A stretch of DNA of 49,887 nucleotides, from positions 1 to 49,887 of the IMG/VR virus record IMGVR_UViG_3300025164_000141, one strand, 5' to 3'. The notes under the pieces were generated by a model. That model was not told where the DNA came from. It did not search any database and saw nothing but the letters and a program-made list of their open reading frames with translations. The stretch is from a virus. Positions 1 to 49,887 of this stretch are shown here, piece by piece. The first letter of the stretch is position 1, and the number at the start of each line of letters is the position of its first letter. Made by a program: the position numbers and the translations under genes.

Positions 1-321
1 CACTCCGGGTCCCGAGTTAAGGCCCGGCATAACTGGGTGATGGACTTCGCCGATCTAGACCTGGTGGTCAAGCCCATCCTCGAGCGGTTCGACCACAAGT
101 TCATAGCCACCCAAGCCGATGAGCTTGGGGAGCCCGGCTGGAAAGTGTCGGTGGTAGCCCGAACTCGAGATGTGGTCTTTGCCGAGACCTTGGACTCAAC
201 GGCTGAGAGCCTAGCTGAGTGGTTTGGGTACGAGATCGGAATGAAGCTGGGCCCCTCACCCCACCTGACAGAGGTAACAGTGTGGGAGACTCCGAAGAGC
301 AGAGCAACATGGACACCGTAG
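1..321 (+). CDS. queD: 6-carboxytetrahydropterin synthase QueD, C-terminal part (5' end cut by window edge)
   Basis: The frame is open from base 1; the first methionine-type codons at 37 and 40 are internal. The family pattern is clear: WVMDFADL (the (I/V)(I/M)DF strand), then ERFDHKFI (catalytic Asp-His region), a helix with AESLAEWFGYEIG, and the closing strand VTVWETP with the substrate-binding Glu. QueD converts dihydroneopterin triphosphate to 6-carboxy-tetrahydropterin, the second step towards preQ0. The N-terminal part with the zinc-binding histidines is at the other window end (49761-49887), just after queC. Together they give a protein of about 150 residues, slightly longer than E. 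coli QueD because of a longer loop before WVMDF. The order queC-queD-small ORF-queE-ORF-folE supports the call. Confidence 0.9.
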   Translation, partial: HSGSRVKARHNWVMDFADLDLVVKPILERFDHKFIATQADELGEPGWKVSVVARTRDVVFAETLDSTAESLAEWFGYEIGMKLGPSPHLTEVTVWETPKSRATWTP

Positions 322-587
322 ACCAGCTAGAGCAGACTCGTGGCCAGGAATATGGCTACGATGCGTGGAGGATCTCGTCTGCCATTCTCCGGATCCTACC
401 CCTCAACAAGATTCGGGAGGCTGGGTTCTTGTCACCCGTAGCCAGTATGGTGAGGAAGCTGGTCCGTGCTGCCAACGATCCCACCAAGGCCGAGCATTGG
501 GCCGACATGGAAGTGTACATCCGTTTGATCCGCAAGGCCACTGAGCAGCCCGCCTCTGGCCCTAGCCCTCACGGAGGAGGAACCTAG
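309..587 (+). CDS. hypothetical protein between queD and queE
   Basis: This 92-residue protein of unknown function starts with the ATG at 309, overlapping the last 13 bases of queD. A longer frame upstream would overlap queD by 100 bases and is less likely. The predicted product is mostly helical and basic in the middle (MVRKLVRAANDP), with a polar Pro/Gly-rich tail. There are no cysteine motifs, no signal peptide and no membrane segment. It sits inside the preQ0 operon and ends two bases before the queE start, so it is co-transcribed with the modification genes. It might be an accessory factor, but nothing in its sequence shows this. It resembles no family I can name. Confidence 0.6.
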   Translation: MDTVDQLEQTRGQEYGYDAWRISSAILRILPLNKIREAGFLSPVASMVRKLVRAANDPTKAEHWADMEVYIRLIRKATEQPASGPSPHGGGT

Positions 588-589
588 GG

Positions 590-1270
590 GTGAGACAAGA
601 CTATCAGGTCAACGAGATATTCTCCAGCATCCAGGGGGAGGGACGACAGGTCGGTAGGGTGGCTACGTTTATCCGCCTCCAGGGGTGTCCTGTCGGTTGC
701 GAGTGGTGCGATACGAAGTACACGTGGTTCAAGGGCGGCTCTCGTATGAGCCTCTACGAGATCTGGCAAGAGGTCCGACATCCTTGGGTAGTGATTACGG
801 GTGGGGAGCCTACCCTGTATGACCTAGATGGGCTGATAGAGGGCATCGACGAGCTGGACCAGGAGTTCAAGGAACGGCGACCTGCCCCACTCTACCGGGT
901 GTTCCAGTTGGAGACCTCCGGGCTCCATGAGCTCAAGGGTAAGCGAGTCCCAGACTGGGTTACGATCTCGCCCAAGCATCGACTCCAGTACCAGGTGCCC
1001 GACTCCCTGCTCAGGTATGCCAACGAGTTGAAGTTCGTGGTGGACGAGCACTTCACCCCCTCCATAGCCGAGGATCTACAGACCCGGTGCAACGAGATCA
1101 GTGTCCCCAACCCGGACTCTACCTTCCACCACGGTAGGGTGTCGGTAGTCCTCATGCCCGAAGGCTGCCCTCCCAAGCCTGAGATGATCGCTCTGACTCT
1201 CATCGTCCTCAACGACCACCCCGATTGGTTCTACGGCGATCGCATTCAGTATCGGATCGGAGTACCGTAA
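590..1270 (+). CDS. queE: 7-carboxy-7-deazaguanine synthase QueE (radical SAM)
   Basis: QueE rearranges 6-carboxy-tetrahydropterin to 7-carboxy-7-deazaguanine (CDG), the third step of preQ0 synthesis, using SAM and a 4Fe-4S cluster. The N-terminus has the family signature EIFSSIQGEG, then the cluster motif CPVGCEWC (Cys33, Cys37, Cys40), followed by DTKYTW. VVITGGEPTLYD is the SAM-binding GGE motif, and the central strand WVTISPKH matches the QueE core. At 226 residues the length is normal. It starts with GTG at 590 behind GGAGGAGGAA; no ATG lies near the N-terminus. It overlaps the next gene by one base (TAATG). All catalytic residues look intact, so it should be active. Confidence 0.93.
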   Translation: MRQDYQVNEIFSSIQGEGRQVGRVATFIRLQGCPVGCEWCDTKYTWFKGGSRMSLYEIWQEVRHPWVVITGGEPTLYDLDGLIEGIDELDQEFKERRPAPLYRVFQLETSGLHELKGKRVPDWVTISPKHRLQYQVPDSLLRYANELKFVVDEHFTPSIAEDLQTRCNEISVPNPDSTFHHGRVSVVLMPEGCPPKPEMIALTLIVLNDHPDWFYGDRIQYRIGVP

Positions 1271-1569
1271 TGACTAAGCAGAAGAAACTGATCAACTACC
1301 TCCGTGTGGAGGTGAGTATCGGGCGGGTTGACCCGCATCCTGAGCAGGACAAGGAGCCACTAGCCCGAACCTGCCACATCTGCAAGCATGGGTCCTTCGA
1401 GATGGTCTTCGATCGGAGGGAGGGGAAGGAGGATCCGGAGCGACTCCTACGCACTAAGAGGGGTCGAGCCTATGTCTGGCTGGTGCTCCATAGCGCCGCA
1501 TCCCACTACCTTCACCTTTTCATTACGGAGAACCTTAAGGCGATAGGACGATCGAAGGTGTGGGGATGA
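1270..1569 (+). CDS. hypothetical protein in the preQ0 operon
   Basis: This 99-residue protein has unknown function. The ATG at 1270 shares its A with the queE stop codon, and the gene ends overlapping the folE ATG (ATGA), so it is tightly coupled to both. The only visible motif is a single CHIC near residue 35 with no second Cys pair, so a zinc site would need other ligands. The rest is basic, with FDRREGKEDPERLLRTKRG followed by a hydrophobic helix around AYVWLVLHSAASHYLHLF that is probably soluble rather than membrane-spanning. Its place between queE and folE suggests a role tied to modification, but that is context only. Confidence 0.6.
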   Translation: MTKQKKLINYLRVEVSIGRVDPHPEQDKEPLARTCHICKHGSFEMVFDRREGKEDPERLLRTKRGRAYVWLVLHSAASHYLHLFITENLKAIGRSKVWG

Positions 1570-2099
1570 CTTACGAACTGGACTTACAGGAGATCCTATC
1601 CGGGATGTTCGGGGAGGACACCTGGGACGACTCCTCCAAACGAACAGCAGAGAGGGTGGTCAAGTACTGGGCAGAGTTCTACACTATGGGTAAGCCACCT
1701 AGGCTGACGACGTTCGAGGCGTATGCACAGCAGCTCATCGTAGTCAAGGGGATCCAGTTCTCTAGTATCTGCTGTCACCACCTACTGCCGTTCTTCGGAG
1801 AGGTCCATGTGGGATACCTTCCGCACACACGGATGGTCGGGCTCTCGAAGATACCCAGGGTGGTAGAGTACTTCTCACGGAGGCCTCAGACTCAGGAGCG
1901 AATGACGGCCAACATAGCAGACTACCTCAAGAAGGGACTTGAGGCCAAGGCCGTTGGAGTGGTAGTCCAAGCAACGCACACGTGCATGGTTGCCCGAGGC
2001 ATACGAGCTAATGGGGCAAGCATGCTTACGTCCGAGATGCGAGGAATCTTCCTCACCTCAGACCGCCCCCGAGCGGAGTTCCTGGAGTTGATCCGATGA
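1566..2099 (+). CDS. folE: GTP cyclohydrolase I FolE
   Basis: FolE converts GTP to dihydroneopterin triphosphate, the first committed step of both folate and preQ0 synthesis. The zinc ligands are visible: Cys69 and His72 in SSICCHHLLPF (usually CEHH, here CCHH) and Cys140 in THTCMVARG. VGLSKIPRVVEYFSRRPQTQER is the conserved helix-strand core with the Q.QER motif, and the C-terminus RAEFLELI matches the family. At 177 residues it is near the short end of bacterial FolE (about 180-220). The ATG at 1566 overlaps the preceding stop (ATGA); a GTG at 1560 is an alternative. The downstream gene starts at its own ATGA overlap. Confidence 0.93.
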   Translation: MTYELDLQEILSGMFGEDTWDDSSKRTAERVVKYWAEFYTMGKPPRLTTFEAYAQQLIVVKGIQFSSICCHHLLPFFGEVHVGYLPHTRMVGLSKIPRVVEYFSRRPQTQERMTANIADYLKKGLEAKAVGVVVQATHTCMVARGIRANGASMLTSEMRGIFLTSDRPRAEFLELIR

Positions 2100-2281
2100 G
2101 TTATTGGATAGACCATTGCAGAGTGTGTGGCACCTCCCTACAGCTCACACTACTGGAGGGTATCGGCTTCCGGGCGGACGGTACGAGGCTGTGGAAGACG
2201 TGGTCCGTTATGCGCTGCGTAATCTGTCTGGGATGGTGGGAGGTCATACATCGTGAAGATAGCCCATATAGTACCGACTGA
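2096..2281 (+). CDS. small zinc-ribbon-like protein
   Basis: This 61-residue protein has two Cys pairs, CRVC near residue 8 and CVIC near residue 41, a spacing typical of a zinc ribbon. The region between them is short strands with an aromatic cluster (LWKTW, LGWWEVI). It begins with ATGA overlapping the folE stop and extends 29 bases into dpdA. The function is unknown. Small Cys4 proteins of this kind are common in phages and can bind nucleic acid or protein partners. A link to base modification is suggested only by its place between folE and the transglycosylase. Confidence 0.6.
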   Translation: MSYWIDHCRVCGTSLQLTLLEGIGFRADGTRLWKTWSVMRCVICLGWWEVIHREDSPYSTD

Positions 2282-3014
2282 GAACTTGCAGCAGGTCGAG
2301 CACTATGGGTACCACATGGCCCTGGCTCCCCGATTGGAGCAGGACCCGGTGTATCGAGAGTGGTTCCGCCGCCAGCATAGCCTCGGGAAGTTCCTCATCG
2401 TCGACAACGGAGTTATGGAGCCCGAGCTTGGGGAGGCCCTGGACTTCCGGGAGGTGGTGGACCTGGCTAACTACGTAGGGGCGGACGAGGTATGCCTTCC
2501 CGACGTGCCCTACAGGGGGGAGGAGACCTACGACTCCACCAAGGAGGCCCAGCATCTAGTCGAACCCTGTCGAAGGCTATTGATCCCTCAGGGTGAGGAC
2601 TACACCCGGTATCTGATTTGTGCAGTTAGGCTACTACTCTTGGATCCGGTCTGCCTTGGCCTCAACCGGGCCCCTCTGAAGTTTGGGTACACCCGCTCCG
2701 ATGTGCTCAAGTACCTAGACAAGCACGGCTGGAGGTGGCGGGTACCTTTTCATGCGATGGGTCTGTGGGAGAACCCTGAGCGAGAGGTGGTCGAGCTCCG
2801 TGGGAAGGTTCGGGGCCTCGATACAGGTGCTGCTGCCGCCTGCGCTCAGCAGGGAGAGGGATTAAAGAAGAGAGAGGGGCACATCGGACTGGACCACAGA
2901 CTCGGGGTGGTTGCGTGGGGAACCCTGCAGCAGAACCTGGAGACACTAGATGGATGGGCTAATACTACCGAAGAGTCCGGGGGCGGACTGTCAGAACTGC
3001 ACCCTGAGGGCTGA
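2253..3014 (+). CDS. dpdA: DpdA-like DNA-guanine transglycosylase (7-deazaguanine insertion into DNA)
   Basis: The 253-residue protein aligns by motif with the TIM barrel of tRNA-guanine transglycosylases. FLIVDNGVMEPE holds Asp51, equivalent to the DSGGF general acid/base. ADEVCLPDVPY holds Asp84, equivalent to the base-recognising FDEC Asp. IPQGEDY matches the IVQGG base-binding loop, HAMGLWENPE matches the LMGVG.P.D strand, and RGLDTG supplies Asp190, the expected nucleophile. It is much shorter than tRNA TGT and lacks the C-terminal zinc site, as in phage DpdA enzymes that swap guanine in DNA for preQ0-type bases. It starts with GTG at 2253 and lies in one operon with folE, queD, queE and queC. 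No QueF, ArcS or amidotransferase fusion was seen, so dPreQ0 is the simplest predicted product. Confidence 0.82.
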   Translation: MKIAHIVPTENLQQVEHYGYHMALAPRLEQDPVYREWFRRQHSLGKFLIVDNGVMEPELGEALDFREVVDLANYVGADEVCLPDVPYRGEETYDSTKEAQHLVEPCRRLLIPQGEDYTRYLICAVRLLLLDPVCLGLNRAPLKFGYTRSDVLKYLDKHGWRWRVPFHAMGLWENPEREVVELRGKVRGLDTGAAAACAQQGEGLKKREGHIGLDHRLGVVAWGTLQQNLETLDGWANTTEESGGGLSELHPEG

Positions 3015-5409
3015 GGCATTTGTTCCACCTGCGGGCCCTGCACAGCCCCAGCTTGTAGTGGTGGGAGAGGCTCCGGGTGCGGATGAGGTCCGAGTGGGGG
3101 AGCCCTTCGTTGGGAAGTCTGGCCAGTTGCTCCAGGCCATGCTGAAGCAGGTTGGGCAGGAGTGGGAGGGGGTCTGGCGTACCAACGTGGTGCTGTGCAG
3201 GCCTCCGAAGAACCGAACCCCCACCCAGCTGGAGCAGAAGTGCTGTGCACCTAGGCTCTTTGAGGAGCTGGAGCAACTGGGAGAGTCCGTACCACTGGTG
3301 GCCCTAGGTCGGACAGCAGAGCACTCCCTCCGAGTAGAAGAGCAAGGGGTATGGTACGGGAACCGCATCTCGACCTACCACCCTGCCTACGTTCTCCGCA
3401 ACCCCAAGGAGGCCTATACGGTCTATCAGACCCTCCGTAAGGCCGTTCAGATCCCCCACCAGCAGCCGATCGAACCCCTAGTATTCGTATGTCAGAGTGT
3501 GGTGGAGGTTTACGACGCCCTTAGAGAGCTAGAGAAGCTTAACGATGGGCGTATACTTATCTGGGATCTGGAGACCGAGCAGAGGGTGTGGTACCGAGAT
3601 CCGATCCTCTGTATGCAGCTAGCTACTGACAATCTGAGTGCGGTGGTGGTTCCTAAGGAGTTCCTGCACCTCCCTGAGATTCGGGAAGGGGTGCGGAGCC
3701 TACTGCTGGGGTGGAAGGGGCCGAATGGAGGTCATAACGTCAAGTTTGACATGAACTTCCTAGCGGGGCAGTGGGGCGTGGACTGGGCATTCGAGCAGAG
3801 GCCCACGATTGATACGATGCTCATGCACTACGTCCTTAAGGAGACAACGGGGGAGCATGGCCTGAAGTTTCTTGCAGGGTACTACTTCGATGCACCTGAC
3901 TACGAGGCTGGTCTGGTAGGACCCTATCTCAGGTCGCAGGAGGACTTGTGGTCCAAGGTTCCGCCCCCCTTGCTTCATGAGTATGGTGGCAAGGACGTGT
4001 GCTACAACCGAATGCTCGTCGACCCTCTAGAAGGGGAAGTAAGGGCGCAGGGGTTGTGGGGCCTCTATGAGTTCCTCATGCAGGCCAACTGGGCCGTGCA
4101 CAAGATGGAGCAACGGGGCATTCGGATGGACCGGGAGTGGCTCAAGAAGGTAGAGGAGAGGCTATCTCAGGAGTGTTGGGAGCATACCGAGGAGATGGAG
4201 TTCATTGCGGACGAGGCCCTAGGTAGGTGGGGTGGGCAGGTGCCTCCCTGGTTCAACGGAGAGGAGCCGAAGCGGGCCCCGGCCAAGTTCCATCGGGTGA
4301 TTGAGAACATTGACGAGGATGGGCTGAACACCAATTCGCCCGACCAGCTAGCCGTACTGATGTTTGACCTGCTCGGGCTGCCCACAGCGATGGACCCCAA
4401 GGAGGGAAGGAAGCATCCACGAACCACAGCAGCCAATACCCTGCGTATACTTGAGAAACTCCCAACCCTAACGGAGGAACAAGGTGCGTTTCTTCAGGAA
4501 CTTATCTACTATCGCAAGAAGAATAAGCTTCTCACTGCGTATGTCAATAACCTTCTTCCGATTCTTGATGAGCAGGACCGTGTACACACCGGTTTCCTCA
4601 TCCACGGGACAGAGACCGGACGACTATCTGCTCGAGATCCAGCTCTCCAAACCATTCCACGAGAAGGGGATGAGAACGATCCTTTCTCGTCTCTCGGAAA
4701 CCTCATACGAGGGGCGTTTGTTCCCGCCCTGGGACACAAGCTTATCGTGGCAGACTACGCTCAGGCTGAGTTGCGAGTCGCAGCCCACCTATCCCAGGAA
4801 CCCTTCCTACTCCACGCCTTTAGATCCGGAAGGGATATCCACTCCTTCGTAACCGAGGGGATGTTCGGAGAGGGGTGGACGAAGGAGAATAGGTCGGAGA
4901 CCAAGCGACTAGTGTTCTGCACATTGTACGGAGGGACAGCCTATAACTTTGCCAGTGACTATGCCGTACCCTACGACCGGGCCCAGGTGATGTACGAAAA
5001 GCTGGTGGGACTGATGCCGGGGTTCTACGGACCAGGTGGCTACATCGACCAGCAGTTTGACCTACTGAGGCAGAGGGGCTACGTGGAGACCATCCTTGGC
5101 CGACGGCGGAGGGTCCCCCTTATCCTTGAGGAGAACCGGAAGGAAGCTCGGAAGATTGCACTCAATGCACCTATCCAGGGAGGGGCCCACGAACTTACGA
5201 TGCTCTCGTGGGTACAGCTAACCAAGCTGGGATACTTGACCATGTTGGAGGTGCATGACTCCGTACTACTAGAGGCCCGGGAAAGCGAGGCTGACCTGGT
5301 GGCGACGGAGGTCGAGAAGGTGATGGTACGGTGGGGGGAGAAGTACTATCCCTCAGTACCCTGGAAGGCCGATGTGAGAATCCGAAACCGATGGGGTCGA
5401 GATGAATGA
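2950..5409 (+). CDS. polA: Fusion of family-4 uracil-DNA glycosylase-like domain to family A DNA polymerase with 3'-5' exonuclease
   Basis: This is the replicative polymerase, 819 residues. Residues 10-175 match Fe-S (family 4) uracil-DNA glycosylase: CQNC (Cys14, Cys17), GEAPGADEV, EPFVGKSGQLL, CRPPKNRTPT with Cys83 and Cys98/99, and HPAYVLRNP. Next comes the exonuclease: WDLETE, GHNVKFDMNFL and YGGKDVCYN, all three motifs with their acidic residues. The polymerase has motif A IVADYAQAELR, motif B RSETKRLVFCTLYGG and motif C LEVHDSVLLEA (HDS rather than the usual HDE). Phe656 aligns with E. coli Phe762, the sugar-discriminating position. The start at 2950 overlaps dpdA by 65 bases and is needed to include the first two cysteines. 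A related N-terminal region is known in SPO1 polymerase. Confidence 0.93.
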   Translation: MDGLILPKSPGADCQNCTLRAEAFVPPAGPAQPQLVVVGEAPGADEVRVGEPFVGKSGQLLQAMLKQVGQEWEGVWRTNVVLCRPPKNRTPTQLEQKCCAPRLFEELEQLGESVPLVALGRTAEHSLRVEEQGVWYGNRISTYHPAYVLRNPKEAYTVYQTLRKAVQIPHQQPIEPLVFVCQSVVEVYDALRELEKLNDGRILIWDLETEQRVWYRDPILCMQLATDNLSAVVVPKEFLHLPEIREGVRSLLLGWKGPNGGHNVKFDMNFLAGQWGVDWAFEQRPTIDTMLMHYVLKETTGEHGLKFLAGYYFDAPDYEAGLVGPYLRSQEDLWSKVPPPLLHEYGGKDVCYNRMLVDPLEGEVRAQGLWGLYEFLMQANWAVHKMEQRGIRMDREWLKKVEERLSQECWEHTEEMEFIADEALGRWGGQVPPWFNGEEPKRAPAKFHRVIENIDEDGLNTNSPDQLAVLMFDLLGLPTAMDPKEGRKHPRTTAANTLRILEKLPTLTEEQGAFLQELIYYRKKNKLLTAYVNNLLPILDEQDRVHTGFLIHGTETGRLSARDPALQTIPREGDENDPFSSLGNLIRGAFVPALGHKLIVADYAQAELRVAAHLSQEPFLLHAFRSGRDIHSFVTEGMFGEGWTKENRSETKRLVFCTLYGGTAYNFASDYAVPYDRAQVMYEKLVGLMPGFYGPGGYIDQQFDLLRQRGYVETILGRRRRVPLILEENRKEARKIALNAPIQGGAHELTMLSWVQLTKLGYLTMLEVHDSVLLEARESEADLVATEVEKVMVRWGEKYYPSVPWKADVRIRNRWGRDE

Positions 5410-5872
5410 GCGCCAGCTAGCGGTAGTGTCCGAGATCATTCGGGACAAGGGGAGGATCTACGTTAAGGAGGTGGATGGGCTGCTACACGTTTCCATCCAC
5501 GTGTTCTCTCGGGATATTGGGCTGATCGATAAGCTGGCTCGCTCCGGGGTGGGGAGGGTGAATACTATTCCGGGAGGTACTCGCGACTGGTCATGGGCAA
5601 GGCGACACGAACTTCGCAAGTACCTTCCCGGAATTGTCTCCAGGATGCCGGAGGGTAGGAAGAAGGAGCTATTGGCAGAGGTTTACCGGAGTACGATTGC
5701 CGGGCAACGACGCCAGGAGGTCCTACTTGCCCTTCAGGCCGTCCTCCAAGGCCGTACCGAAGATGAAGGCGATCCAGACAGCGGCGATCGCCGTGGCGGA
5801 GGCCTCCGGGGGGATGCTGGCATCCCCGAGGGTGACGAAGGTGGCTCCGAAGGCGGCCAGGAACTTCCGTGA
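5402..5872 (+). CDS. hypothetical protein downstream of polymerase, faintly LAGLIDADG-endonuclease-like
   Basis: This 156-residue protein overlaps the polymerase end by 8 bases. Residues 15-95 read like the C-terminal half of a LAGLIDADG domain: strands RIYVKEVDG and LHVSIHVFSRD, a helix GLIDKLARSGVG, a strand WSWARRHELRKYLPGI, and RKKELLAEV. The acidic LAGLIDADG helix itself is missing, so this may be a relic, an inactive relative or an unrelated DNA-binding fold. The last 50 residues are Gly/Asp/Arg-rich and are encoded opposite the holin gene, so that tail may simply be read-through. Homing-type genes often sit next to phage polymerase genes, which fits, but the call is weak. Confidence 0.5.
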   Translation: MNERQLAVVSEIIRDKGRIYVKEVDGLLHVSIHVFSRDIGLIDKLARSGVGRVNTIPGGTRDWSWARRHELRKYLPGIVSRMPEGRKKELLAEVYRSTIAGQRRQEVLLALQAVLQGRTEDEGDPDSGDRRGGGLRGDAGIPEGDEGGSEGGQELP

Positions 5873-5941
5873 GGTCAGGGTGTACCAGATCTTGCCAAGT
5901 ACACGCCCGAACTCAAAACGCACGTTACTGGGTGAAGCCAT
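5723..5941 (-). CDS. holin-like small membrane protein
   Basis: This 72-residue protein has a charged N-terminus and two likely membrane segments, about residues 28-42 (FLAAFGATFVTLG) and 50-66 (ATAIAAVWIAFIFGTAL), ending in a short charged tail (EDGLKGK). It lies directly after the endolysin gene, 16 bases downstream, as the last gene of the late arm, behind AAAGGAGA. Holins form membrane lesions that release the endolysin, and this size and topology fits a class II holin. No sequence motif is diagnostic, so the call rests on topology and position. Its 3' part overlaps the convergent gene on the other strand by 150 bases. Confidence 0.7.
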   Translation of the reverse strand: MASPSNVRFEFGRVLGKIWYTLTSRKFLAAFGATFVTLGDASIPPEASATAIAAVWIAFIFGTALEDGLKGK

Positions 5942-5957
5942 GATACTGTCTCCTTTT

Positions 5958-6632
5958 CTAGTGTGAGTGCTTCAGAGCCCACAGCTCCGCAACCTTCTGT
6001 TCGAGGGTCAGTGGGGGCTCCTCGTCTTCACTGACCACCTGGGACCACGTACTCTCTAGTATCTTGTTCCTGTCCACCGCCTTCTGTATCCAGCCCGGAC
6101 GCGAGTGCCAGTCGAACTGCCAGATCAGGGGTTGCGGGCTCGGATACCCCTGAATGGAAGGCCAGCCTGGTATCTCCCGAATGGTGCCTTGATACTTGGG
6201 CCAAGCTAGCCAGATGTCTGCATTGTCGAGGATGACGGAACGGATCTGGTGGTAGTGGTTGAGCAACAGGTTGTAGTTAGAGTAGAACAGCCACTTCCTC
6301 CCTAGGATTCGAGCGCCCTCTTTAAGGGCGTCCGAGACCTGATTAAGGGGGAGGGCCCATTCAAGGTCTAGAGCATCCCGGACCTGTCCCGGAATGCGGG
6401 CGGCTAGGAAGTCGTCTAGTTCTGCACGCAAGGCTCGTTGGCCTCGGGGCAGTAGGTAGGATCCGAAGGGGACGTGATGGGACTGGAGGCCCTGAATGTG
6501 TGAGTCGTAGAGGGGGTCCTTGGAGTACCCTTGCCAGCATTGGACGATGGCAAACTCCATGAAGGCAGGGTCCCGCTGTTCCCACGTTACTGTTTGGTAC
6601 CTCGAGAGGTCTACTCCATACTTGTCAGGCAT
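5958..6632 (-). CDS. GH25 muramidase endolysin
   Basis: The 224-residue protein is a GH25 (Chalaropsis-type) lysozyme that cleaves the N-acetylmuramic acid to N-acetylglucosamine bond. YGVDLSRYQ at the N-terminus supplies the first catalytic-site Asp (Asp8). FAIVQCWQG is strand 2, and DALDLEWAL carries the Asp-x-Glu pair (Asp89, Glu91). WLFYSNYN and DIWLAWPKYQ are the later barrel strands, followed by WQFDW. The last 40 residues (helical, EEPPLTLEQKVAELWAL) are a short tail, perhaps a wall-binding or multimerising segment. There is no signal peptide, so export depends on the neighbouring holin. AAGGTGG precedes the ATG. Confidence 0.92.
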   Translation of the reverse strand: MPDKYGVDLSRYQTVTWEQRDPAFMEFAIVQCWQGYSKDPLYDSHIQGLQSHHVPFGSYLLPRGQRALRAELDDFLAARIPGQVRDALDLEWALPLNQVSDALKEGARILGRKWLFYSNYNLLLNHYHQIRSVILDNADIWLAWPKYQGTIREIPGWPSIQGYPSPQPLIWQFDWHSRPGWIQKAVDRNKILESTWSQVVSEDEEPPLTLEQKVAELWALKHSH

Positions 6633-6634
6633 AG

Positions 6635-7162
6635 CTAGGCCACCTTTGCGATCTGAAAGAGAGGGGTGTAGTCACTGAAGCGTTGTACGGCCAAGTCGCC
6701 TCCACTATCTTGCCAGGCTAGCAGCTCTAAATAGTCGCCAACCACTAGCTCTACTAGGGCTAGTGGAACAACAGTTGTAGACTTGGCTGCTCCCAGGTTG
6801 GATCGGTGGTCGTAGCCTACGTCTGTAGAGGCATTCTGGCGGATCTTAGCCAGGCGGGTCCCTGTGGCATTAGCTGCAAACCTGACTGTCCCAGCGGCCA
6901 AATAAACTCCGGGAGTACGACAGGTAAGTTGGGTAGGGGCTACCATCGAGAAGAACCCATCCGTGTCGATGGTCACCAAGTCGAAGGAGATAGGAGTGTA
7001 CCCAACCGGCTCCACCCCAGAGAGGGTCTGGTTCGTTGAGCGAGAGACCCGTGCGGCTATGCCGAAGAAGAACCCTACCCCACTAGCATAGTTAAGGCGG
7101 TAGGTCTGGCGAAGGGTCTCCAGCTCCCTCTCAACGTACCCTAGCCTGTCTTCAAGACTCAT
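6635..7162 (-). CDS. virion appendage protein with C1q/TNF-like C-terminal head
   Basis: The 175-residue protein has a short N-terminal coiled coil (LEDRLGYVERELETLRQ) followed by a beta-rich region. The pattern FDLVTIDTDGFFSM, CRTPGVYLAAGTVRF, RLAKIRQN, LALVELVVGDYLELLAWQ is that of a C1q-type jelly roll, the trimeric head often found at the tips of phage fibres. It is probably a trimeric fibre or head-decoration protein involved in host contact. It lies between the endolysin and a small membrane protein at the end of the late operon. The fold is inferred from strand pattern, not from an identified relative. Confidence 0.65.
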   Translation of the reverse strand: MSLEDRLGYVERELETLRQTYRLNYASGVGFFFGIAARVSRSTNQTLSGVEPVGYTPISFDLVTIDTDGFFSMVAPTQLTCRTPGVYLAAGTVRFAANATGTRLAKIRQNASTDVGYDHRSNLGAAKSTTVVPLALVELVVGDYLELLAWQDSGGDLAVQRFSDYTPLFQIAKVA

Positions 7163-7361
7163 CAGGGGCGGGCTCCTCCTGGCGACGATGAGGAGTGTAG
7201 GGCTGAGGGGGCTTAGGCCGGGTAGGGGAACTGAGGGTGAGGGAGGGGGGCTTGATGCCTTGAGAGCCGTAGTAGTGGCCCAGTCTCAGCCCTAGGTAGA
7301 ACCCAACGGCGCCGATTAGGAAGCCGGTGGCCCCGAGAAGCGATCCCACCACGTTCTCCAT
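7152..7361 (-). CDS. small single-pass membrane protein, possible lysis accessory
   Basis: This 69-residue protein has one strong membrane segment near residues 6-27 (GSLLGATGFLIGAVGFYLGL), followed by a Pro-rich, charged tail (PPSLTLSSPTRPKPPQPY). The ATG at 7361 was chosen; an ATG at 7379 would overlap the upstream gene by 64 bases. Its place next to the endolysin cluster and its topology would suit a second holin, an antiholin or a spanin-like protein. However, it lacks the lipobox or coiled coil expected of a spanin. The tail also overlaps the start of the following gene by 11 bases. Confidence 0.55.
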   Translation of the reverse strand: MENVVGSLLGATGFLIGAVGFYLGLRLGHYYGSQGIKPPSLTLSSPTRPKPPQPYTPHRRQEEPAPDES

Positions 7362-8164
7362 CTCTGATAGTACTCCCATTCCTTAGGATACTTGGCCCGT
7401 CTCTTCTTTTTCTCGAAGAACTTACCGAGCTCCTCGAGATACTTCAACCAGTCCTGCCCAAAGTTTACCAGCTCCTGAACGTACGAGGCTGGGAAATCCT
7501 CCTGGGTGAACACCCGTTCGATAGGTGGCGGGGGCTTGCCCGGAGATCGTTGGGGGTCAAAGGCCGACCGTACCCCCACCCGTCCCCGTACGGATCGCTT
7601 CCATCGTAGCTTGACCACCTTGGGGAAGCGCCGCATCCGACCTGTAATGGATGCTACTGGATCGAAGGGGCGATCCCCCACTAGGAAGTTGTTCCCATGT
7701 ATGGTTCCGTAGAGGAGAGCGGGAACCCGGTCTAAGGTAGCAACCACGTCGTTCAGGATCTCGAGATCTGTGAAGATGTAGACCTCGTACCCCGCTGCGA
7801 TGTACATAGCTACCTTGTTGGCATCGTACTCGTACATCCCCGGGCGGCTGTGCCAGTATACCCCTGCTACTTCGATGATGACCCGATAGTCGTAGAGGAT
7901 GAAGTCCGGTCGCAGACGTTCGGACTTGTCGTCCGTAAAGGGCATGTCGCCCCAGTAGTAGGAGAAGTAGAAATTGATCTGACGACGGATAAGCTCGGCA
8001 AAGATCATCTTCTCCGGTAGGGTGGCTGGGACGTCGGTCCAGTAGTCGATGAAGAAGGGGGGCTGCGTTAGGGCTCCCCAAGCTGCCCTTACCCCTAGGC
8101 GCCGGGAGGCCAGGAAGGACTGCACCCGATCCCAGTACCGTCGGTGCAGTAGCTGGCGTGGCAT
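7316..8164 (-). CDS. PD-(D/E)XK / Vsr-like nuclease domain protein in the tail operon
   Basis: This 282-residue protein has unknown role. Residues 55-140 have the order expected of a Vsr/DUF559-type nuclease fold: an N-terminal helix with Glu (LPEKMIFAELI), then RLRPDFILYDYRVIIEVAG with Asp and, about ten residues later, Glu before a hydrophobic strand, then a helix YDANKVAMYIAAGYEV and a strand YIFTDLEI. The usual lysine after the second acidic residue is not obvious, so activity is uncertain. The C-terminal 130 residues are basic (KVVKLRWKRSVRGRVG) and end in a Lys/Trp-rich helix. It sits between the propeller-type tail protein and the lysis genes, so it may be carried in or on the virion. 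Confidence 0.6.
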   Translation of the reverse strand: MPRQLLHRRYWDRVQSFLASRRLGVRAAWGALTQPPFFIDYWTDVPATLPEKMIFAELIRRQINFYFSYYWGDMPFTDDKSERLRPDFILYDYRVIIEVAGVYWHSRPGMYEYDANKVAMYIAAGYEVYIFTDLEILNDVVATLDRVPALLYGTIHGNNFLVGDRPFDPVASITGRMRRFPKVVKLRWKRSVRGRVGVRSAFDPQRSPGKPPPPIERVFTQEDFPASYVQELVNFGQDWLKYLEELGKFFEKKKRRAKYPKEWEYYQRWRTWWDRFSGPPAS

Positions 8165-8170
8165 GCCGGG

Positions 8171-10660
8171 TTAGAACCCTGTGGGTGCCGATAGGTTGCC
8201 CCATCCTGCTCGGGTCTCCGTTCGCATCTCGTCCAGCCGTACGGGTATCATCCCCCCTACCATAGTGTTTCGGTAGGCTAAGACCGGTATCACAGCCCCC
8301 GGATCGGTGACCATGATCCTATAGGTACTCGTATGTCCTACGGGTGGCGGGTACGGAACCTGAGCTGTGTAGAGTAGCCCGGACTTGCTCATCGAGAAGA
8401 GGGAGGCTACGATATGGGCACCACTGTTCTCCTGGACCCCGTTGAGCAGTTGGATAGGGTCCGTTGCTACGGCCGTGAAGTCAATAATATCCAGAGGCTG
8501 CTGGAGTTCCAGGTACTCAACCTCTATCTTCTGGATGAGAGCGTTCCCCATCTCTCCGCCATCTACCTCTACTAGCACGGCTACCTCTCTACCTATCGTA
8601 TTGATGGGGAAGGGGGCAGCGATCTGGTAGGTAGGACCTGCGGAGGTCCCAGGGTAGGGGAGTACGGTGTCCTCATGCAGGCGTAGCCACTCCTGGTTGA
8701 AGAGGCTGCCGATCGGCGTAACCTCATACACAGCTCGGGGAAAGGCACTAGGAAATAGGGCAGCAAACCAGTAAGCCGGGACTCCGGAGGTAGCAGGACT
8801 GCTAGGAATTCCCTTGACCCACTTCGTCTTCTCAGGAAAGAGATGCATCGTCCCAGAGCGCTTTAGCCTATCCGTTCCATCGGCAGTTTGAGGGAGATAC
8901 TTCCAAGCAGTCCCGTTCCAGTACACGGGAGGTAAGAAGGAGGGGATATCGGTGGGGCGCTCTCTCTGACGAAGTACGAACCCATCTGGAGGGACATTGA
9001 ACCCTAGGACAAGCCTATCTAGGACGGACCCGAGGCTATTCTCGGTAGCCTCAACCCCATCCCGAACCCGTCCGGACTTCCAGACGTCTGTATAGTCCAA
9101 GTAGGTCGTCCCTCCATAGACTATCCCAGCAGAGATTAGCTCGGGGCTAGCAACTTGGGTGAGGGCACTAACGGCTACGTTAACGTCTGTACCTGTCTTT
9201 AGTAGGGTGATGAGGACTCGGTTGTAGAGCTTATCGATCTCCGGTAGGCCCTGGTCTACTAGGGAGGTAATGAAGTAGGCCCGGTCACTGAGGGTTGGGC
9301 CTAGGCCCCGGGCGTAGTTGGGTTCCTTGAGGTACTCCGCCGGGGTCAGGCGGTTGACCATCGCGATAGGGAAGTCAAGGGAGTCTGTTACGGCTCCCCA
9401 AGGGTCGCGCCAGTTAGTCGGACCGAGGAAGAGATAGCCAAAGGCCGTAGCTACCGAGGTGGGATTCTGATCCGTACCCCGTAGCTGCTCCCACACGTCC
9501 GTCAGAGAGAGATCATCCCCATCCAGCCATCGGTGCCAGCCTCGAGTATCAGAGTCGTAGATGATATAGCGGACCCGACCTGATTGCTCTTGGAGGGTCA
9601 GGATAAGTTCGTTCCCTGAGGAGGCTGCATCCTTGTAGACTCCAGGGAAGAGGGGGACGTCTACGATCTCGATCCCCAGGGCACCTGTTAGACGGTAGAG
9701 AATGTTCCGAATGTTCCAGTACAGCTCTCCCCGATGGTAGATAAGGACGTTGAAGTTCTCAGGGTCTCTATAGTCCTTAAAGGACTGGACCTCGTAGACT
9801 CTACCAGCATCGAAGACCCAGAGGGAGTCCTCCTTACCCCAATAGAGGCGTCCGAAGGCAGGTTCCATCTGCTTGATTGGAACGTCCGGATCTCCAGGGT
9901 AGTAGAAGGTAGTCCATAGTGCCGTTATGGGGTCGTAAGCAGCGGACCGTCCACCCTCCGCTCTCCAGAGCTTGGAGTCGTAGACCTCCAGGTTAGTAGC
10001 AAGGGTGTTGTAGGAGGGCGTGTAGCGGGACAGGTTGCTGTAGGCCGTAATCCCCAGGCCATCGGCCCGATGGATAACGGAGCTGAACTTGGTTACCGAG
10101 ACTGTAGCCTGTGCCATGATCCCGGTCTCGACTACGGCCCACTGCCCCGGTGGGCGATTGAAGACGTGTCCTCGGAACCCTCCGAACGGATCCCCTAAGG
10201 TATGGGCGACTACGTTGGTGAAGATGGCCGTCATCCGGTTGTGCATAATGACAGGGCGTAGGGAGTGCTCCTGGGCGAACACCCTATGGGCGTTCGTAAA
10301 GAGGGTTCGGGTCTTCTGGGACTCCGAGGAGAGACGTACTGGTAGGACGGCTAGCTTTATCCCCTTCAGGTCTCCGATCATCCCCGGGTCCATCATGCTG
10401 GACTCGGCGTAGCGATTGTTAGCCCTTGTCTCGGAGTACCGAACTTGTCCAGCCCCTCCAGAGAAGTCACTCTGAACCCAGGACTTCCACCGGCCCTTGT
10501 CCATACCGAGGGGGTCGCCCGTACTGAACCTAGGCAAGAAGGTCGGGGCGTTGCGAATTCGATAGGTGCTGGGCATTACCGTCAGGCCCACAGCCACGCT
10601 AGCGTTAACGTGGATGACGACGTCGTGGGTCTGGCCTACTTGGAGAGCTGGCTGGGTCAT
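8171..10660 (-). CDS. large tail protein with beta-propeller-like repeats (possible tail nozzle)
   Basis: The 829-residue virion protein is almost entirely beta. Residues 190-420 contain recurring blade-like units with aromatic strands, for example KLWRAEGGRS, LYWGKEDSLWVFDAG, ELYWNIRNILYRL, RYIIYDSDTRGWHRWL. Such units resemble the propeller insert of podovirus nozzle proteins (T7 gp12, P22 gp10). Size, position and neighbour order (a 300-residue adaptor-like gene just upstream) fit that role. The ATG overlaps the upstream stop (ATGA). No enzymatic motif was seen. An alternative is a large receptor-binding or baseplate-hub protein; the absence of a tape measure favours the short-tail reading. 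Confidence 0.65.
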   Translation of the reverse strand: MTQPALQVGQTHDVVIHVNASVAVGLTVMPSTYRIRNAPTFLPRFSTGDPLGMDKGRWKSWVQSDFSGGAGQVRYSETRANNRYAESSMMDPGMIGDLKGIKLAVLPVRLSSESQKTRTLFTNAHRVFAQEHSLRPVIMHNRMTAIFTNVVAHTLGDPFGGFRGHVFNRPPGQWAVVETGIMAQATVSVTKFSSVIHRADGLGITAYSNLSRYTPSYNTLATNLEVYDSKLWRAEGGRSAAYDPITALWTTFYYPGDPDVPIKQMEPAFGRLYWGKEDSLWVFDAGRVYEVQSFKDYRDPENFNVLIYHRGELYWNIRNILYRLTGALGIEIVDVPLFPGVYKDAASSGNELILTLQEQSGRVRYIIYDSDTRGWHRWLDGDDLSLTDVWEQLRGTDQNPTSVATAFGYLFLGPTNWRDPWGAVTDSLDFPIAMVNRLTPAEYLKEPNYARGLGPTLSDRAYFITSLVDQGLPEIDKLYNRVLITLLKTGTDVNVAVSALTQVASPELISAGIVYGGTTYLDYTDVWKSGRVRDGVEATENSLGSVLDRLVLGFNVPPDGFVLRQRERPTDIPSFLPPVYWNGTAWKYLPQTADGTDRLKRSGTMHLFPEKTKWVKGIPSSPATSGVPAYWFAALFPSAFPRAVYEVTPIGSLFNQEWLRLHEDTVLPYPGTSAGPTYQIAAPFPINTIGREVAVLVEVDGGEMGNALIQKIEVEYLELQQPLDIIDFTAVATDPIQLLNGVQENSGAHIVASLFSMSKSGLLYTAQVPYPPPVGHTSTYRIMVTDPGAVIPVLAYRNTMVGGMIPVRLDEMRTETRAGWGNLSAPTGF

Positions 10661-11559
10661 GATCGGCGTCGCTTACGCTGGGCGTGGGTAGGGGTAGGAG
10701 GTCGGCGTACCTTGTCCCATCGACGGTCGGCTCGATCTTCCTCGCTTCTGATCAGCCCCAACAGGTCTCCTAGGTCTAGATTCTGGAGGGAGGCGATGGC
10801 CGTAAACTGCTCATAGAGAGCCCGGTCCCTCACCCAGAAGTGGTACATCTCAGCCTGGGCTGCGTGGAACAGTACGGGCAGAGCCTGATCCGGAACCTCC
10901 AACACGGGAGTGATAAGGTCTCCTTGGGACCAGTTTTGGGCTTGAACCGTGAACGCACCCGTAGCAGCCCGGGTAAGGCCTGTGAAGCTGGTAGCCGTGA
11001 CAGCCTCGTATCGGATTAGCTCCCGTTGGGTAGTGGTGGTCCCTGGTGGGAGGGCTGGATGGATTGCAAAGTATCCAGGTGCCCTCCATTCTGCAGCAGG
11101 CACAGCCCCCGAGGTATGAACAGCCAGCTGGCCCGAGGTGAACATGCCTGCTACTACAGCCTGTCGAGGCACATCCGTTAGTCGAGACTCGTAATCGACC
11201 TCAACGTTCCTGGCCCCTAGGTAGGTCCGAGTGTTGAAGTAGAGAAGGTTCGTATCCGTTGTGGGCTGGTGGGTGTACCCCTCAAGGCGCCTCCTGGGCC
11301 CAGCTGAGGTTACGCCTGTAGCAAAGACGTCAATGATTCGGTGGACGTCTCGAGGGAGAACCGCAATCGTAGCTCCCTCTAGGGGCAGGGAAATGGACGT
11401 ATAGACCCTTCGAACGGTGAACTCGTAGGTCCGTAGGGCCTCGTTAACGGCCGCCCTAGCAGCCTCCGTCAGGGTTGCAGAGAGCTGCCACAAGGAAATA
11501 TTGGTGGCGTTAAGTCGTACGCCTAAGAGTTCTTCGGTGAGGTCCTTAAGGGTTTTCAT
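10657..11559 (-). CDS. head-to-tail adaptor-like protein
   Basis: This 300-residue protein has a helical N-terminal part (residues 1-45, LKDLTEELLGV ... LTEAARAAVNEALRTYEF), a long beta-rich middle (residues 50-210, many Thr/Val strands) and a helical C-terminal part (ALPVLFHAAQAEMYHFWVRDRALYEQF). This helix-beta-helix layout and its position directly upstream of the propeller protein match podoviral tubular or adaptor proteins such as T7 gp11. The extreme C-terminus is strongly basic. The function is inferred from layout and context; I recognise no diagnostic motif. It ends in an ATGA overlap with the next gene, indicating translational coupling. Confidence 0.55.
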   Translation of the reverse strand: MKTLKDLTEELLGVRLNATNISLWQLSATLTEAARAAVNEALRTYEFTVRRVYTSISLPLEGATIAVLPRDVHRIIDVFATGVTSAGPRRRLEGYTHQPTTDTNLLYFNTRTYLGARNVEVDYESRLTDVPRQAVVAGMFTSGQLAVHTSGAVPAAEWRAPGYFAIHPALPPGTTTTQRELIRYEAVTATSFTGLTRAATGAFTVQAQNWSQGDLITPVLEVPDQALPVLFHAAQAEMYHFWVRDRALYEQFTAIASLQNLDLGDLLGLIRSEEDRADRRWDKVRRPPTPTHAQRKRRRS

Positions 11560-11641
11560 AGCATCGTCACTTTGTGGTCCTCAGACCGACGTTAGGTGCC
11601 ATGTCTACAGGGTACTCTCTATCACCACTAGGTTGTTATAT

Positions 11642-12832
11642 CTATGCCGCTGCAATCAGTCCATGCGCGATCATGGCATCTCTCAACGCATCAATTAGTC
11701 CATCGGTCGTCGCATCGCCCGAGTTCGCCACATCGTCCGCTCTAGCATCTACAACACGTGCCCCAACCACTTGTGTTCCACCAATCTTGACCAAGGCAGT
11801 ATCCTGTTGCACATAAGCTCCGGTTCCAGCATTGAACTGCGTAGTTGCTAAACCCGTTTGGTACGTATATTGAGGAACCCACTCTAGTGATGATCCAGTT
11901 CCACCCCAAGCATGTTTTATGGCATTCGTAAACGTATACCCATTTGTGTTGATCTTCAGACCATGTACTGTCAACTCGCTACGCCCATCCGCCAAGTGTA
12001 GGAGATCTCCAACATTTCCTTGCAAACCGAAGTGGACACCGAAAAAGTTCACGCTACCTGTATCTACAAAGATACAATCTGCTGATTTGGCGACTGGCTC
12101 AACCTGTACATGGTAGAAGTTATCAAACGAAGTCACGTGTAGATCGTAGGAAGTGTTACTCTCAAGCCATAATCCGAAATATGAACAAGCGCCACCCAAA
12201 GTCTTGATGCCGACGCTATTCGCAATGGACCAAAGATAGCTACAGGAAACGGCGTTGCCGTTGATCGTGATTCCCGTTCCGCTGGGGAAGTTCGCGACGT
12301 AGACATTGCTTACGGAGGCCGGCCCGTTTAATTGAGCTGCCTGATTTCCAATATCGAGTCCATCCCCTGCGGTCCCATTGCCATCTAGCCAGAAGTCCTG
12401 TACCCAAAGGCGCGTGGCACCGCCAGGATTGCCTTCTCCAGATGTCTTATCTCTAATTGCGGTCCCGGTACTACCAATAATGCGCTTCAATACGGTTTGG
12501 CCCATGTGGGCACCCTGAAACTTCATATATGCTGACAGCTTTAGATTGCTTATCATGTAGGCAACGGAGGGGACTGGCAAAAAACAAACACCCTTCGCAG
12601 TCGCGGCCGCATCTATGGCAGCTTGAATCGCGGCGGTATCATCTGTGCTGCCATCGCCCGTGGCCCCATAGAATTGGACGTTAAAGACACTAGGATTGAG
12701 TAAGGAGATATTGGCCTTCTTATAACTACCCCCTTGAAGGATCTCTAGAACATCCCCATCGGCCAGTGCTGAGGCAGCTGAGAGAGAGTCGATTACCCTT
12801 CCGCCGCCACCCTCAATCTCGATGCCTGACAT
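11642..12832 (-). CDS. tail spike with pectate-lyase-like beta-helix
   Basis: The 396-residue protein has an N-terminal attachment segment (residues 1-55, Gly-rich) followed by FYGATGDGSTDDTAAIQAAID, the signature that opens phage pectate-lyase-type beta-helices. After it come regular short strands (GVCFLPV, YMISNLKL, MKFQGAHM, LWVQDFWLDGNG, SNVYVANF, YLWSIANS, YFGLWLESN), the rungs of a right-handed helix, and a short helical C-terminus (TTDGLIDALRDAMIAHGL). Such spikes bind and often degrade host surface polysaccharide. The gene is visibly more AT-rich than its neighbours, with many ATT, AAA and TTC-type codons, which suggests the host-range domain was swapped in. A strong AGGAGGG precedes the ATG. 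Confidence 0.85.
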   Translation of the reverse strand: MSGIEIEGGGGRVIDSLSAASALADGDVLEILQGGSYKKANISLLNPSVFNVQFYGATGDGSTDDTAAIQAAIDAAATAKGVCFLPVPSVAYMISNLKLSAYMKFQGAHMGQTVLKRIIGSTGTAIRDKTSGEGNPGGATRLWVQDFWLDGNGTAGDGLDIGNQAAQLNGPASVSNVYVANFPSGTGITINGNAVSCSYLWSIANSVGIKTLGGACSYFGLWLESNTSYDLHVTSFDNFYHVQVEPVAKSADCIFVDTGSVNFFGVHFGLQGNVGDLLHLADGRSELTVHGLKINTNGYTFTNAIKHAWGGTGSSLEWVPQYTYQTGLATTQFNAGTGAYVQQDTALVKIGGTQVVGARVVDARADDVANSGDATTDGLIDALRDAMIAHGLIAAA

Positions 12833-12850
12833 TGTACCCTCCTAGTTATG

Positions 12851-13195
12851 CTATCTGAGAACTCCGGGCCGAATGTAGACCTGGACGTTAGTACTATTGC
12901 CCCCAGCAGAGAGGAACCCAAGAGTATCCACACTGGGGGAGAAGGGAAGGACATACTCCGTATCAGCCACCAGTCGCGCCGAGTTGATCCCTCCCGTTGT
13001 AGGGACGGCATCCAAGGCGAGGTGCACATCCGTTCCGACTGGACGGATAATGTAGATTTCCGCCCGTGGATGCAGGGTTAGTTCCCGAGGCCAGACTCCA
13101 AGATAGACGGGAGTCCCTCCTACGGTGACGTTGTCCGCTACCAGTCTCTGTAGAACACCTGCAGCAATAAGTTGTGCTTCCTCACGAGAGGTCAT
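12851..13195 (-). CDS. hypothetical virion protein upstream of spike
   Basis: This 114-residue protein has an N-terminal helix (SREEAQLIAAGVLQRLVADN) followed by beta strands (YLGVWPRELTLHPRAEIYII, DVHLALDAV, EYVLPFSPSVDTLGFLS, NVQVYIRP). It is compact and acidic, with no Cys motif. AAGGAGA lies seven bases before the ATG. A small beta domain directly before the spike gene would fit a spike-attachment or fibre-tip protein, or an appendage of the head-tail connector, but none of these is shown by the sequence. I recognise no family. Confidence 0.6.
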   Translation of the reverse strand: MTSREEAQLIAAGVLQRLVADNVTVGGTPVYLGVWPRELTLHPRAEIYIIRPVGTDVHLALDAVPTTGGINSARLVADTEYVLPFSPSVDTLGFLSAGGNSTNVQVYIRPGVLR

Positions 13196-13205
13196 GGCTA
13201 TCTCC

Positions 13206-13604
13206 TTAGCAGTGAAGTATCGTTCCCGGCGTACTTCGTAGGCCCTTCTGGGCTAGCCTCATAAACTGGCCAACAGCAGCCTCCTTCGAGAGTATGTCCC
13301 ACTGTAGGAGAAGGGAAACTCCTACCACACTTTGGAGGTCGTACTGGGCAACTAGAGTCAGGGCCACTAGGGTTTGGATGTCGTATTGGGCAGCCTGAGA
13401 TTGAGTCGCTAGCTGGCGCATATCCCACTGGAAGCCCTGGGCCAGTCCAACAGCGTTCTTAATGTCCCACTGCAGGGCTTGAGCAAGCCCGACTGCCGCT
13501 CGGATATCCCACTGAAGAGCTAGGTCCAGCCCCACCTGCCCTGCTCCGCCAGGGGGAGCCTCAGCCTCTTCTTCTATGAACCAGGGTAGGATAGGTCGAC
13601 TCAT
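13206..13604 (-). CDS. virion-associated protein with tandem 14-residue QWDI repeats
   Basis: The 132-residue protein has six consecutive 14-residue repeats between about residues 31 and 115, each opening with Q-(W/Y)-D-(I/M/L): QWDIRAAVGLAQAL, QWDIKNAVGLAQGF, QWDMRQLATQSQAA, QYDIQTLVALTLVA, QYDLQSVVGVSLLL, QWDILSKEAAVGQF. I recall related Trp-centred repeats of this length from proteins in other phage structural clusters. The fixed length suggests a repetitive rod or solenoid, or a multivalent binding surface. The N-terminus is acidic and Pro/Gly-rich (EEEAEAPPGGAG). Its neighbours are small virion proteins, so a role in a fibre or appendage is likely; the function is unknown. Confidence 0.65.
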   Translation of the reverse strand: MSRPILPWFIEEEAEAPPGGAGQVGLDLALQWDIRAAVGLAQALQWDIKNAVGLAQGFQWDMRQLATQSQAAQYDIQTLVALTLVAQYDLQSVVGVSLLLQWDILSKEAAVGQFMRLAQKGLRSTPGTILHC

Positions 13605-13605
13605 G

Positions 13606-13938
13606 CTATAGCTTTCTTAGGGACCATAGGATGGCGCGGGGGGCTCCCCCACTCCACTGCTTAACACCAACCTGCACCCCAAAGACGTTATCTACAGGGG
13701 GCGAAATCAAGGCCGGCAAGGACGAGTGTGACTGGGGTCCGAAGTTCCCCTGGAAGGCTGGGTAGAAGCCTGTGCTCTGCCGTACGGACTCGTACATCGT
13801 AACCTGTATGAAGTCGCCCAAGGACGTTCCACGCAAACCCACATGCAGAGCGACGTTACCAATGGTGTACACCGTAGCGACGATGATTTCCGTTCCAAGG
13901 GAAGTATTCTGTGATCCACCTACCAGCTCACTGGGCAT
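13606..13938 (-). CDS. hypothetical small virion protein
   Basis: This 110-residue protein is mostly beta: TEIIVATVYTIGNVALHVGLRG, DFIQVTMYESV, NVFGVQVGVKQWSG, AILWSLRKL. The strand pattern resembles the C-terminal part of the 286-residue protein encoded just upstream, raising the possibility of a shared jelly-roll type domain. It has no signal peptide, membrane segment or Cys motif. It lies in a run of small structural genes between the capsid-side cassette and the spike, five bases after its neighbour. It may be a decoration or appendage protein; I recognise no specific family. Confidence 0.55.
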   Translation of the reverse strand: MPSELVGGSQNTSLGTEIIVATVYTIGNVALHVGLRGTSLGDFIQVTMYESVRQSTGFYPAFQGNFGPQSHSSLPALISPPVDNVFGVQVGVKQWSGGAPRAILWSLRKL

Positions 13939-13942
13939 GGGG

Positions 13943-14803
13943 CTAGCTTACTCCGTGCATGACTACTTCTAGCAGACGATCCGTAGCGTCTGTAATACTA
14001 GAGACCATCCTAGCTACTACTCTAGAGCCCTGCGGGATAAACACCGGGAAGGGTCCTAGTCCTGAGGGAACAATGGCATCCGACGTCGTTCCGGCGAACA
14101 GTGGTACATGGGTAATGATGGGCTGCTCAGAGCCTACTGGACCTACCCCGATAGTCAAATAGTAGCGTGCATCCGTCATGCCCGTATTAGCTCTATTGCC
14201 CAAGGAGAGCAGGAGCCAGTAGATATCGAACTCTGTACGTGGAGTAAGCTGACTCCATAAGCCAGGACGCCCAGCTGTTCCTCCCGGGTCGACTTGGGTT
14301 CCGGCGGCATTTCCTAGGGAATGTCCGTAGGTCGAAACAATCCCGTGCCGAGGACCGGGGCCCCAAGCTCCTCCAAACAGATTGACTACGGCATCGATGG
14401 GTTGGACGCTAGTAGTCTGTGCCCGAACCCAGAGTCGCTGGCCTGCCGCCACCGGAATAGGAAACAGGAGGGCCGTTGGAGAAACATTGCGATTAGAGAG
14501 ATGAATGTTATGGACGATGGGTGTAATAGCAGCCGCTGGAATGGCTATCGTTCCTCCCACAGCACTCACACCAACATCGACCAAGGCCCGCCAGCCCGGC
14601 GCAGCATTCTGTTGAAGGGTGACGTAGAATGCACTAGCATCCCGGACCAGGTTAGAGTTGGAGAGGGCATACCAGTTGCCTTTAGCCCCGACGGTAGACT
14701 GGACAACGAGAGAGGCGTGCCCCGTAGAATGGGCTGCACCCCGCACCTCGTAGCCAATGTCAGGGCTTACCGGCCAGTAAGGAATTGGCGTATCCTCTGC
14801 CAC
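13943..14803 (-). CDS. hypothetical virion protein, two beta domains
   Basis: This 286-residue, strand-rich protein has few charged residues and many Gly, Ala, Val and Thr, as usual for phage appendages. It seems to have two similar halves, each with an alternating strand pattern and a segment predicting polar-solvent phrases (SNSNLVRDASAFYVTLQQ; LGNRANTGMTDARYYLTIGV). Each half closes with RLWVRAQTTS or SRVVARMVSSITD, so an internal duplication is likely. It starts with GTG at 14803 and overlaps the upstream gene by 37 bases. It is probably a fibre, collar or decoration protein. No motif identifies an enzyme. Confidence 0.55.
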   Translation of the reverse strand: MAEDTPIPYWPVSPDIGYEVRGAAHSTGHASLVVQSTVGAKGNWYALSNSNLVRDASAFYVTLQQNAAPGWRALVDVGVSAVGGTIAIPAAAITPIVHNIHLSNRNVSPTALLFPIPVAAGQRLWVRAQTTSVQPIDAVVNLFGGAWGPGPRHGIVSTYGHSLGNAAGTQVDPGGTAGRPGLWSQLTPRTEFDIYWLLLSLGNRANTGMTDARYYLTIGVGPVGSEQPIITHVPLFAGTTSDAIVPSGLGPFPVFIPQGSRVVARMVSSITDATDRLLEVVMHGVS

Positions 14804-15240
14804 CCCTTTGGTTGGGGCGGAATTAACTGCAGATACTGGAGGTGATTTGCTTTGGCTAGCTCCCTCCAGATATCCTGAAACCTAGCTGGAACCCAATGAA
14901 TAAGTCCCGTCTCCCGAAGTACTGGAACCTCCTCAGTGAGCCGAACGTAGAGAGTAAAGGGGTTGGCCCACTTGCTATTCAGGAAGATTACATCGAAGTA
15001 GTCTGGTAGGATTACGCAACCAAAGGTATCGGCCAGCCATCGTTCCTTCAGATTTAGGCGTACAAAGAATCCAGCACGTTGTTCGGAAGTCTGTTCTTCT
15101 GGAAGAAGGAAGTGGAGGTTCTTCCCTCCCGGGTCTCGAAGGTAGTTCCGAATAGCAACGTAGTTGGCCTGATCCTCTGCAAGGCGACAGATCAGCATCC
15201 GTCGAATCAGACGAACGTCGTTCTCAATGATCTGGCTCAT
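14767..15240 (-). CDS. hypothetical structural-module protein
   Basis: This 157-residue protein has a helical N-terminus rich in basic residues (DVRLIRRMLICRLAEDQANYVAIRNYLRD), a central strand region (FGCVILPDYFDVIFLNSKWA, FTLYVRLTEEV) and a helical, basic C-terminus. The mixed alpha-beta profile differs from the surrounding beta-rich appendage proteins. It overlaps the downstream gene by 37 bases and the upstream one by 4 (TGATG-type coupling), so it belongs to the same late operon. It could be a head-completion or connector protein, based on size and position only. Confidence 0.5.
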   Translation of the reverse strand: MSQIIENDVRLIRRMLICRLAEDQANYVAIRNYLRDPGGKNLHFLLPEEQTSEQRAGFFVRLNLKERWLADTFGCVILPDYFDVIFLNSKWANPFTLYVRLTEEVPVLRETGLIHWVPARFQDIWRELAKANHLQYLQLIPPQPKGWQRIRQFLTGR

Positions 15241-15776
15241 GCCGCTGTATCCCCTTCAGTTCGGATAGTAACCGCCTCAGCAGTTGCAGCAGCTACAGCA
15301 GCAGAGATGACTCGACGTAGCCAAACCCCAAACCAGTCTCCTGCTGCTACATCTCCTCCTCCACCCGGAAAGGCCAACCCGGTCGCCTTTGTGGTGGCAT
15401 CCGAGAAAGAGATGGCCGAGGGAGCCGTACTCTCGTTGGCAATAGTCTGGATGGAGCCAGTAGTTTCGCTGGGACTTGGGGTCTCAACTCCAAAGGAGAT
15501 ATCATCTTCAGCATTCCCGGTATCAACGGAGATCCACACCTTCCCAGCAGTGAGGGGTAGGGAGCCATGACTGTTGAGGAACCCGACCGCACGGTACTCC
15601 GTATCCCCAGTACTGGACTCATCACCACTGACGTCGTCGAAGAGATTATTGTCTCCCCCTGTAACATCAGTGGAGGCCCGAAATCCTCCCAACGAAGCAT
15701 CTGGATCAGCCTGAGCCGCATTGTGGGAGGCTGCTCCGGTGTACCTGTACTTAAGGTCCCCAGCTACGATTGGCAT
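15237..15776 (-). CDS. virion appendage protein (beta-rich)
   Basis: The 179-residue acidic protein opens with MPIVAGDLKYRYTGAASHN and then ASLGG, LFDDVSGDESSTGDTEYRAVGFLN, followed by KVWISVDT. I associate this arrangement with a recurrent group of phage structural proteins found among head-tail or appendage genes: start, then ASLGG, then a DDVSG..S..GDTEYR motif with strands after it. It is rich in Asp, Ser, Thr and Gly, with no Cys and no membrane segment. It is the first gene after the sugar/methyl cassette. Family membership is from memory of the pattern and should be treated as likely, not proven. Confidence 0.6.
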   Translation of the reverse strand: MPIVAGDLKYRYTGAASHNAAQADPDASLGGFRASTDVTGGDNNLFDDVSGDESSTGDTEYRAVGFLNSHGSLPLTAGKVWISVDTGNAEDDISFGVETPSPSETTGSIQTIANESTAPSAISFSDATTKATGLAFPGGGGDVAAGDWFGVWLRRVISAAVAAATAEAVTIRTEGDTAA

Positions 15777-15783
15777 CGGTGCC

Positions 15784-17043
15784 TCAGTAGGGAATTCCTA
15801 GCTCGTCAAGTTCACGGACCAACTGGTCACGGAAGTCTTTGATCTCTTGAGGGTGCAGGTGGGAGGTACCCACTATTCCCACCGAGGCATCCCGAGGCCC
15901 CTTGTACCAAAGCTCCTCCGGGAAGTCCTCCGTCCAGTAGAGATCGTACTGGGCTGCATGAGATGTAAGGGGTGTACCCGGGAATGGGATCAGTGTGTTT
16001 ACGTCAGCTCGATCAGGACGATGCTCTAGGATCCAGTCCCGAGTCCGCTCCATGCTTTGGCGGTCTTCTCCCGGCAGCCCCAAAATGAACGACGCCTTGA
16101 ACTTAATGCCCAGCTGCTTACACCATTCGAGAGCCTGAGTATCCTGCTCAATCGTAGTCCCCTTGGTAATGTTCTGTTTGATGCGGTTGTCGGCAGTTTC
16201 TACTCCCGCCAGGACCTCTACGAGTCCTGCATCGGCCATCTGCTTCAGGTACTCAAACCCACCTTGCTTGGCAATCACGTCCGTTCGAATGAAGCACCTC
16301 CAGACCAAGTTGCGCTCTCGTAGGAGCTCGAGGATCTGGAGGGTACGTGGCTTGTTGAGTGGAAGGATATCGTCGTAGAACATAATTCCGGTGAAGCCGA
16401 GCTCTCGGGCTTGGTCGAGTTGCTGACGTACCAGGTCCACAGATTCATAACGAACAAACTTGTCCCAGATAACCCCATTGCGGCCAGATTCACAAAAGGC
16501 ACAGGCCATCGGACATCCCCTGCTGGTGAATAGGGTAGTGGTAGGATGCTGGTGTCCTTGGCGATCCTCTAGGAAGGCGTGGTACCTTTGAGACCATCGC
16601 CTTACGGGGGGCAGCAGGTGCTCTAGGTCGGACTGGACGGGGTAGGCTTGTACGTGTCCCGGTCGCTCCGCAGCTCTCGTAAGGATGTCCTGGACCACAT
16701 CCGGATGGTCGGACTCTCCCGAGACTACCAGGTCGAACCCTAGGTCCTGGCACTGCTTGGGGTTGGCCCACGGAGCAGCTCCCCCTAGGACGGTATGGGT
16801 ACGTTCCCACCCTACCACTCGATCGCCGATCCGACGAACCTCGTGCATCTGGGCGGAGGTGGCTCCAATCCAGAGCTGGTCGAAGTCACCGTCCTGGGGA
16901 AGCTCGTCCTCCGATAGGTCAAAGAAGTCCGTGTGGTGCCCCTGGGCCTCCAGTTGAGCAGCCAGGTACCAGAGGCCCAAGGGAGGATACACCATCGGAT
17001 CGATGAGGAAGGTGGACTTCGGGAATACTAGCGCAACGTTCAA
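15784..17043 (-). CDS. B12-binding-domain radical SAM enzyme
   Basis: The 419-residue protein has two domains. Residues 1-135 read as a cobalamin-binding Rossmann-like domain (MNVALVFP, PPLGLWYLAAQLEAQGHHTDFFDL, LWIGATS, VLGGAAP, LVVSGESD). Residues 170-360 form a radical SAM core with the cluster motif CPMACAFC (Cys177, Cys181, Cys184), a GIMFYDD strand, EVLAGVETAD and SFILGLPGED. Relatives of this architecture methylate unreactive carbon or phosphorus centres or rearrange small molecules. It starts with TTG at 17043, overlapping the 17-residue basic peptide gene; no ATG or GTG is available in frame upstream. Its neighbours are glycosyltransferases and a methyltransferase, so a sugar or glycan substrate is likely, but unproven. 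Confidence 0.85.
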   Translation of the reverse strand: MNVALVFPKSTFLIDPMVYPPLGLWYLAAQLEAQGHHTDFFDLSEDELPQDGDFDQLWIGATSAQMHEVRRIGDRVVGWERTHTVLGGAAPWANPKQCQDLGFDLVVSGESDHPDVVQDILTRAAERPGHVQAYPVQSDLEHLLPPVRRWSQRYHAFLEDRQGHQHPTTTLFTSRGCPMACAFCESGRNGVIWDKFVRYESVDLVRQQLDQARELGFTGIMFYDDILPLNKPRTLQILELLRERNLVWRCFIRTDVIAKQGGFEYLKQMADAGLVEVLAGVETADNRIKQNITKGTTIEQDTQALEWCKQLGIKFKASFILGLPGEDRQSMERTRDWILEHRPDRADVNTLIPFPGTPLTSHAAQYDLYWTEDFPEELWYKGPRDASVGIVGTSHLHPQEIKDFRDQLVRELDELGIPY

Positions 17044-17093
17044 CGGCGTTTCTTCTTGCCCCGACGTTTCTTCTTCATCTTTCGTTTCCCCAT
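17040..17093 (-). CDS. candidate 17-residue Lys/Arg peptide
   Basis: A minimal frame, ATG GGG AAA CGA ... CGT TGA, would encode MGKRKMKKKRRGKKKRR, nearly all Lys and Arg. It fits exactly between the 55-residue basic protein and the radical SAM gene, and its stop overlaps the radical SAM TTG start. It may be a real nucleic-acid-binding or charge-neutralising peptide, a translational coupler for the TTG start, or the broken-off tail of the preceding basic protein. Only the frame and composition support it. Confidence 0.3.
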   Translation of the reverse strand: MGKRKMKKKRRGKKKRR

Positions 17094-17097
17094 GATC

Positions 17098-17265
17098 TTA
17101 CTTCGACCGCCGTACCCTACGCCTTTTGGCACGTCCCTTCTTCTTTCTCGGCTTCCCCCCACCGGCAATCACGCCGAAGTAGCCCTTCTGTTTCTTGGTC
17201 AGTCGTTTTCCACGGATACTACCGTGGCGAAGGATCTTATGGGCTTTCGCTTTGCTTACCACCAT
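17098..17265 (-). CDS. small highly basic KKQ-type phage protein
   Basis: This 55-residue protein starts with ATG at 17265 (MVVSKAKAHKILRHG) and overlaps the upstream gene by 29 bases. The middle, IRGKRLTKKQKGYFGVIAGG, is a pattern I know from many small basic proteins encoded in phage structural regions (G.plTKKQ.GFFGAIAGG). After it comes a run of Lys and Arg to the end. Its charge suggests DNA or RNA contact, perhaps in the packaged genome or the virion interior. The function is not established. It is shorter than 60 residues and easily missed. Confidence 0.65.
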   Translation of the reverse strand: MVVSKAKAHKILRHGSIRGKRLTKKQKGYFGVIAGGGKPRKKKGRAKRRRVRRSK

Positions 17266-17485
17266 TGATTTCGTAATGGGCCTCCATCATCCCATCCTTC
17301 ACCGCATCCCGAACGGTAGTGTAGAGTGCGGCCGTTAAGGACGTGACAATCCCCTTGACGATGAGGTCGACGGTATCCTTCGAGAAGATTCGTCCTCGAT
17401 AGAAGGCCCAGACCGCAAAAAGGAGGACCCCTGCCACCGAGAGGTTACTGACGATGTCCGCAGCAGCCTTCAGCTCTTCAAGCAT
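17237..17485 (-). CDS. small membrane protein, one transmembrane segment
   Basis: The 82-residue protein has a helix (MLEELKAAADIVSNLS), a single membrane segment near residues 17-32 (VAGVLLFAVWAFYRG), and an amphipathic cytoplasmic part (DTVDLIVKGIVTSLTAALYTTVRDAV). The ATG at 17485 was chosen, 16 bases inside the upstream glycosyltransferase end; an alternative start lies at 17506. It is embedded in the sugar cassette, so it could anchor the enzymes at the membrane. It could equally be a holin-type protein, which small single-pass phage proteins often are. Nothing decides between these. Confidence 0.55.
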   Translation of the reverse strand: MLEELKAAADIVSNLSVAGVLLFAVWAFYRGRIFSKDTVDLIVKGIVTSLTAALYTTVRDAVKDGMMEAHYEINGGKQSESP

Positions 17486-18567
17486 GCAGCAAACTCCTTC
17501 TCCCATTTCTTGGCTACACTAGTCCAGGTATAGGGCTTCCAGCCCTGGGGGCTCGGGTCTCCCCTGCCGTCCTGTAGGGCCTTGACGAGAGTATCTACCC
17601 AAACGTCGTCGTTGATGGGTAGGGGTAGGATAGTTGAGTCAGGCGCATCCGCCCAGAGCTCCTTCAGTGCATCCGCATCCGTTGTTATCAGGTGACACCC
17701 AGCGGTGATCGCCTCTAGGCAAGTCATGCTGAAGCCCTCAGTTGGAGCCACAGGGTCACAGGGATACGCTAGAACGGCTGACTGAAGTTGCTCCCGAGCG
17801 AGCTGCGCCTGACCTACGCCACCGTGGAAGGTCACCCCGGGGGGAGGGGCATCGCGAAGGGGTCTGAGCAACTCAGCCCTCTCCCGGGTGATGTTGGCTA
17901 GCCCCTTCTCCTTCATCTGAGCGTCGATCTCCAACCACTTGTCCATGTCATAGAAGACGTGCAACTCTGCATCAGCCACCGCTTCTCGGATGCGAGGCCA
18001 GAATCGAAGCAGGTGATGGAGGCCTCGATCTGGGGAGCTAGAGTAGATGATCCGGTGGCCCTGGCGCAAGAGGGGCTCGGAGGACACGTACCGGGACAGG
18101 TCGATCCCATTGGTGAACCGGGCCCGGCACTTGTCTCGGCTCAGCTCTGGATAGAGAGTGAGGAAGCGCTCTACGTGCCACTCCGAAGGGTGGAAGTAGA
18201 GGTCGATTGCATGATCAAATACTCCAACCAAGGAGTCGTTGAGCTGGAAAGCCAGGACGTGAAGGGCAGAGCGATCTGCCCAACGAAAGGCGTGGGGTTC
18301 ATCCCAGGAGACATAGACATCGTGCTCCAGTTGGCAGATCAAGGCAGGGAGCAGGTTCCGGGGCAGGTAGTCTACGCCATCGTAGCGACCTGGAGGACAG
18401 TCATGGAAGACGGTTACTGAGTGCCCTAGCTTGGCCAAGGCCCGAGAGACCTGGATCATAGCCGTCTCCCCTCCACCAACCTGTCGCTCCCCCTTCTCTA
18501 GGTCCGTAGGGAGGAAGTCTCCCCAGTACCCATACCCTGACGTCACTAGAATCCTAAGTGGTTGCAC
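17470..18567 (-). CDS. GT4-family (GT-B fold) glycosyltransferase
   Basis: This 365-residue enzyme transfers sugar from a nucleotide donor. RILVTSGYGYWG opens the first Rossmann domain, GGGETAMIQVSRALAKLGHSVTVFH gives the glycine-rich acceptor loop with the following helix, and HPSEWHVERF and FTNGIDLSRY lead into the second domain. IIYSSSPDRGLHHLLRFWPRIRE matches the GT4 donor-site strand-helix (SSPDRGL), and PTEGFSMTCLEAITAGCHLI contains the E-x7-E motif that contacts the donor. It starts with GTG at 18567 behind GGAGGTG. Together with the methyltransferase and two further glycosyltransferases it forms a cassette between capsid and tail genes. Confidence 0.88.
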   Translation of the reverse strand: MQPLRILVTSGYGYWGDFLPTDLEKGERQVGGGETAMIQVSRALAKLGHSVTVFHDCPPGRYDGVDYLPRNLLPALICQLEHDVYVSWDEPHAFRWADRSALHVLAFQLNDSLVGVFDHAIDLYFHPSEWHVERFLTLYPELSRDKCRARFTNGIDLSRYVSSEPLLRQGHRIIYSSSPDRGLHHLLRFWPRIREAVADAELHVFYDMDKWLEIDAQMKEKGLANITRERAELLRPLRDAPPPGVTFHGGVGQAQLAREQLQSAVLAYPCDPVAPTEGFSMTCLEAITAGCHLITTDADALKELWADAPDSTILPLPINDDVWVDTLVKALQDGRGDPSPQGWKPYTWTSVAKKWEKEFAACLKS

Positions 18568-19222
18568 TTGGCACCTCCGTGCGTTCTAGGCAAACCAGCC
18601 AGTTGTACCACCTGTGGTCGTCCTGGGTTGCTTCGTAGTCCTTCCGGGACTCCCTAACTCGAAATTGGGGGAGGTCCTGAAAGAGCTCCCGAATGTGGCC
18701 GTCCGTGAACTGCCAGATGTGGACGAGGTGGGGCTGTGCGACGTCAGGGTGTCCCACTCTCTGCGGATACACCTGGAGTTGGTAGTCCTCACGATCCTGG
18801 TAGCCCAGCTCTCGGGACTTCAGATCTCCATTAAGAGCCCCCTCCTCTACCCACCTGCCTGGGCCGGGGAGTTTCCACTCCTCGAAGATGGTCAGGACCA
18901 CCCACCTCTGGGATACCCGACAGGCTTCCTCAATCACTCGACGAGGGTCCATTACGTGCTCTAGGATATCGCCGAGGATAATGGTGTCAAACTGTTGGTC
19001 CGCAAAGGGCAGATGATGGGCATCCCCTTGCTGGAAGTACTTGTGCAGATACGACCAGTCGTCAAGGTCGAAGTGCAGGGCCCGCTCCCCAAACTCCATC
19101 GGGTCACTGGCACAGCCGATATTGAGTACATTAGGGAACCCGTTACGTATGACCGGGTCCGCTAGGAGGAAGTACCTCCACTGAAAGACGGTCCTAGGAG
19201 ACCCCGGGTTTGGGCAGCGCAT
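18554..19222 (-). CDS. class I SAM-dependent methyltransferase
   Basis: This 222-residue protein has the Rossmann methyltransferase pattern: NVLNIGCASDP is motif I, ALHFDLDDW carries the acidic residue after strand 2, and GDAHHLPFADQQFDTIILGDILEHVMDP gives motifs II-III with the typical LEH.DP. VVLTIFEEW is strand 5. It most resembles small-molecule or sugar methyltransferases rather than DNA methyltransferases; no DPPY or PC motif is present. The ATG at 19222 was chosen, with a TTG two codons earlier as an alternative. It overlaps both neighbouring glycosyltransferase genes, so it probably methylates the glycan or its precursor. Confidence 0.85.
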   Translation of the reverse strand: MRCPNPGSPRTVFQWRYFLLADPVIRNGFPNVLNIGCASDPMEFGERALHFDLDDWSYLHKYFQQGDAHHLPFADQQFDTIILGDILEHVMDPRRVIEEACRVSQRWVVLTIFEEWKLPGPGRWVEEGALNGDLKSRELGYQDREDYQLQVYPQRVGHPDVAQPHLVHIWQFTDGHIRELFQDLPQFRVRESRKDYEATQDDHRWYNWLVCLERTEVPSATT

Positions 19223-20201
19223 TCTCAATCATCCTTAGCCACTGATCGGCAATGAGGTCCCAGTCCTGCTGGAAGGCAAACTCCTTCGCCGACTTGGACT
19301 CCTTTTCCCACTTCGAACGGTTCCGTAGTTGAGAGACGGCATTAAGGAAGTCCCACTGTAGGACCCCTCCGTGGACGGTCTCCTTCAGTCCAGCCAGGGG
19401 AACGGAGATCACTGGGGTTCCGGCGGCCTGGGCCTCCAAGGCAGCTATGCAGTAGGTCTCGGGCCACCAGCTAGGGTAGAACCAGGCCCACGCTTCTCGC
19501 AGGACCTTAGCTAGCCCAACCTTGTTGAGGGGTTCGTGGAGGAAGATATTCTCCATGTGTTGCGCCCTGGGCAAGTAGGGCCCCTCCCAGCCAGGATCTC
19601 CAGGACCCCAGCCGTAGATGGAGGATCGACCATATACGTGCAGCTCCATCTCTGGCCAGCGTTTACGAATCTCCTGGAAGATCCTTGCTGCAATTGGAAG
19701 GCCCCGCTCAGGGTTGGAGGTCCAGATCAGGACGTTCGTATTACGCACTAGGGCAGGTCCAGAGAAGAGAGATGTATCCACGCCGTTGCCAATTATGGAG
19801 CAGACGTCCTCACCCAAGTGCCAGCTCTCCCGATGATAGTCCGTTAGGCATACGGCCCGATGAGCCGCAATGCTAGGCTGTGCTACGTGGGGCAGGTCGT
19901 GCGTCCAGAAGATCTTCAACATATTCTGCCACGGCCATGTGAGAGCTTCTAGCCATCGGCTAGAGATCATCACGTGCCACGGTTGGATGATGAGCTGATC
20001 CAGGTCCTGCTGATTGACGTACTTCACGCCGTCAAACACGCCCGCAGTCCCATGAGTGGCTACGGTTACTTCGTTGCCCTTACGGAACAGGGCCCGAGCC
20101 AGGTAGGCTACGGCGCTCTCAGAGCCACCGAGCCCTTCCTGGTATAGGGTTGCTCCGTTCCAGGGCTTGCCCCCCGGCAGTACCACAAGTAGAACCTTCA
20201 T
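19194..20201 (-). CDS. GT4-family glycosyltransferase, second copy
   Basis: This 335-residue GT-B enzyme has MKVLLVVLPGGKPWNG and GLGGSESAVAYLARALFRKGNEVTVAT as the glycine loop and following helix. CLTDYHRESW and IGNGVDTSLF mark the domain link, LIWTSNPERGLPIAARIFQEI the donor-side strand-helix, and PSWWPETYCIAALEAQAAGTPVI the E-x7-E motif. It shares the layout of the GT4 protein at 17470-18567 (both have SxPxRGL), so the two may derive from one duplication or act in successive steps. GGAGGTG lies just before its ATG. It overlaps the GT2-like gene stop by ATGA. Confidence 0.88.
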   Translation of the reverse strand: MKVLLVVLPGGKPWNGATLYQEGLGGSESAVAYLARALFRKGNEVTVATHGTAGVFDGVKYVNQQDLDQLIIQPWHVMISSRWLEALTWPWQNMLKIFWTHDLPHVAQPSIAAHRAVCLTDYHRESWHLGEDVCSIIGNGVDTSLFSGPALVRNTNVLIWTSNPERGLPIAARIFQEIRKRWPEMELHVYGRSSIYGWGPGDPGWEGPYLPRAQHMENIFLHEPLNKVGLAKVLREAWAWFYPSWWPETYCIAALEAQAAGTPVISVPLAGLKETVHGGVLQWDFLNAVSQLRNRSKWEKESKSAKEFAFQQDWDLIADQWLRMIENALPKPGVS

Positions 20202-21016
20202 GCTAGCACCTCCGGCTTGGGGATACGCTCTTCCGTCGGGCTGAGGGGCTTCCCATCTGGTCCAAGACGGACCAGAAGCCCTTGGTCCTTCAGGTACTGG
20301 AAGTGCCCTTCGCCGATCTTAAGCGCCCCAATATGCTCACACTTCACGTCTAGGTTCACCCACGTCAGGAACCCACAGTCTCGGGCTCTCTCACAGAAGT
20401 AGAAGTCCTCTCCCTTGTTGTCGAGGAACTCGAACCACGGGGAGAGGTTCTCGGCATACCTCAGGAGCCACTGGAGTTCCTGCTGGGCCTTGAAAGGATT
20501 GCGACCGTTAAGGGACCCGAGGAGGGTCTCTCGAGCTTCAACCGTGTGGGACTTATGCTGGTCCCGCATGGCCTCCAGCACAGTCCGTCGGATTACCAAG
20601 CATCCAGCTCCTGTGGCATCCGCCAGGATAAAGCCTTCTTTGGGGTAGTCCACTAGTGACTCGTACAGTCCCTCCTCCCCAGGGTAGGGCGAGAGCCGAT
20701 ACATCTGTGGAGTATACGGAGAGTGGCGGTTAAAGTACAAGCCGGAGATGATCCCGTACTGGAGGGCCTGGTCGATCAACACTCCGGAGTGAGGAGGCAC
20801 TAGTACGTCCTGGTCAATGAACCAGGCTACCTCTGCCTGAGTTCCCCTTAGGACCTCCTCCACTAGTACGTTCCTAGCCTTTCCAACTACCATCAGGTCG
20901 ATCTCAACGTTAATAAACGTATGCTGAGGCGTTTGCCCCTGCATCACGATGACTGCTCGATTGTATTCCGGAGGTATATTCCCTCCGTGGGGTGTGCAGA
21001 CTGCAACTAGGGCCAT
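20198..21016 (-). CDS. GT2-like (GT-A fold) glycosyltransferase
   Basis: This 272-residue enzyme has residues MALVAVCTPHGGNIPPEYNRAV as the opening strand and helix of a GT-A fold. VAWFIDQDVLVP contains the D-x-D metal/nucleotide motif, ADATGAGCLVIRRTVLEAM is the acceptor-side loop, and EDFYFCERARDCGFLTWVNLDVKCEHIG is the ED-x-D..R.CG motif near the active site. Phage GT-A relatives often decorate virion proteins or DNA bases. The ATG at 21016 is preceded by AGGAG at good spacing. A frame extending to 21169 has a Pro/Ser-rich, unlike-family start and overlaps the hairpin, so I rejected it. Confidence 0.82.
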   Translation of the reverse strand: MALVAVCTPHGGNIPPEYNRAVIVMQGQTPQHTFINVEIDLMVVGKARNVLVEEVLRGTQAEVAWFIDQDVLVPPHSGVLIDQALQYGIISGLYFNRHSPYTPQMYRLSPYPGEEGLYESLVDYPKEGFILADATGAGCLVIRRTVLEAMRDQHKSHTVEARETLLGSLNGRNPFKAQQELQWLLRYAENLSPWFEFLDNKGEDFYFCERARDCGFLTWVNLDVKCEHIGALKIGEGHFQYLKDQGLLVRLGPDGKPLSPTEERIPKPEVLA

Positions 21017-21041
21017 GAGACTCCTAGGTATAAGGACCTGA

Positions 21042-21075
21042 GGGGAGGAAGAGCGTCCTGGTGCCCCTCCTCCCC
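21042..21075 (-). terminator. possible hairpin between capsid cluster and sugar cassette
   Basis: On the minus strand an 8-bp perfect stem (GGGGAGGA with TCCTCCCC, arms 21068-21075 and 21042-21049) encloses an 18-base loop. No U-run follows, so it is not a strong intrinsic terminator. It lies just after the decoration-like gene and may lower transcription of the sugar cassette relative to capsid genes. Confidence 0.3.
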
Positions 21076-21083
21076 CACTTACC

Positions 21084-21464
21084 TTAGCGGATGGCGACGA
21101 TCCGTGCCCCCACACCAGCGGGTGCCGCACCGGTGAAGGAACGGGCTCGCCAGTAGGAAGCAGACGCATTGGCCGTCATGTACTGCAACTGAACATCGTT
21201 CACGAGGCCAGTCACGTCCCCACCCTTGAGTACGGGAACGCCGAACACGACCGTCGGTGCCACGCCCAAACTGTGAACCACAGCAGCATGAGCAATGGAG
21301 CCATCAACGTTCGATGGGGCCGCAATGACCTGGGCATCGGTCATGGCGGTATTGGCTCCGATGGTCGTTTCGACTACGGTCAAGCCAACGTTCACCAACC
21401 CGATCTCGTATTGCTGCCCGAGACCGGGAAGGTGCTCGTGGCCTAGGCCTTTCGGGATAGGCAT
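21084..21464 (-). CDS. small capsid-associated (decoration-like) protein
   Basis: The 126-residue protein lies directly downstream of the major capsid gene, behind AGGAGA. The N-terminus (MPIPKGLGHEHLPGLGQQYEIGLVNVG) is followed by Ala/Val/Thr-rich strands (VIAAPSNVDGSIAHAAVVHSLG, VVFGVPVLKGG) and ends in a strand. Position, size and composition match capsid decoration or head-stabilising proteins that sit on the surface of the shell. No motif proves this. It resembles the beta-rich appendage proteins at 13.6-14.8 kb in using segments such as SNVDGSIAH. Confidence 0.6.
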   Translation of the reverse strand: MPIPKGLGHEHLPGLGQQYEIGLVNVGLTVVETTIGANTAMTDAQVIAAPSNVDGSIAHAAVVHSLGVAPTVVFGVPVLKGGDVTGLVNDVQLQYMTANASASYWRARSFTGAAPAGVGARIVAIR

Positions 21465-21500
21465 TTCAGTCTCCTGGGTCTACCGCCGGCCGACCCACTC

Positions 21501-22679
21501 TTACGAGTAGGCCGTTGCGGTGTTGTAGATCCACCCGAAGTCCATAGTGGGCTTATGAACTTCTGCGGTGTACTCACCCAGGATCTCATACCGGTCGTAG
21601 TCACCGGTGACGGGCAGGAGTCGGGAGGAGAACTGCCGACCTGAGAGAGGGCCGATCCCCATGCTTCCACGGGTCCCGATCACCACATCGCTGCCGATTA
21701 GCCAGCGATCCAGAATGATATCGAGAACACCAAAGTCCGACTCATACCGCCCGATACTGGCGCCGGCTGTGCGCTCTTCGCGCTCAGTTCGGATCCGAGG
21801 GCCAGCCCATGCCGTGATAAACCGCTTGTTGGTACCGTTGACGGTGATGAAGTCCGGATTGCCGCCCAGGTTCCACATCTCCTGGAGCACGTTGTTCAGC
21901 ATCGTCTCGGTGATGGCACCGCCAGCCGCATTGACCACGGTGGGCCAGCTTCCAGTGATCCCCGGAACCAGGACGTAGTGCATGAGCCCGCCCATCGAGC
22001 TCTTCCGGGGTGGGCCCGCTGTGTAACCACGGACCCCGTACAGGATGTTCTTCTCCAGGTCGATAGCAAGCCGCCTCAGGAGTTTTTCCTCCTGATAGGC
22101 CCGCTCCGAAACGTATCCGTACCGACGGATCGACCTCATGGTACCCGTTACGATCGCCCAGTCTTTGATGATCTGGGTATAGTTAAACGGGTTACCAAGC
22201 TCGGTTTTCTTCATGTCGGTACGAGCTTCACCGCCTTCCTGGGCCGCATGGGCAATCTTCTCCCACGTGACTGCAGCAGCGAGCGCAGTGTCGCCGGTGC
22301 CCCCGACGTATGAAACGCCGAGGGTGTCGGAGTCAGGAGCACCGCTTGTGACACGGAACACTAGGCGGTTCGCCCCCGAGATCAGTTGGATCAGATCATC
22401 CGGTAGGAGGTACTTGCCCTGATCCGCGGCCAGGACCATCACGCCTGACCCCGCAACGTAGGCACTGAGCAGGGTCCCACTACGACCCTCGAGCTCATCC
22501 TCCAACCATTCGTGCTTGACCTGCTCACACTCGTCTCGGAGAGAGTCCTTACCTACCATGTCGAGAAACGGTGTGTCCCAGGGAGACAGGAAGTCGATGA
22601 CGTCACTAACGTCACGAATGATGTTGGTATCATCCGTTACGGTAGAGATGACGCCTACTGTGACATCTCCCTGTGCCAT
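21501..22679 (-). CDS. major capsid protein, SU10 / HK97-fold type
   Basis: This 392-residue protein forms the shell. The N-terminal segment DFLSPWDTPFLDMVGKDSLRDECEQVKHEWLEDEL matches the SU10 major capsid family (DUF5309), in which the P-W-D-T-P-F motif and the W-x-x-D-x-L strand are conserved. The middle has the long backbone helix (RRYGYVSERAYQEEKLLRRLAIDLEKNILYGVRG), and the C-terminal half has NPDFITVNGTNKRF, IILDRWLIGSDVV and YEILGEYTAEV, as in that family. Capsid-first order (TerL, portal, giant protein, scaffold, capsid) also supports the call. AAGGGAGAG precedes the ATG; the gap before it contains a TTGACA but no convincing -10. Confidence 0.92.
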   Translation of the reverse strand: MAQGDVTVGVISTVTDDTNIIRDVSDVIDFLSPWDTPFLDMVGKDSLRDECEQVKHEWLEDELEGRSGTLLSAYVAGSGVMVLAADQGKYLLPDDLIQLISGANRLVFRVTSGAPDSDTLGVSYVGGTGDTALAAAVTWEKIAHAAQEGGEARTDMKKTELGNPFNYTQIIKDWAIVTGTMRSIRRYGYVSERAYQEEKLLRRLAIDLEKNILYGVRGYTAGPPRKSSMGGLMHYVLVPGITGSWPTVVNAAGGAITETMLNNVLQEMWNLGGNPDFITVNGTNKRFITAWAGPRIRTEREERTAGASIGRYESDFGVLDIILDRWLIGSDVVIGTRGSMGIGPLSGRQFSSRLLPVTGDYDRYEILGEYTAEVHKPTMDFGWIYNTATAYS

Positions 22680-22722
22680 CTTAGCTCTCCCTTACAGAGT
22701 TACGGCTGCGGATACGGACCTG

Positions 22723-23442
22723 TCAACCTTCAACAGTAGCTCCGCCCCGTCCACGCCCCATGACCTTGCTTGGGTCTCGGTAGTTCGCCTGCAGCAAGAG
22801 CCATCGGGCCTCTTCCAAGGACTTCGGATCTCCCTTGGCCTTAAGCGCCAGCGCACGTTCACGCATGGCGTCGGGGGAGGAAGTGTCCGGGGCGGGAGCA
22901 AGACTGGTCGGACCGCCAGTGTCCACGGGGGCCTGTGAAGACTTAGGGATGGGTCGAGTGTCGTCCACAGGCTCCTCCTGGGGCTGCTGGTCCCGCGCAG
23001 CTAACTGCTTCTCAACTCGGATAAGACGGAGTGCCGTATCCAACTCCGCTGGGGTTTCGAACTCGATGTCGGGTGGAAGGTCCTCCTCCGTTAGCTTATA
23101 CTCCATGAGCTTTCGGAGCAACATAACCTCCCGAGACTTCTCGTTGGCAAACTCCCTCAGGTCCGGCTCAGGCTCCACGGGTGCCCCTCCCCGCTCCGGT
23201 CGAGGGGCAGGGCCCTGACGGGCTTGGAGGTTGCGCTGCTGGAGGGCATCCAGCTTAGCCTGGGCCCGGTCCTTAGTGGCCTGAAGGCGGGCCAATCTCT
23301 CTTCCAACTTCTGCTTGTCCTCATCCGACTTGATCCGGGCATCGGACTCTGCCTGGAGCTTCTGCTGGAGCAGATCCATCTTCTCGATGATGCTCTCCAG
23401 GGTTTCCTTCTCAGCCACGGGGGGCTGTACTGCGGTTGCCAT
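22723..23442 (-). CDS. capsid scaffolding protein
   Basis: The 239-residue protein lies just before the capsid gene. Residues 10-80 form a long charged coiled coil (ETLESIIEKMDLLQQKLQAE ... EERLARLQATKDRAQAKLDAL), followed by a disordered Pro/Gln-rich stretch, another helix (EKSREVMLLRKLMEYKL), and a basic, capsid-facing C-terminus (DPSKVMGRGRG). This acidic coiled coil with a basic tail is the normal scaffold layout. It lacks a visible protease motif, so it is probably a dedicated scaffold rather than a protease-scaffold fusion. The ATG at 23442 sits behind AAGGAGG, with a GTG one codon earlier. Confidence 0.8.
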   Translation of the reverse strand: MATAVQPPVAEKETLESIIEKMDLLQQKLQAESDARIKSDEDKQKLEERLARLQATKDRAQAKLDALQQRNLQARQGPAPRPERGGAPVEPEPDLREFANEKSREVMLLRKLMEYKLTEEDLPPDIEFETPAELDTALRLIRVEKQLAARDQQPQEEPVDDTRPIPKSSQAPVDTGGPTSLAPAPDTSSPDAMRERALALKAKGDPKSLEEARWLLLQANYRDPSKVMGRGRGGATVEG

Positions 23443-23454
23443 CACGGCACCTCC

Positions 23455-26400
23455 TTAGAAGTCGATCCCCAAGATGCGTAGGATATCCTCTACGGTAGTC
23501 TCGGGGTCTAATCCCAACTCTTGAGCTCTGCGTCGGATCTCAGCAAGGGCCTCATCCGAGATAGTCAGATCCCCACTCTGTTGGTCTACACCTAGGTGCT
23601 CCCCTACAATGTAGGACGTGCGTTCTCCCAGAATCCCCTCAACCTCTCCGAGGGCCTGCGCAGGAAGAACCTGCTGAGGCTGCACCCGAGGAGGGACGTC
23701 CTCAAGGTAGTTCTTGAAGAAAGGCTGTAGGGGCTCCGGGATCTCACTTAGATCCCCAAGAGAGGCCGCCATAAGACTTGCGTAGAGCTCCACGTAGCCC
23801 CCCCAGCTTGTATCCTCCGTAGGGTGGCCCCACTCGTTCCCCCCAATGCCGGGAAAGTGGCGAACTAAGGTCCCTAGTCGGCTCGTTGCTCCCCTCAATG
23901 CCTCCTGGAGAACCTGCTCTACGGCCGCTCTAAAGGCAGGAGAGGAGGAGACCCGACGCCCTTGGGGTCCCTGCAGATCGGCCTGATGGGCTCCCTCGTG
24001 GAGTAGTGTCGCAAGATCCTCAATGTCTTGAATCTGAATGACGGTAGGGGACTCCCGAATATGAGGTCGGGCTCCCCGAGTTAAGGTCTGCTCAGGACGC
24101 AGTAGCTCACGTTTAGTAAAGGCGAAGCCTCCGAAGCCTATCTCTTCTAGCTCGGGAATCTCCCAAACTATCTGAACGTTCCTGTAGAAGCCCTCCTTAA
24201 CTCCTGGAAATACCTGACGCATCTTCTCGAGGGACACATCGAGTGCAGTCTTACCCTTAGTGTAGGCAGCTCCCGAGGTCAACCGAACTAAGGGCTGGAC
24301 GATATTCTGCCAGGCCTCGTCCGCATAGGGATCCTCATCAGGAGGAGGCTGCGTAAAGGTTTGCACATCCGTAACCGTCCTACGAGGCCTCTCGGAAACC
24401 CTACCGCCTGCCGCCCCTCGCCCTCTGGGAGAAGGAAGAGGTGACGTTGGGTAGGTAGGGGGGGGAGGAGGAGCCTCGCCCTCAGGAGGGGGAGTTGGGG
24501 TGGGAGTCGCCTGCTGCTGGCGAGGAGGGGGAGCCTCACCTTCCTCAGGAGCCTGGGAGGACTGGATTTGGATGCGCTCCGGAGTAGGGCCAACGAAGTT
24601 CTCCAAGAGATAAGTCCACGGGCCATCGTGGTAGAACCAGTTGTTGTAGTCCTCTAGGACCTGGGCGTAGCGCTTGGCGAGAGAGGCGGCCTTGGCCTCT
24701 ACCTGGTCTGGGCGGGCTGTGCCGTACCACTTCTCGTACACCCAATCCTTGTACACGTATAGGTAATAGGGGTAGGCCAACTCCGCCGCTTCCTGAGTGG
24801 CTAGGTAGGGCCTGAGGGCTGCCCACTCCTCCGGATTGCTCTTCTCCCACTCCTCACGTTGTTCGTAGTACACGTTGTAGTACTGGGCCCGGAGGTCCTC
24901 CATCTTAGGATCACGAGCTCCGATGACCCCTGCACGTTCTAGCCCAGCCTGCTCTACCCAGTCCGGGTGGGACTGAATACGCTGTGTAGCTTCTTCATCC
25001 ACGAACAGATCCAGGTTCTGGTTGAAGTAATCCACGACGGCCATCCACTGCTCGTCGGTGAAGTCGAATGTCCCCCGGCTGATACGATCCATGGCTGAGG
25101 CCATGATGGGGTCTTCGGTTGCGGCTCTGGTGAGGACGTACTTATTGAGCGTGTCCCAGAACCGAGACTCTCCAGACTGAGAGTCCCCATAGTACTTCTC
25201 CATGAGGGGGGTCCACGGGCCAGGAGTATCCGTCAACCCAGCAGAGTGGAGTGAGTAGATGAACCAGTCCCGTTCAACCTGAGCAAGCTCCTGACGCTCC
25301 TGGGGGGTGAGGAGGTCACCCGGGGGGAGGGTGTACTCACCCAGTCCGCCCTTCAACAACCCCACTCGCATGGTCTTGGCTAGCCGTTCATCCTTGAGAC
25401 GGATAGCCACATCCTGCCAGGTCCTCTGCTGCTCCACCGGGGAGAGCCGGCCCCACCAGGCGTTGAACCCTGCATCCTCCCCCTCAGGATACCCCACAGC
25501 CTTACGAACCTCCCGCTGCTCACTGGGGGTCAGGTTGAAGTAGTAGTTACGCATGAGGTCTTCAGGGTTCCCTTGGTCCCCAAACATCCCTGGGAAGTCG
25601 TACGCCTGGAGTTGCCAGTAGGCATCTCGCCAATCAATGCCTAGTCTCGATGCAACCCGTGAGGAGTATGTTTGGGCCTCCACCGCATTCAATGCCGCAC
25701 CCATGAACCCGGTCTCGGCATCGTAGGGGAGTCCACGTGCTAGGATGTCTGCCCAGAGGTCCGCAGCATACAACTGGGCATCCATAGGCTTCATACCGGA
25801 GGCAAGGGCCTCCTCATACTTACTAGTGACGTAGTCCGTGGATAGCCTCTCGAAGTTGGCCCCACCAGGCTGGATGCTCTCGTACTGGTCCCAATACGCA
25901 TTGATCTTCTCCCGGTGGAACTGGTATGCTACCTGGATTGCTGTCTTGAACCGGTCCCGATACGCAAACCAGTCCTCAGCCTCAATGGGCTCTCCGAACA
26001 TCATCGAGAGCTCTGGGATACGCTCGTTGAACTCATCCACCGCTGCCCAATACCCATCCCAGTCAACCCGGCCCGTCTGCTCGTTAGTGAACTGGGAAAC
26101 GTTAGGCTGCCAATCCGATAGGGCCCTCAGGAGGGTAGGACGGTCGAAGTCGATGTCGTACATCCCAAGGGTCTCTAGGCTCTCAGGGTGATAGCCCACC
26201 TTCTCCCGTAGTGCATCAATCTGGGCCAGCTTCTGCTGGCGCTCCTGGACCAGCTGCTTGTACTCAGCCCCAGCAGGGTTCAACCCACGGAGGAGCTGTT
26301 CATACTGCTCGTAGATAAGTGCAGCTTGCGTTCGTACGGGATCGTTCCCTAGGGCCAGTCCGTAGGTCTCTAGGTAAGGGTACGCAGCCCTCTCCACCCC

Positions 26401-29400
26401 AGGGGCCAGTTCGGCCTGCTGTTCACGAATACGCAGTTCCCCAGGGGAGGCATACTTCACCCCTGCCGGTAGGAAGAATGAGAGCAGCATCAGGCGATTC
26501 TGCTGACCCACAACGAAGTCCTGGGCCTGGTCCCAGATAGGACCGGCAGTGTGGGCCATAGCCTCTAGGGCCTGGAGGTGGGTAATCTCCCCCTCAGCCT
26601 CCATCTCTGCCACTCGCCTACGGGTGAGGTACTCAAAGATCCACTGGCCCGTAGCAGTCCTTCCCCCAGGCGGCAGCTCCCCCGTTTCTCGGAGGTAGGC
26701 TTCTAGGAACCTCTGAACCGGTCCGAAGAGCTCCCCCATACCCTCTCGTGGCAGTACCCCAAGCTCCTGGAGCCCTATGTCGATGTAAGGCCACGGTCGG
26801 ATCCCAGTCCACTTTCCAAGATCCACCATCCAACGCACAGCCCCCTGCCACCCAGTAGGCTTCTGCCCCTCTAGGGGACTCTCAAACGGCTGGCGGAACT
26901 GACCAAACACGTCCAGCATGGATCGAACGTCGAAGGCATAGTAACCCTCAGGGAACGGACCAGCTCCGGCAGTCTCAAATCCTAGGGTCCCTTGGAATCT
27001 GGACGTTAGGTTCCTCTTCTTACGTTCCTTCTCCATAGCTCGCCAGGACCTATACGCCAACCCCGGCAGGCTCGGCGAATTCGAGAATACTTGCGCCCAG
27101 AAGACTGGGTTCCGAAGCTGGTACGTAGAGAAGGGGGTATAATTACGCAGGAGCTGCTCCGGGTTTAGCTTCGAAACGTAGTCAAACAGGATAGAGTGGA
27201 CTTCTGCTGCAGCCTTAACAGTGGCCCGATCGTACTCGTCTGCCATCCACTGTTGCCACTTACGGACAGCAGCCACCCCCTGCTCTACCTGTTTCTTAGA
27301 CAGATTGATGCTGGCTGCATTGCGCTCTGCAACCTCCTTGAAGGACTGGAACCAGTCATCAAACCCAGCTCGGATCTTGGCTAGCTCGTCCGTAATACGG
27401 CCAACTTCCATCTTCCGATAGTCAGCCAGGGCCTGATCCCAGATACTGGTGTCCACATCGATCTCATACTCTTCCCGGGCAAACTGGCCCAGGAGGGAGT
27501 CCGTACTGACCTCGGCATACGGAGTCTCTACCCCACTCCAGATGAACTTGATGACTGTCCCTTCATGGACACCCACTCGTAGTAGTTCACGAGTAAAGGC
27601 TAGGGCATCCTCATAGGACGTGGGCACCGACGCAATGATACGCCCCTCAGGCTCCACGATGAAGTCGATGGAGTCCCCTACCAAACTCACCCCTGCAGCC
27701 AACTTGTGCGGCTGGTGTCCCGGAGCCGTCTTAGCCCACCAGATCCCACTCTCCCCTGCTCCAGCTCCCACCCAGATCCCAGTCGTCCGTCCCAGGTCAG
27801 GCTTGAGCCCTTGAATCTGCTCTAGGAAGTCCGCTAGGTCCGACCCCCAGTTAGCTGCCCCCTTAGTAGGTTTGGTGGAGAAATTGCTAATTCGCCATTG
27901 CCTAAGCTCCGGCGCCCTCATAGTTAACTCCGGGACCTCTGGAGAGGGGGGGCGAGGCTGAGGAGCAGCAGGAGCCATAAGGTCGGCAAGGGTGCCACGG
28001 AACTTTAGACCTGGAATAAGGACGAATGTGTTGGCAGACAGCCCACTGGACTGTAGGGCCCTGGCTGCCTCACGAACAGCATCCAGACGGCCTTCCATTA
28101 AGACGGCATAGCCCTGGTTCTGGGCACCTGGCCCTATCGAGATCTTAACCGTCTGGGTGGAGAGGGAGCCACGGAACTTGATGGCCTCGGCCCCTAGGTT
28201 GTGGAAGCCACGACCGAGCCCAAGCTCCCCAGTGTCCACTACGAACACGCCCTTGATGAGGTTGGAGTCCCGTACCCCCTGGGAGGTCCACTCCTGGCTG
28301 AACTCCTGGAGGACTGCCGAGAGCTGCTGGGGGGTTGACCCTTTCGGGGCGAAGAACGGAACCGCGATGGGCTGGGGGATAGCCTCCGCACGCTTGATGG
28401 CAGACCCATAGCGCATATTGTACGAGGCTACTGAGTCCTGGTAGAACTGGCGAAGCCCAGCCGTAAGTCCATCAGGGTTCTCTAGGTACGACTCAGCCAG
28501 AGCTGCCATCGCCTCATCGGGGAGGTCCTGGAAGAGTACCTTCATGAGGGCGTTGTCAGGTTCAAGGCCACCCGCAGCCTTGTTGAGCTGCTTAAGGGTA
28601 TACCCTCTACTAAAGAGGGCCCTCACACCCTCACCGATCTCCCCCACCTCCAGAGCCAGCTCCTTTAGCTGCAATCGAAGGTCGGGCGGAAGGGCCGTAC
28701 TCAGATCCAAGTCCCCCTTGAAGATCTCCGGATCTGCAGCTAGTGCTCCGAGTGTGGCCTTAGCAAAGGGGGCCTCCTCCCCTGAGAAGGGAACGTAGGT
28801 AGCAACCGTCCCTGGAGGAATGCCCGCATCCAGCATGGCCTGAGCCGCCTCGCGGAGTCCCTTAGCATAGGCCACGGACCCCTGCTGTAGGAGCTCTCGA
28901 GTAGATACGAGATAGGCACCCTCTTCCGTTCGCCAGTACTGCCAGAGAGATCCCGTCTCTGCCCCTAGCTTCCCCTGGAGGGCAACCTTCGTAGCCCCGT
29001 GCCCTACAGAGGAACCGTAGGCCTTCCCTGCATGAATAACAGCAGTCATCTCCGAATCGGCTGCAAGGGCCTCCTGGAGGGCTTTACCCCAGTAGATCGT
29101 TGTGCCGGCGGCATCCGTAAAGACCTCAGTATCTCCCACTACATCTAGAACGGCATCAGTTCTCTTCAGACGGGCAAGAACCTCTTCAGGGAGCTCGGTG
29201 ACTTCCTCAACGGCCTTGATGGCCTTTTGGGCTAAAACTTCGGCGGTCTCAGCCGCCTTTTGAAAGGCCTGAGTGGCTCGACGTTGGAAGAGGGGATTGT
29301 CGAGGTTGCCCAGGTACTGGCGCTGAAGGTCGTCTAGGGCCTTCTCCACCTGGGTCGTTAGCTGGTTGTCGGGAACTGAGGGGGGACGATCAAATGCAAT

Positions 29401-31794
29401 CGACTCTCCAGGCAGGACCCTAGCCCTGATACGGGTGATGTCGTGCTCGAAGTCCTCCATCGTCTTGATTGCACCGGACTTAATCCGAGAGAGTAGTCCC
29501 ACTGGGGCATCTGGGTCCCCAGCAACTCCCCGAACCAATCGCTGGCGTACCCCACCCTCCCCCTCAACTAGAGTCTTGAAGGCCTGGATGAAGATCGTAG
29601 CCCGGCGACTGGACTCCAGAGCTCGACCGGCTGCAGCACCTGCCTTCACGATCTTGGCATAGTTGACGTTACGGAGCAACCACGTAAAGGCGGACTCGTC
29701 TAGGAAGGTAGCAAGGCCCTCCGGTACCTTCTTGTTAGTGACAAGCTCCCACAGCTTCTTAATGCTGGCCTCATCGCCGACGGGCCAAGGAACCTCAGAA
29801 GTAGCCAGTCGCATCCCACCGTCATCGAGTGCATCCAGTAGGATAGACTGGGCAACCTCCGTGGGGAGGGCTATTCCATACTCCTTACCCAGGTAACGTG
29901 TAACATCTGCAGCAGCGTCGAAGTTAAATGGGTCAGGCAGGTACCCTGCTACGATCATACGATTGGTATCTGAGACCCCGTTGACCATGTGATAGCGAGG
30001 ATTAGGCCATAGCCAGTTCTCAACCAGCAGTCGCTGGAACCAGGAGATCGTTCGCCTCAGTGCCCCTCGGGGATAGAGTGAGACTCCTAGCTTCTCGGCG
30101 TACACACTCTCAGCCGCCTGGGAGACCCACTTTAGGGCCCGGAGTACATCCTCAGGGGCGTCCGTAAGCTCCTGCAAGGCCCGAAAGGCCCCACTGCGGG
30201 GCCCATCTGCAAAGGGTCCGTGGGTCCTCAGCAACTTCTCCACGTTCGTTAGATCCCGCTCCCCAATAAGCTCAGCTGCGAAGAGGAGGACGCGTCGTTG
30301 TCGCTTACTGAGTAGCCCCTCCATGAAGGTCTCGGGGGTACGGAGCATACCCTGGAGGAGCCCCTCCGGCCCCTCAGTGACTGAGTACAAGGGACCGTGA
30401 ACCTTGGGGTCGTAGCGAAGGGCTACGTTGTTCATGACGTCTTCGATATTATTCCCCCAGATAATGACCCGGGAGCGATTACCCAGGCCCACTAATCCAC
30501 GCCGTACGGACGAGCGACTCCACAGCCCTAGGATCTTTGCCGCAATGGGCTCAACTACGAACCCTGGAGGGAACACGACCCTAGCAATTACGCGCCCAGC
30601 TCGTTGCGCGCGGGTCATCTGCGCCCAGGCTGTGCCTGCCTTAGCCACCGGCACTAACCACATTGGGTCCGTTAGGGTAGTCATAATGAACTCTACCCCA
30701 ACGTTCTCATGCTCCTGAATAAGCTCAATCAGAGGGCGGTCGAGGTCGGCGTTAGCAGCCTCAAAGAAGGCCTTTTCCACATCCGGATCAAAGAGGAACG
30801 TCCACCCTAGGCCTGTAACACCGTAATTCCCTAGCGTGGCCTGCTCAAACGTACTGAAGGGGGACTGGAACCTCCCCATCAGGCGCTCAGGGATCAGCTC
30901 GTCCGTTTCAGGATCAAAGATAAAATCCTCAAACCGGTCGCGTCGCTCCCAAGTGTTTCGCTCCCAGCCTTCGACTAGACCGTCCATCTCCTCTCGGGTA
31001 GGGAGCCGACCTTCTTCTCGGAGGAAGTCTCGAGTCAGATGGGCCTTCGGAGCACTCGGTAGGTATACACTGGCTAGATAGAGGAGGCGTTCGGGGACCT
31101 TCGAGATCTGAAGGCCCACCTGCATCCCTAGATTCGTAGCAGCATAAGTCAGAGCCCCACCTACCCCACCCTTCACGGCACCCGTAGGAGTCTTCATCCA
31201 GTCAGGTAGGTTCTCGATGACTCCCTGGTACATCTCCGTAAGACGGGCAAATCCCAGAAACTGCTCCGTAAGGGGTTGAAAGGTCCGCTCGATCTGACCC
31301 TGGTAGTACTCGTTGAGCCCCGGAACCCCCGCCCGTTGGTAGATATCCTTAATCTCGTCATTCAGCCCCGTTACATTGGCCAGCAGTCGGAGACCTGCCC
31401 CTAGGGGGGTATAGCGGAGCCCCTCCCCAATAGACTTGATAATGCTGGCTCCGATCAGAGACCTGGCGGTAGGTGCTGGCACCGCTGGCACTTGCAGAGG
31501 CTTGGGGACGAAGGAGATGTTGGCCTTTGCCCCACGGGCTGCAGCCTCCCTCAGAGAAGTCACATCCGGAGAGGCTATTACCGCTACGGGCGCCGGAACC
31601 TTAAGGGTAGGACTAGTTTCTTTCTGCTCCCGGATCTTGGCCTTGGCAGCCTTAGCCTTGGTCACAGGAACCTTGGGAGCTATGAAGGCGGCTTCCTTCT
31701 TGGGAGTACGGGTAGCGGCGGGAGCAGGAGCAGGACGGTCCTCCGTTTTACGGGGGATAAAGCTGGTGGTCCGAACGGGACGCTTAGTAGCCAC
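23455..31794 (-). CDS. giant 2,779-residue virion protein with C-terminal HExxH metallopeptidase-like domain
   Basis: This is the largest gene of the window. The N-terminus is basic, Ala/Pro/Lys-rich (TPKKEAAFIAPKVPVTKAKAAKAK), then amphipathic helical segments with hydrophobic Gly-rich stretches (GALTYAATNLGMQ; FFLPAGVKYA), as in proteins ejected with DNA. Residues 400-2400 are mixed and partly repetitive. A Pro/Gln linker (PPPRQQQATPTPTPPPEG, near 24420-24560) precedes the C-terminal domain, where LLHEGAHQ (His2599) and, about 80 residues on, YVELYASLM fit a gluzincin-type HExxH...E zinc site. It starts with GTG at 31794, overlapping the portal stop by 11 bases. Position between portal and scaffold and its size suggest an injected internal virion protein or polyvalent protein; I see no polymerase motifs. 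Confidence 0.8.
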   Translation of the reverse strand: MATKRPVRTTSFIPRKTEDRPAPAPAATRTPKKEAAFIAPKVPVTKAKAAKAKIREQKETSPTLKVPAPVAVIASPDVTSLREAAARGAKANISFVPKPLQVPAVPAPTARSLIGASIIKSIGEGLRYTPLGAGLRLLANVTGLNDEIKDIYQRAGVPGLNEYYQGQIERTFQPLTEQFLGFARLTEMYQGVIENLPDWMKTPTGAVKGGVGGALTYAATNLGMQVGLQISKVPERLLYLASVYLPSAPKAHLTRDFLREEGRLPTREEMDGLVEGWERNTWERRDRFEDFIFDPETDELIPERLMGRFQSPFSTFEQATLGNYGVTGLGWTFLFDPDVEKAFFEAANADLDRPLIELIQEHENVGVEFIMTTLTDPMWLVPVAKAGTAWAQMTRAQRAGRVIARVVFPPGFVVEPIAAKILGLWSRSSVRRGLVGLGNRSRVIIWGNNIEDVMNNVALRYDPKVHGPLYSVTEGPEGLLQGMLRTPETFMEGLLSKRQRRVLLFAAELIGERDLTNVEKLLRTHGPFADGPRSGAFRALQELTDAPEDVLRALKWVSQAAESVYAEKLGVSLYPRGALRRTISWFQRLLVENWLWPNPRYHMVNGVSDTNRMIVAGYLPDPFNFDAAADVTRYLGKEYGIALPTEVAQSILLDALDDGGMRLATSEVPWPVGDEASIKKLWELVTNKKVPEGLATFLDESAFTWLLRNVNYAKIVKAGAAAGRALESSRRATIFIQAFKTLVEGEGGVRQRLVRGVAGDPDAPVGLLSRIKSGAIKTMEDFEHDITRIRARVLPGESIAFDRPPSVPDNQLTTQVEKALDDLQRQYLGNLDNPLFQRRATQAFQKAAETAEVLAQKAIKAVEEVTELPEEVLARLKRTDAVLDVVGDTEVFTDAAGTTIYWGKALQEALAADSEMTAVIHAGKAYGSSVGHGATKVALQGKLGAETGSLWQYWRTEEGAYLVSTRELLQQGSVAYAKGLREAAQAMLDAGIPPGTVATYVPFSGEEAPFAKATLGALAADPEIFKGDLDLSTALPPDLRLQLKELALEVGEIGEGVRALFSRGYTLKQLNKAAGGLEPDNALMKVLFQDLPDEAMAALAESYLENPDGLTAGLRQFYQDSVASYNMRYGSAIKRAEAIPQPIAVPFFAPKGSTPQQLSAVLQEFSQEWTSQGVRDSNLIKGVFVVDTGELGLGRGFHNLGAEAIKFRGSLSTQTVKISIGPGAQNQGYAVLMEGRLDAVREAARALQSSGLSANTFVLIPGLKFRGTLADLMAPAAPQPRPPSPEVPELTMRAPELRQWRISNFSTKPTKGAANWGSDLADFLEQIQGLKPDLGRTTGIWVGAGAGESGIWWAKTAPGHQPHKLAAGVSLVGDSIDFIVEPEGRIIASVPTSYEDALAFTRELLRVGVHEGTVIKFIWSGVETPYAEVSTDSLLGQFAREEYEIDVDTSIWDQALADYRKMEVGRITDELAKIRAGFDDWFQSFKEVAERNAASINLSKKQVEQGVAAVRKWQQWMADEYDRATVKAAAEVHSILFDYVSKLNPEQLLRNYTPFSTYQLRNPVFWAQVFSNSPSLPGLAYRSWRAMEKERKKRNLTSRFQGTLGFETAGAGPFPEGYYAFDVRSMLDVFGQFRQPFESPLEGQKPTGWQGAVRWMVDLGKWTGIRPWPYIDIGLQELGVLPREGMGELFGPVQRFLEAYLRETGELPPGGRTATGQWIFEYLTRRRVAEMEAEGEITHLQALEAMAHTAGPIWDQAQDFVVGQQNRLMLLSFFLPAGVKYASPGELRIREQQAELAPGVERAAYPYLETYGLALGNDPVRTQAALIYEQYEQLLRGLNPAGAEYKQLVQERQQKLAQIDALREKVGYHPESLETLGMYDIDFDRPTLLRALSDWQPNVSQFTNEQTGRVDWDGYWAAVDEFNERIPELSMMFGEPIEAEDWFAYRDRFKTAIQVAYQFHREKINAYWDQYESIQPGGANFERLSTDYVTSKYEEALASGMKPMDAQLYAADLWADILARGLPYDAETGFMGAALNAVEAQTYSSRVASRLGIDWRDAYWQLQAYDFPGMFGDQGNPEDLMRNYYFNLTPSEQREVRKAVGYPEGEDAGFNAWWGRLSPVEQQRTWQDVAIRLKDERLAKTMRVGLLKGGLGEYTLPPGDLLTPQERQELAQVERDWFIYSLHSAGLTDTPGPWTPLMEKYYGDSQSGESRFWDTLNKYVLTRAATEDPIMASAMDRISRGTFDFTDEQWMAVVDYFNQNLDLFVDEEATQRIQSHPDWVEQAGLERAGVIGARDPKMEDLRAQYYNVYYEQREEWEKSNPEEWAALRPYLATQEAAELAYPYYLYVYKDWVYEKWYGTARPDQVEAKAASLAKRYAQVLEDYNNWFYHDGPWTYLLENFVGPTPERIQIQSSQAPEEGEAPPPRQQQATPTPTPPPEGEAPPPPPTYPTSPLPSPRGRGAAGGRVSERPRRTVTDVQTFTQPPPDEDPYADEAWQNIVQPLVRLTSGAAYTKGKTALDVSLEKMRQVFPGVKEGFYRNVQIVWEIPELEEIGFGGFAFTKRELLRPEQTLTRGARPHIRESPTVIQIQDIEDLATLLHEGAHQADLQGPQGRRVSSSPAFRAAVEQVLQEALRGATSRLGTLVRHFPGIGGNEWGHPTEDTSWGGYVELYASLMAASLGDLSEIPEPLQPFFKNYLEDVPPRVQPQQVLPAQALGEVEGILGERTSYIVGEHLGVDQQSGDLTISDEALAEIRRRAQELGLDPETTVEDILRILGIDF

Positions 31795-33790
31795 TAGGCG
31801 GCCCCCCACCACCCGGACCCATAGGCATACCGGGGAACTGAGGTGCCCCACGACCTAGGAACGGTGTGGCTGCTCCTGCTCCAAATCCACCTGCACTCGG
31901 GGCTCGTGGAAACGCACTACCCCCCGGTACCGGTGGGGCCGTACCCCGAGGGGTTGGGGGCGCCGCAACGGGTCCAATCTCTCGACCCGGAGGAGCCTGA
32001 CCCTGGGGAGGACCAGCTGCCTCCTGCTCCTGTTGCTTCTGGGCAGCAACGGCCTGTTGCACGGCCAGCCACTTCTCTGGATTGAGCCACGGATCCTTAA
32101 GCTCCCGCTTCATCCGTTTGATTTCTTCATCCGGATCCTCATGGCCCATGTTTTCGAGGGTGGTGAAGAGTGACTGGGCACCTGAACCCCACTTATAGAT
32201 CTCGTTTTGCTGGTGCGCCTGGTCGTCCCTGGGGAGGAGGTTCCCGTAGTCGACGTCGACGTAGTACTGGCCAGCAATGTCCTCGGGAGCGAGATCTACT
32301 TGCTGAAACCGGAGAACGCCGCCCTTCACCCACCCTCGTAACTTGGCATCCTTGGGGAGCTTCTGCTCAAAGCACCTCAATAGGAACGAACCTAGGCTCC
32401 GGAGTACTTCAATCCTGGGCGGAAGCTTTAGCTCCAGGATACGTTGCATTGGAGTTAGGGCGATGCGGGCGGCAACCCCGGAGGTGCCGCTTCCAAAGTC
32501 GCCAAACCCGGCATCGCCCAGAAAGGATAAGGTTCGAATGTCCTGCTGGATTTCTTCTACGTGTCGCCAGGCCTCAGCGGGCTGACCCTCATAGGGAACG
32601 GGCTCAAGTCGCTCCTCAATCCCAATAGGATACACGGCACCGGCACTGAAGGAGAGGGACTTGGGTTCCTGCTGATGGTCATCGGAGGCATATATGAGAG
32701 GTCGATGGATGTTGGTAACAATCTCTTCGGCCTGCTCGGAGCGCATGAGGTTGAGGTGCTGGTTGAGCTGGGGGATGTCTTCAAGGTCTGAAAGGGAACC
32801 GCCGTCCGTGGGGTCCTTCTCTGGATCTACGATATTCTGCACAACCCAGAAGGGGACCCTATCGTACCCATGCTCCAACTTGGCCAGGACGGTATACGTG
32901 GGGATAAAGGTTGGCTCTTGGAGGGCTCGTCTCACCCTCGCCACTAACCCAGTCTTGGATGCTGGTACGGTGGAAACTTCCATCACCGTTTGGGCCACCA
33001 GGACATAGTACACGTCGTCCCAGTACTCAATCAGATCCACCGTACTCTCGGTGCCTGTGAGGACGGAGCTCGTTCCACCCAATCCCACCCCATAGCGATT
33101 CTCAAGGTCGGTGGTAAGACGTTCCGGGTCAAATCTGAACACGTAGAGGAAGTCGTCAGCCAGGTCAAAGGTACGATACACTGGGAAGAACTGTCGAGGG
33201 TCAATACTGCGGAAACGGAAGGGGTCCTGCATATAACGTTTAAGAGTGCGAGGGGCAGATGCAGGTGCAGGAGCCTCCTCATGCTGTGCCCCCGGCATGG
33301 TCGTACCGTTCGGCATAACATGAGTTGGCCCTGCACCTTCTGGAGGAGAAGAAGCTGGAGTCTCTGCCAAGACCGGCCTAGACTCCCCCCGAATCGGAAC
33401 GTCCTCCGCCGAGAGGTCGTCCCGCCAGAGGCACTCCACAACACCATAGGAGGACTTGGCAGCATTCATCTCTGCCCTACGCCAGGCTGCTAGAAAGTCC
33501 TCCCAAACCAATCTCAGCAAGTACTCCCGTTTGCGTGCGGCCTCTATCTCGGGAGCACCTGGGTCCTCTGCAGCCGGAACAGGCACCCTAGGAACCGGTG
33601 CCCGGGCTAGCATGCCAACGAAGTCCAGTACCACTCGTCGGCAATAGTTAATCACCAGTCGAAACTCGCCCTCGTCCTCGTCCTCTTCCGCATCCTCCCA
33701 GTGATCCCCTGAGAAGAAGGCCTGCTTTGCATCTATTGTAGAGTTCCGGCCGGCGTAGTGGGTCTGAACGAGCAAGAACTTAGACATGAG
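31784..33790 (-). CDS. portal protein
   Basis: This 668-residue protein builds the ring through which DNA is packaged. After the N-terminus (MSKFLLVQTHYAGRNSTID, FFSGDHWEDAEEDED) come the clip and stem regions, including VINYCRRVVLDFVGMLARAP, SYGVVECLWRDD, WDDVYYVLVAQTVM, VPFWVVQNI, and DIPQLNQHLNLMRSEQAEEIVTNIHRPLIYA, typical of portal cores. The C-terminal 100 residues are Pro/Gly/Gln-rich and low-complexity. I chose the ATG at 33790, just after terL; the frame stays open to 33934, which would overlap terL by 118 bases. Order terL-portal-giant protein-scaffold-capsid confirms the call. Confidence 0.88.
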   Translation of the reverse strand, partial: LMSKFLLVQTHYAGRNSTIDAKQAFFSGDHWEDAEEDEDEGEFRLVINYCRRVVLDFVGMLARAPVPRVPVPAAEDPGAPEIEAARKREYLLRLVWEDFLAAWRRAEMNAAKSSYGVVECLWRDDLSAEDVPIRGESRPVLAETPASSPPEGAGPTHVMPNGTTMPGAQHEEAPAPASAPRTLKRYMQDPFRFRSIDPRQFFPVYRTFDLADDFLYVFRFDPERLTTDLENRYGVGLGGTSSVLTGTESTVDLIEYWDDVYYVLVAQTVMEVSTVPASKTGLVARVRRALQEPTFIPTYTVLAKLEHGYDRVPFWVVQNIVDPEKDPTDGGSLSDLEDIPQLNQHLNLMRSEQAEEIVTNIHRPLIYASDDHQQEPKSLSFSAGAVYPIGIEERLEPVPYEGQPAEAWRHVEEIQQDIRTLSFLGDAGFGDFGSGTSGVAARIALTPMQRILELKLPPRIEVLRSLGSFLLRCFEQKLPKDAKLRGWVKGGVLRFQQVDLAPEDIAGQYYVDVDYGNLLPRDDQAHQQNEIYKWGSGAQSLFTTLENMGHEDPDEEIKRMKRELKDPWLNPEKWLAVQQAVAAQKQQEQEAAGPPQGQAPPGREIGPVAAPPTPRGTAPPVPGGSAFPRAPSAGGFGAGAATPFLGRGAPQFPGMPMGPGGGGPPSGY

Positions 33791-33816
33791 GGCACTCAGA
33801 ATTTCCTCGTGCCCTG

Positions 33817-35283
33817 CTAGCCCTGGGGCGACTTTGAGACGGCAACCCTCGAGCGACGTCGGTTCCACGAGTGGACCGGCTTCATCTTCGTAGTTGCCTT
33901 CACGTATCCGAACCGAGCTATCAGCAAGTACCATGTGGCCTTCAGGAGGTGATTAGGCTGATCGGACGGTGGAACTTCCTTAGGAACCTTCTCCAGGCCC
34001 TGCTTAGTGATGTGTCCAGTAACAGAGCCGACACTGGGTCGCTTGTAGTGCCTGACTTCGTAGGCAAACTCAGCCACAGCGGGATTGACAAGGAGGTGAG
34101 GTGGGTGCAAGAATCCACCGTCCTCACCACGTTTGAAGTAAAGAAACGACTGAAGTCGTCGTATTCCTTCAATTTGCTCTACTTTCTGGGACCAGAGATT
34201 AACTCCGGCGTACTTGAGCCACCGTTTCTTCGAATCGGGAGCCATGACATCGATGGCCCCTCCAGCAACATGGCTCCACCACTCTCGGGTCTCAGTCTCC
34301 GAGATAACCTCTTCGTCAGTAGCACCCCGCATGTAAACAGCATCAATGAGGTAAGCAAACTGCTTAGCATCCACCTCATCGACTATCTCTCCGGGGTCGT
34401 GGAACTGATAGGCCCCCACAGCATAGGGATTAGTCCCTCCTGAGGGATCGACTGCCAGGTAAACGGGGAGGTTTCCGTCAAACTTAGCACGATCGTCGAC
34501 ATGGACGGACTCACGAAACTGGGTAAAGACCAGATTAGTAGCTGGGGCGGGTACAGCCCCACACCGCTCTTCGAACATGAAGGGGACCTTCGAATAAGCA
34601 GCTTCCAGCCGCTTAATCTCAGGGTCCTCACGACCCCCTGGAAAAACCGCCTCATTCGACCAAGACGGAAGCGAATAGCTTGCACCACCTTCTGCATTTA
34701 GCCCCTGCCAATCATCGAATAACTCAGGATACCATCCGGCACTCCCTTCAAAAGTACCGGACGCCACGAGCCATCCTCGCTTCTCAGCGAGACGACCAAG
34801 AGCCTTAAGGAAGACATCGTACGAGAGTTGGGCAGCCTCGACAAGTACAATACCATCTGGGGCTCTGGCAGCAATCTTTCGTACATCGTCAGCTGTCTTA
34901 GTTTCAATGACCTGCCCGGTCTTAGTACGGACGAAAGCCTTCCCATACTTAGGAAGGCTGATGTCGGTCCTGGCGCTGGCAATTGCTCCTAGCGATCCGA
35001 GCCACTCACTGACATACTCCAGTTCAGGCCGTGCTAGGTCGTAATCGGCAGCAATGATCCAAAAGAGCTTCCCCCACAACGAACGTGTTAGGAGCTCACT
35101 GGCTGTGTAGAAGCTCTTTCCGGCTCGCTCACCACCTGCAACGAGCTTACGTCGGGCTCGGGAAGAGAGTGCCCTCTGTTGGTGGGCATTGAGCTCGATC
35201 CCGCAGGAAGCAAGGACCTTATGCTGCTGGGCAACTGTCGGTCCGAACCGTATTTCGTCAAGTCCAAAATCAGGAGTACCCAC
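33817..35283 (-). CDS. terL: terminase large subunit
   Basis: This 488-residue packaging motor has an N-terminal ATPase and a C-terminal nuclease. Walker A is AGGERAGKS (Gly50-Ser57, Lys56). IIAADYDLARPELEYV follows, and DGIVLVEAAQLS is the Walker B with the catalytic Glu. WLVASGTFEGSAGW holds the coupling motif (SGTFEG). The nuclease has YLAVDPSGG as its first Asp, with later acidic residues around YLIDAVYM and IDVMAPDSKKRW. The only possible start upstream of Walker A is GTG at 35283. This makes the first 65 residues, including the P-loop, overlap the end of the terS frame. Confidence 0.92.
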   Translation of the reverse strand: MGTPDFGLDEIRFGPTVAQQHKVLASCGIELNAHQQRALSSRARRKLVAGGERAGKSFYTASELLTRSLWGKLFWIIAADYDLARPELEYVSEWLGSLGAIASARTDISLPKYGKAFVRTKTGQVIETKTADDVRKIAARAPDGIVLVEAAQLSYDVFLKALGRLAEKRGWLVASGTFEGSAGWYPELFDDWQGLNAEGGASYSLPSWSNEAVFPGGREDPEIKRLEAAYSKVPFMFEERCGAVPAPATNLVFTQFRESVHVDDRAKFDGNLPVYLAVDPSGGTNPYAVGAYQFHDPGEIVDEVDAKQFAYLIDAVYMRGATDEEVISETETREWWSHVAGGAIDVMAPDSKKRWLKYAGVNLWSQKVEQIEGIRRLQSFLYFKRGEDGGFLHPPHLLVNPAVAEFAYEVRHYKRPSVGSVTGHITKQGLEKVPKEVPPSDQPNHLLKATWYLLIARFGYVKATTKMKPVHSWNRRRSRVAVSKSPQG

Positions 35284-35771
35284 GGGTCGTCCCTATCTAG
35301 GGCAGCAGAGATGCCCAGAGGATCAGCCTCCTGCCCCACTTGGGCGATCAGCTTCCTGTACTCGGCAATCAACTTTAAGGGTATGCCCCGCGTGCGCCGG
35401 CCACCTTCGTCCTCCTGCACTTCCACAGCCCCCTCACCGGGAGGGGCCAATGAGACTGACTGGTGGCTCAGGGTCGATGGCGCGGCCCCTAGCGGGGCAG
35501 AGGGGGGGAAGATACGTTCCTCGAGGAGTTCAACAAGGGCATTAAGGCGACGAATCCTCTCTCCCCTGCGGGCTACACCATGCGCCCGCAACTCGATCTC
35601 TTCCCGTTCCCTAAGGTCGGAGATCTCTGAGGCATACTGTTGCCTCATACTAATGAGTTCCGATTCCTGAAACGGATTGAGGCCGGCATCCTGGAGTCGA
35701 AAGTTGACGGCTCGCGTGGTGTAGCCCTGGGAGAGCAACTGAATAGCGAGGTCCTTCCGTTCCTCGGCCAT
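35088..35771 (-). CDS. terS: terminase small subunit-like protein
   Basis: The 227-residue protein starts at ATG 35771 (35786 is an alternative). The N-terminus, DLAIQLLSQGYTTRAVNFRLQDAGLNPFQES, reads as a helix-turn-helix for pac-site recognition. ASEISDLREREEIELRAHG ... RIRRLNALVELLEERIF is a coiled coil for ring assembly. The Pro-rich middle and IPLKLIAEYRKLIAQVGQEADPLG are followed by a 65-residue tail encoded across the start of terL. As first gene of the late arm next to terL, the role is well supported by position; sequence similarity alone is modest. The tail has a low-complexity, Ser/Pro/Glu-rich look and may be dispensable. Confidence 0.7.
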   Translation of the reverse strand: MAEERKDLAIQLLSQGYTTRAVNFRLQDAGLNPFQESELISMRQQYASEISDLREREEIELRAHGVARRGERIRRLNALVELLEERIFPPSAPLGAAPSTLSHQSVSLAPPGEGAVEVQEDEGGRRTRGIPLKLIAEYRKLIAQVGQEADPLGISAALDRDDPWVLLILDLTKYGSDRQLPSSIRSLLPAGSSSMPTNRGHSLPEPDVSSLQVVSEPERASTQPVSS

Positions 35772-35830
35772 GCCAGAAGTATACATGTCGGAAGTATGTA
35801 AGTCCTGCAGGGGTTCAAACCAAATCTATG

Positions 35831-35958
35831 AATAATTGAGATCTTTTATTTATGTCATGGCAAAATAGAGCTATATACAGACTAGAACCTAGAATTCATC
35901 ATTCATTTCCCATGGTAGCCCCATTTTTCAATGTAATAAATAAAAGATCTCAATTATT
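35831..35958. repeat. 23-bp perfect inverted repeat with 82-base spacer
   Basis: The left arm (35831-35853) begins AATAATTGAGATC and runs on into TTTTATTTAT. The right arm (35936-35958) is its exact reverse complement, ending AAAAGATCTCAATTATT. The arms contain AGATCT and flank an 82-base AT-rich spacer. Identity over 23 bases is far beyond chance. Possible roles are paired binding sites for a regulator, an origin element, or terminal repeats of a lost element; no transposase is nearby. Confidence 0.9.
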
Positions 35959-35970
35959 GTTAGTTGATAC

Positions 35971-36000
35971 TTGATTTTACAAACTTGAATGTGGTATACT
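35971..36000 (+). promoter_or_regulatory. rightward sigma70-type promoter of the early arm
   Basis: TTGATT (35971-35976) and TATACT (35995-36000) are separated by 18 bases. TGG precedes the -10, giving an extended -10 (TGnTATACT). It is 45 bases upstream of the first early gene, which starts at 36045, and sits just outside the right arm of the inverted repeat (35936-35958), so a protein bound there could control it. Confidence 0.6.
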
Positions 36001-36044
36001 TGGGGAAACCTGGAAAGAGGCCTACTGGCTAAGGGAGCGTGAGC

Positions 36045-36590
36045 ATGGACCCAAACGAAGGGGACGAGCCGGAACTCCTAGCGGAGCGAGGGCCCGGGGC
36101 GAGGGTAACGGATGAAAGCAAGATCCGAGGGATGATGCAGGGGGTGTACGACGACGTAGTAACAATGCTCCAGCAGGGGTTCTCCCCACAAGAGGTCTCG
36201 GAGGAGGCTGGCTGGTCTATCGGAACCATCTATAAGATCCAGCGGGCGGAGGGGATACATGGACGTCATCTTGCGGCAATAGAGCATGTGGATCAGGATG
36301 CATTCCTTCAGGACTACCGAGGTGGGATGCGGGTGGTCGAGGTCATGACGAAGTATAATCTACACTCCCTAGCATTCTATAAGCTCCTGACCATCCTGGG
36401 AGAGCCTACCCGGCGCAGGGATCCACTGAATCTAGAGGCCCGCAAGAGGCAGCTTGATGAGGCCATAGCCATGTATGAGCAGGGGTTCCTCATCTACGAG
36501 ATCGAATCGGAGACCGGTGTTGCCCAACCTACGCTCCACAAGGAGCTCCACGCAAGGGGTATACCCTTAAGGAGGCCCCGTGACCGGTGA
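36045..36590 (+). CDS. protein with three helix-turn-helix-like units, probable regulator
   Basis: This 181-residue protein is the first gene of the early arm. It contains three similar helix-turn-helix-type units: GFSPQEVSEEAGWSIGTIYK (about residues 47-66), GGMRVVEVMTKYNLHSLAFYK (about 92-112) and GFLIYEIESETGVAQPTLHK (about 146-165), each ending in a recognition-helix pattern. The acidic N-terminus (NEGDEPELLAER) lies outside them. It may bind the neighbouring inverted repeat. ATG 36045 sits behind AAGGGAG; a GTG at 36039 is an alternative. Three tandem units could recognise a long site, but the target is unknown. Confidence 0.65.
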   Translation: MDPNEGDEPELLAERGPGARVTDESKIRGMMQGVYDDVVTMLQQGFSPQEVSEEAGWSIGTIYKIQRAEGIHGRHLAAIEHVDQDAFLQDYRGGMRVVEVMTKYNLHSLAFYKLLTILGEPTRRRDPLNLEARKRQLDEAIAMYEQGFLIYEIESETGVAQPTLHKELHARGIPLRRPRDR

Positions 36591-36831
36591 TACAGAGGTC
36601 AAACGAAGGTACGTCATTGCTGGGAGCTACCAACAGTTCCGGGATCTAGTTAAGCAGAGGGGCTGGCCTGAGGGGGTAACGCGCTACGTTTCCGACGAAG
36701 AAGGGCTTAGAGGACGCTTTGCAGCCACCTTATATCTGTATGGGACGTGGAAGAGACAGAAGTGGTTTACGGCCGAGGTGGAGAGGTACCTGCGAGGGGG
36801 AGGTTGGGAGATAGTAGAATGCGAGGACTAA
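36580..36831 (+). CDS. hypothetical early protein
   Basis: This 83-residue protein starts with GTG at 36580, overlapping the upstream stop by 11 bases. It is rich in Arg, Lys and aromatic residues: YVIAGSYQQFRDLVKQRGWPEG is a strand-helix with a basic face, then TRYVSDEEGLRG and a compact strand region (ATLYLYGTWKRQKWFTAEVERYLR). The alternating pattern fits a small alpha-beta domain that could bind nucleic acid. No Cys motif, membrane segment or known family was seen. Confidence 0.55.
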   Translation: MTGDTEVKRRYVIAGSYQQFRDLVKQRGWPEGVTRYVSDEEGLRGRFAATLYLYGTWKRQKWFTAEVERYLRGGGWEIVECED

Positions 36832-36989
36832 GGGTCGTGGCAGATGTAGTGTACTGGGCCGTGATCGTCTTCCTAGTTGGGAGGTACTATTTGGCGGATC
36901 CGATGGATGTTAATCGAGATGGGGCTGTGAACGTACTTGACGTGCAAATGGTTGTCAATCGAGTTCTAGAGGGAGAAGGAGGGGAGTAG
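36819..36989 (+). CDS. 56-residue membrane-anchored dockerin-like calcium-loop protein
   Basis: The ATG at 36819 overlaps the upstream stop by 13 bases, and GGGAG lies 9 bases ahead. Residues 5-26 form a hydrophobic segment (VVADVVYWAVIVFLVGRYYLA) that is a signal anchor. Residues 30-41 are a textbook dockerin calcium loop with the D-x-N-x-D-G-x-x-N-x-x-D pattern (Asp30, Asn32, Asp34, Asn38, Asp41), followed by the helix VQMVVNRVLEG. Dockerins dock on cohesins in secreted enzyme complexes; only one of the usual two repeats is present. A role at the host membrane in early infection is possible but inferred. Confidence 0.65.
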   Translation: MRGLRVVADVVYWAVIVFLVGRYYLADPMDVNRDGAVNVLDVQMVVNRVLEGEGGE

Positions 36990-36993
36990 GAAC

Positions 36994-37278
36994 ATGAGCA
37001 GGCGATATAAGTATGAGCCGATTCACAACCAGGCCTACTGGAACGGGCGATGGATTGAGTCGGGAATCGTTCGTGGTCATGAGGTGGATACCGTCTATCT
37101 AGCCTTTGGGGACGAGCCGGGTAAGGAGAAGCTCCGGGTCCTGCTTGCATGGGATGAGGTGGCAACCTTAGTGTGGGCTCTGGGCGGCGCTCTTTATTCT
37201 GCGATGATGGACCTACCTAAGGGTGCGGACGTTAATCCCCGGCTGAAAGACTTCGGTCATGAGGAGTGGGGGCCATGA
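36994..37278 (+). CDS. hypothetical early protein
   Basis: This 94-residue protein starts at ATG 36994, four bases after the preceding stop. It is strand-rich at the start (YKYEPIHNQAYWNGRWIESGIVRG), followed by acidic loops (AFGDEPGKEKLRVLLAWDEV) and a hydrophobic helix (ATLVWALGGALYSAMMDLP) that may be buried or loosely membrane-associated. It is coupled to the next gene by ATGA. I recognise no family. It belongs to the first cluster of the early arm and could act on the host cell. Confidence 0.55.
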   Translation: MSRRYKYEPIHNQAYWNGRWIESGIVRGHEVDTVYLAFGDEPGKEKLRVLLAWDEVATLVWALGGALYSAMMDLPKGADVNPRLKDFGHEEWGP

Positions 37279-37622
37279 AGTGTCCGTATACGCGTGCACA
37301 GCTGCTAGAGAGGGATAACAAGGACTTTGGGGAGGGGCACCTAGAGGCGGTTAGGGGAATCTGGACCGAGACCGGGTGGTGGTGGGGGCAGGGAGTACTC
37401 CACGACCAGATGGCGGCGGAGCTGGGTGGGGTGAAGATCCTGGCTCGCTTTCGAAAGCAGTATGGGTGGGCTGCGAGAGTGGAGTTCGAGCCCGGTGCAG
37501 GGGTAGGGTTGGGGCTAACTATGCTCATGCAAGGGACGGGGATTACGGGGGAGGACCGGGTGGATGTGGAGTGGCCCGGGGGTAGAGGGCTCTCGATAGG
37601 TGAGGTGCTGAGTCGCTTTTGA
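37275..37622 (+). CDS. hypothetical early protein before the foreign island
   Basis: This 115-residue protein starts at ATG 37275, overlapping the upstream stop (ATGA). The helix YTRAQLLERDNKDFGEGHLEAVRG leads to strands and aromatic residues (GIWTETGWWWGQGVLHDQMA) and then a Gly-rich region (GAGVGLGLTMLMQGTGITGED). It has no Cys pair, signal or membrane segment. It is the last normal-composition gene before the AT-rich island, and a terminator-like hairpin follows its stop immediately, so the island was probably added just past an operon end. Confidence 0.55.
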   Translation: MKCPYTRAQLLERDNKDFGEGHLEAVRGIWTETGWWWGQGVLHDQMAAELGGVKILARFRKQYGWAARVEFEPGAGVGLGLTMLMQGTGITGEDRVDVEWPGGRGLSIGEVLSRF

Positions 37623-37675
37623 CGCTTTTCGGTCGGAGGACAAGCGTTTGTTTGTTCTTTCTTTTCTTGTTTGGT
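37622..37675 (+). terminator. probable intrinsic terminator before the island
   Basis: Arms ACGCTT (37622-37627) and AAGCGT (37642-37647) form a 6-bp stem with a 14-base loop, followed by a T-rich run over 37647-37675. This follows directly on the stop at 37622 and should end the first early transcript. Confidence 0.45.
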
Positions 37676-37712
37676 TCGGGGGTTGCTGTTTGGCGTTTGG
37701 CAATAGGGATTG

Positions 37713-38040
37713 CAATTGGTACACACCACCACAACAAATCATGCACCACCATGCACCACCATTGGCACCACAATATTTATTGCCAAGGTACGGACGGTTG
37801 ACAAATCACCAATTGACATGGCAGCCATCCCATCATGTGCCCCATGAAACACACATGAAATGTTAATGTACCATCCCCACCAATTGGTGTATAATGATGT
37901 TGCACATTAACAATTGGTGGTGATGGTGATATCAACACCCATCACCAAATCCAAATCACCACCATACATACATGGGTGGCACATCATGACCAAATTGACA
38001 ATTGGTGAATTGGTTGAATTGGGGGTGGACCCCACAATTG
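37713..38040. repeat. cluster of six CAATTG palindromes, four extended to CAATTGGT
   Basis: CAATTG occurs at 37713, 37810, 37881, 37911, 37999 and 38035 within 330 bases; a hexamer is expected about once per 4 kb. Four copies read CAATTGGT (37713, 37881, 37911, 37999). TATAAT (37890-37895) follows the third copy. They may be binding sites upstream of the island genes or a by-product of its skewed composition. Confidence 0.6.
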
Positions 38041-38234
38041 CTCAAAACATCATCACCAAAATGACCACCAAATCCACCAAATCCCATTACAAATATTGGG
38101 TGTACATGGATCACCAAATGGCCCAAACATTGGTGGAATTGTTTGGTGGTGATCCCAAATTCAAATTACAAAAATACATGCACATTGTCAACCACCGAAA
38201 ATTGGGGACCACACCCAACACCATTGACATTTGA
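37986..38234 (+). CDS. island-encoded small helical protein, unknown
   Basis: This 82-residue protein has an ATG at 37986 within a longer open frame from 37914. The sequence looks coded rather than random: LTIGELVELGVDPTIAQNIITKM is a clean helix-turn-helix-like opening, followed by KSHYKYWVYMDHQMAQTLVELFGG with alternating hydrophobic residues, then a basic tail (FKLQKYMHIVNHRKLG). Every Lys is AAA, as expected for the island. No strong ribosome binding site was seen. The function is unknown; a DNA-binding role would fit the helix pattern. Confidence 0.45.
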   Translation: MTKLTIGELVELGVDPTIAQNIITKMTTKSTKSHYKYWVYMDHQMAQTLVELFGGDPKFKLQKYMHIVNHRKLGTTPNTIDI

Positions 38235-38285
38235 CACCCCACCCCCACCCAACCCCATACCACCAATACACATGGCACATCCCCC

Positions 38286-38741
38286 ATGTGCATTTGGTGT
38301 TATCCCCATGAGCAACAAACATTCACCAAACCATTACCATCCATTAATGTGCCATTAATGTGCATCATGTATCATCATGTTGTCACCACCAAACCATCAT
38401 TTGTGATGGTATGTAACACCATGTCAAAATCCACCACATGCACACATGCACCACATGGCATGATGCCCATACATGGCACCAAACCATGTGATTGTGCTAT
38501 TATGGGCATCAAATGTTACCACACACACAAACCACCAATCAAAAAATACCTACCCAAATCATTCATTCGAAACATCAACACGGCTGCCCACAATGATGGT
38601 GCTCCACATGCCAAATGTGTCTGCTGCCATGTGTCATTCATCATGCCATATATGAACTATGGCACCACCACCCAGCCATCATTCCAATCACCCAAACATT
38701 GGTGCAATGATTGTGTGCCCCATGATTTCATGGCATCATAA
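38286..38741 (+). CDS. island-encoded Cys/His-rich putative zinc-binding protein
   Basis: The frame is 151 residues long, ending at 38741. The N-terminal part (CIWC near residue 2) may not be translated; an internal ATG at 38421 (MSKSTTC) gives 106 residues. The C-terminal half has KCVCC and, about 30 residues later, HWCNDC, a C-x2-C...C-x2-C zinc ribbon, preceded by PIKKYLPKSFIRN. Frequent Cys and His suggest more metal ligands. Homing-type and mobile-element nucleases often carry such ribbons, but no nuclease motif was seen, so this is a candidate only. Confidence 0.4.
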   Translation: MCIWCYPHEQQTFTKPLPSINVPLMCIMYHHVVTTKPSFVMVCNTMSKSTTCTHAPHGMMPIHGTKPCDCAIMGIKCYHTHKPPIKKYLPKSFIRNINTAAHNDGAPHAKCVCCHVSFIMPYMNYGTTTQPSFQSPKHWCNDCVPHDFMAS

Positions 38742-38770
38742 AATCCACTATAGAGAGGAGGTGATACCTA

Positions 38771-38950
38771 GTGCCCAAGATTACACTCGACATGTCCGAG
38801 AATGAGCACATGACCCTGCTGGAGGTACTAGCCAATGCCGTGGAGGAGGTAGTGCAGGAGGAGGCAGATGGCAGCGAGGAGTATACAAGCCAGGAGCTAG
38901 CCTTCCTGAAGCTAGTTCTCTCCCAGCTTCAACCAGATGCAACCTACTAA
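38771..38950 (+). CDS. small acidic protein at the start of the small-gene cluster
   Basis: A 59-residue gene starts with GTG at 38771, behind the very strong site AGAGAGGAGGTGA (38752-38764). The product is acidic and helical: MPKITLDMSENEHMTLLEVLANAVEEVVQEEADGSEEY, then a hydrophobic helix LAFLKLVLSQLQP. It marks the return to normal composition after the island. Short, negatively charged phage proteins can mimic DNA or inhibit host enzymes, but there is no direct evidence for that here. It is just below the usual 60-residue threshold. Confidence 0.55.
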   Translation: MPKITLDMSENEHMTLLEVLANAVEEVVQEEADGSEEYTSQELAFLKLVLSQLQPDATY

Positions 38951-38993
38951 CCCCACACCACCACGTCACTCAAAGAGAGGAGGTGAAGTAGCC

Positions 38994-39299
38994 ATGCACG
39001 ACAGAGCAAGGGTAAAGGCCATAGCCAGGGCGAGTGGAGTCCCGATGGACACCTATCAGGACACCCACTATTTCCCCCCTCGGTACCTGGCCAAGGACCT
39101 CTCCAATCGGAAGGTCAAAAGGTACTTGCGGTTCAAGTGGACGGAGCGGGCACTCTCCCAGCACCCCACCCTGACCGATCTCTGGCAGGGGGCGCGGGAG
39201 GAGTTTCCGGATGCCCGGCTGTTGCGGGTGCCCGGCTCGGAGGACCTCACATACGGCATAGCCATCACCTTGCCGCCATTCGAAGGAGACCCTAAGTGA
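38994..39299 (+). CDS. hypothetical basic protein
   Basis: The 101-residue protein starts at ATG 38994 behind AGAGAGGAGGTGA (38974-38986), the same leader as the previous gene. It is Arg/Lys-rich at the start (MHDRARVKAIARASGVP), with a basic middle (YLAKDLSNRKVKRYLRFKWTERAL) and a globular end (LLRVPGSEDLTYGIAITLPPF). The composition would suit DNA or RNA binding. It ends in GTGA overlap with the next gene. No family was recognised. Confidence 0.55.
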   Translation: MHDRARVKAIARASGVPMDTYQDTHYFPPRYLAKDLSNRKVKRYLRFKWTERALSQHPTLTDLWQGAREEFPDARLLRVPGSEDLTYGIAITLPPFEGDPK

Positions 39300-39568
39300 C
39301 CCACGAGGAGGCCATCAAGCAGTACGCCCAGGCCCTTCGGGACCAGCTCGACCAGGATTTCGCCGACGGCTATCCCCAAGTGCTCTTTGAGCACCTGTTC
39401 GAGGAGCTCCAAGAGAAAGCCCTGGCAGGTCCCCACCCGGAGACAGCAGACCTCGACCCACTAGAGCACCATGTTGAGGAGATTTGGGCCGAGCACGTCC
39501 GAGAGGCCCTGCTGCAAGTAATCCCCGACGTAGCCCCGTGGAAGGAGAAGGAGATCCCTGCACCATGA
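39296..39568 (+). CDS. hypothetical acidic helical protein
   Basis: The 90-residue protein starts with GTG at 39296, overlapping the previous stop by 4 bases (GTGA). It is acidic, with helices (EEAIKQYAQALRDQLDQDFADG, EHHVEEIWAEHVREALLQVI) and short loops. It is translationally coupled to both neighbours. Small acidic helical proteins of this kind are common among phage inhibitors and anti-defence factors, but no such activity is shown. No Cys motif or membrane segment is present. Confidence 0.5.
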   Translation: MTHEEAIKQYAQALRDQLDQDFADGYPQVLFEHLFEELQEKALAGPHPETADLDPLEHHVEEIWAEHVREALLQVIPDVAPWKEKEIPAP

Positions 39569-39789
39569 GCATGCGTACCGTAGTTGTTGATTTGGAAGGG
39601 ATGACCGCCAAGGTCATACGCCACGATGGGTGGGGCCGCACGGCTGATGGTCCTCAACACAAGGGCCGGACCTACCCCCTCAGCAAGGCCACCCGGGCCC
39701 AGCGCCTGCGCATGGCCTGGTGGCTTCGGCACTTTGTAGCACACAGCCGACACGGCCTGGCCTGGGTCACGGTCACGCCCCACGCATAG
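39565..39789 (+). CDS. hypothetical small basic protein
   Basis: The 74-residue protein begins with the ATG at 39565, four bases before the preceding stop ends (ATGA). A longer upstream frame has no supporting site. The N-terminus is a strand region (RTVVVDLEGMTAKVIRHDGWG), followed by a strongly basic, Trp-containing half (KATRAQRLRMAWWLRHFVAHSRHGLAWV) that could pack against nucleic acid or a membrane surface. The function is unknown. Confidence 0.5.
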   Translation: MSMRTVVVDLEGMTAKVIRHDGWGRTADGPQHKGRTYPLSKATRAQRLRMAWWLRHFVAHSRHGLAWVTVTPHA

Positions 39790-39811
39790 AGGGAAGGAGG
39801 CTCCATCCACT

Positions 39812-40030
39812 ATGGCACACGGAGGTGCTGGAGGGCCATCGTTTGCAGCTCTCCACCGGCTTGAACGCATTGAGAGGGCCATCCGGGTCCTACTGTACCA
39901 CGTGTACGAGTCCGAGGGGGAGATCGGCTACCTGGGCCTCCCCTCCGAGGAGAGTTTCAACGAGTGGCTCGCCAAGGTGGGCTTACCCGAATACCAAGGA
40001 GAGGAGGAGCAGGACGATGCCGCTGAGTGA
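39812..40030 (+). CDS. hypothetical small protein
   Basis: The 72-residue protein starts at ATG 39812 behind GGAAGGAGG. The first half is helical and basic (FAALHRLERIERAIRVLLYHVYES), the second acidic (LGLPSEESFNEWLAKVGLPEYQGEEEQDDAAE). It overlaps the next gene by 14 bases in a different frame. I recognise nothing specific; the layout resembles helix-plus-acidic-tail phage inhibitors, which is only a shape comparison. Confidence 0.5.
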   Translation: MAHGGAGGPSFAALHRLERIERAIRVLLYHVYESEGEIGYLGLPSEESFNEWLAKVGLPEYQGEEEQDDAAE

Positions 40031-40229
40031 TGAACAGGAAGCCAAGATTGCCAAGGCCCTAGAGGCCGCCAAGCAGGACTTCGAGGAGACCGTACAGAGG
40101 GAGTTTGCGCTTGCACCCACTGAGGATCCCGACCCCGTCCTGCTGGAGGTTGCCAAGTGGATCAGCAGGAACAAGGCTGCCACGTACAAGAGGCTCTGCA
40201 AGTTCCTCATGTCCCGGTACGAGGTATAG
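40017..40229 (+). CDS. hypothetical small protein
   Basis: The 70-residue protein begins at ATG 40017, behind GGAGGAGCAGGAC. It has an acidic helix (EQEAKIAKALEAAKQDFEETVQREFALAP) and a basic helical end (LLEVAKWISRNKAATYKRLCKFLMSRYEV). It could be an all-helical dimeric protein. It overlaps the previous gene by 14 bases. No homolog was recognised. Confidence 0.45.
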   Translation: MPLSDEQEAKIAKALEAAKQDFEETVQREFALAPTEDPDPVLLEVAKWISRNKAATYKRLCKFLMSRYEV

Positions 40230-40232
40230 CGC

Positions 40233-40469
40233 GTGATCTCGGTTTGTGCCAATACGACACCGCAAGGGAGGCTACCGGAGACGGACCTAGCCAGGAGGAC
40301 AAATAGACTGTACTACCGGTGCCCCCCTTGCGGCCGTACTACACCGCACCACTTCACCGAGGCTGACGAAACTAGTGACGCTGGAGATGACGTCCTGTAT
40401 ATCACCTGGTGGAAGTGTGAGCAGTGTGGTACCCTGGACTACCGATTTGAAATGCTCACCAAGTCCTAA
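40233..40469 (+). CDS. zinc-ribbon protein
   Basis: The 78-residue protein starts with GTG at 40233. Two Cys pairs, RCPPCG and KCEQCG, are separated by about 28 residues, with hydrophobic strands between (VLYITWW), the classic zinc ribbon arrangement; a third Cys is near the N-terminus. Proteins like this bind nucleic acid or act as small transcription factors. It ends the first run of small genes; a 155-base gap with an extended -10 box follows before the next gene at 40625. Confidence 0.65.
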   Translation: MISVCANTTPQGRLPETDLARRTNRLYYRCPPCGRTTPHHFTEADETSDAGDDVLYITWWKCEQCGTLDYRFEMLTKS

Positions 40470-40499
40470 TGGGCCCTTAATGAGGCCTTAATGTTCCTG

Positions 40500-40508
40500 T
40501 GGGATAAT
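40500..40508 (+). promoter_or_regulatory. possible extended -10 promoter
   Basis: TGGGATAAT (TGn followed by GATAAT at 40503-40508) lies 117 bases upstream of the gene at 40625, in a gap of 155 bases. No clear -35 is at the usual distance. It resembles the extended -10 box at 35995, so an activator-dependent or extended -10 promoter is plausible, but single-motif evidence is weak. Confidence 0.3.
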
Positions 40509-40624
40509 GGGCATGTTGTGGGCAAGGTGGATCAAGCCACTCCCAAACCACCCCGTCATAAGCCCCGCCAGGGCAACCGGTCCTACGGTCGGCAGACGGT
40601 ACTGAAGAGAGGAGGTAAGAGCTG

Positions 40625-41026
40625 ATGGCTGGAGTTAATTGGGATGCCATGCCTGTCTGGCCTGCCAAACGGGCAGTGGCGTACCTCGGCATTCGGCGAT
40701 CACGCCTGGTGAAGGTTGCCAAGGGTGAGGTCGAGCTGCCGGAGGGAGCACCGGAACTGACGTTCGAGACAGAAGGTCGGAACTATTATTTCGATGCAGA
40801 GTCCGTCAAGGAACTGAAGTCCTGGATCGACAAGAACCCTGATGCGCTGGGTGCTGGTCGAGCACGGCTCCCGGCCGGGATTGCCAGGTATCGGGCGTAT
40901 CTGTCCGATGCTATGGCCGCCGAGATTTCCGAGATGTACGCCGACACCACCGGGTTCCGCCTGGTCAAGGCCACCCGGAAACGCAAGCCGAAGCCCGAGG
41001 GCGAGGAAGAAGGCCCGGAGGAGTAA
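40625..41026 (+). CDS. excisionase/MerR-like DNA-binding protein
   Basis: The 133-residue protein starts at ATG 40625 behind AGAGAGGAGGTAA. Residues 10-75 read as an excisionase/MerR-type winged helix: AVAYLGIRRSRLVKVAKGEV gives the helix-turn-helix and FETEGRNYYFDAESVKELKSWI the wing and closing helix. The second half is helical (LPAGIARYRAYLSDAMAAEISEMYAD) and ends in a basic then acidic tail (KRKPKPEGEEEGPEE). It is probably a transcription regulator or DNA-architecture protein. No integrase is present, so an excision role is unlikely. Confidence 0.6.
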   Translation: MAGVNWDAMPVWPAKRAVAYLGIRRSRLVKVAKGEVELPEGAPELTFETEGRNYYFDAESVKELKSWIDKNPDALGAGRARLPAGIARYRAYLSDAMAAEISEMYADTTGFRLVKATRKRKPKPEGEEEGPEE

Positions 41027-41033
41027 TCAGATC

Positions 41034-41057
41034 GGGGAGGAGGGTTTGCTCCTCCCC
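41034..41057 (+). terminator. strong hairpin after excisionase-like gene
   Basis: GGGGAGGAG (41034-41042) and CTCCTCCCC (41049-41057) form a perfect 9-bp stem with a 6-base loop, 8 bases after the stop. There is no U-run, so Rho-independent termination would be weak. It may serve as an RNA processing or stability element. Confidence 0.4.
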
Positions 41058-41136
41058 CTTCCCTCGGAGTGCATCAGGATAAGGTGGCTGCTCCCCCCAG
41101 CCAATAGGTCCTGGTGCCCTCCGAGGGGAGGGTCTG

Positions 41137-41562
41137 GTGAAGTTAGCCCAGGGCAACGGGTCCTCTTGGGACCGCCCTCCCCAACAAGAGACTATGGAAA
41201 CGGTAGTGGTAGTAGATCAGGATAGCGCGGAGCAGGTGTCCTATGCCCGGACCCTAACCTCCGACGACCGAATCTATACCTTCCATACCCTCCAAGGTCT
41301 GCACCGAGATGGTGAGGCCACAGCCTCCTTGTATGGGGACCAGTGGCTAGAGCAGGTGACCTCAAGGCTGGACCGGGATGCACTTCGGGAGCACTGGATG
41401 CCTCCGATTGAGATCATCATCCTGGCCCAGAATCCAGCAGTAGAGTTTGTGACTCCTCACTTCCAACGAGTGGGGTTCCTATCCCGGCCCTTCCGGGACA
41501 TGACGACTGAGGAGGTGCAAGAGTGGCTAACGCAGAGGGTCTCCACATTACCACGGGCCTAA
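41137..41562 (+). CDS. receiver-domain-like protein, unknown
   Basis: The 141-residue protein starts with GTG at 41137 behind GAGGGGAGGG; ATG 41194 is an alternative that gives a cleaner domain. From residue 20 the alternation of strands and helices resembles a CheY-type receiver: METVVVVDQDSAEQVSYARTL, then IEIIILAQNPAVEFV, then GFLSRPFRDMTTEEVQEWL, recalling the G-hh-K-P-F region (here Arg for Lys). The central phospho-acceptor Asp is not obvious. It is uncertain as a receiver and could be another flavodoxin-like fold. Confidence 0.4.
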   Translation: MKLAQGNGSSWDRPPQQETMETVVVVDQDSAEQVSYARTLTSDDRIYTFHTLQGLHRDGEATASLYGDQWLEQVTSRLDRDALREHWMPPIEIIILAQNPAVEFVTPHFQRVGFLSRPFRDMTTEEVQEWLTQRVSTLPRA

Positions 41563-41735
41563 AGGACGGCGAGCAACCACCGGTCCGCTCGTACTCCCAC
41601 GACTGCATGTTCCACGGACCGGTGCCCTTTGAGTACCTCTTTACGGTACGAGAAGCAGGAGTGATTGTTGACACCTACGGATGTACCCTTGTTGGCTGTT
41701 CCATCAGAAACGCAAAGGTTCGTCCTAGCGTTTGA
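41523..41735 (+). CDS. hypothetical Cys/His-containing protein
   Basis: The 70-residue protein has a GTG start at 41523 with a very good AGGAGGTG five bases upstream, which supports it despite the 40-base overlap with the gene before it. SYSHDCMFHGP and YGCTLVGCSIRN hold Cys and His that could bind one metal ion. It overlaps the RuvC-like gene by 68 bases in another frame. The function is unknown; it is part of a coupled string of early genes. Confidence 0.5.
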   Translation: MANAEGLHITTGLKDGEQPPVRSYSHDCMFHGPVPFEYLFTVREAGVIVDTYGCTLVGCSIRNAKVRPSV

Positions 41736-42141
41736 TCCCGGGTTCACTACCGGGGTTGCGGTTGCCCGCCTCCACCCAACCGAGTTCATACCCGTCCTCC
41801 TCCGGGAGGTAGGTTGGCACGAGAGGCTCGGCGACCTGATGGTTTTGTTCTCGCAGTTTGAGGGCATGGTGGAGACTGTCGTTTGTGAAGACTTCAGTCT
41901 CTATCCCTCAAAGGCCCGCGAACAGATCCGATCTCGGTTCCCCTCGGTGCAGGTCATCGGGAACCTCCAGATGCTGTGCGAACTCTTCTCTCTTCCGCTC
42001 GTAATGCAATCCCCCTCGGTTAAGGCGCATGCCCTACTACTGCCCGAGCACCGAGCCCTGCTTAAGAAGGCTAAGTCTGAACACGTCAACGATGCCTACA
42101 AACACCTGCGCTACTGGTTCTCCACGGAGTGGCTAAAATGA
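41668..42141 (+). CDS. ruvC: RuvC-like Holliday junction resolvase
   Basis: The 157-residue protein has the RNase H-fold resolvase motifs: LAFDPGFTTGVAVA (Asp23), VVCEDFSLY (Glu74) and HVNDAYKHLRYW near the C-terminus (Asp142). It cuts branched DNA in recombination or before packaging. The TTG at 41668 is preceded by AGGAG at 41657-41661 with good spacing; the TTG at 41665 is too close. It is a short phage-type version without an obvious extra domain. The next genes are helicase, Fe-S nuclease and Sak4-like ATPase, a recombination set. Confidence 0.82.
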   Translation: MTPTDVPLLAVPSETQRFVLAFDPGFTTGVAVARLHPTEFIPVLLREVGWHERLGDLMVLFSQFEGMVETVVCEDFSLYPSKAREQIRSRFPSVQVIGNLQMLCELFSLPLVMQSPSVKAHALLLPEHRALLKKAKSEHVNDAYKHLRYWFSTEWLK

Positions 42142-42157
42142 AAGGAAGGAGCTTACG

Positions 42158-42448
42158 ATGGGTTACTACTTAGAGACCCTCCACAACCAGCAGAAGGCTC
42201 GGCAGCTGGTGGAGATGACGGCTGGGGCAGCCCGTATTATCCCCAAGCCCGAGCAGTTCCTACCTTCTGGGGAGGAAGTGCTAGTGTGTGTAGTTGACAA
42301 CGGACTGTTTGAGGCTGCTGGCATCATCTACGATGAGCACGAGTTTGCTGACTTCTCCCATCCGGATGGTCGCCCTAGAATCTGGATGCTGGTGCCCAGG
42401 ACGGAGGTCCTCCGCCAGTGTCCCTACGTAGAGGAGATACTGAAGTGA
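42158..42448 (+). CDS. conserved phage hypothetical protein
   Basis: The 96-residue protein starts at ATG 42158 behind AAGGAAGG. Strands and helices alternate: GAARIIPKPEQFLPSGEEVLVCVVDNG, then FEAAGIIYDEHEFADFSHPDGRPRIWMLVPR. The DNGLFEAAGIIYDE segment recalls a small group of phage hypotheticals. No enzyme motif is visible. It sits between the resolvase and the helicase, and its stop overlaps the next start (GTGA), so it may assist recombination or replication. Confidence 0.55.
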   Translation: MGYYLETLHNQQKARQLVEMTAGAARIIPKPEQFLPSGEEVLVCVVDNGLFEAAGIIYDEHEFADFSHPDGRPRIWMLVPRTEVLRQCPYVEEILK

Positions 42449-42690
42449 GACCTGATCTGGCAGTAGATGAGGTGGCTGAGGCCGCCAACCGCAACTTCCC
42501 TTACACGGACGTCGTCATCACCCGTGCAGATAGAACCTACTGGCGGGTGGCTAAGGAGAAGGGGGCGGGAATGTTCTTCATCCACGTGGATGAGTTCGAG
42601 GAGATCTTCGGCAAGCCCGTCCGCCTCAAGGTCCAGGAGATGCTGGATCGGAGCCACCAAGCCTCCTTCCGGATGTGGCTGGGCATCTGA
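42445..42690 (+). CDS. hypothetical protein upstream of helicase
   Basis: The 81-residue protein starts with GTG at 42445, overlapping the previous stop (GTGA). A frame open to 42418 exists but lacks support. It has a helix (DLAVDEVAEAANRNF), strands (TDVVITRADRTYWRVAKE, MFFIHVDEFEEIFG) and a basic C-terminal helix. It ends directly before the ATG of the SNF2-like helicase, so coupling with it is likely. It is not a recognised family. Confidence 0.5.
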   Translation: MRPDLAVDEVAEAANRNFPYTDVVITRADRTYWRVAKEKGAGMFFIHVDEFEEIFGKPVRLKVQEMLDRSHQASFRMWLGI

Positions 42691-44124
42691 ATGCCTGAGT
42701 TGTTCCCGTTTCAGGAGAAGGACGTCCAGAAGGCCCTTGGGCGGAACACCCTGATCGCAAGCGAATGTGGCATTGGCAAAACCGTCGAGGCCATCGAGGT
42801 AGTCCGCAGACGTCGGGTGGCAGGGGCTCGAGGTCCGGTCTTGGTCCTTTGCAACAACTCAGCAAAGGAACAGTGGGCAGACTTCATCCGAGCGTGGGAC
42901 CCTGGGGTAGAGGTGGTGGTGACTGGGAAGGCTGGCTCCTGGCCAACCGAGGGCCGGCCCGGGGTGGAACTCCGACACTACTTCCATCCTCGACACGACG
43001 TGTGGATACTAGCCCACCATGAAGCCCTCTCGTTGCCCAGGAAGGCTGAGGTACGGGCACGACGGTACTATCAGGCCCCACAGGTATGGCGTCAGTTTAT
43101 CTGGGAAGCAATCATCGTGGATGAGTGCCACCGTTACAAGGGTCGGAAGTCCCAGCGTACCGTATGGCTGATGGCCCTTGACGGCCTCTATCGGATGGGC
43201 ATGACGGGTACCCTTATCGAGAAGGACCCCTCCGATGCACAGCCCATACTTAAGTGGCTGTACCCCGGTCGCCCTGAATTTAAGAACTACTGGAAGTTCC
43301 GGGAGGAATGGTGCTTCTCTGAGAACGGGTGGCAGGGGCATAAGAAGTGGGGCGGAGTTAAACCCGGTCGTGAGAGAGAGTTTGCTGCCTTACTGGAGCC
43401 GTTCACCATCAGGAGAGGTAAGAGGGACCCTGACGTTGCGCCAGACCTACCACCGAAGATCGAGGAAGTCGTGCACCTGACTATGGAGCCTGACTCCCCT
43501 CAATACAAGCTCTACTCTAAGGTGGCTCGGTCCCAGGATCTCCAAGTCAAACTACCACCTGAGTTCACCGTAGGTGGGGATTGGCACCTCATCATACCTA
43601 ATGCTATGGCCCTACTGGTCAGGTTACAGCAGCTCCTCGCAGACCCCCGCATACTAGGTTTACGTGCCCCGTCCGTTAAGCAGGACTGGATTAAGGACTA
43701 CGTGGCTGACAACCCTAACGAGCCCATCGTCATCTTCACCAAGTTCCGACCAGTAGCCCAGACCCTGGCCCAGGATCTAGGGGCCGCTATAGCTATTGGC
43801 GGTCGGGTAGAGCGTTTGGACGATTGGCAACGGGGGGCTGTGCAAGTGCTGGTTGGGACGATTGCTAAGATGGGTGAGTCCCTTAACCTCCAGCAGGCTC
43901 GAACAGCCCTCTTCATGGACCATGAGTGGTCCTCGATCAAGATGCAACAGGCGTATGACCGGGTGGACCGTATCGACATTACGGAGAGCAAGCACATCGT
44001 CCACCTCGAAGTCAAGGGTACGGTCGATGTCCTTGTCCGTAAGGCCCTCAGCCACAAGTGGTCCGAACAGGAGCTGATATGGAACTTCCTTCGGGATCTC
44101 CAGGCCTCGGCCTCGACCCCTTAG
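42691..44124 (+). CDS. SNF2-like superfamily 2 helicase/translocase
   Basis: The 477-residue protein has all core motifs: Q-like FPFQEKDVQKAL, Walker A ASECGIGKT (Lys30), motif II DECH (144-147), motif III MGMTGTL, motif V GTIAKMGESLNLQQA and motif VI QAYDRVDRI. These match the SNF2/DEAD-like phage helicases that translocate on double-stranded DNA and remodel replication or recombination intermediates. The C-terminal domain has FTKFRPVAQTLAQDL. It starts at ATG 42691 with no gap after its neighbour. The following nuclease overlaps its end by 46 bases, so the two are co-expressed and may act together. Confidence 0.9.
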   Translation: MPELFPFQEKDVQKALGRNTLIASECGIGKTVEAIEVVRRRRVAGARGPVLVLCNNSAKEQWADFIRAWDPGVEVVVTGKAGSWPTEGRPGVELRHYFHPRHDVWILAHHEALSLPRKAEVRARRYYQAPQVWRQFIWEAIIVDECHRYKGRKSQRTVWLMALDGLYRMGMTGTLIEKDPSDAQPILKWLYPGRPEFKNYWKFREEWCFSENGWQGHKKWGGVKPGREREFAALLEPFTIRRGKRDPDVAPDLPPKIEEVVHLTMEPDSPQYKLYSKVARSQDLQVKLPPEFTVGGDWHLIIPNAMALLVRLQQLLADPRILGLRAPSVKQDWIKDYVADNPNEPIVIFTKFRPVAQTLAQDLGAAIAIGGRVERLDDWQRGAVQVLVGTIAKMGESLNLQQARTALFMDHEWSSIKMQQAYDRVDRIDITESKHIVHLEVKGTVDVLVRKALSHKWSEQELIWNFLRDLQASASTP

Positions 44125-45209
44125 AGGGGCTGGCGGAGGTTCACGTATCCGACATTGGTACGTTTAGGACCTGTCGATGGCGATGGGACTGGTCCTCGAA
44201 CCTCCGCCAGAATCTGGAGAGGGCAGTACCGGTGCCCCACTTCCTACTGGGAAGGGCGGTGCACTATGCCCTCAGCCAGTACTACGAGGGGTTCGATCCG
44301 CTGGAGGCATACGAGAGGTTCATCGAGAAGGACCTCAGCCTCTCGGACCACTTAAAGCTAGTGTCCGACATGGAGTTGAAGACCAAGATCCTAGACTCAG
44401 TCGTGTTGGGTCGGGGGATGGTCGGACACTACATCTCGTGGGCACCTCGGCATGACAAGGACTGGGAGGTCCTATCCACGGAGAAGATCGAGCAGCTCGT
44501 GAGAAGGGAGTTGGGGTTCTACTACGAGGGTAGATTCGATGGCATCTGGAGGTACAAGCCGGATGGGACCTTGTGGCTCAAGGAGTTCAAGACCACCCGG
44601 TCCATGACGGAGACCGACTTCATCTATAGGGACCCTCAGCCTACCCTATACCAGGTGATGGCTGAGAATGCCGTTGGGCAGCCGATCTCCGGTGTGTTGT
44701 ACACCTTCCTCTGGAAGAAGGTTCCGGACTTCCCTAAACGACTAAAGAATGGGGAGTTCAGCAAGGCCCAGGACCAGAACACTACCGCCTCCCTCTACAT
44801 GGAGGCCCTACGCAACGATGCCCGGGCTATGGCAACCGACTCCGTAACGGGAGAGATCAACCAGGCTGACTACGACCGCATGCTCCAACACTTCATGCTG
44901 GACTATGCCGAGATCCTCACGACCCTTGCGGAGGAGGAGTCAAAGTACTTCCACCGCATCAAGCTGGAGAAGACTCGGACCGAGATCACCCTGGGTATGG
45001 AGCACATTGGGCAGACCGTACTCGAGATGCTAGACCCAGAGACGCCCATGTATCCCGCACCCTCACAGATCAAGTGTCCGAGGTGTCCGTTCAATGAACC
45101 CTGTCGAGTGAGGCATATGGGAGGCGACTACTCCCAACTGATCCACGACGACTACCGACCCCGCAGTAAGTGGGAGATTGCACTACTGGAGGAATTCGAA
45201 GGTGGCTAA
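44079..45209 (+). CDS. Cas4/RecB-like PD-(D/E)XK nuclease with Fe-S cluster
   Basis: The 376-residue protein starts at ATG 44079, behind AGGAG, inside the helicase end. FRTCRWRW gives the first cluster Cys (Cys32); GRAVHYAL carries the active-site His (His62). YYEGRFDGIW and LWLKEFKTTRS hold the Asp and the E-x-K of the nuclease, and PTLYQVMAE is the Q-x-x-Y motif. KCPRCPFNEPC near the C-terminus supplies three more Cys, completing the four-Cys 4Fe-4S site of Cas4/AddB-type enzymes. It probably resects DNA ends for the Sak4-like annealing machinery. It is longer than typical Cas4 (about 200) because of a helical insert. Confidence 0.88.
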   Translation: MELPSGSPGLGLDPLEGLAEVHVSDIGTFRTCRWRWDWSSNLRQNLERAVPVPHFLLGRAVHYALSQYYEGFDPLEAYERFIEKDLSLSDHLKLVSDMELKTKILDSVVLGRGMVGHYISWAPRHDKDWEVLSTEKIEQLVRRELGFYYEGRFDGIWRYKPDGTLWLKEFKTTRSMTETDFIYRDPQPTLYQVMAENAVGQPISGVLYTFLWKKVPDFPKRLKNGEFSKAQDQNTTASLYMEALRNDARAMATDSVTGEINQADYDRMLQHFMLDYAEILTTLAEEESKYFHRIKLEKTRTEITLGMEHIGQTVLEMLDPETPMYPAPSQIKCPRCPFNEPCRVRHMGGDYSQLIHDDYRPRSKWEIALLEEFEGG

Positions 45210-45468
45210 CTACGAAGGTAAGTTCAATCTGATCCTCGGGTCCGACCTGCAATCTGGGGCCTACCAGGTCCGGATCAGTACCGAGGGGCACGTCATCGAT
45301 GAAGAGGGGCAGGTCATTGCGACGATCGCCCCGTGGCCATTCGCCCTGCGCGTTACGAAGGTCGTAAAGGAGGAGGAGGTGCCGCATGCGAAAGAAGGAA
45401 CTCAAGCAGGAGAAGGTAATCGCCCTACTGGAGGGGGATCCGGGGTCGGGAAAGACAAGGCTGGCTGA
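45202..45468 (+). CDS. hypothetical protein overlapping Sak4-like gene
   Basis: The 88-residue protein starts with GTG at 45202 behind GGAGGAA. Strands YEGKFNLILGSDLQSGAYQVRIST and GHVIDEEGQVIATIAPWPFALRVTKV suggest a compact beta domain, then a low-complexity tail (GGGSGVGKDKAG) encoded over the start of the next gene. Overlap with the ATPase gene is 83 bases, so only the first 60 residues may matter. The function is unknown; the context suggests recombination or replication. Confidence 0.5.
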   Translation: MANYEGKFNLILGSDLQSGAYQVRISTEGHVIDEEGQVIATIAPWPFALRVTKVVKEEEVPHAKEGTQAGEGNRPTGGGSGVGKDKAG

Positions 45469-46216
45469 CACCGCCAACCTAGATCCTCGGATGGCTCCAG
45501 CCCTGCACCTGGACATGCGGGGCAATACCGTCACCCTAGCCTCGGTGCCGGGCCAGCATCAGGTCCTCGAGATTGAGTCCGTCAAGGACATCGAGAGGAT
45601 CTACAACTGGCTAGCCGCCGGTCAACCCCATCCAAAGCCTCAGGAAGGCAGCGTCCTCCCAACGGATATGGTATCCTTGATGGCGGAGTACTTTCCGGGG
45701 CAGGTGTTCCAGACCCTCATCCTCGACACGTTGACGCAGTACCATCACATGACCCTGGATGCTATCACCGGGAACGTCAACAAGCGGATCGGTCAGGAGA
45801 CCAAGCAGCCCCAGATCCAGGACTGGGGAGAGCTGCTACGCCAGACCGTCCTCCTCATGGGCAAGCTGGGCGAACTACCTCTGCACGTGGTGGTCACCGT
45901 CCAGTCCTCGGAGGAGAGGGACAACGTCACCGGGCAGGTGATGCACCGCCCACAGCTGTGGGGTAAGTCGGTGAAGGAGGTTCCGGCGTTTGTCTACATC
46001 CATGCCTACCTCCTACAGGCCCTACGGCTTACTCAGCGACAGCGCATGCAGATTGGGCTGGAGGGGGAGGACGTGGATCCGAACACCCGAGTGGCCTTGT
46101 TCACGCCGAGATTCGACTCGATGGCTAAGGATCAGTACGGCGTCCTTGGACCTCACATGATCGACCCGTCCTTCCCGAAGATCTGCGACCTAATCTATGG
46201 TCCATCAACGAGCTAG
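45386..46216 (+). CDS. Sak4-like RecA-fold ATPase (recombination partner)
   Basis: This 276-residue protein has Walker A GDPGSGKT (residues 17-24) and Walker B TLILDTLTQ, followed by a RecA-type core (LPLHVVVTVQSSEERDN, TRVALFTPRFDSMAKDQYGVLGP). This matches phage AAA_24/Sak4-like ATPases, which promote single-strand annealing with a partner SSB. The neighbouring SSB-like protein (46292-46681) is that expected partner. The ATG lies behind AGGAGGAGGTG. It is the last member of the helicase-nuclease-annealase set before an SSB and a terminator. Confidence 0.85.
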   Translation: MRKKELKQEKVIALLEGDPGSGKTRLADTANLDPRMAPALHLDMRGNTVTLASVPGQHQVLEIESVKDIERIYNWLAAGQPHPKPQEGSVLPTDMVSLMAEYFPGQVFQTLILDTLTQYHHMTLDAITGNVNKRIGQETKQPQIQDWGELLRQTVLLMGKLGELPLHVVVTVQSSEERDNVTGQVMHRPQLWGKSVKEVPAFVYIHAYLLQALRLTQRQRMQIGLEGEDVDPNTRVALFTPRFDSMAKDQYGVLGPHMIDPSFPKICDLIYGPSTS

Positions 46217-46291
46217 AGCAGCAGCTCGATGGAGTGCCGAGATGGGGCTGGCACACGACTGCTCAACTAACGAACCTGAAGAGGTGGTGTA

Positions 46292-46681
46292 ATGGCTGAG
46301 CTTTCGTTGGACTTCAGTGACGTCAAAGAACTCACTGAAGGGTGGCACTCCGCACGGATCTTTGCTGTTGAGGCGACGACCTCGTCCAACGGCAATCCCA
46401 TGCTCAACGTCCAGTACAAGATCGAGGGCGGGCCGTTCGAGGGCCGGTCCTTGTACGACAACTGGATGCTGGCAACCGATGCGGTCTACAGGACTAAGGC
46501 CAACCTGGTCAAGCTGGGCTTGATGTCGAAGGATGACACCAAGCTCAAGATCCGGTCCGAGGATCTTGTCGGGCTGGAGTGCGAGATCAAGGTGGTCTAC
46601 GAGGAGTATGAAGGAGACTCACGTCCCAAGGCTCGGGGCTTCCGGGGCGTGACGGGCGACACCTTCGAAGCCCTCGAGTAG
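46292..46681 (+). CDS. SSB-like / DUF669-type protein
   Basis: The 129-residue protein has the strand pattern of DUF669 phage proteins: WHSARIFAVEATTSSNGNPMLNVQYKIEGG, SLYDNWMLATDAVYRTKANL, LVGLECEIKVVYEEYEGD. Such proteins sit beside Sak4-type ATPases and are thought to bind single-stranded DNA. An OB-like beta barrel is consistent. GAAGAGGTGG precedes the ATG. A stem-loop terminator follows 16 bases after the stop, so the recombination group ends here and the primase gene is made from read-through or another promoter. Confidence 0.8.
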   Translation: MAELSLDFSDVKELTEGWHSARIFAVEATTSSNGNPMLNVQYKIEGGPFEGRSLYDNWMLATDAVYRTKANLVKLGLMSKDDTKLKIRSEDLVGLECEIKVVYEEYEGDSRPKARGFRGVTGDTFEALE

Positions 46682-46696
46682 GCTCAGAGCCCCCAG

Positions 46697-46735
46697 CCCC
46701 CCTCTACCCCGTCTGAGGGGGGCATCTTTCTTCTC
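46697..46735 (+). terminator. intrinsic terminator between SSB-like gene and primase gene
   Basis: CCCCCCTC (46697-46704) pairs perfectly with GAGGGGGG (46715-46722) around a 10-base loop, and a T-rich run (CATCTTTCTTCT) follows. This is the best intrinsic terminator in the window. It lies 26 bases before the primase start and should partly reduce downstream expression. Confidence 0.7.
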
Positions 46736-46747
46736 CTAGGAGGGCGT

Positions 46748-49153
46748 GTGTTCTTCAAGGCTCTCTACGCCAATGCCCCCGAGGACGAAGGACTGCTAGT
46801 AGAGGTTGCTTATGGGAAACCGCCCCTCGATCGAATCTGGATACCTGTGGCCGATGTGGCCGGGTCCGGAGTTCCTGTTAGACCAGGCGAGCATTGCTTC
46901 TATGGGCCTGCCCTACGCCGTGAGGCCCGAAGTGGCAAGGACGCCGTGTGGGGAACCCAGGCGTTATGGGTTGACAGGGACGATGCCCAGTTCGCCAGAG
47001 CAACCTTTCCGCCGTCCTTCGTCATCTGGTCAGGCCACGGGTGGCACTACTTCTGGCTACTGACTGAGTGGGCTACAGACCAAGCAGCGATAGAGAAGGC
47101 GAACCAGCTACTACTGTATGATGTCGAAGGCGACAAGGCCTGTTGGAACGTTGACAGACTCCTACGAGTCCCGGGTTCGGACAATTCTGGAGTTGAAGCT
47201 GAGCTTCGGCACCACAGTGTTCAGATCCGATACTCACTGGATGATATCAAGGTACTTGCAGGCCTTGACGACAAGATACGACACAAAGTACGTACTGGTG
47301 ACCGCCGGGGATACCCGTCCAGGTCAGAGCGGGATTGGGCGGTGGTTTCCGCACTCCTTAAAGCTGGTGCACAAGAGAGTCTTATTGAGACGATCTTCCA
47401 GAACCAGCCGGTAGGGGATAAGGTACGAGATGCCAAAACTTCAGCCTCCTACCTTCAGAGAACTATTGAACGGGCTCGAGTCTCTCCTTCCGTTGGTGCC
47501 GGGGGCTCTGGTCTTGAGGAACGGGGAGACGGTTACTACGTACACCGAGGTAAGAACGTCCGAAGGCTCAGTACCTTCCTCTTTGAGCCTGAGCTACTCC
47601 TTGATGGGCGTGCTTACGGTTCGCCTGATGCCCTCGTTGGTACAGTCCGAACCGAACGTAGCACGTGGCCCACTATCACCTTCACCCGCCAAGCCTTCCA
47701 GTCCGTAAGGATGCTGGATCGAGAGACCCCCTACATGGGGTGGCAGTGGCTAGGGAGAGATGACGATGTTCGGGGACTACTTCCGTACCTCATCCAGAAG
47801 CTTAAGGATAAGGGCTTTCCTCGGCGGGCTGCCACGGGGACGCTTGGTCTTCACCGACTCGGGGAGCGTTATCTATTTGTTGGTACGGAAGGTACACTCT
47901 CCGCGGAGGACTATTGGCTCGGCTCGAATGCTCCTCTCGTATATCTCGAAACACATCGTGAACATCCTATACTACACCTCGCAGCACCCCTGGCATTGGG
48001 GCCGGATGCCCTTGAACCTAGTCCTGCACTCATCGGGTCACTACTACCTACGCTTAACGAACCTGAGACAATCTGGCCGATCATTGGCTGGTACTGTGCA
48101 GCTCCACTTAAACCCTGGCTTGAGGAGCAGGGCCTTCGATTCCCAATTCTTAATGTATACGGTACTAAGGGGTCCGGTAAGACTACTACGATCCAGAGGG
48201 TGATGTTACCCCTCCTCGGTCAACGTGACCCTAGGAGCTACGATGCAAATACAACTAGGTTTGTCGTCCTATCCCTCCTCGGATCCTCTAACGCGGTGCC
48301 GGTCGCTTTCAGTGAGTTTCGATTTGGGGCTGCGGATAAGTTCCTACGATATGTCCTCCTCTCATACGATACGGGTCACGACCCCCGAGGCCGCGCTGAT
48401 CAGACAACTGTTGACTATCCCCTTAGCGCACCCTTCAGTGTCGATGGCGAAGATCTCATTGCAGATCCAGCTGCTAAGGAAAGAATACTTGCCGTAGTCA
48501 TGCACCCTGCAGCCATAGCAGAGGGAACGGAGGCGTTCAATGTTCGACAGCAACTTGAGAGCACTCCCCTCCTTGGATTTGCCTCAGGGTACTACCAGTA
48601 CCTACTACGACTCTTACTGGGTGCTGAGCTTGAGGCACTTGTTCAACAGGCGCGTGCTGATGTACTGGGGGCTTTTCCATCACGGCTTCCGGATAGGGTC
48701 CGGTCGAACCTGGTTGTTGCTCGACTTGGACAGAGACTCTTTGCCGCCTATACGGGCGTTGCTCTCCCAGATGCCAAGATCCTGTCTGAGACCCTCAGTG
48801 CTGTTTTCTCAACCGAGACTGGCCGGGCTCCTGTCGCTGCGGATTACATGGTCGAAGATCTGGTCAATGCTGCAGCCCGTTCAGAGCAACGGTTCACGTG
48901 GAGTTACGATGCTGGCAGTGTTACCTTTTTCTTCCAGCTATCATCCGCCTACGAATGGTGGTCCCGCACCCGTAGGGACAGGCCCCTTGGCCGTGATGCA
49001 CTTCGGGTCCAGCTAAAGGAACTGGACTACGTCTCTGGTCCCCTAGCCCGAGGAGGTCATATGGTTTACGCTGTCGTGCTTACCCAAGCTCGCAAGGCAG
49101 GTCTCGACGTACCCGAGCGACTAGCCCCGGGTACCCTAGAAGTGAGGTTCTAG
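46748..49153 (+). CDS. primase-helicase (archaeo-eukaryotic-type primase plus SF3-like helicase)
   Basis: The 801-residue protein couples priming and unwinding. Residues 70-150 match RepB/AEP-type primase: LWVDRDDAQ (the D-x-D metal site), FVIWSGHGWHYFWLLTE (Ser-x-His), and NVDRLLRVPGSDN (the RLLR.PGS motif). The second half has Walker A YGTKGSGKTT (Lys478) followed by a RecA-like or SF3-like core (FSEFRFGAADKFLRYV, DDLIADPAAKERILAVV). The GTG at 46748 sits behind AGGAGGG. It ends directly before queC, so the base-modification genes are transcribed after it. Together with the polymerase it provides the phage's own replication. Confidence 0.85.
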   Translation: MFFKALYANAPEDEGLLVEVAYGKPPLDRIWIPVADVAGSGVPVRPGEHCFYGPALRREARSGKDAVWGTQALWVDRDDAQFARATFPPSFVIWSGHGWHYFWLLTEWATDQAAIEKANQLLLYDVEGDKACWNVDRLLRVPGSDNSGVEAELRHHSVQIRYSLDDIKVLAGLDDKIRHKVRTGDRRGYPSRSERDWAVVSALLKAGAQESLIETIFQNQPVGDKVRDAKTSASYLQRTIERARVSPSVGAGGSGLEERGDGYYVHRGKNVRRLSTFLFEPELLLDGRAYGSPDALVGTVRTERSTWPTITFTRQAFQSVRMLDRETPYMGWQWLGRDDDVRGLLPYLIQKLKDKGFPRRAATGTLGLHRLGERYLFVGTEGTLSAEDYWLGSNAPLVYLETHREHPILHLAAPLALGPDALEPSPALIGSLLPTLNEPETIWPIIGWYCAAPLKPWLEEQGLRFPILNVYGTKGSGKTTTIQRVMLPLLGQRDPRSYDANTTRFVVLSLLGSSNAVPVAFSEFRFGAADKFLRYVLLSYDTGHDPRGRADQTTVDYPLSAPFSVDGEDLIADPAAKERILAVVMHPAAIAEGTEAFNVRQQLESTPLLGFASGYYQYLLRLLLGAELEALVQQARADVLGAFPSRLPDRVRSNLVVARLGQRLFAAYTGVALPDAKILSETLSAVFSTETGRAPVAADYMVEDLVNAAARSEQRFTWSYDAGSVTFFFQLSSAYEWWSRTRRDRPLGRDALRVQLKELDYVSGPLARGGHMVYAVVLTQARKAGLDVPERLAPGTLEVRF

Positions 49154-49789
49154 ATGGACCCTGAAGGTGAACGGAACCATCCTCGAGCAGTAGTTCTAAC
49201 GTCGGGGGGCATCGATAGCACAGCCGCCTTGGCGTGGGCCATAGCGAGAGGCTGGAGGCCCGTGTCGATTTTCGTATGGCATGGGCAAAAGCAGGTCCAC
49301 CAGGAGAAGGAGGCCGTAGAGGCAATCATGGGGCACTACAGGCTCTACTACGATATGGAGAACCTCTCCGACCACCTATACCAGCCAGCAGGACCGAACT
49401 ACCTGATCCCCTTCAGGAATGCTGCGCTGCTCACCGTGGGGGTGGCGCTGGCGGAGAGGGAGGGGATCAAGTGGCTAGTGTTCGGGGGCTACTCCCAGCC
49501 AGGGTGGGGTTACGAGTACCCGGACTCGACCCCGGAGTTCCTAGGGGCCTTCGGAGCCTGCATCCAGATGGGGACCGGGGGCCGTGTGAGGCTGGTGTGT
49601 CCGTGGAGTGGGTGGACGAAGGACCAGGTAGTGCGCTGGGCCCTAGACCACCAGGTTCCACTGGAGTTGACGTGGACCTGCTATGCCCCAAGCCACCAAG
49701 GGAAGCCGTGTGGGGAGTGTCCAGCCTGCAAGAAGAGACGATGGGCTATGGAGGTGGCTCTTGGCGAAACATACCCACTCGATAACTAA
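49154..49789 (+). CDS. queC: 7-cyano-7-deazaguanine (preQ0) synthase QueC
   Basis: QueC converts CDG to preQ0 using ATP and ammonia, the last step of the pathway. The PP-loop SGGIDS is at residues 17-22 (VVLTSGGIDSTAAL), and SIFVWHGQKQVHQEKEA is the characteristic Q-x-H-x-x-E helix. YLIPFRNAALLTVG matches the P.RN motif, WTKDQVVRWAL precedes the zinc site, and CYAPSHQGKPCGECPACKKR supplies four Cys for zinc. The ATG follows the primase stop directly. At 211 residues it is slightly shorter than average. It lacks any amidotransferase extension, so it makes preQ0 rather than the archaeosine-type base. Confidence 0.93.
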   Translation: MDPEGERNHPRAVVLTSGGIDSTAALAWAIARGWRPVSIFVWHGQKQVHQEKEAVEAIMGHYRLYYDMENLSDHLYQPAGPNYLIPFRNAALLTVGVALAEREGIKWLVFGGYSQPGWGYEYPDSTPEFLGAFGACIQMGTGGRVRLVCPWSGWTKDQVVRWALDHQVPLELTWTCYAPSHQGKPCGECPACKKRRWAMEVALGETYPLDN

Positions 49790-49887
49790 GACGTACTGGT
49801 TCTCAGCCGCCCACATGCTGGTGGGGCACCCAAAGTGTGGGAGAATGCATGGTCACAATTACCGGGTAGACGTGACCGTGGCGGCTG
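49761..49887 (+). CDS. queD: QueD, N-terminal part (3' end cut by window edge)
   Basis: This frame overlaps the queC end by 29 bases. The start is probably TTG at 49761, eight bases after GGAGGTG, giving MAKHTHSITKTYWFSAAHML. WFSAAHMLVGH and CGRMHGHNYRVDVTV carry the zinc-binding His residues and the catalytic Cys of QueD. It runs off the window after VTVAA. The sequence at 1-321 continues the same protein (WVMDFADL onward). Joining the two ends directly puts them out of frame by one base, so the contig end is not an exact circular junction. Confidence 0.9.
   Translation, partial: MAKHTHSITKTYWFSAAHMLVGHPKCGRMHGHNYRVDVTVAA

Follow-up and report, generated by a model that had tools for sequence, protein, structure and literature searches.

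What keeps a kilobase of phage DNA almost free of a dinucleotide class that abounds in the rest of the same genome? The question is raised by the window, the whole stretch of 49,887 nucleotides analysed here (IMG/VR record IMGVR_UViG_3300025164_000141), in which AG, CT and CG nearly vanish over about 1 kb. When a dinucleotide class is all but banned from 1 kb of DNA, part of it coding, an explanation is needed even if no link to DNA modification is drawn. We examine here whether the island is foreign or resident, which sequence rule it obeys, and whether it may be a zone that the phage keeps free of its own 7-deazaguanine modification.

Dinucleotide composition of the island

Between positions 37650 and 38750, AG occurs 5 times, CT 13 times and CG 7 times (obs/exp 0.09, 0.17 and 0.14, respectively); outside this interval the ratios are 1.22, 1.19 and 0.73. 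A hand count in a preliminary description of the window (4 AG, 8 CT, 5 CG and 27 CATG) was close to these numbers, and the bias, which it had allowed might vanish on proper counting, persists. In a two-composition maximum-score scan of the 50 kb, the island was the top segment with a log-likelihood ratio of 326. The runner-up scored 12.6 and nothing comparable occurs elsewhere in the 50 kb, which bears out the statements that the rest of the genome lacks the bias and that no other DNA in the window is as unusual. The best MG/CK-depleted segment holds 17-18 MG/CK sites against 169 expected, and runs free of AG, CT and CG extend to 218 bases, compared with a longest run of 28 outside the island.

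A single rule fits the island, namely no MG/CK: on neither strand does G follow A or C. Depletion of both strands had been listed as a separate observation; it is a fact, but not independent evidence, because the set of AG, CT and CG is closed under reverse complement and the effect is automatic. The claim that more than a coding preference is at work is upheld, as the non-coding parts of the island are depleted too. GA/TC (0.60) and TA (0.41) are also mildly low, and G+C is 44% in the island versus 57%. The excess of CATG (27 counted, 24 expected from trinucleotides) is mostly the outcome of a chain without AG, CT and CG. Avoidance of 4-base palindromes was considered and rejected, CATG, AATT and TGCA being common in the island.

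Both edges are sharp and lie between the stop of the gene at 37266-37622 and the ribosome-binding site of the gene starting at 38771. In 200-bp windows, obs/exp is still 1.09 at 37500, has dropped to 0.15 by 37700 and to 0.03 from 37800 on, and recovers to 0.89 at 38700. The extent first given for the island (37650-38750) stands apart from its start, which lies near 37700. An assembly chimera or artefact was also considered, and no second contig runs over the island (3300002460_000630 starts at 41051, and 3300025119_000184 covers 2311-6570). This origin is nonetheless very unlikely: both edges are intergenic, the next ribosome-binding site is intact, the reading frame P1 has coding periodicity, and relatives carry homologues of the C-terminal part of P2 at the corresponding position.

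Table 1 Positions of the features discussed, in coordinates of the window
Feature	Position	Strand	Basis
QueD, 3' part; gene spans the contig ends	1..321	+	Pfam PTPS, 3.5e-12
QueE (radical SAM)	590..1270	+	NCBIfam, 2.3e-28
FolE (GTP cyclohydrolase I)	1560..2099	+	Pfam, 2.4e-55
DpdA-like DNA guanine transglycosylase	2253..3014	+	tblastn; alignment with CAjan and 9g DpdA
HTH DNA-binding protein marking the locus; homologues in G003, G004, G005 and G022	36039..36590	+	Homology searches
Terminator-like hairpin after the stop of gene 37266-37622, just 5' of the island	37635..37660	+	Hairpin scan
MG/CK-free island (G after A or C, either strand)	37709..38748	.	Counts, segment scan, 200-bp windows
Palindrome CACCAATTGGTG, TATAAT directly after; possible operator and -10 element	37878..37895	+	Inferred from sequence
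ORF P1, 82 aa from ATG, GGTGG upstream	37986..38234	+	3-base periodicity
ORF P2; C-terminal part (38526-38741) a predicted zinc-ribbon protein, CVCCHVSF...HWCNDCV	38286..38741	+	Homology to relatives' ORFs
Cluster of rule violations over the zinc-ribbon coding part	38545..38680	.	Binomial P=1e-4
Gene following the island, of ordinary phage type; GTG start and strong ribosome-binding site (~38756-38764)	38771..38950	+	Sequence
QueC	49154..49789	+	Pfam, 3.8e-35

Contents of the island and its flanks

The periodicity of P1 was significant against dinucleotide-preserving shuffles (P=0.001). Its single-sequence fold is poor (pLDDT 50), and the single-sequence AlphaFold models in the island were too poor for a structure search. 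Searches with Pfam, PHROGs, NCBIfam, PADLOC, PDB sequence, phage and plasmid tblastn and IMG/VR peptide scans returned no relatives of P1 or P2, and an Rfam search gave nothing above threshold. A weak match of P1 in Quinobequin-P09 was dismissed as chance; most of it falls before the probable start codon.

P2 was also compared directly with the reading frames of related phages. Against the ORF of L184, from the relative G022, it scored 67 versus 25.3 +/- 4.7 in shuffles (P=0.0005), and the comparison with the ORF of relative G004 gave P=0.016. The residues C, C, F, C and C are invariant in all three, and on this alignment the C-terminal part of P2 is a real zinc-ribbon protein; a scan with the alignment matched only G022 itself. 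Because P2 taken as a whole lacks 3-base periodicity, its N-terminal portion is possibly non-coding. Of the 17 rule violations, nine lie within the 136 of 1040 bases that code for the zinc ribbon (binomial P=1e-4), as would be expected if a ban on MG were balanced by protein constraint.

The same cluster bears on context-dependent mutation confined to the region, such as deamination or error-prone synthesis, which would account for a pattern at the dinucleotide level and for the enrichment of CA/TG. We consider this very unlikely. AA/TT, the product expected from C-to-T changes at CT, is not enriched and stays near expectation (0.93, 1.06), the clustering of violations over the conserved zinc ribbon fits selection against protein constraint, and the relatives described below lose different steps.

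A sigma-70 consensus scan found no full promoter at the palindrome upstream of P1, and the hairpin 5' of the island is within the chance number for such scans. Outside the island, a small reading frame at 36830-36990 contains, judging from its sequence, a dockerin-like repeat (DVNRDGAVNVLDVQMVVNRVL), which is unusual for a phage.

The phage genome and its modification genes

IMG/VR contig IMGVR_UViG_3300002460_000630 bridges the window ends 49887/1 with 5 extra bases (ACCTC) and joins the two parts of QueD. Because this contig runs over the ends, the window is an essentially complete circular phage genome of ~49,892 bp. FolE, QueD, QueE, QueC and DpdA, the gene set of a 7-deazaguanine-modifying phage, are all encoded, DpdA by remote homology. 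Phages with FolE/Que/DpdA sets insert 7-deazaguanines into their DNA (Hutinet et al. 2019, PMC6884629). With tblastn, the DpdA-like gene matched a DNA guanine transglycosylase annotated in Flavobacterium phage immuto (2e-4) and the homologous position in Weizmannia phage Youna2 (5e-12). Its protein aligns with the DpdA of CAjan and 9g, sharing two invariant Asp residues (D51 and D190) at an identity of 16-17%; the Pfam TGT model gave no match to the gene.

The replication block is ordered helicase, PD-(D/E)XK nuclease, AAA protein, DUF669 and primase, followed by QueC, QueD, QueE, FolE, the DpdA-like gene and DNA polymerase A. This gene order recurs in Youna2 and Bacillus phage BSP7, and the window phage has an SU10-type capsid protein. 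Two further genes were noted in passing: the DNA polymerase A gene (2950-5409) carries an N-terminal family-4 uracil-DNA glycosylase-like domain (NCBIfam TIGR00758, 1.1e-33), and a gene with a DUF559/Vsr-like nuclease domain lies amid structural genes (7316-8164).

The locus in related phages

Homologues of the HTH gene upstream of the island occur in 3300032046_000032 (G003), 3300035659_000019 (G004), 3300035675_000010 (G005) and 3300021090_000030 (G022), the last of which was picked up by its HTH gene and not by its DpdA; G004 and G022 both encode DpdA and QueC. When the 800-bp windows of each genome (~500) are ranked by deviation, the first-ranked one lies at most 3 kb downstream of the HTH gene in the window, G003, G004 and G005, and in G022 the HTH locus ranks just under the top. 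A homologous zinc-ribbon gene follows the HTH gene at the same locus in the window, G004 and G022. Since homologous HTH and zinc-ribbon genes occupy the same site in relatives, the locus is very probably resident rather than foreign.

The island had been described as the signature of another replicon, a reading that is not favoured, as no donor was found and the locus is common to related DpdA phages. A contaminant match had also been envisaged; searches of phage and plasmid DNA gave only chance hits. In its most explicit form, the foreign reading holds that a cassette (moron) was acquired from a small replicon with MG avoidance along its whole length, for example on account of a dinucleotide-sized restriction site. 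The sharp edges at gene boundaries, the lower G+C and the lack of a close relative of P1 in all collections searched speak for such a cassette. It remains improbable: the orthologous zinc-ribbon gene is present at the same locus in G004 and G022, where a moron's site would be empty, and no donor composition emerged. In the donor scan, which is blind to DNA of other word preferences and has an estimated sensitivity, all 20 IMG/VR contigs matched by the island-typical pattern proved ordinary (minimum obs/exp 0.59).

The signatures of the locus differ among the window, G003, G004 and G005, and some do not involve G. At the locus of G004, an 859-bp island is poor only in GG/CC (16 versus 60.3 expected), and at that of G022 a 974-bp island is poor in GC (5 versus 30.8 expected). 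This comparison of dinucleotide classes was exploratory, with a small control set of ordinary viral contigs, and two unrelated control contigs had CC/GG-poor stretches of 666-736 bp (obs/exp 0.22-0.27), so that the G004 island alone is not decisive. A degenerate short-repeat array (about GGTTTCTCATACTATTCTCAT; possible iterons) lies downstream of the HTH gene at 6620-7110 of L184. It forms the first half of the G022 island and may account for the scarcity of GC there. Loss of a G step is not universal at the HTH locus, as G003 shows only mild loss of GA/TC and G005 no sharp loss of any G step. None of the 75 DpdA loci scanned had an island as strong as that of the window.

Several additional observations were made in this set. 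The G005 locus is a homodinucleotide-rich region (AA/TT and CC/GG high, AC/GT low), and the G005 contig (L148 at its start, L150 at its end) is circular, judging by a direct repeat of ~0.1 kb shared by its two ends. Two more DpdA phages, G006 (L153, 8133-8848, obs/exp 0.25) and G014 (L176, 10843-11744, obs/exp 0.36), have GC-poor stretches close to the ends of their contigs, which are possible further islands. A lead in G019 was dropped as ordinary DNA.

Iggyviruses and other 7-deazaguanine phages

The phage Iggy is modified at a "single GA motif" according to the title of Olsen et al. 2023, cited in PMC11945000, and CAjan at two motifs according to the title of Kot et al. 2020, cited in PMC11780129. 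In the Pseudomonas Iggyvirus PBPA162 (L031), the strongest dinucleotide loss is that of GA/TC in a ~1-kb gap between early operons (42700-43700), with 20 GA/TC against 99 expected at 42877-43690, a weaker instance of such an island. GA avoidance in PBPA162 is wider than the gap, which is its extreme (0.26, with 0.61 in other intergenic DNA). Among 51 isolated SNPs of six Iggyvirus genomes, 5 toggle GA/TC versus 14.3 expected (z -3.4), and toggles of AG/CT, CG, GC, AC/GT and CC/GG are at expectation; AA/TT is second after GA/TC (z -2.3). The DpdA motif, as worded in the paper title, and the avoided step thus agree in Iggyvirus, both being GA.

In the genomes of Youna2, BSP7, CAjan and 9g, no such island was found. 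The equivalent test in Seuratvirus comprised only 8 SNPs in the GA-poor part. A GA/TC-poor stretch of Quinobequin was rejected as an island; it is a repetitive coding region rich in Gln, Pro and Ala.

Discussion

Local selection against one short G-containing sequence probably shaped the locus, and the most economical agent of selection on the islands is the phage's own DpdA. We propose that the island would be native to the early region of a phage that modifies its DNA with 7-deazaguanine, where the HTH gene is followed by regulatory DNA and two small genes, one of them encoding the zinc ribbon. DpdA would swap G for 7-deazaguanine at every copy of a short motif, and the island would have been purged of its own DpdA's dinucleotide, predicted to be MG (AG or CG), leaving neither strand modifiable. 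The motif-free stretch would keep plain G and so could be read by proteins that need unmodified DNA, candidates being a replication initiator, one of the locus's own proteins (HTH or zinc-ribbon) or the host RNA polymerase when infection starts. By the same reasoning from composition, the predicted specificities are MG for the DpdA of the window, GG for that of G004 and GC for that of G022.

Several findings favour the link to DpdA. The window phage has a complete preQ0 pathway with a DpdA-like gene, the depletion follows one rule (G with one class of 5' neighbour), a different G-containing step is avoided at the same locus in G004 (GG/CC) and G022 (GC), and the Iggyvirus gap and SNPs avoid GA, the motif reported by title. 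Against it stand the HTH loci of G003 and G005 and the genomes of Youna2, BSP7, CAjan and 9g, which show no sharp loss of a G step. Taken together, it is plausible, though we hold it tentatively, that each island avoids the dinucleotide of its own phage's DpdA and that the zone is not modified. More speculative still is the general form, in which 7-deazaguanine phages would keep a fixed early locus exempt from modification, the avoided step shifting with DpdA specificity.

The chief rival to the DpdA reading is that the resident locus serves as a replication origin or in regulation, its sequence being moulded by the binding of an initiator, by strand asymmetry or by an absence of secondary structure, with dinucleotide loss a by-product that varies among lineages. 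In the window, G003, G004 and G005, no other 800-bp window deviates as much as the locus, with varied signatures, some without G; in PBPA162, 9g and Youna2, deviation peaks in the largest gene-free gaps; and L184 carries its iteron-like array at the locus. Within 36750-38750, the + strand is keto-rich before ~37700 (+0.15 to +0.28) and amino-rich in the island (-0.20 to -0.26), and the amino/keto skew flips sharply there, from +0.28 to -0.20. The flip is in a terminus-like direction, however, and the only other origin features at the island are short inverted repeats. Moreover, neither binding sites nor skew require the almost complete exclusion of exactly one dinucleotide class from 1 kb, coding DNA included, and the Iggyvirus SNPs avoid GA/TC far above any other G-containing step. 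We regard this explanation as possible but rather unlikely. As a separate observation, the + strand has almost no A at 37646-37700.

An obligatory unmodified kilobase in DNA-hypermodifying phages has, to our knowledge, not been described so far. If the DpdA reading is true, such phages depend on leaving one defined kilobase without modification, the missing dinucleotide of a genome would disclose which sequence its DpdA recognises, and some step of infection, either the start of replication or the first transcription, would be intolerant of modified guanine.

Comparison with known systems

Phages are known to avoid restriction sites and their own modification motifs, which are sites of 4-6 bases depleted over the whole genome. 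The likeness is that a short sequence is absent because it is costly; the difference is that the window bans a dinucleotide class in 1 kb only, in a genome full of that class elsewhere. Phage morons and other accessory cassettes resemble the island in being small genes amid phage genes, of odd composition and possibly with a promoter of their own. They differ in that the locus of the window is orthologous in relatives, so that no recent acquisition is indicated on this evidence. A further parallel is with the Queuovirinae and related phages (9g, CAjan and Iggy; PMC6884629), which share the FolE-QueD-QueE-QueC-DpdA set beside helicase, primase and polymerase. The window DpdA is just 16-17% identical to those of CAjan and 9g, and the accessible parts of the literature on these phages make no mention of a motif-free island. 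Their motifs, by the titles cited in PMC11945000 and PMC11780129, are GA in Iggy and two motifs in CAjan, whereas that of the window is predicted to be MG.
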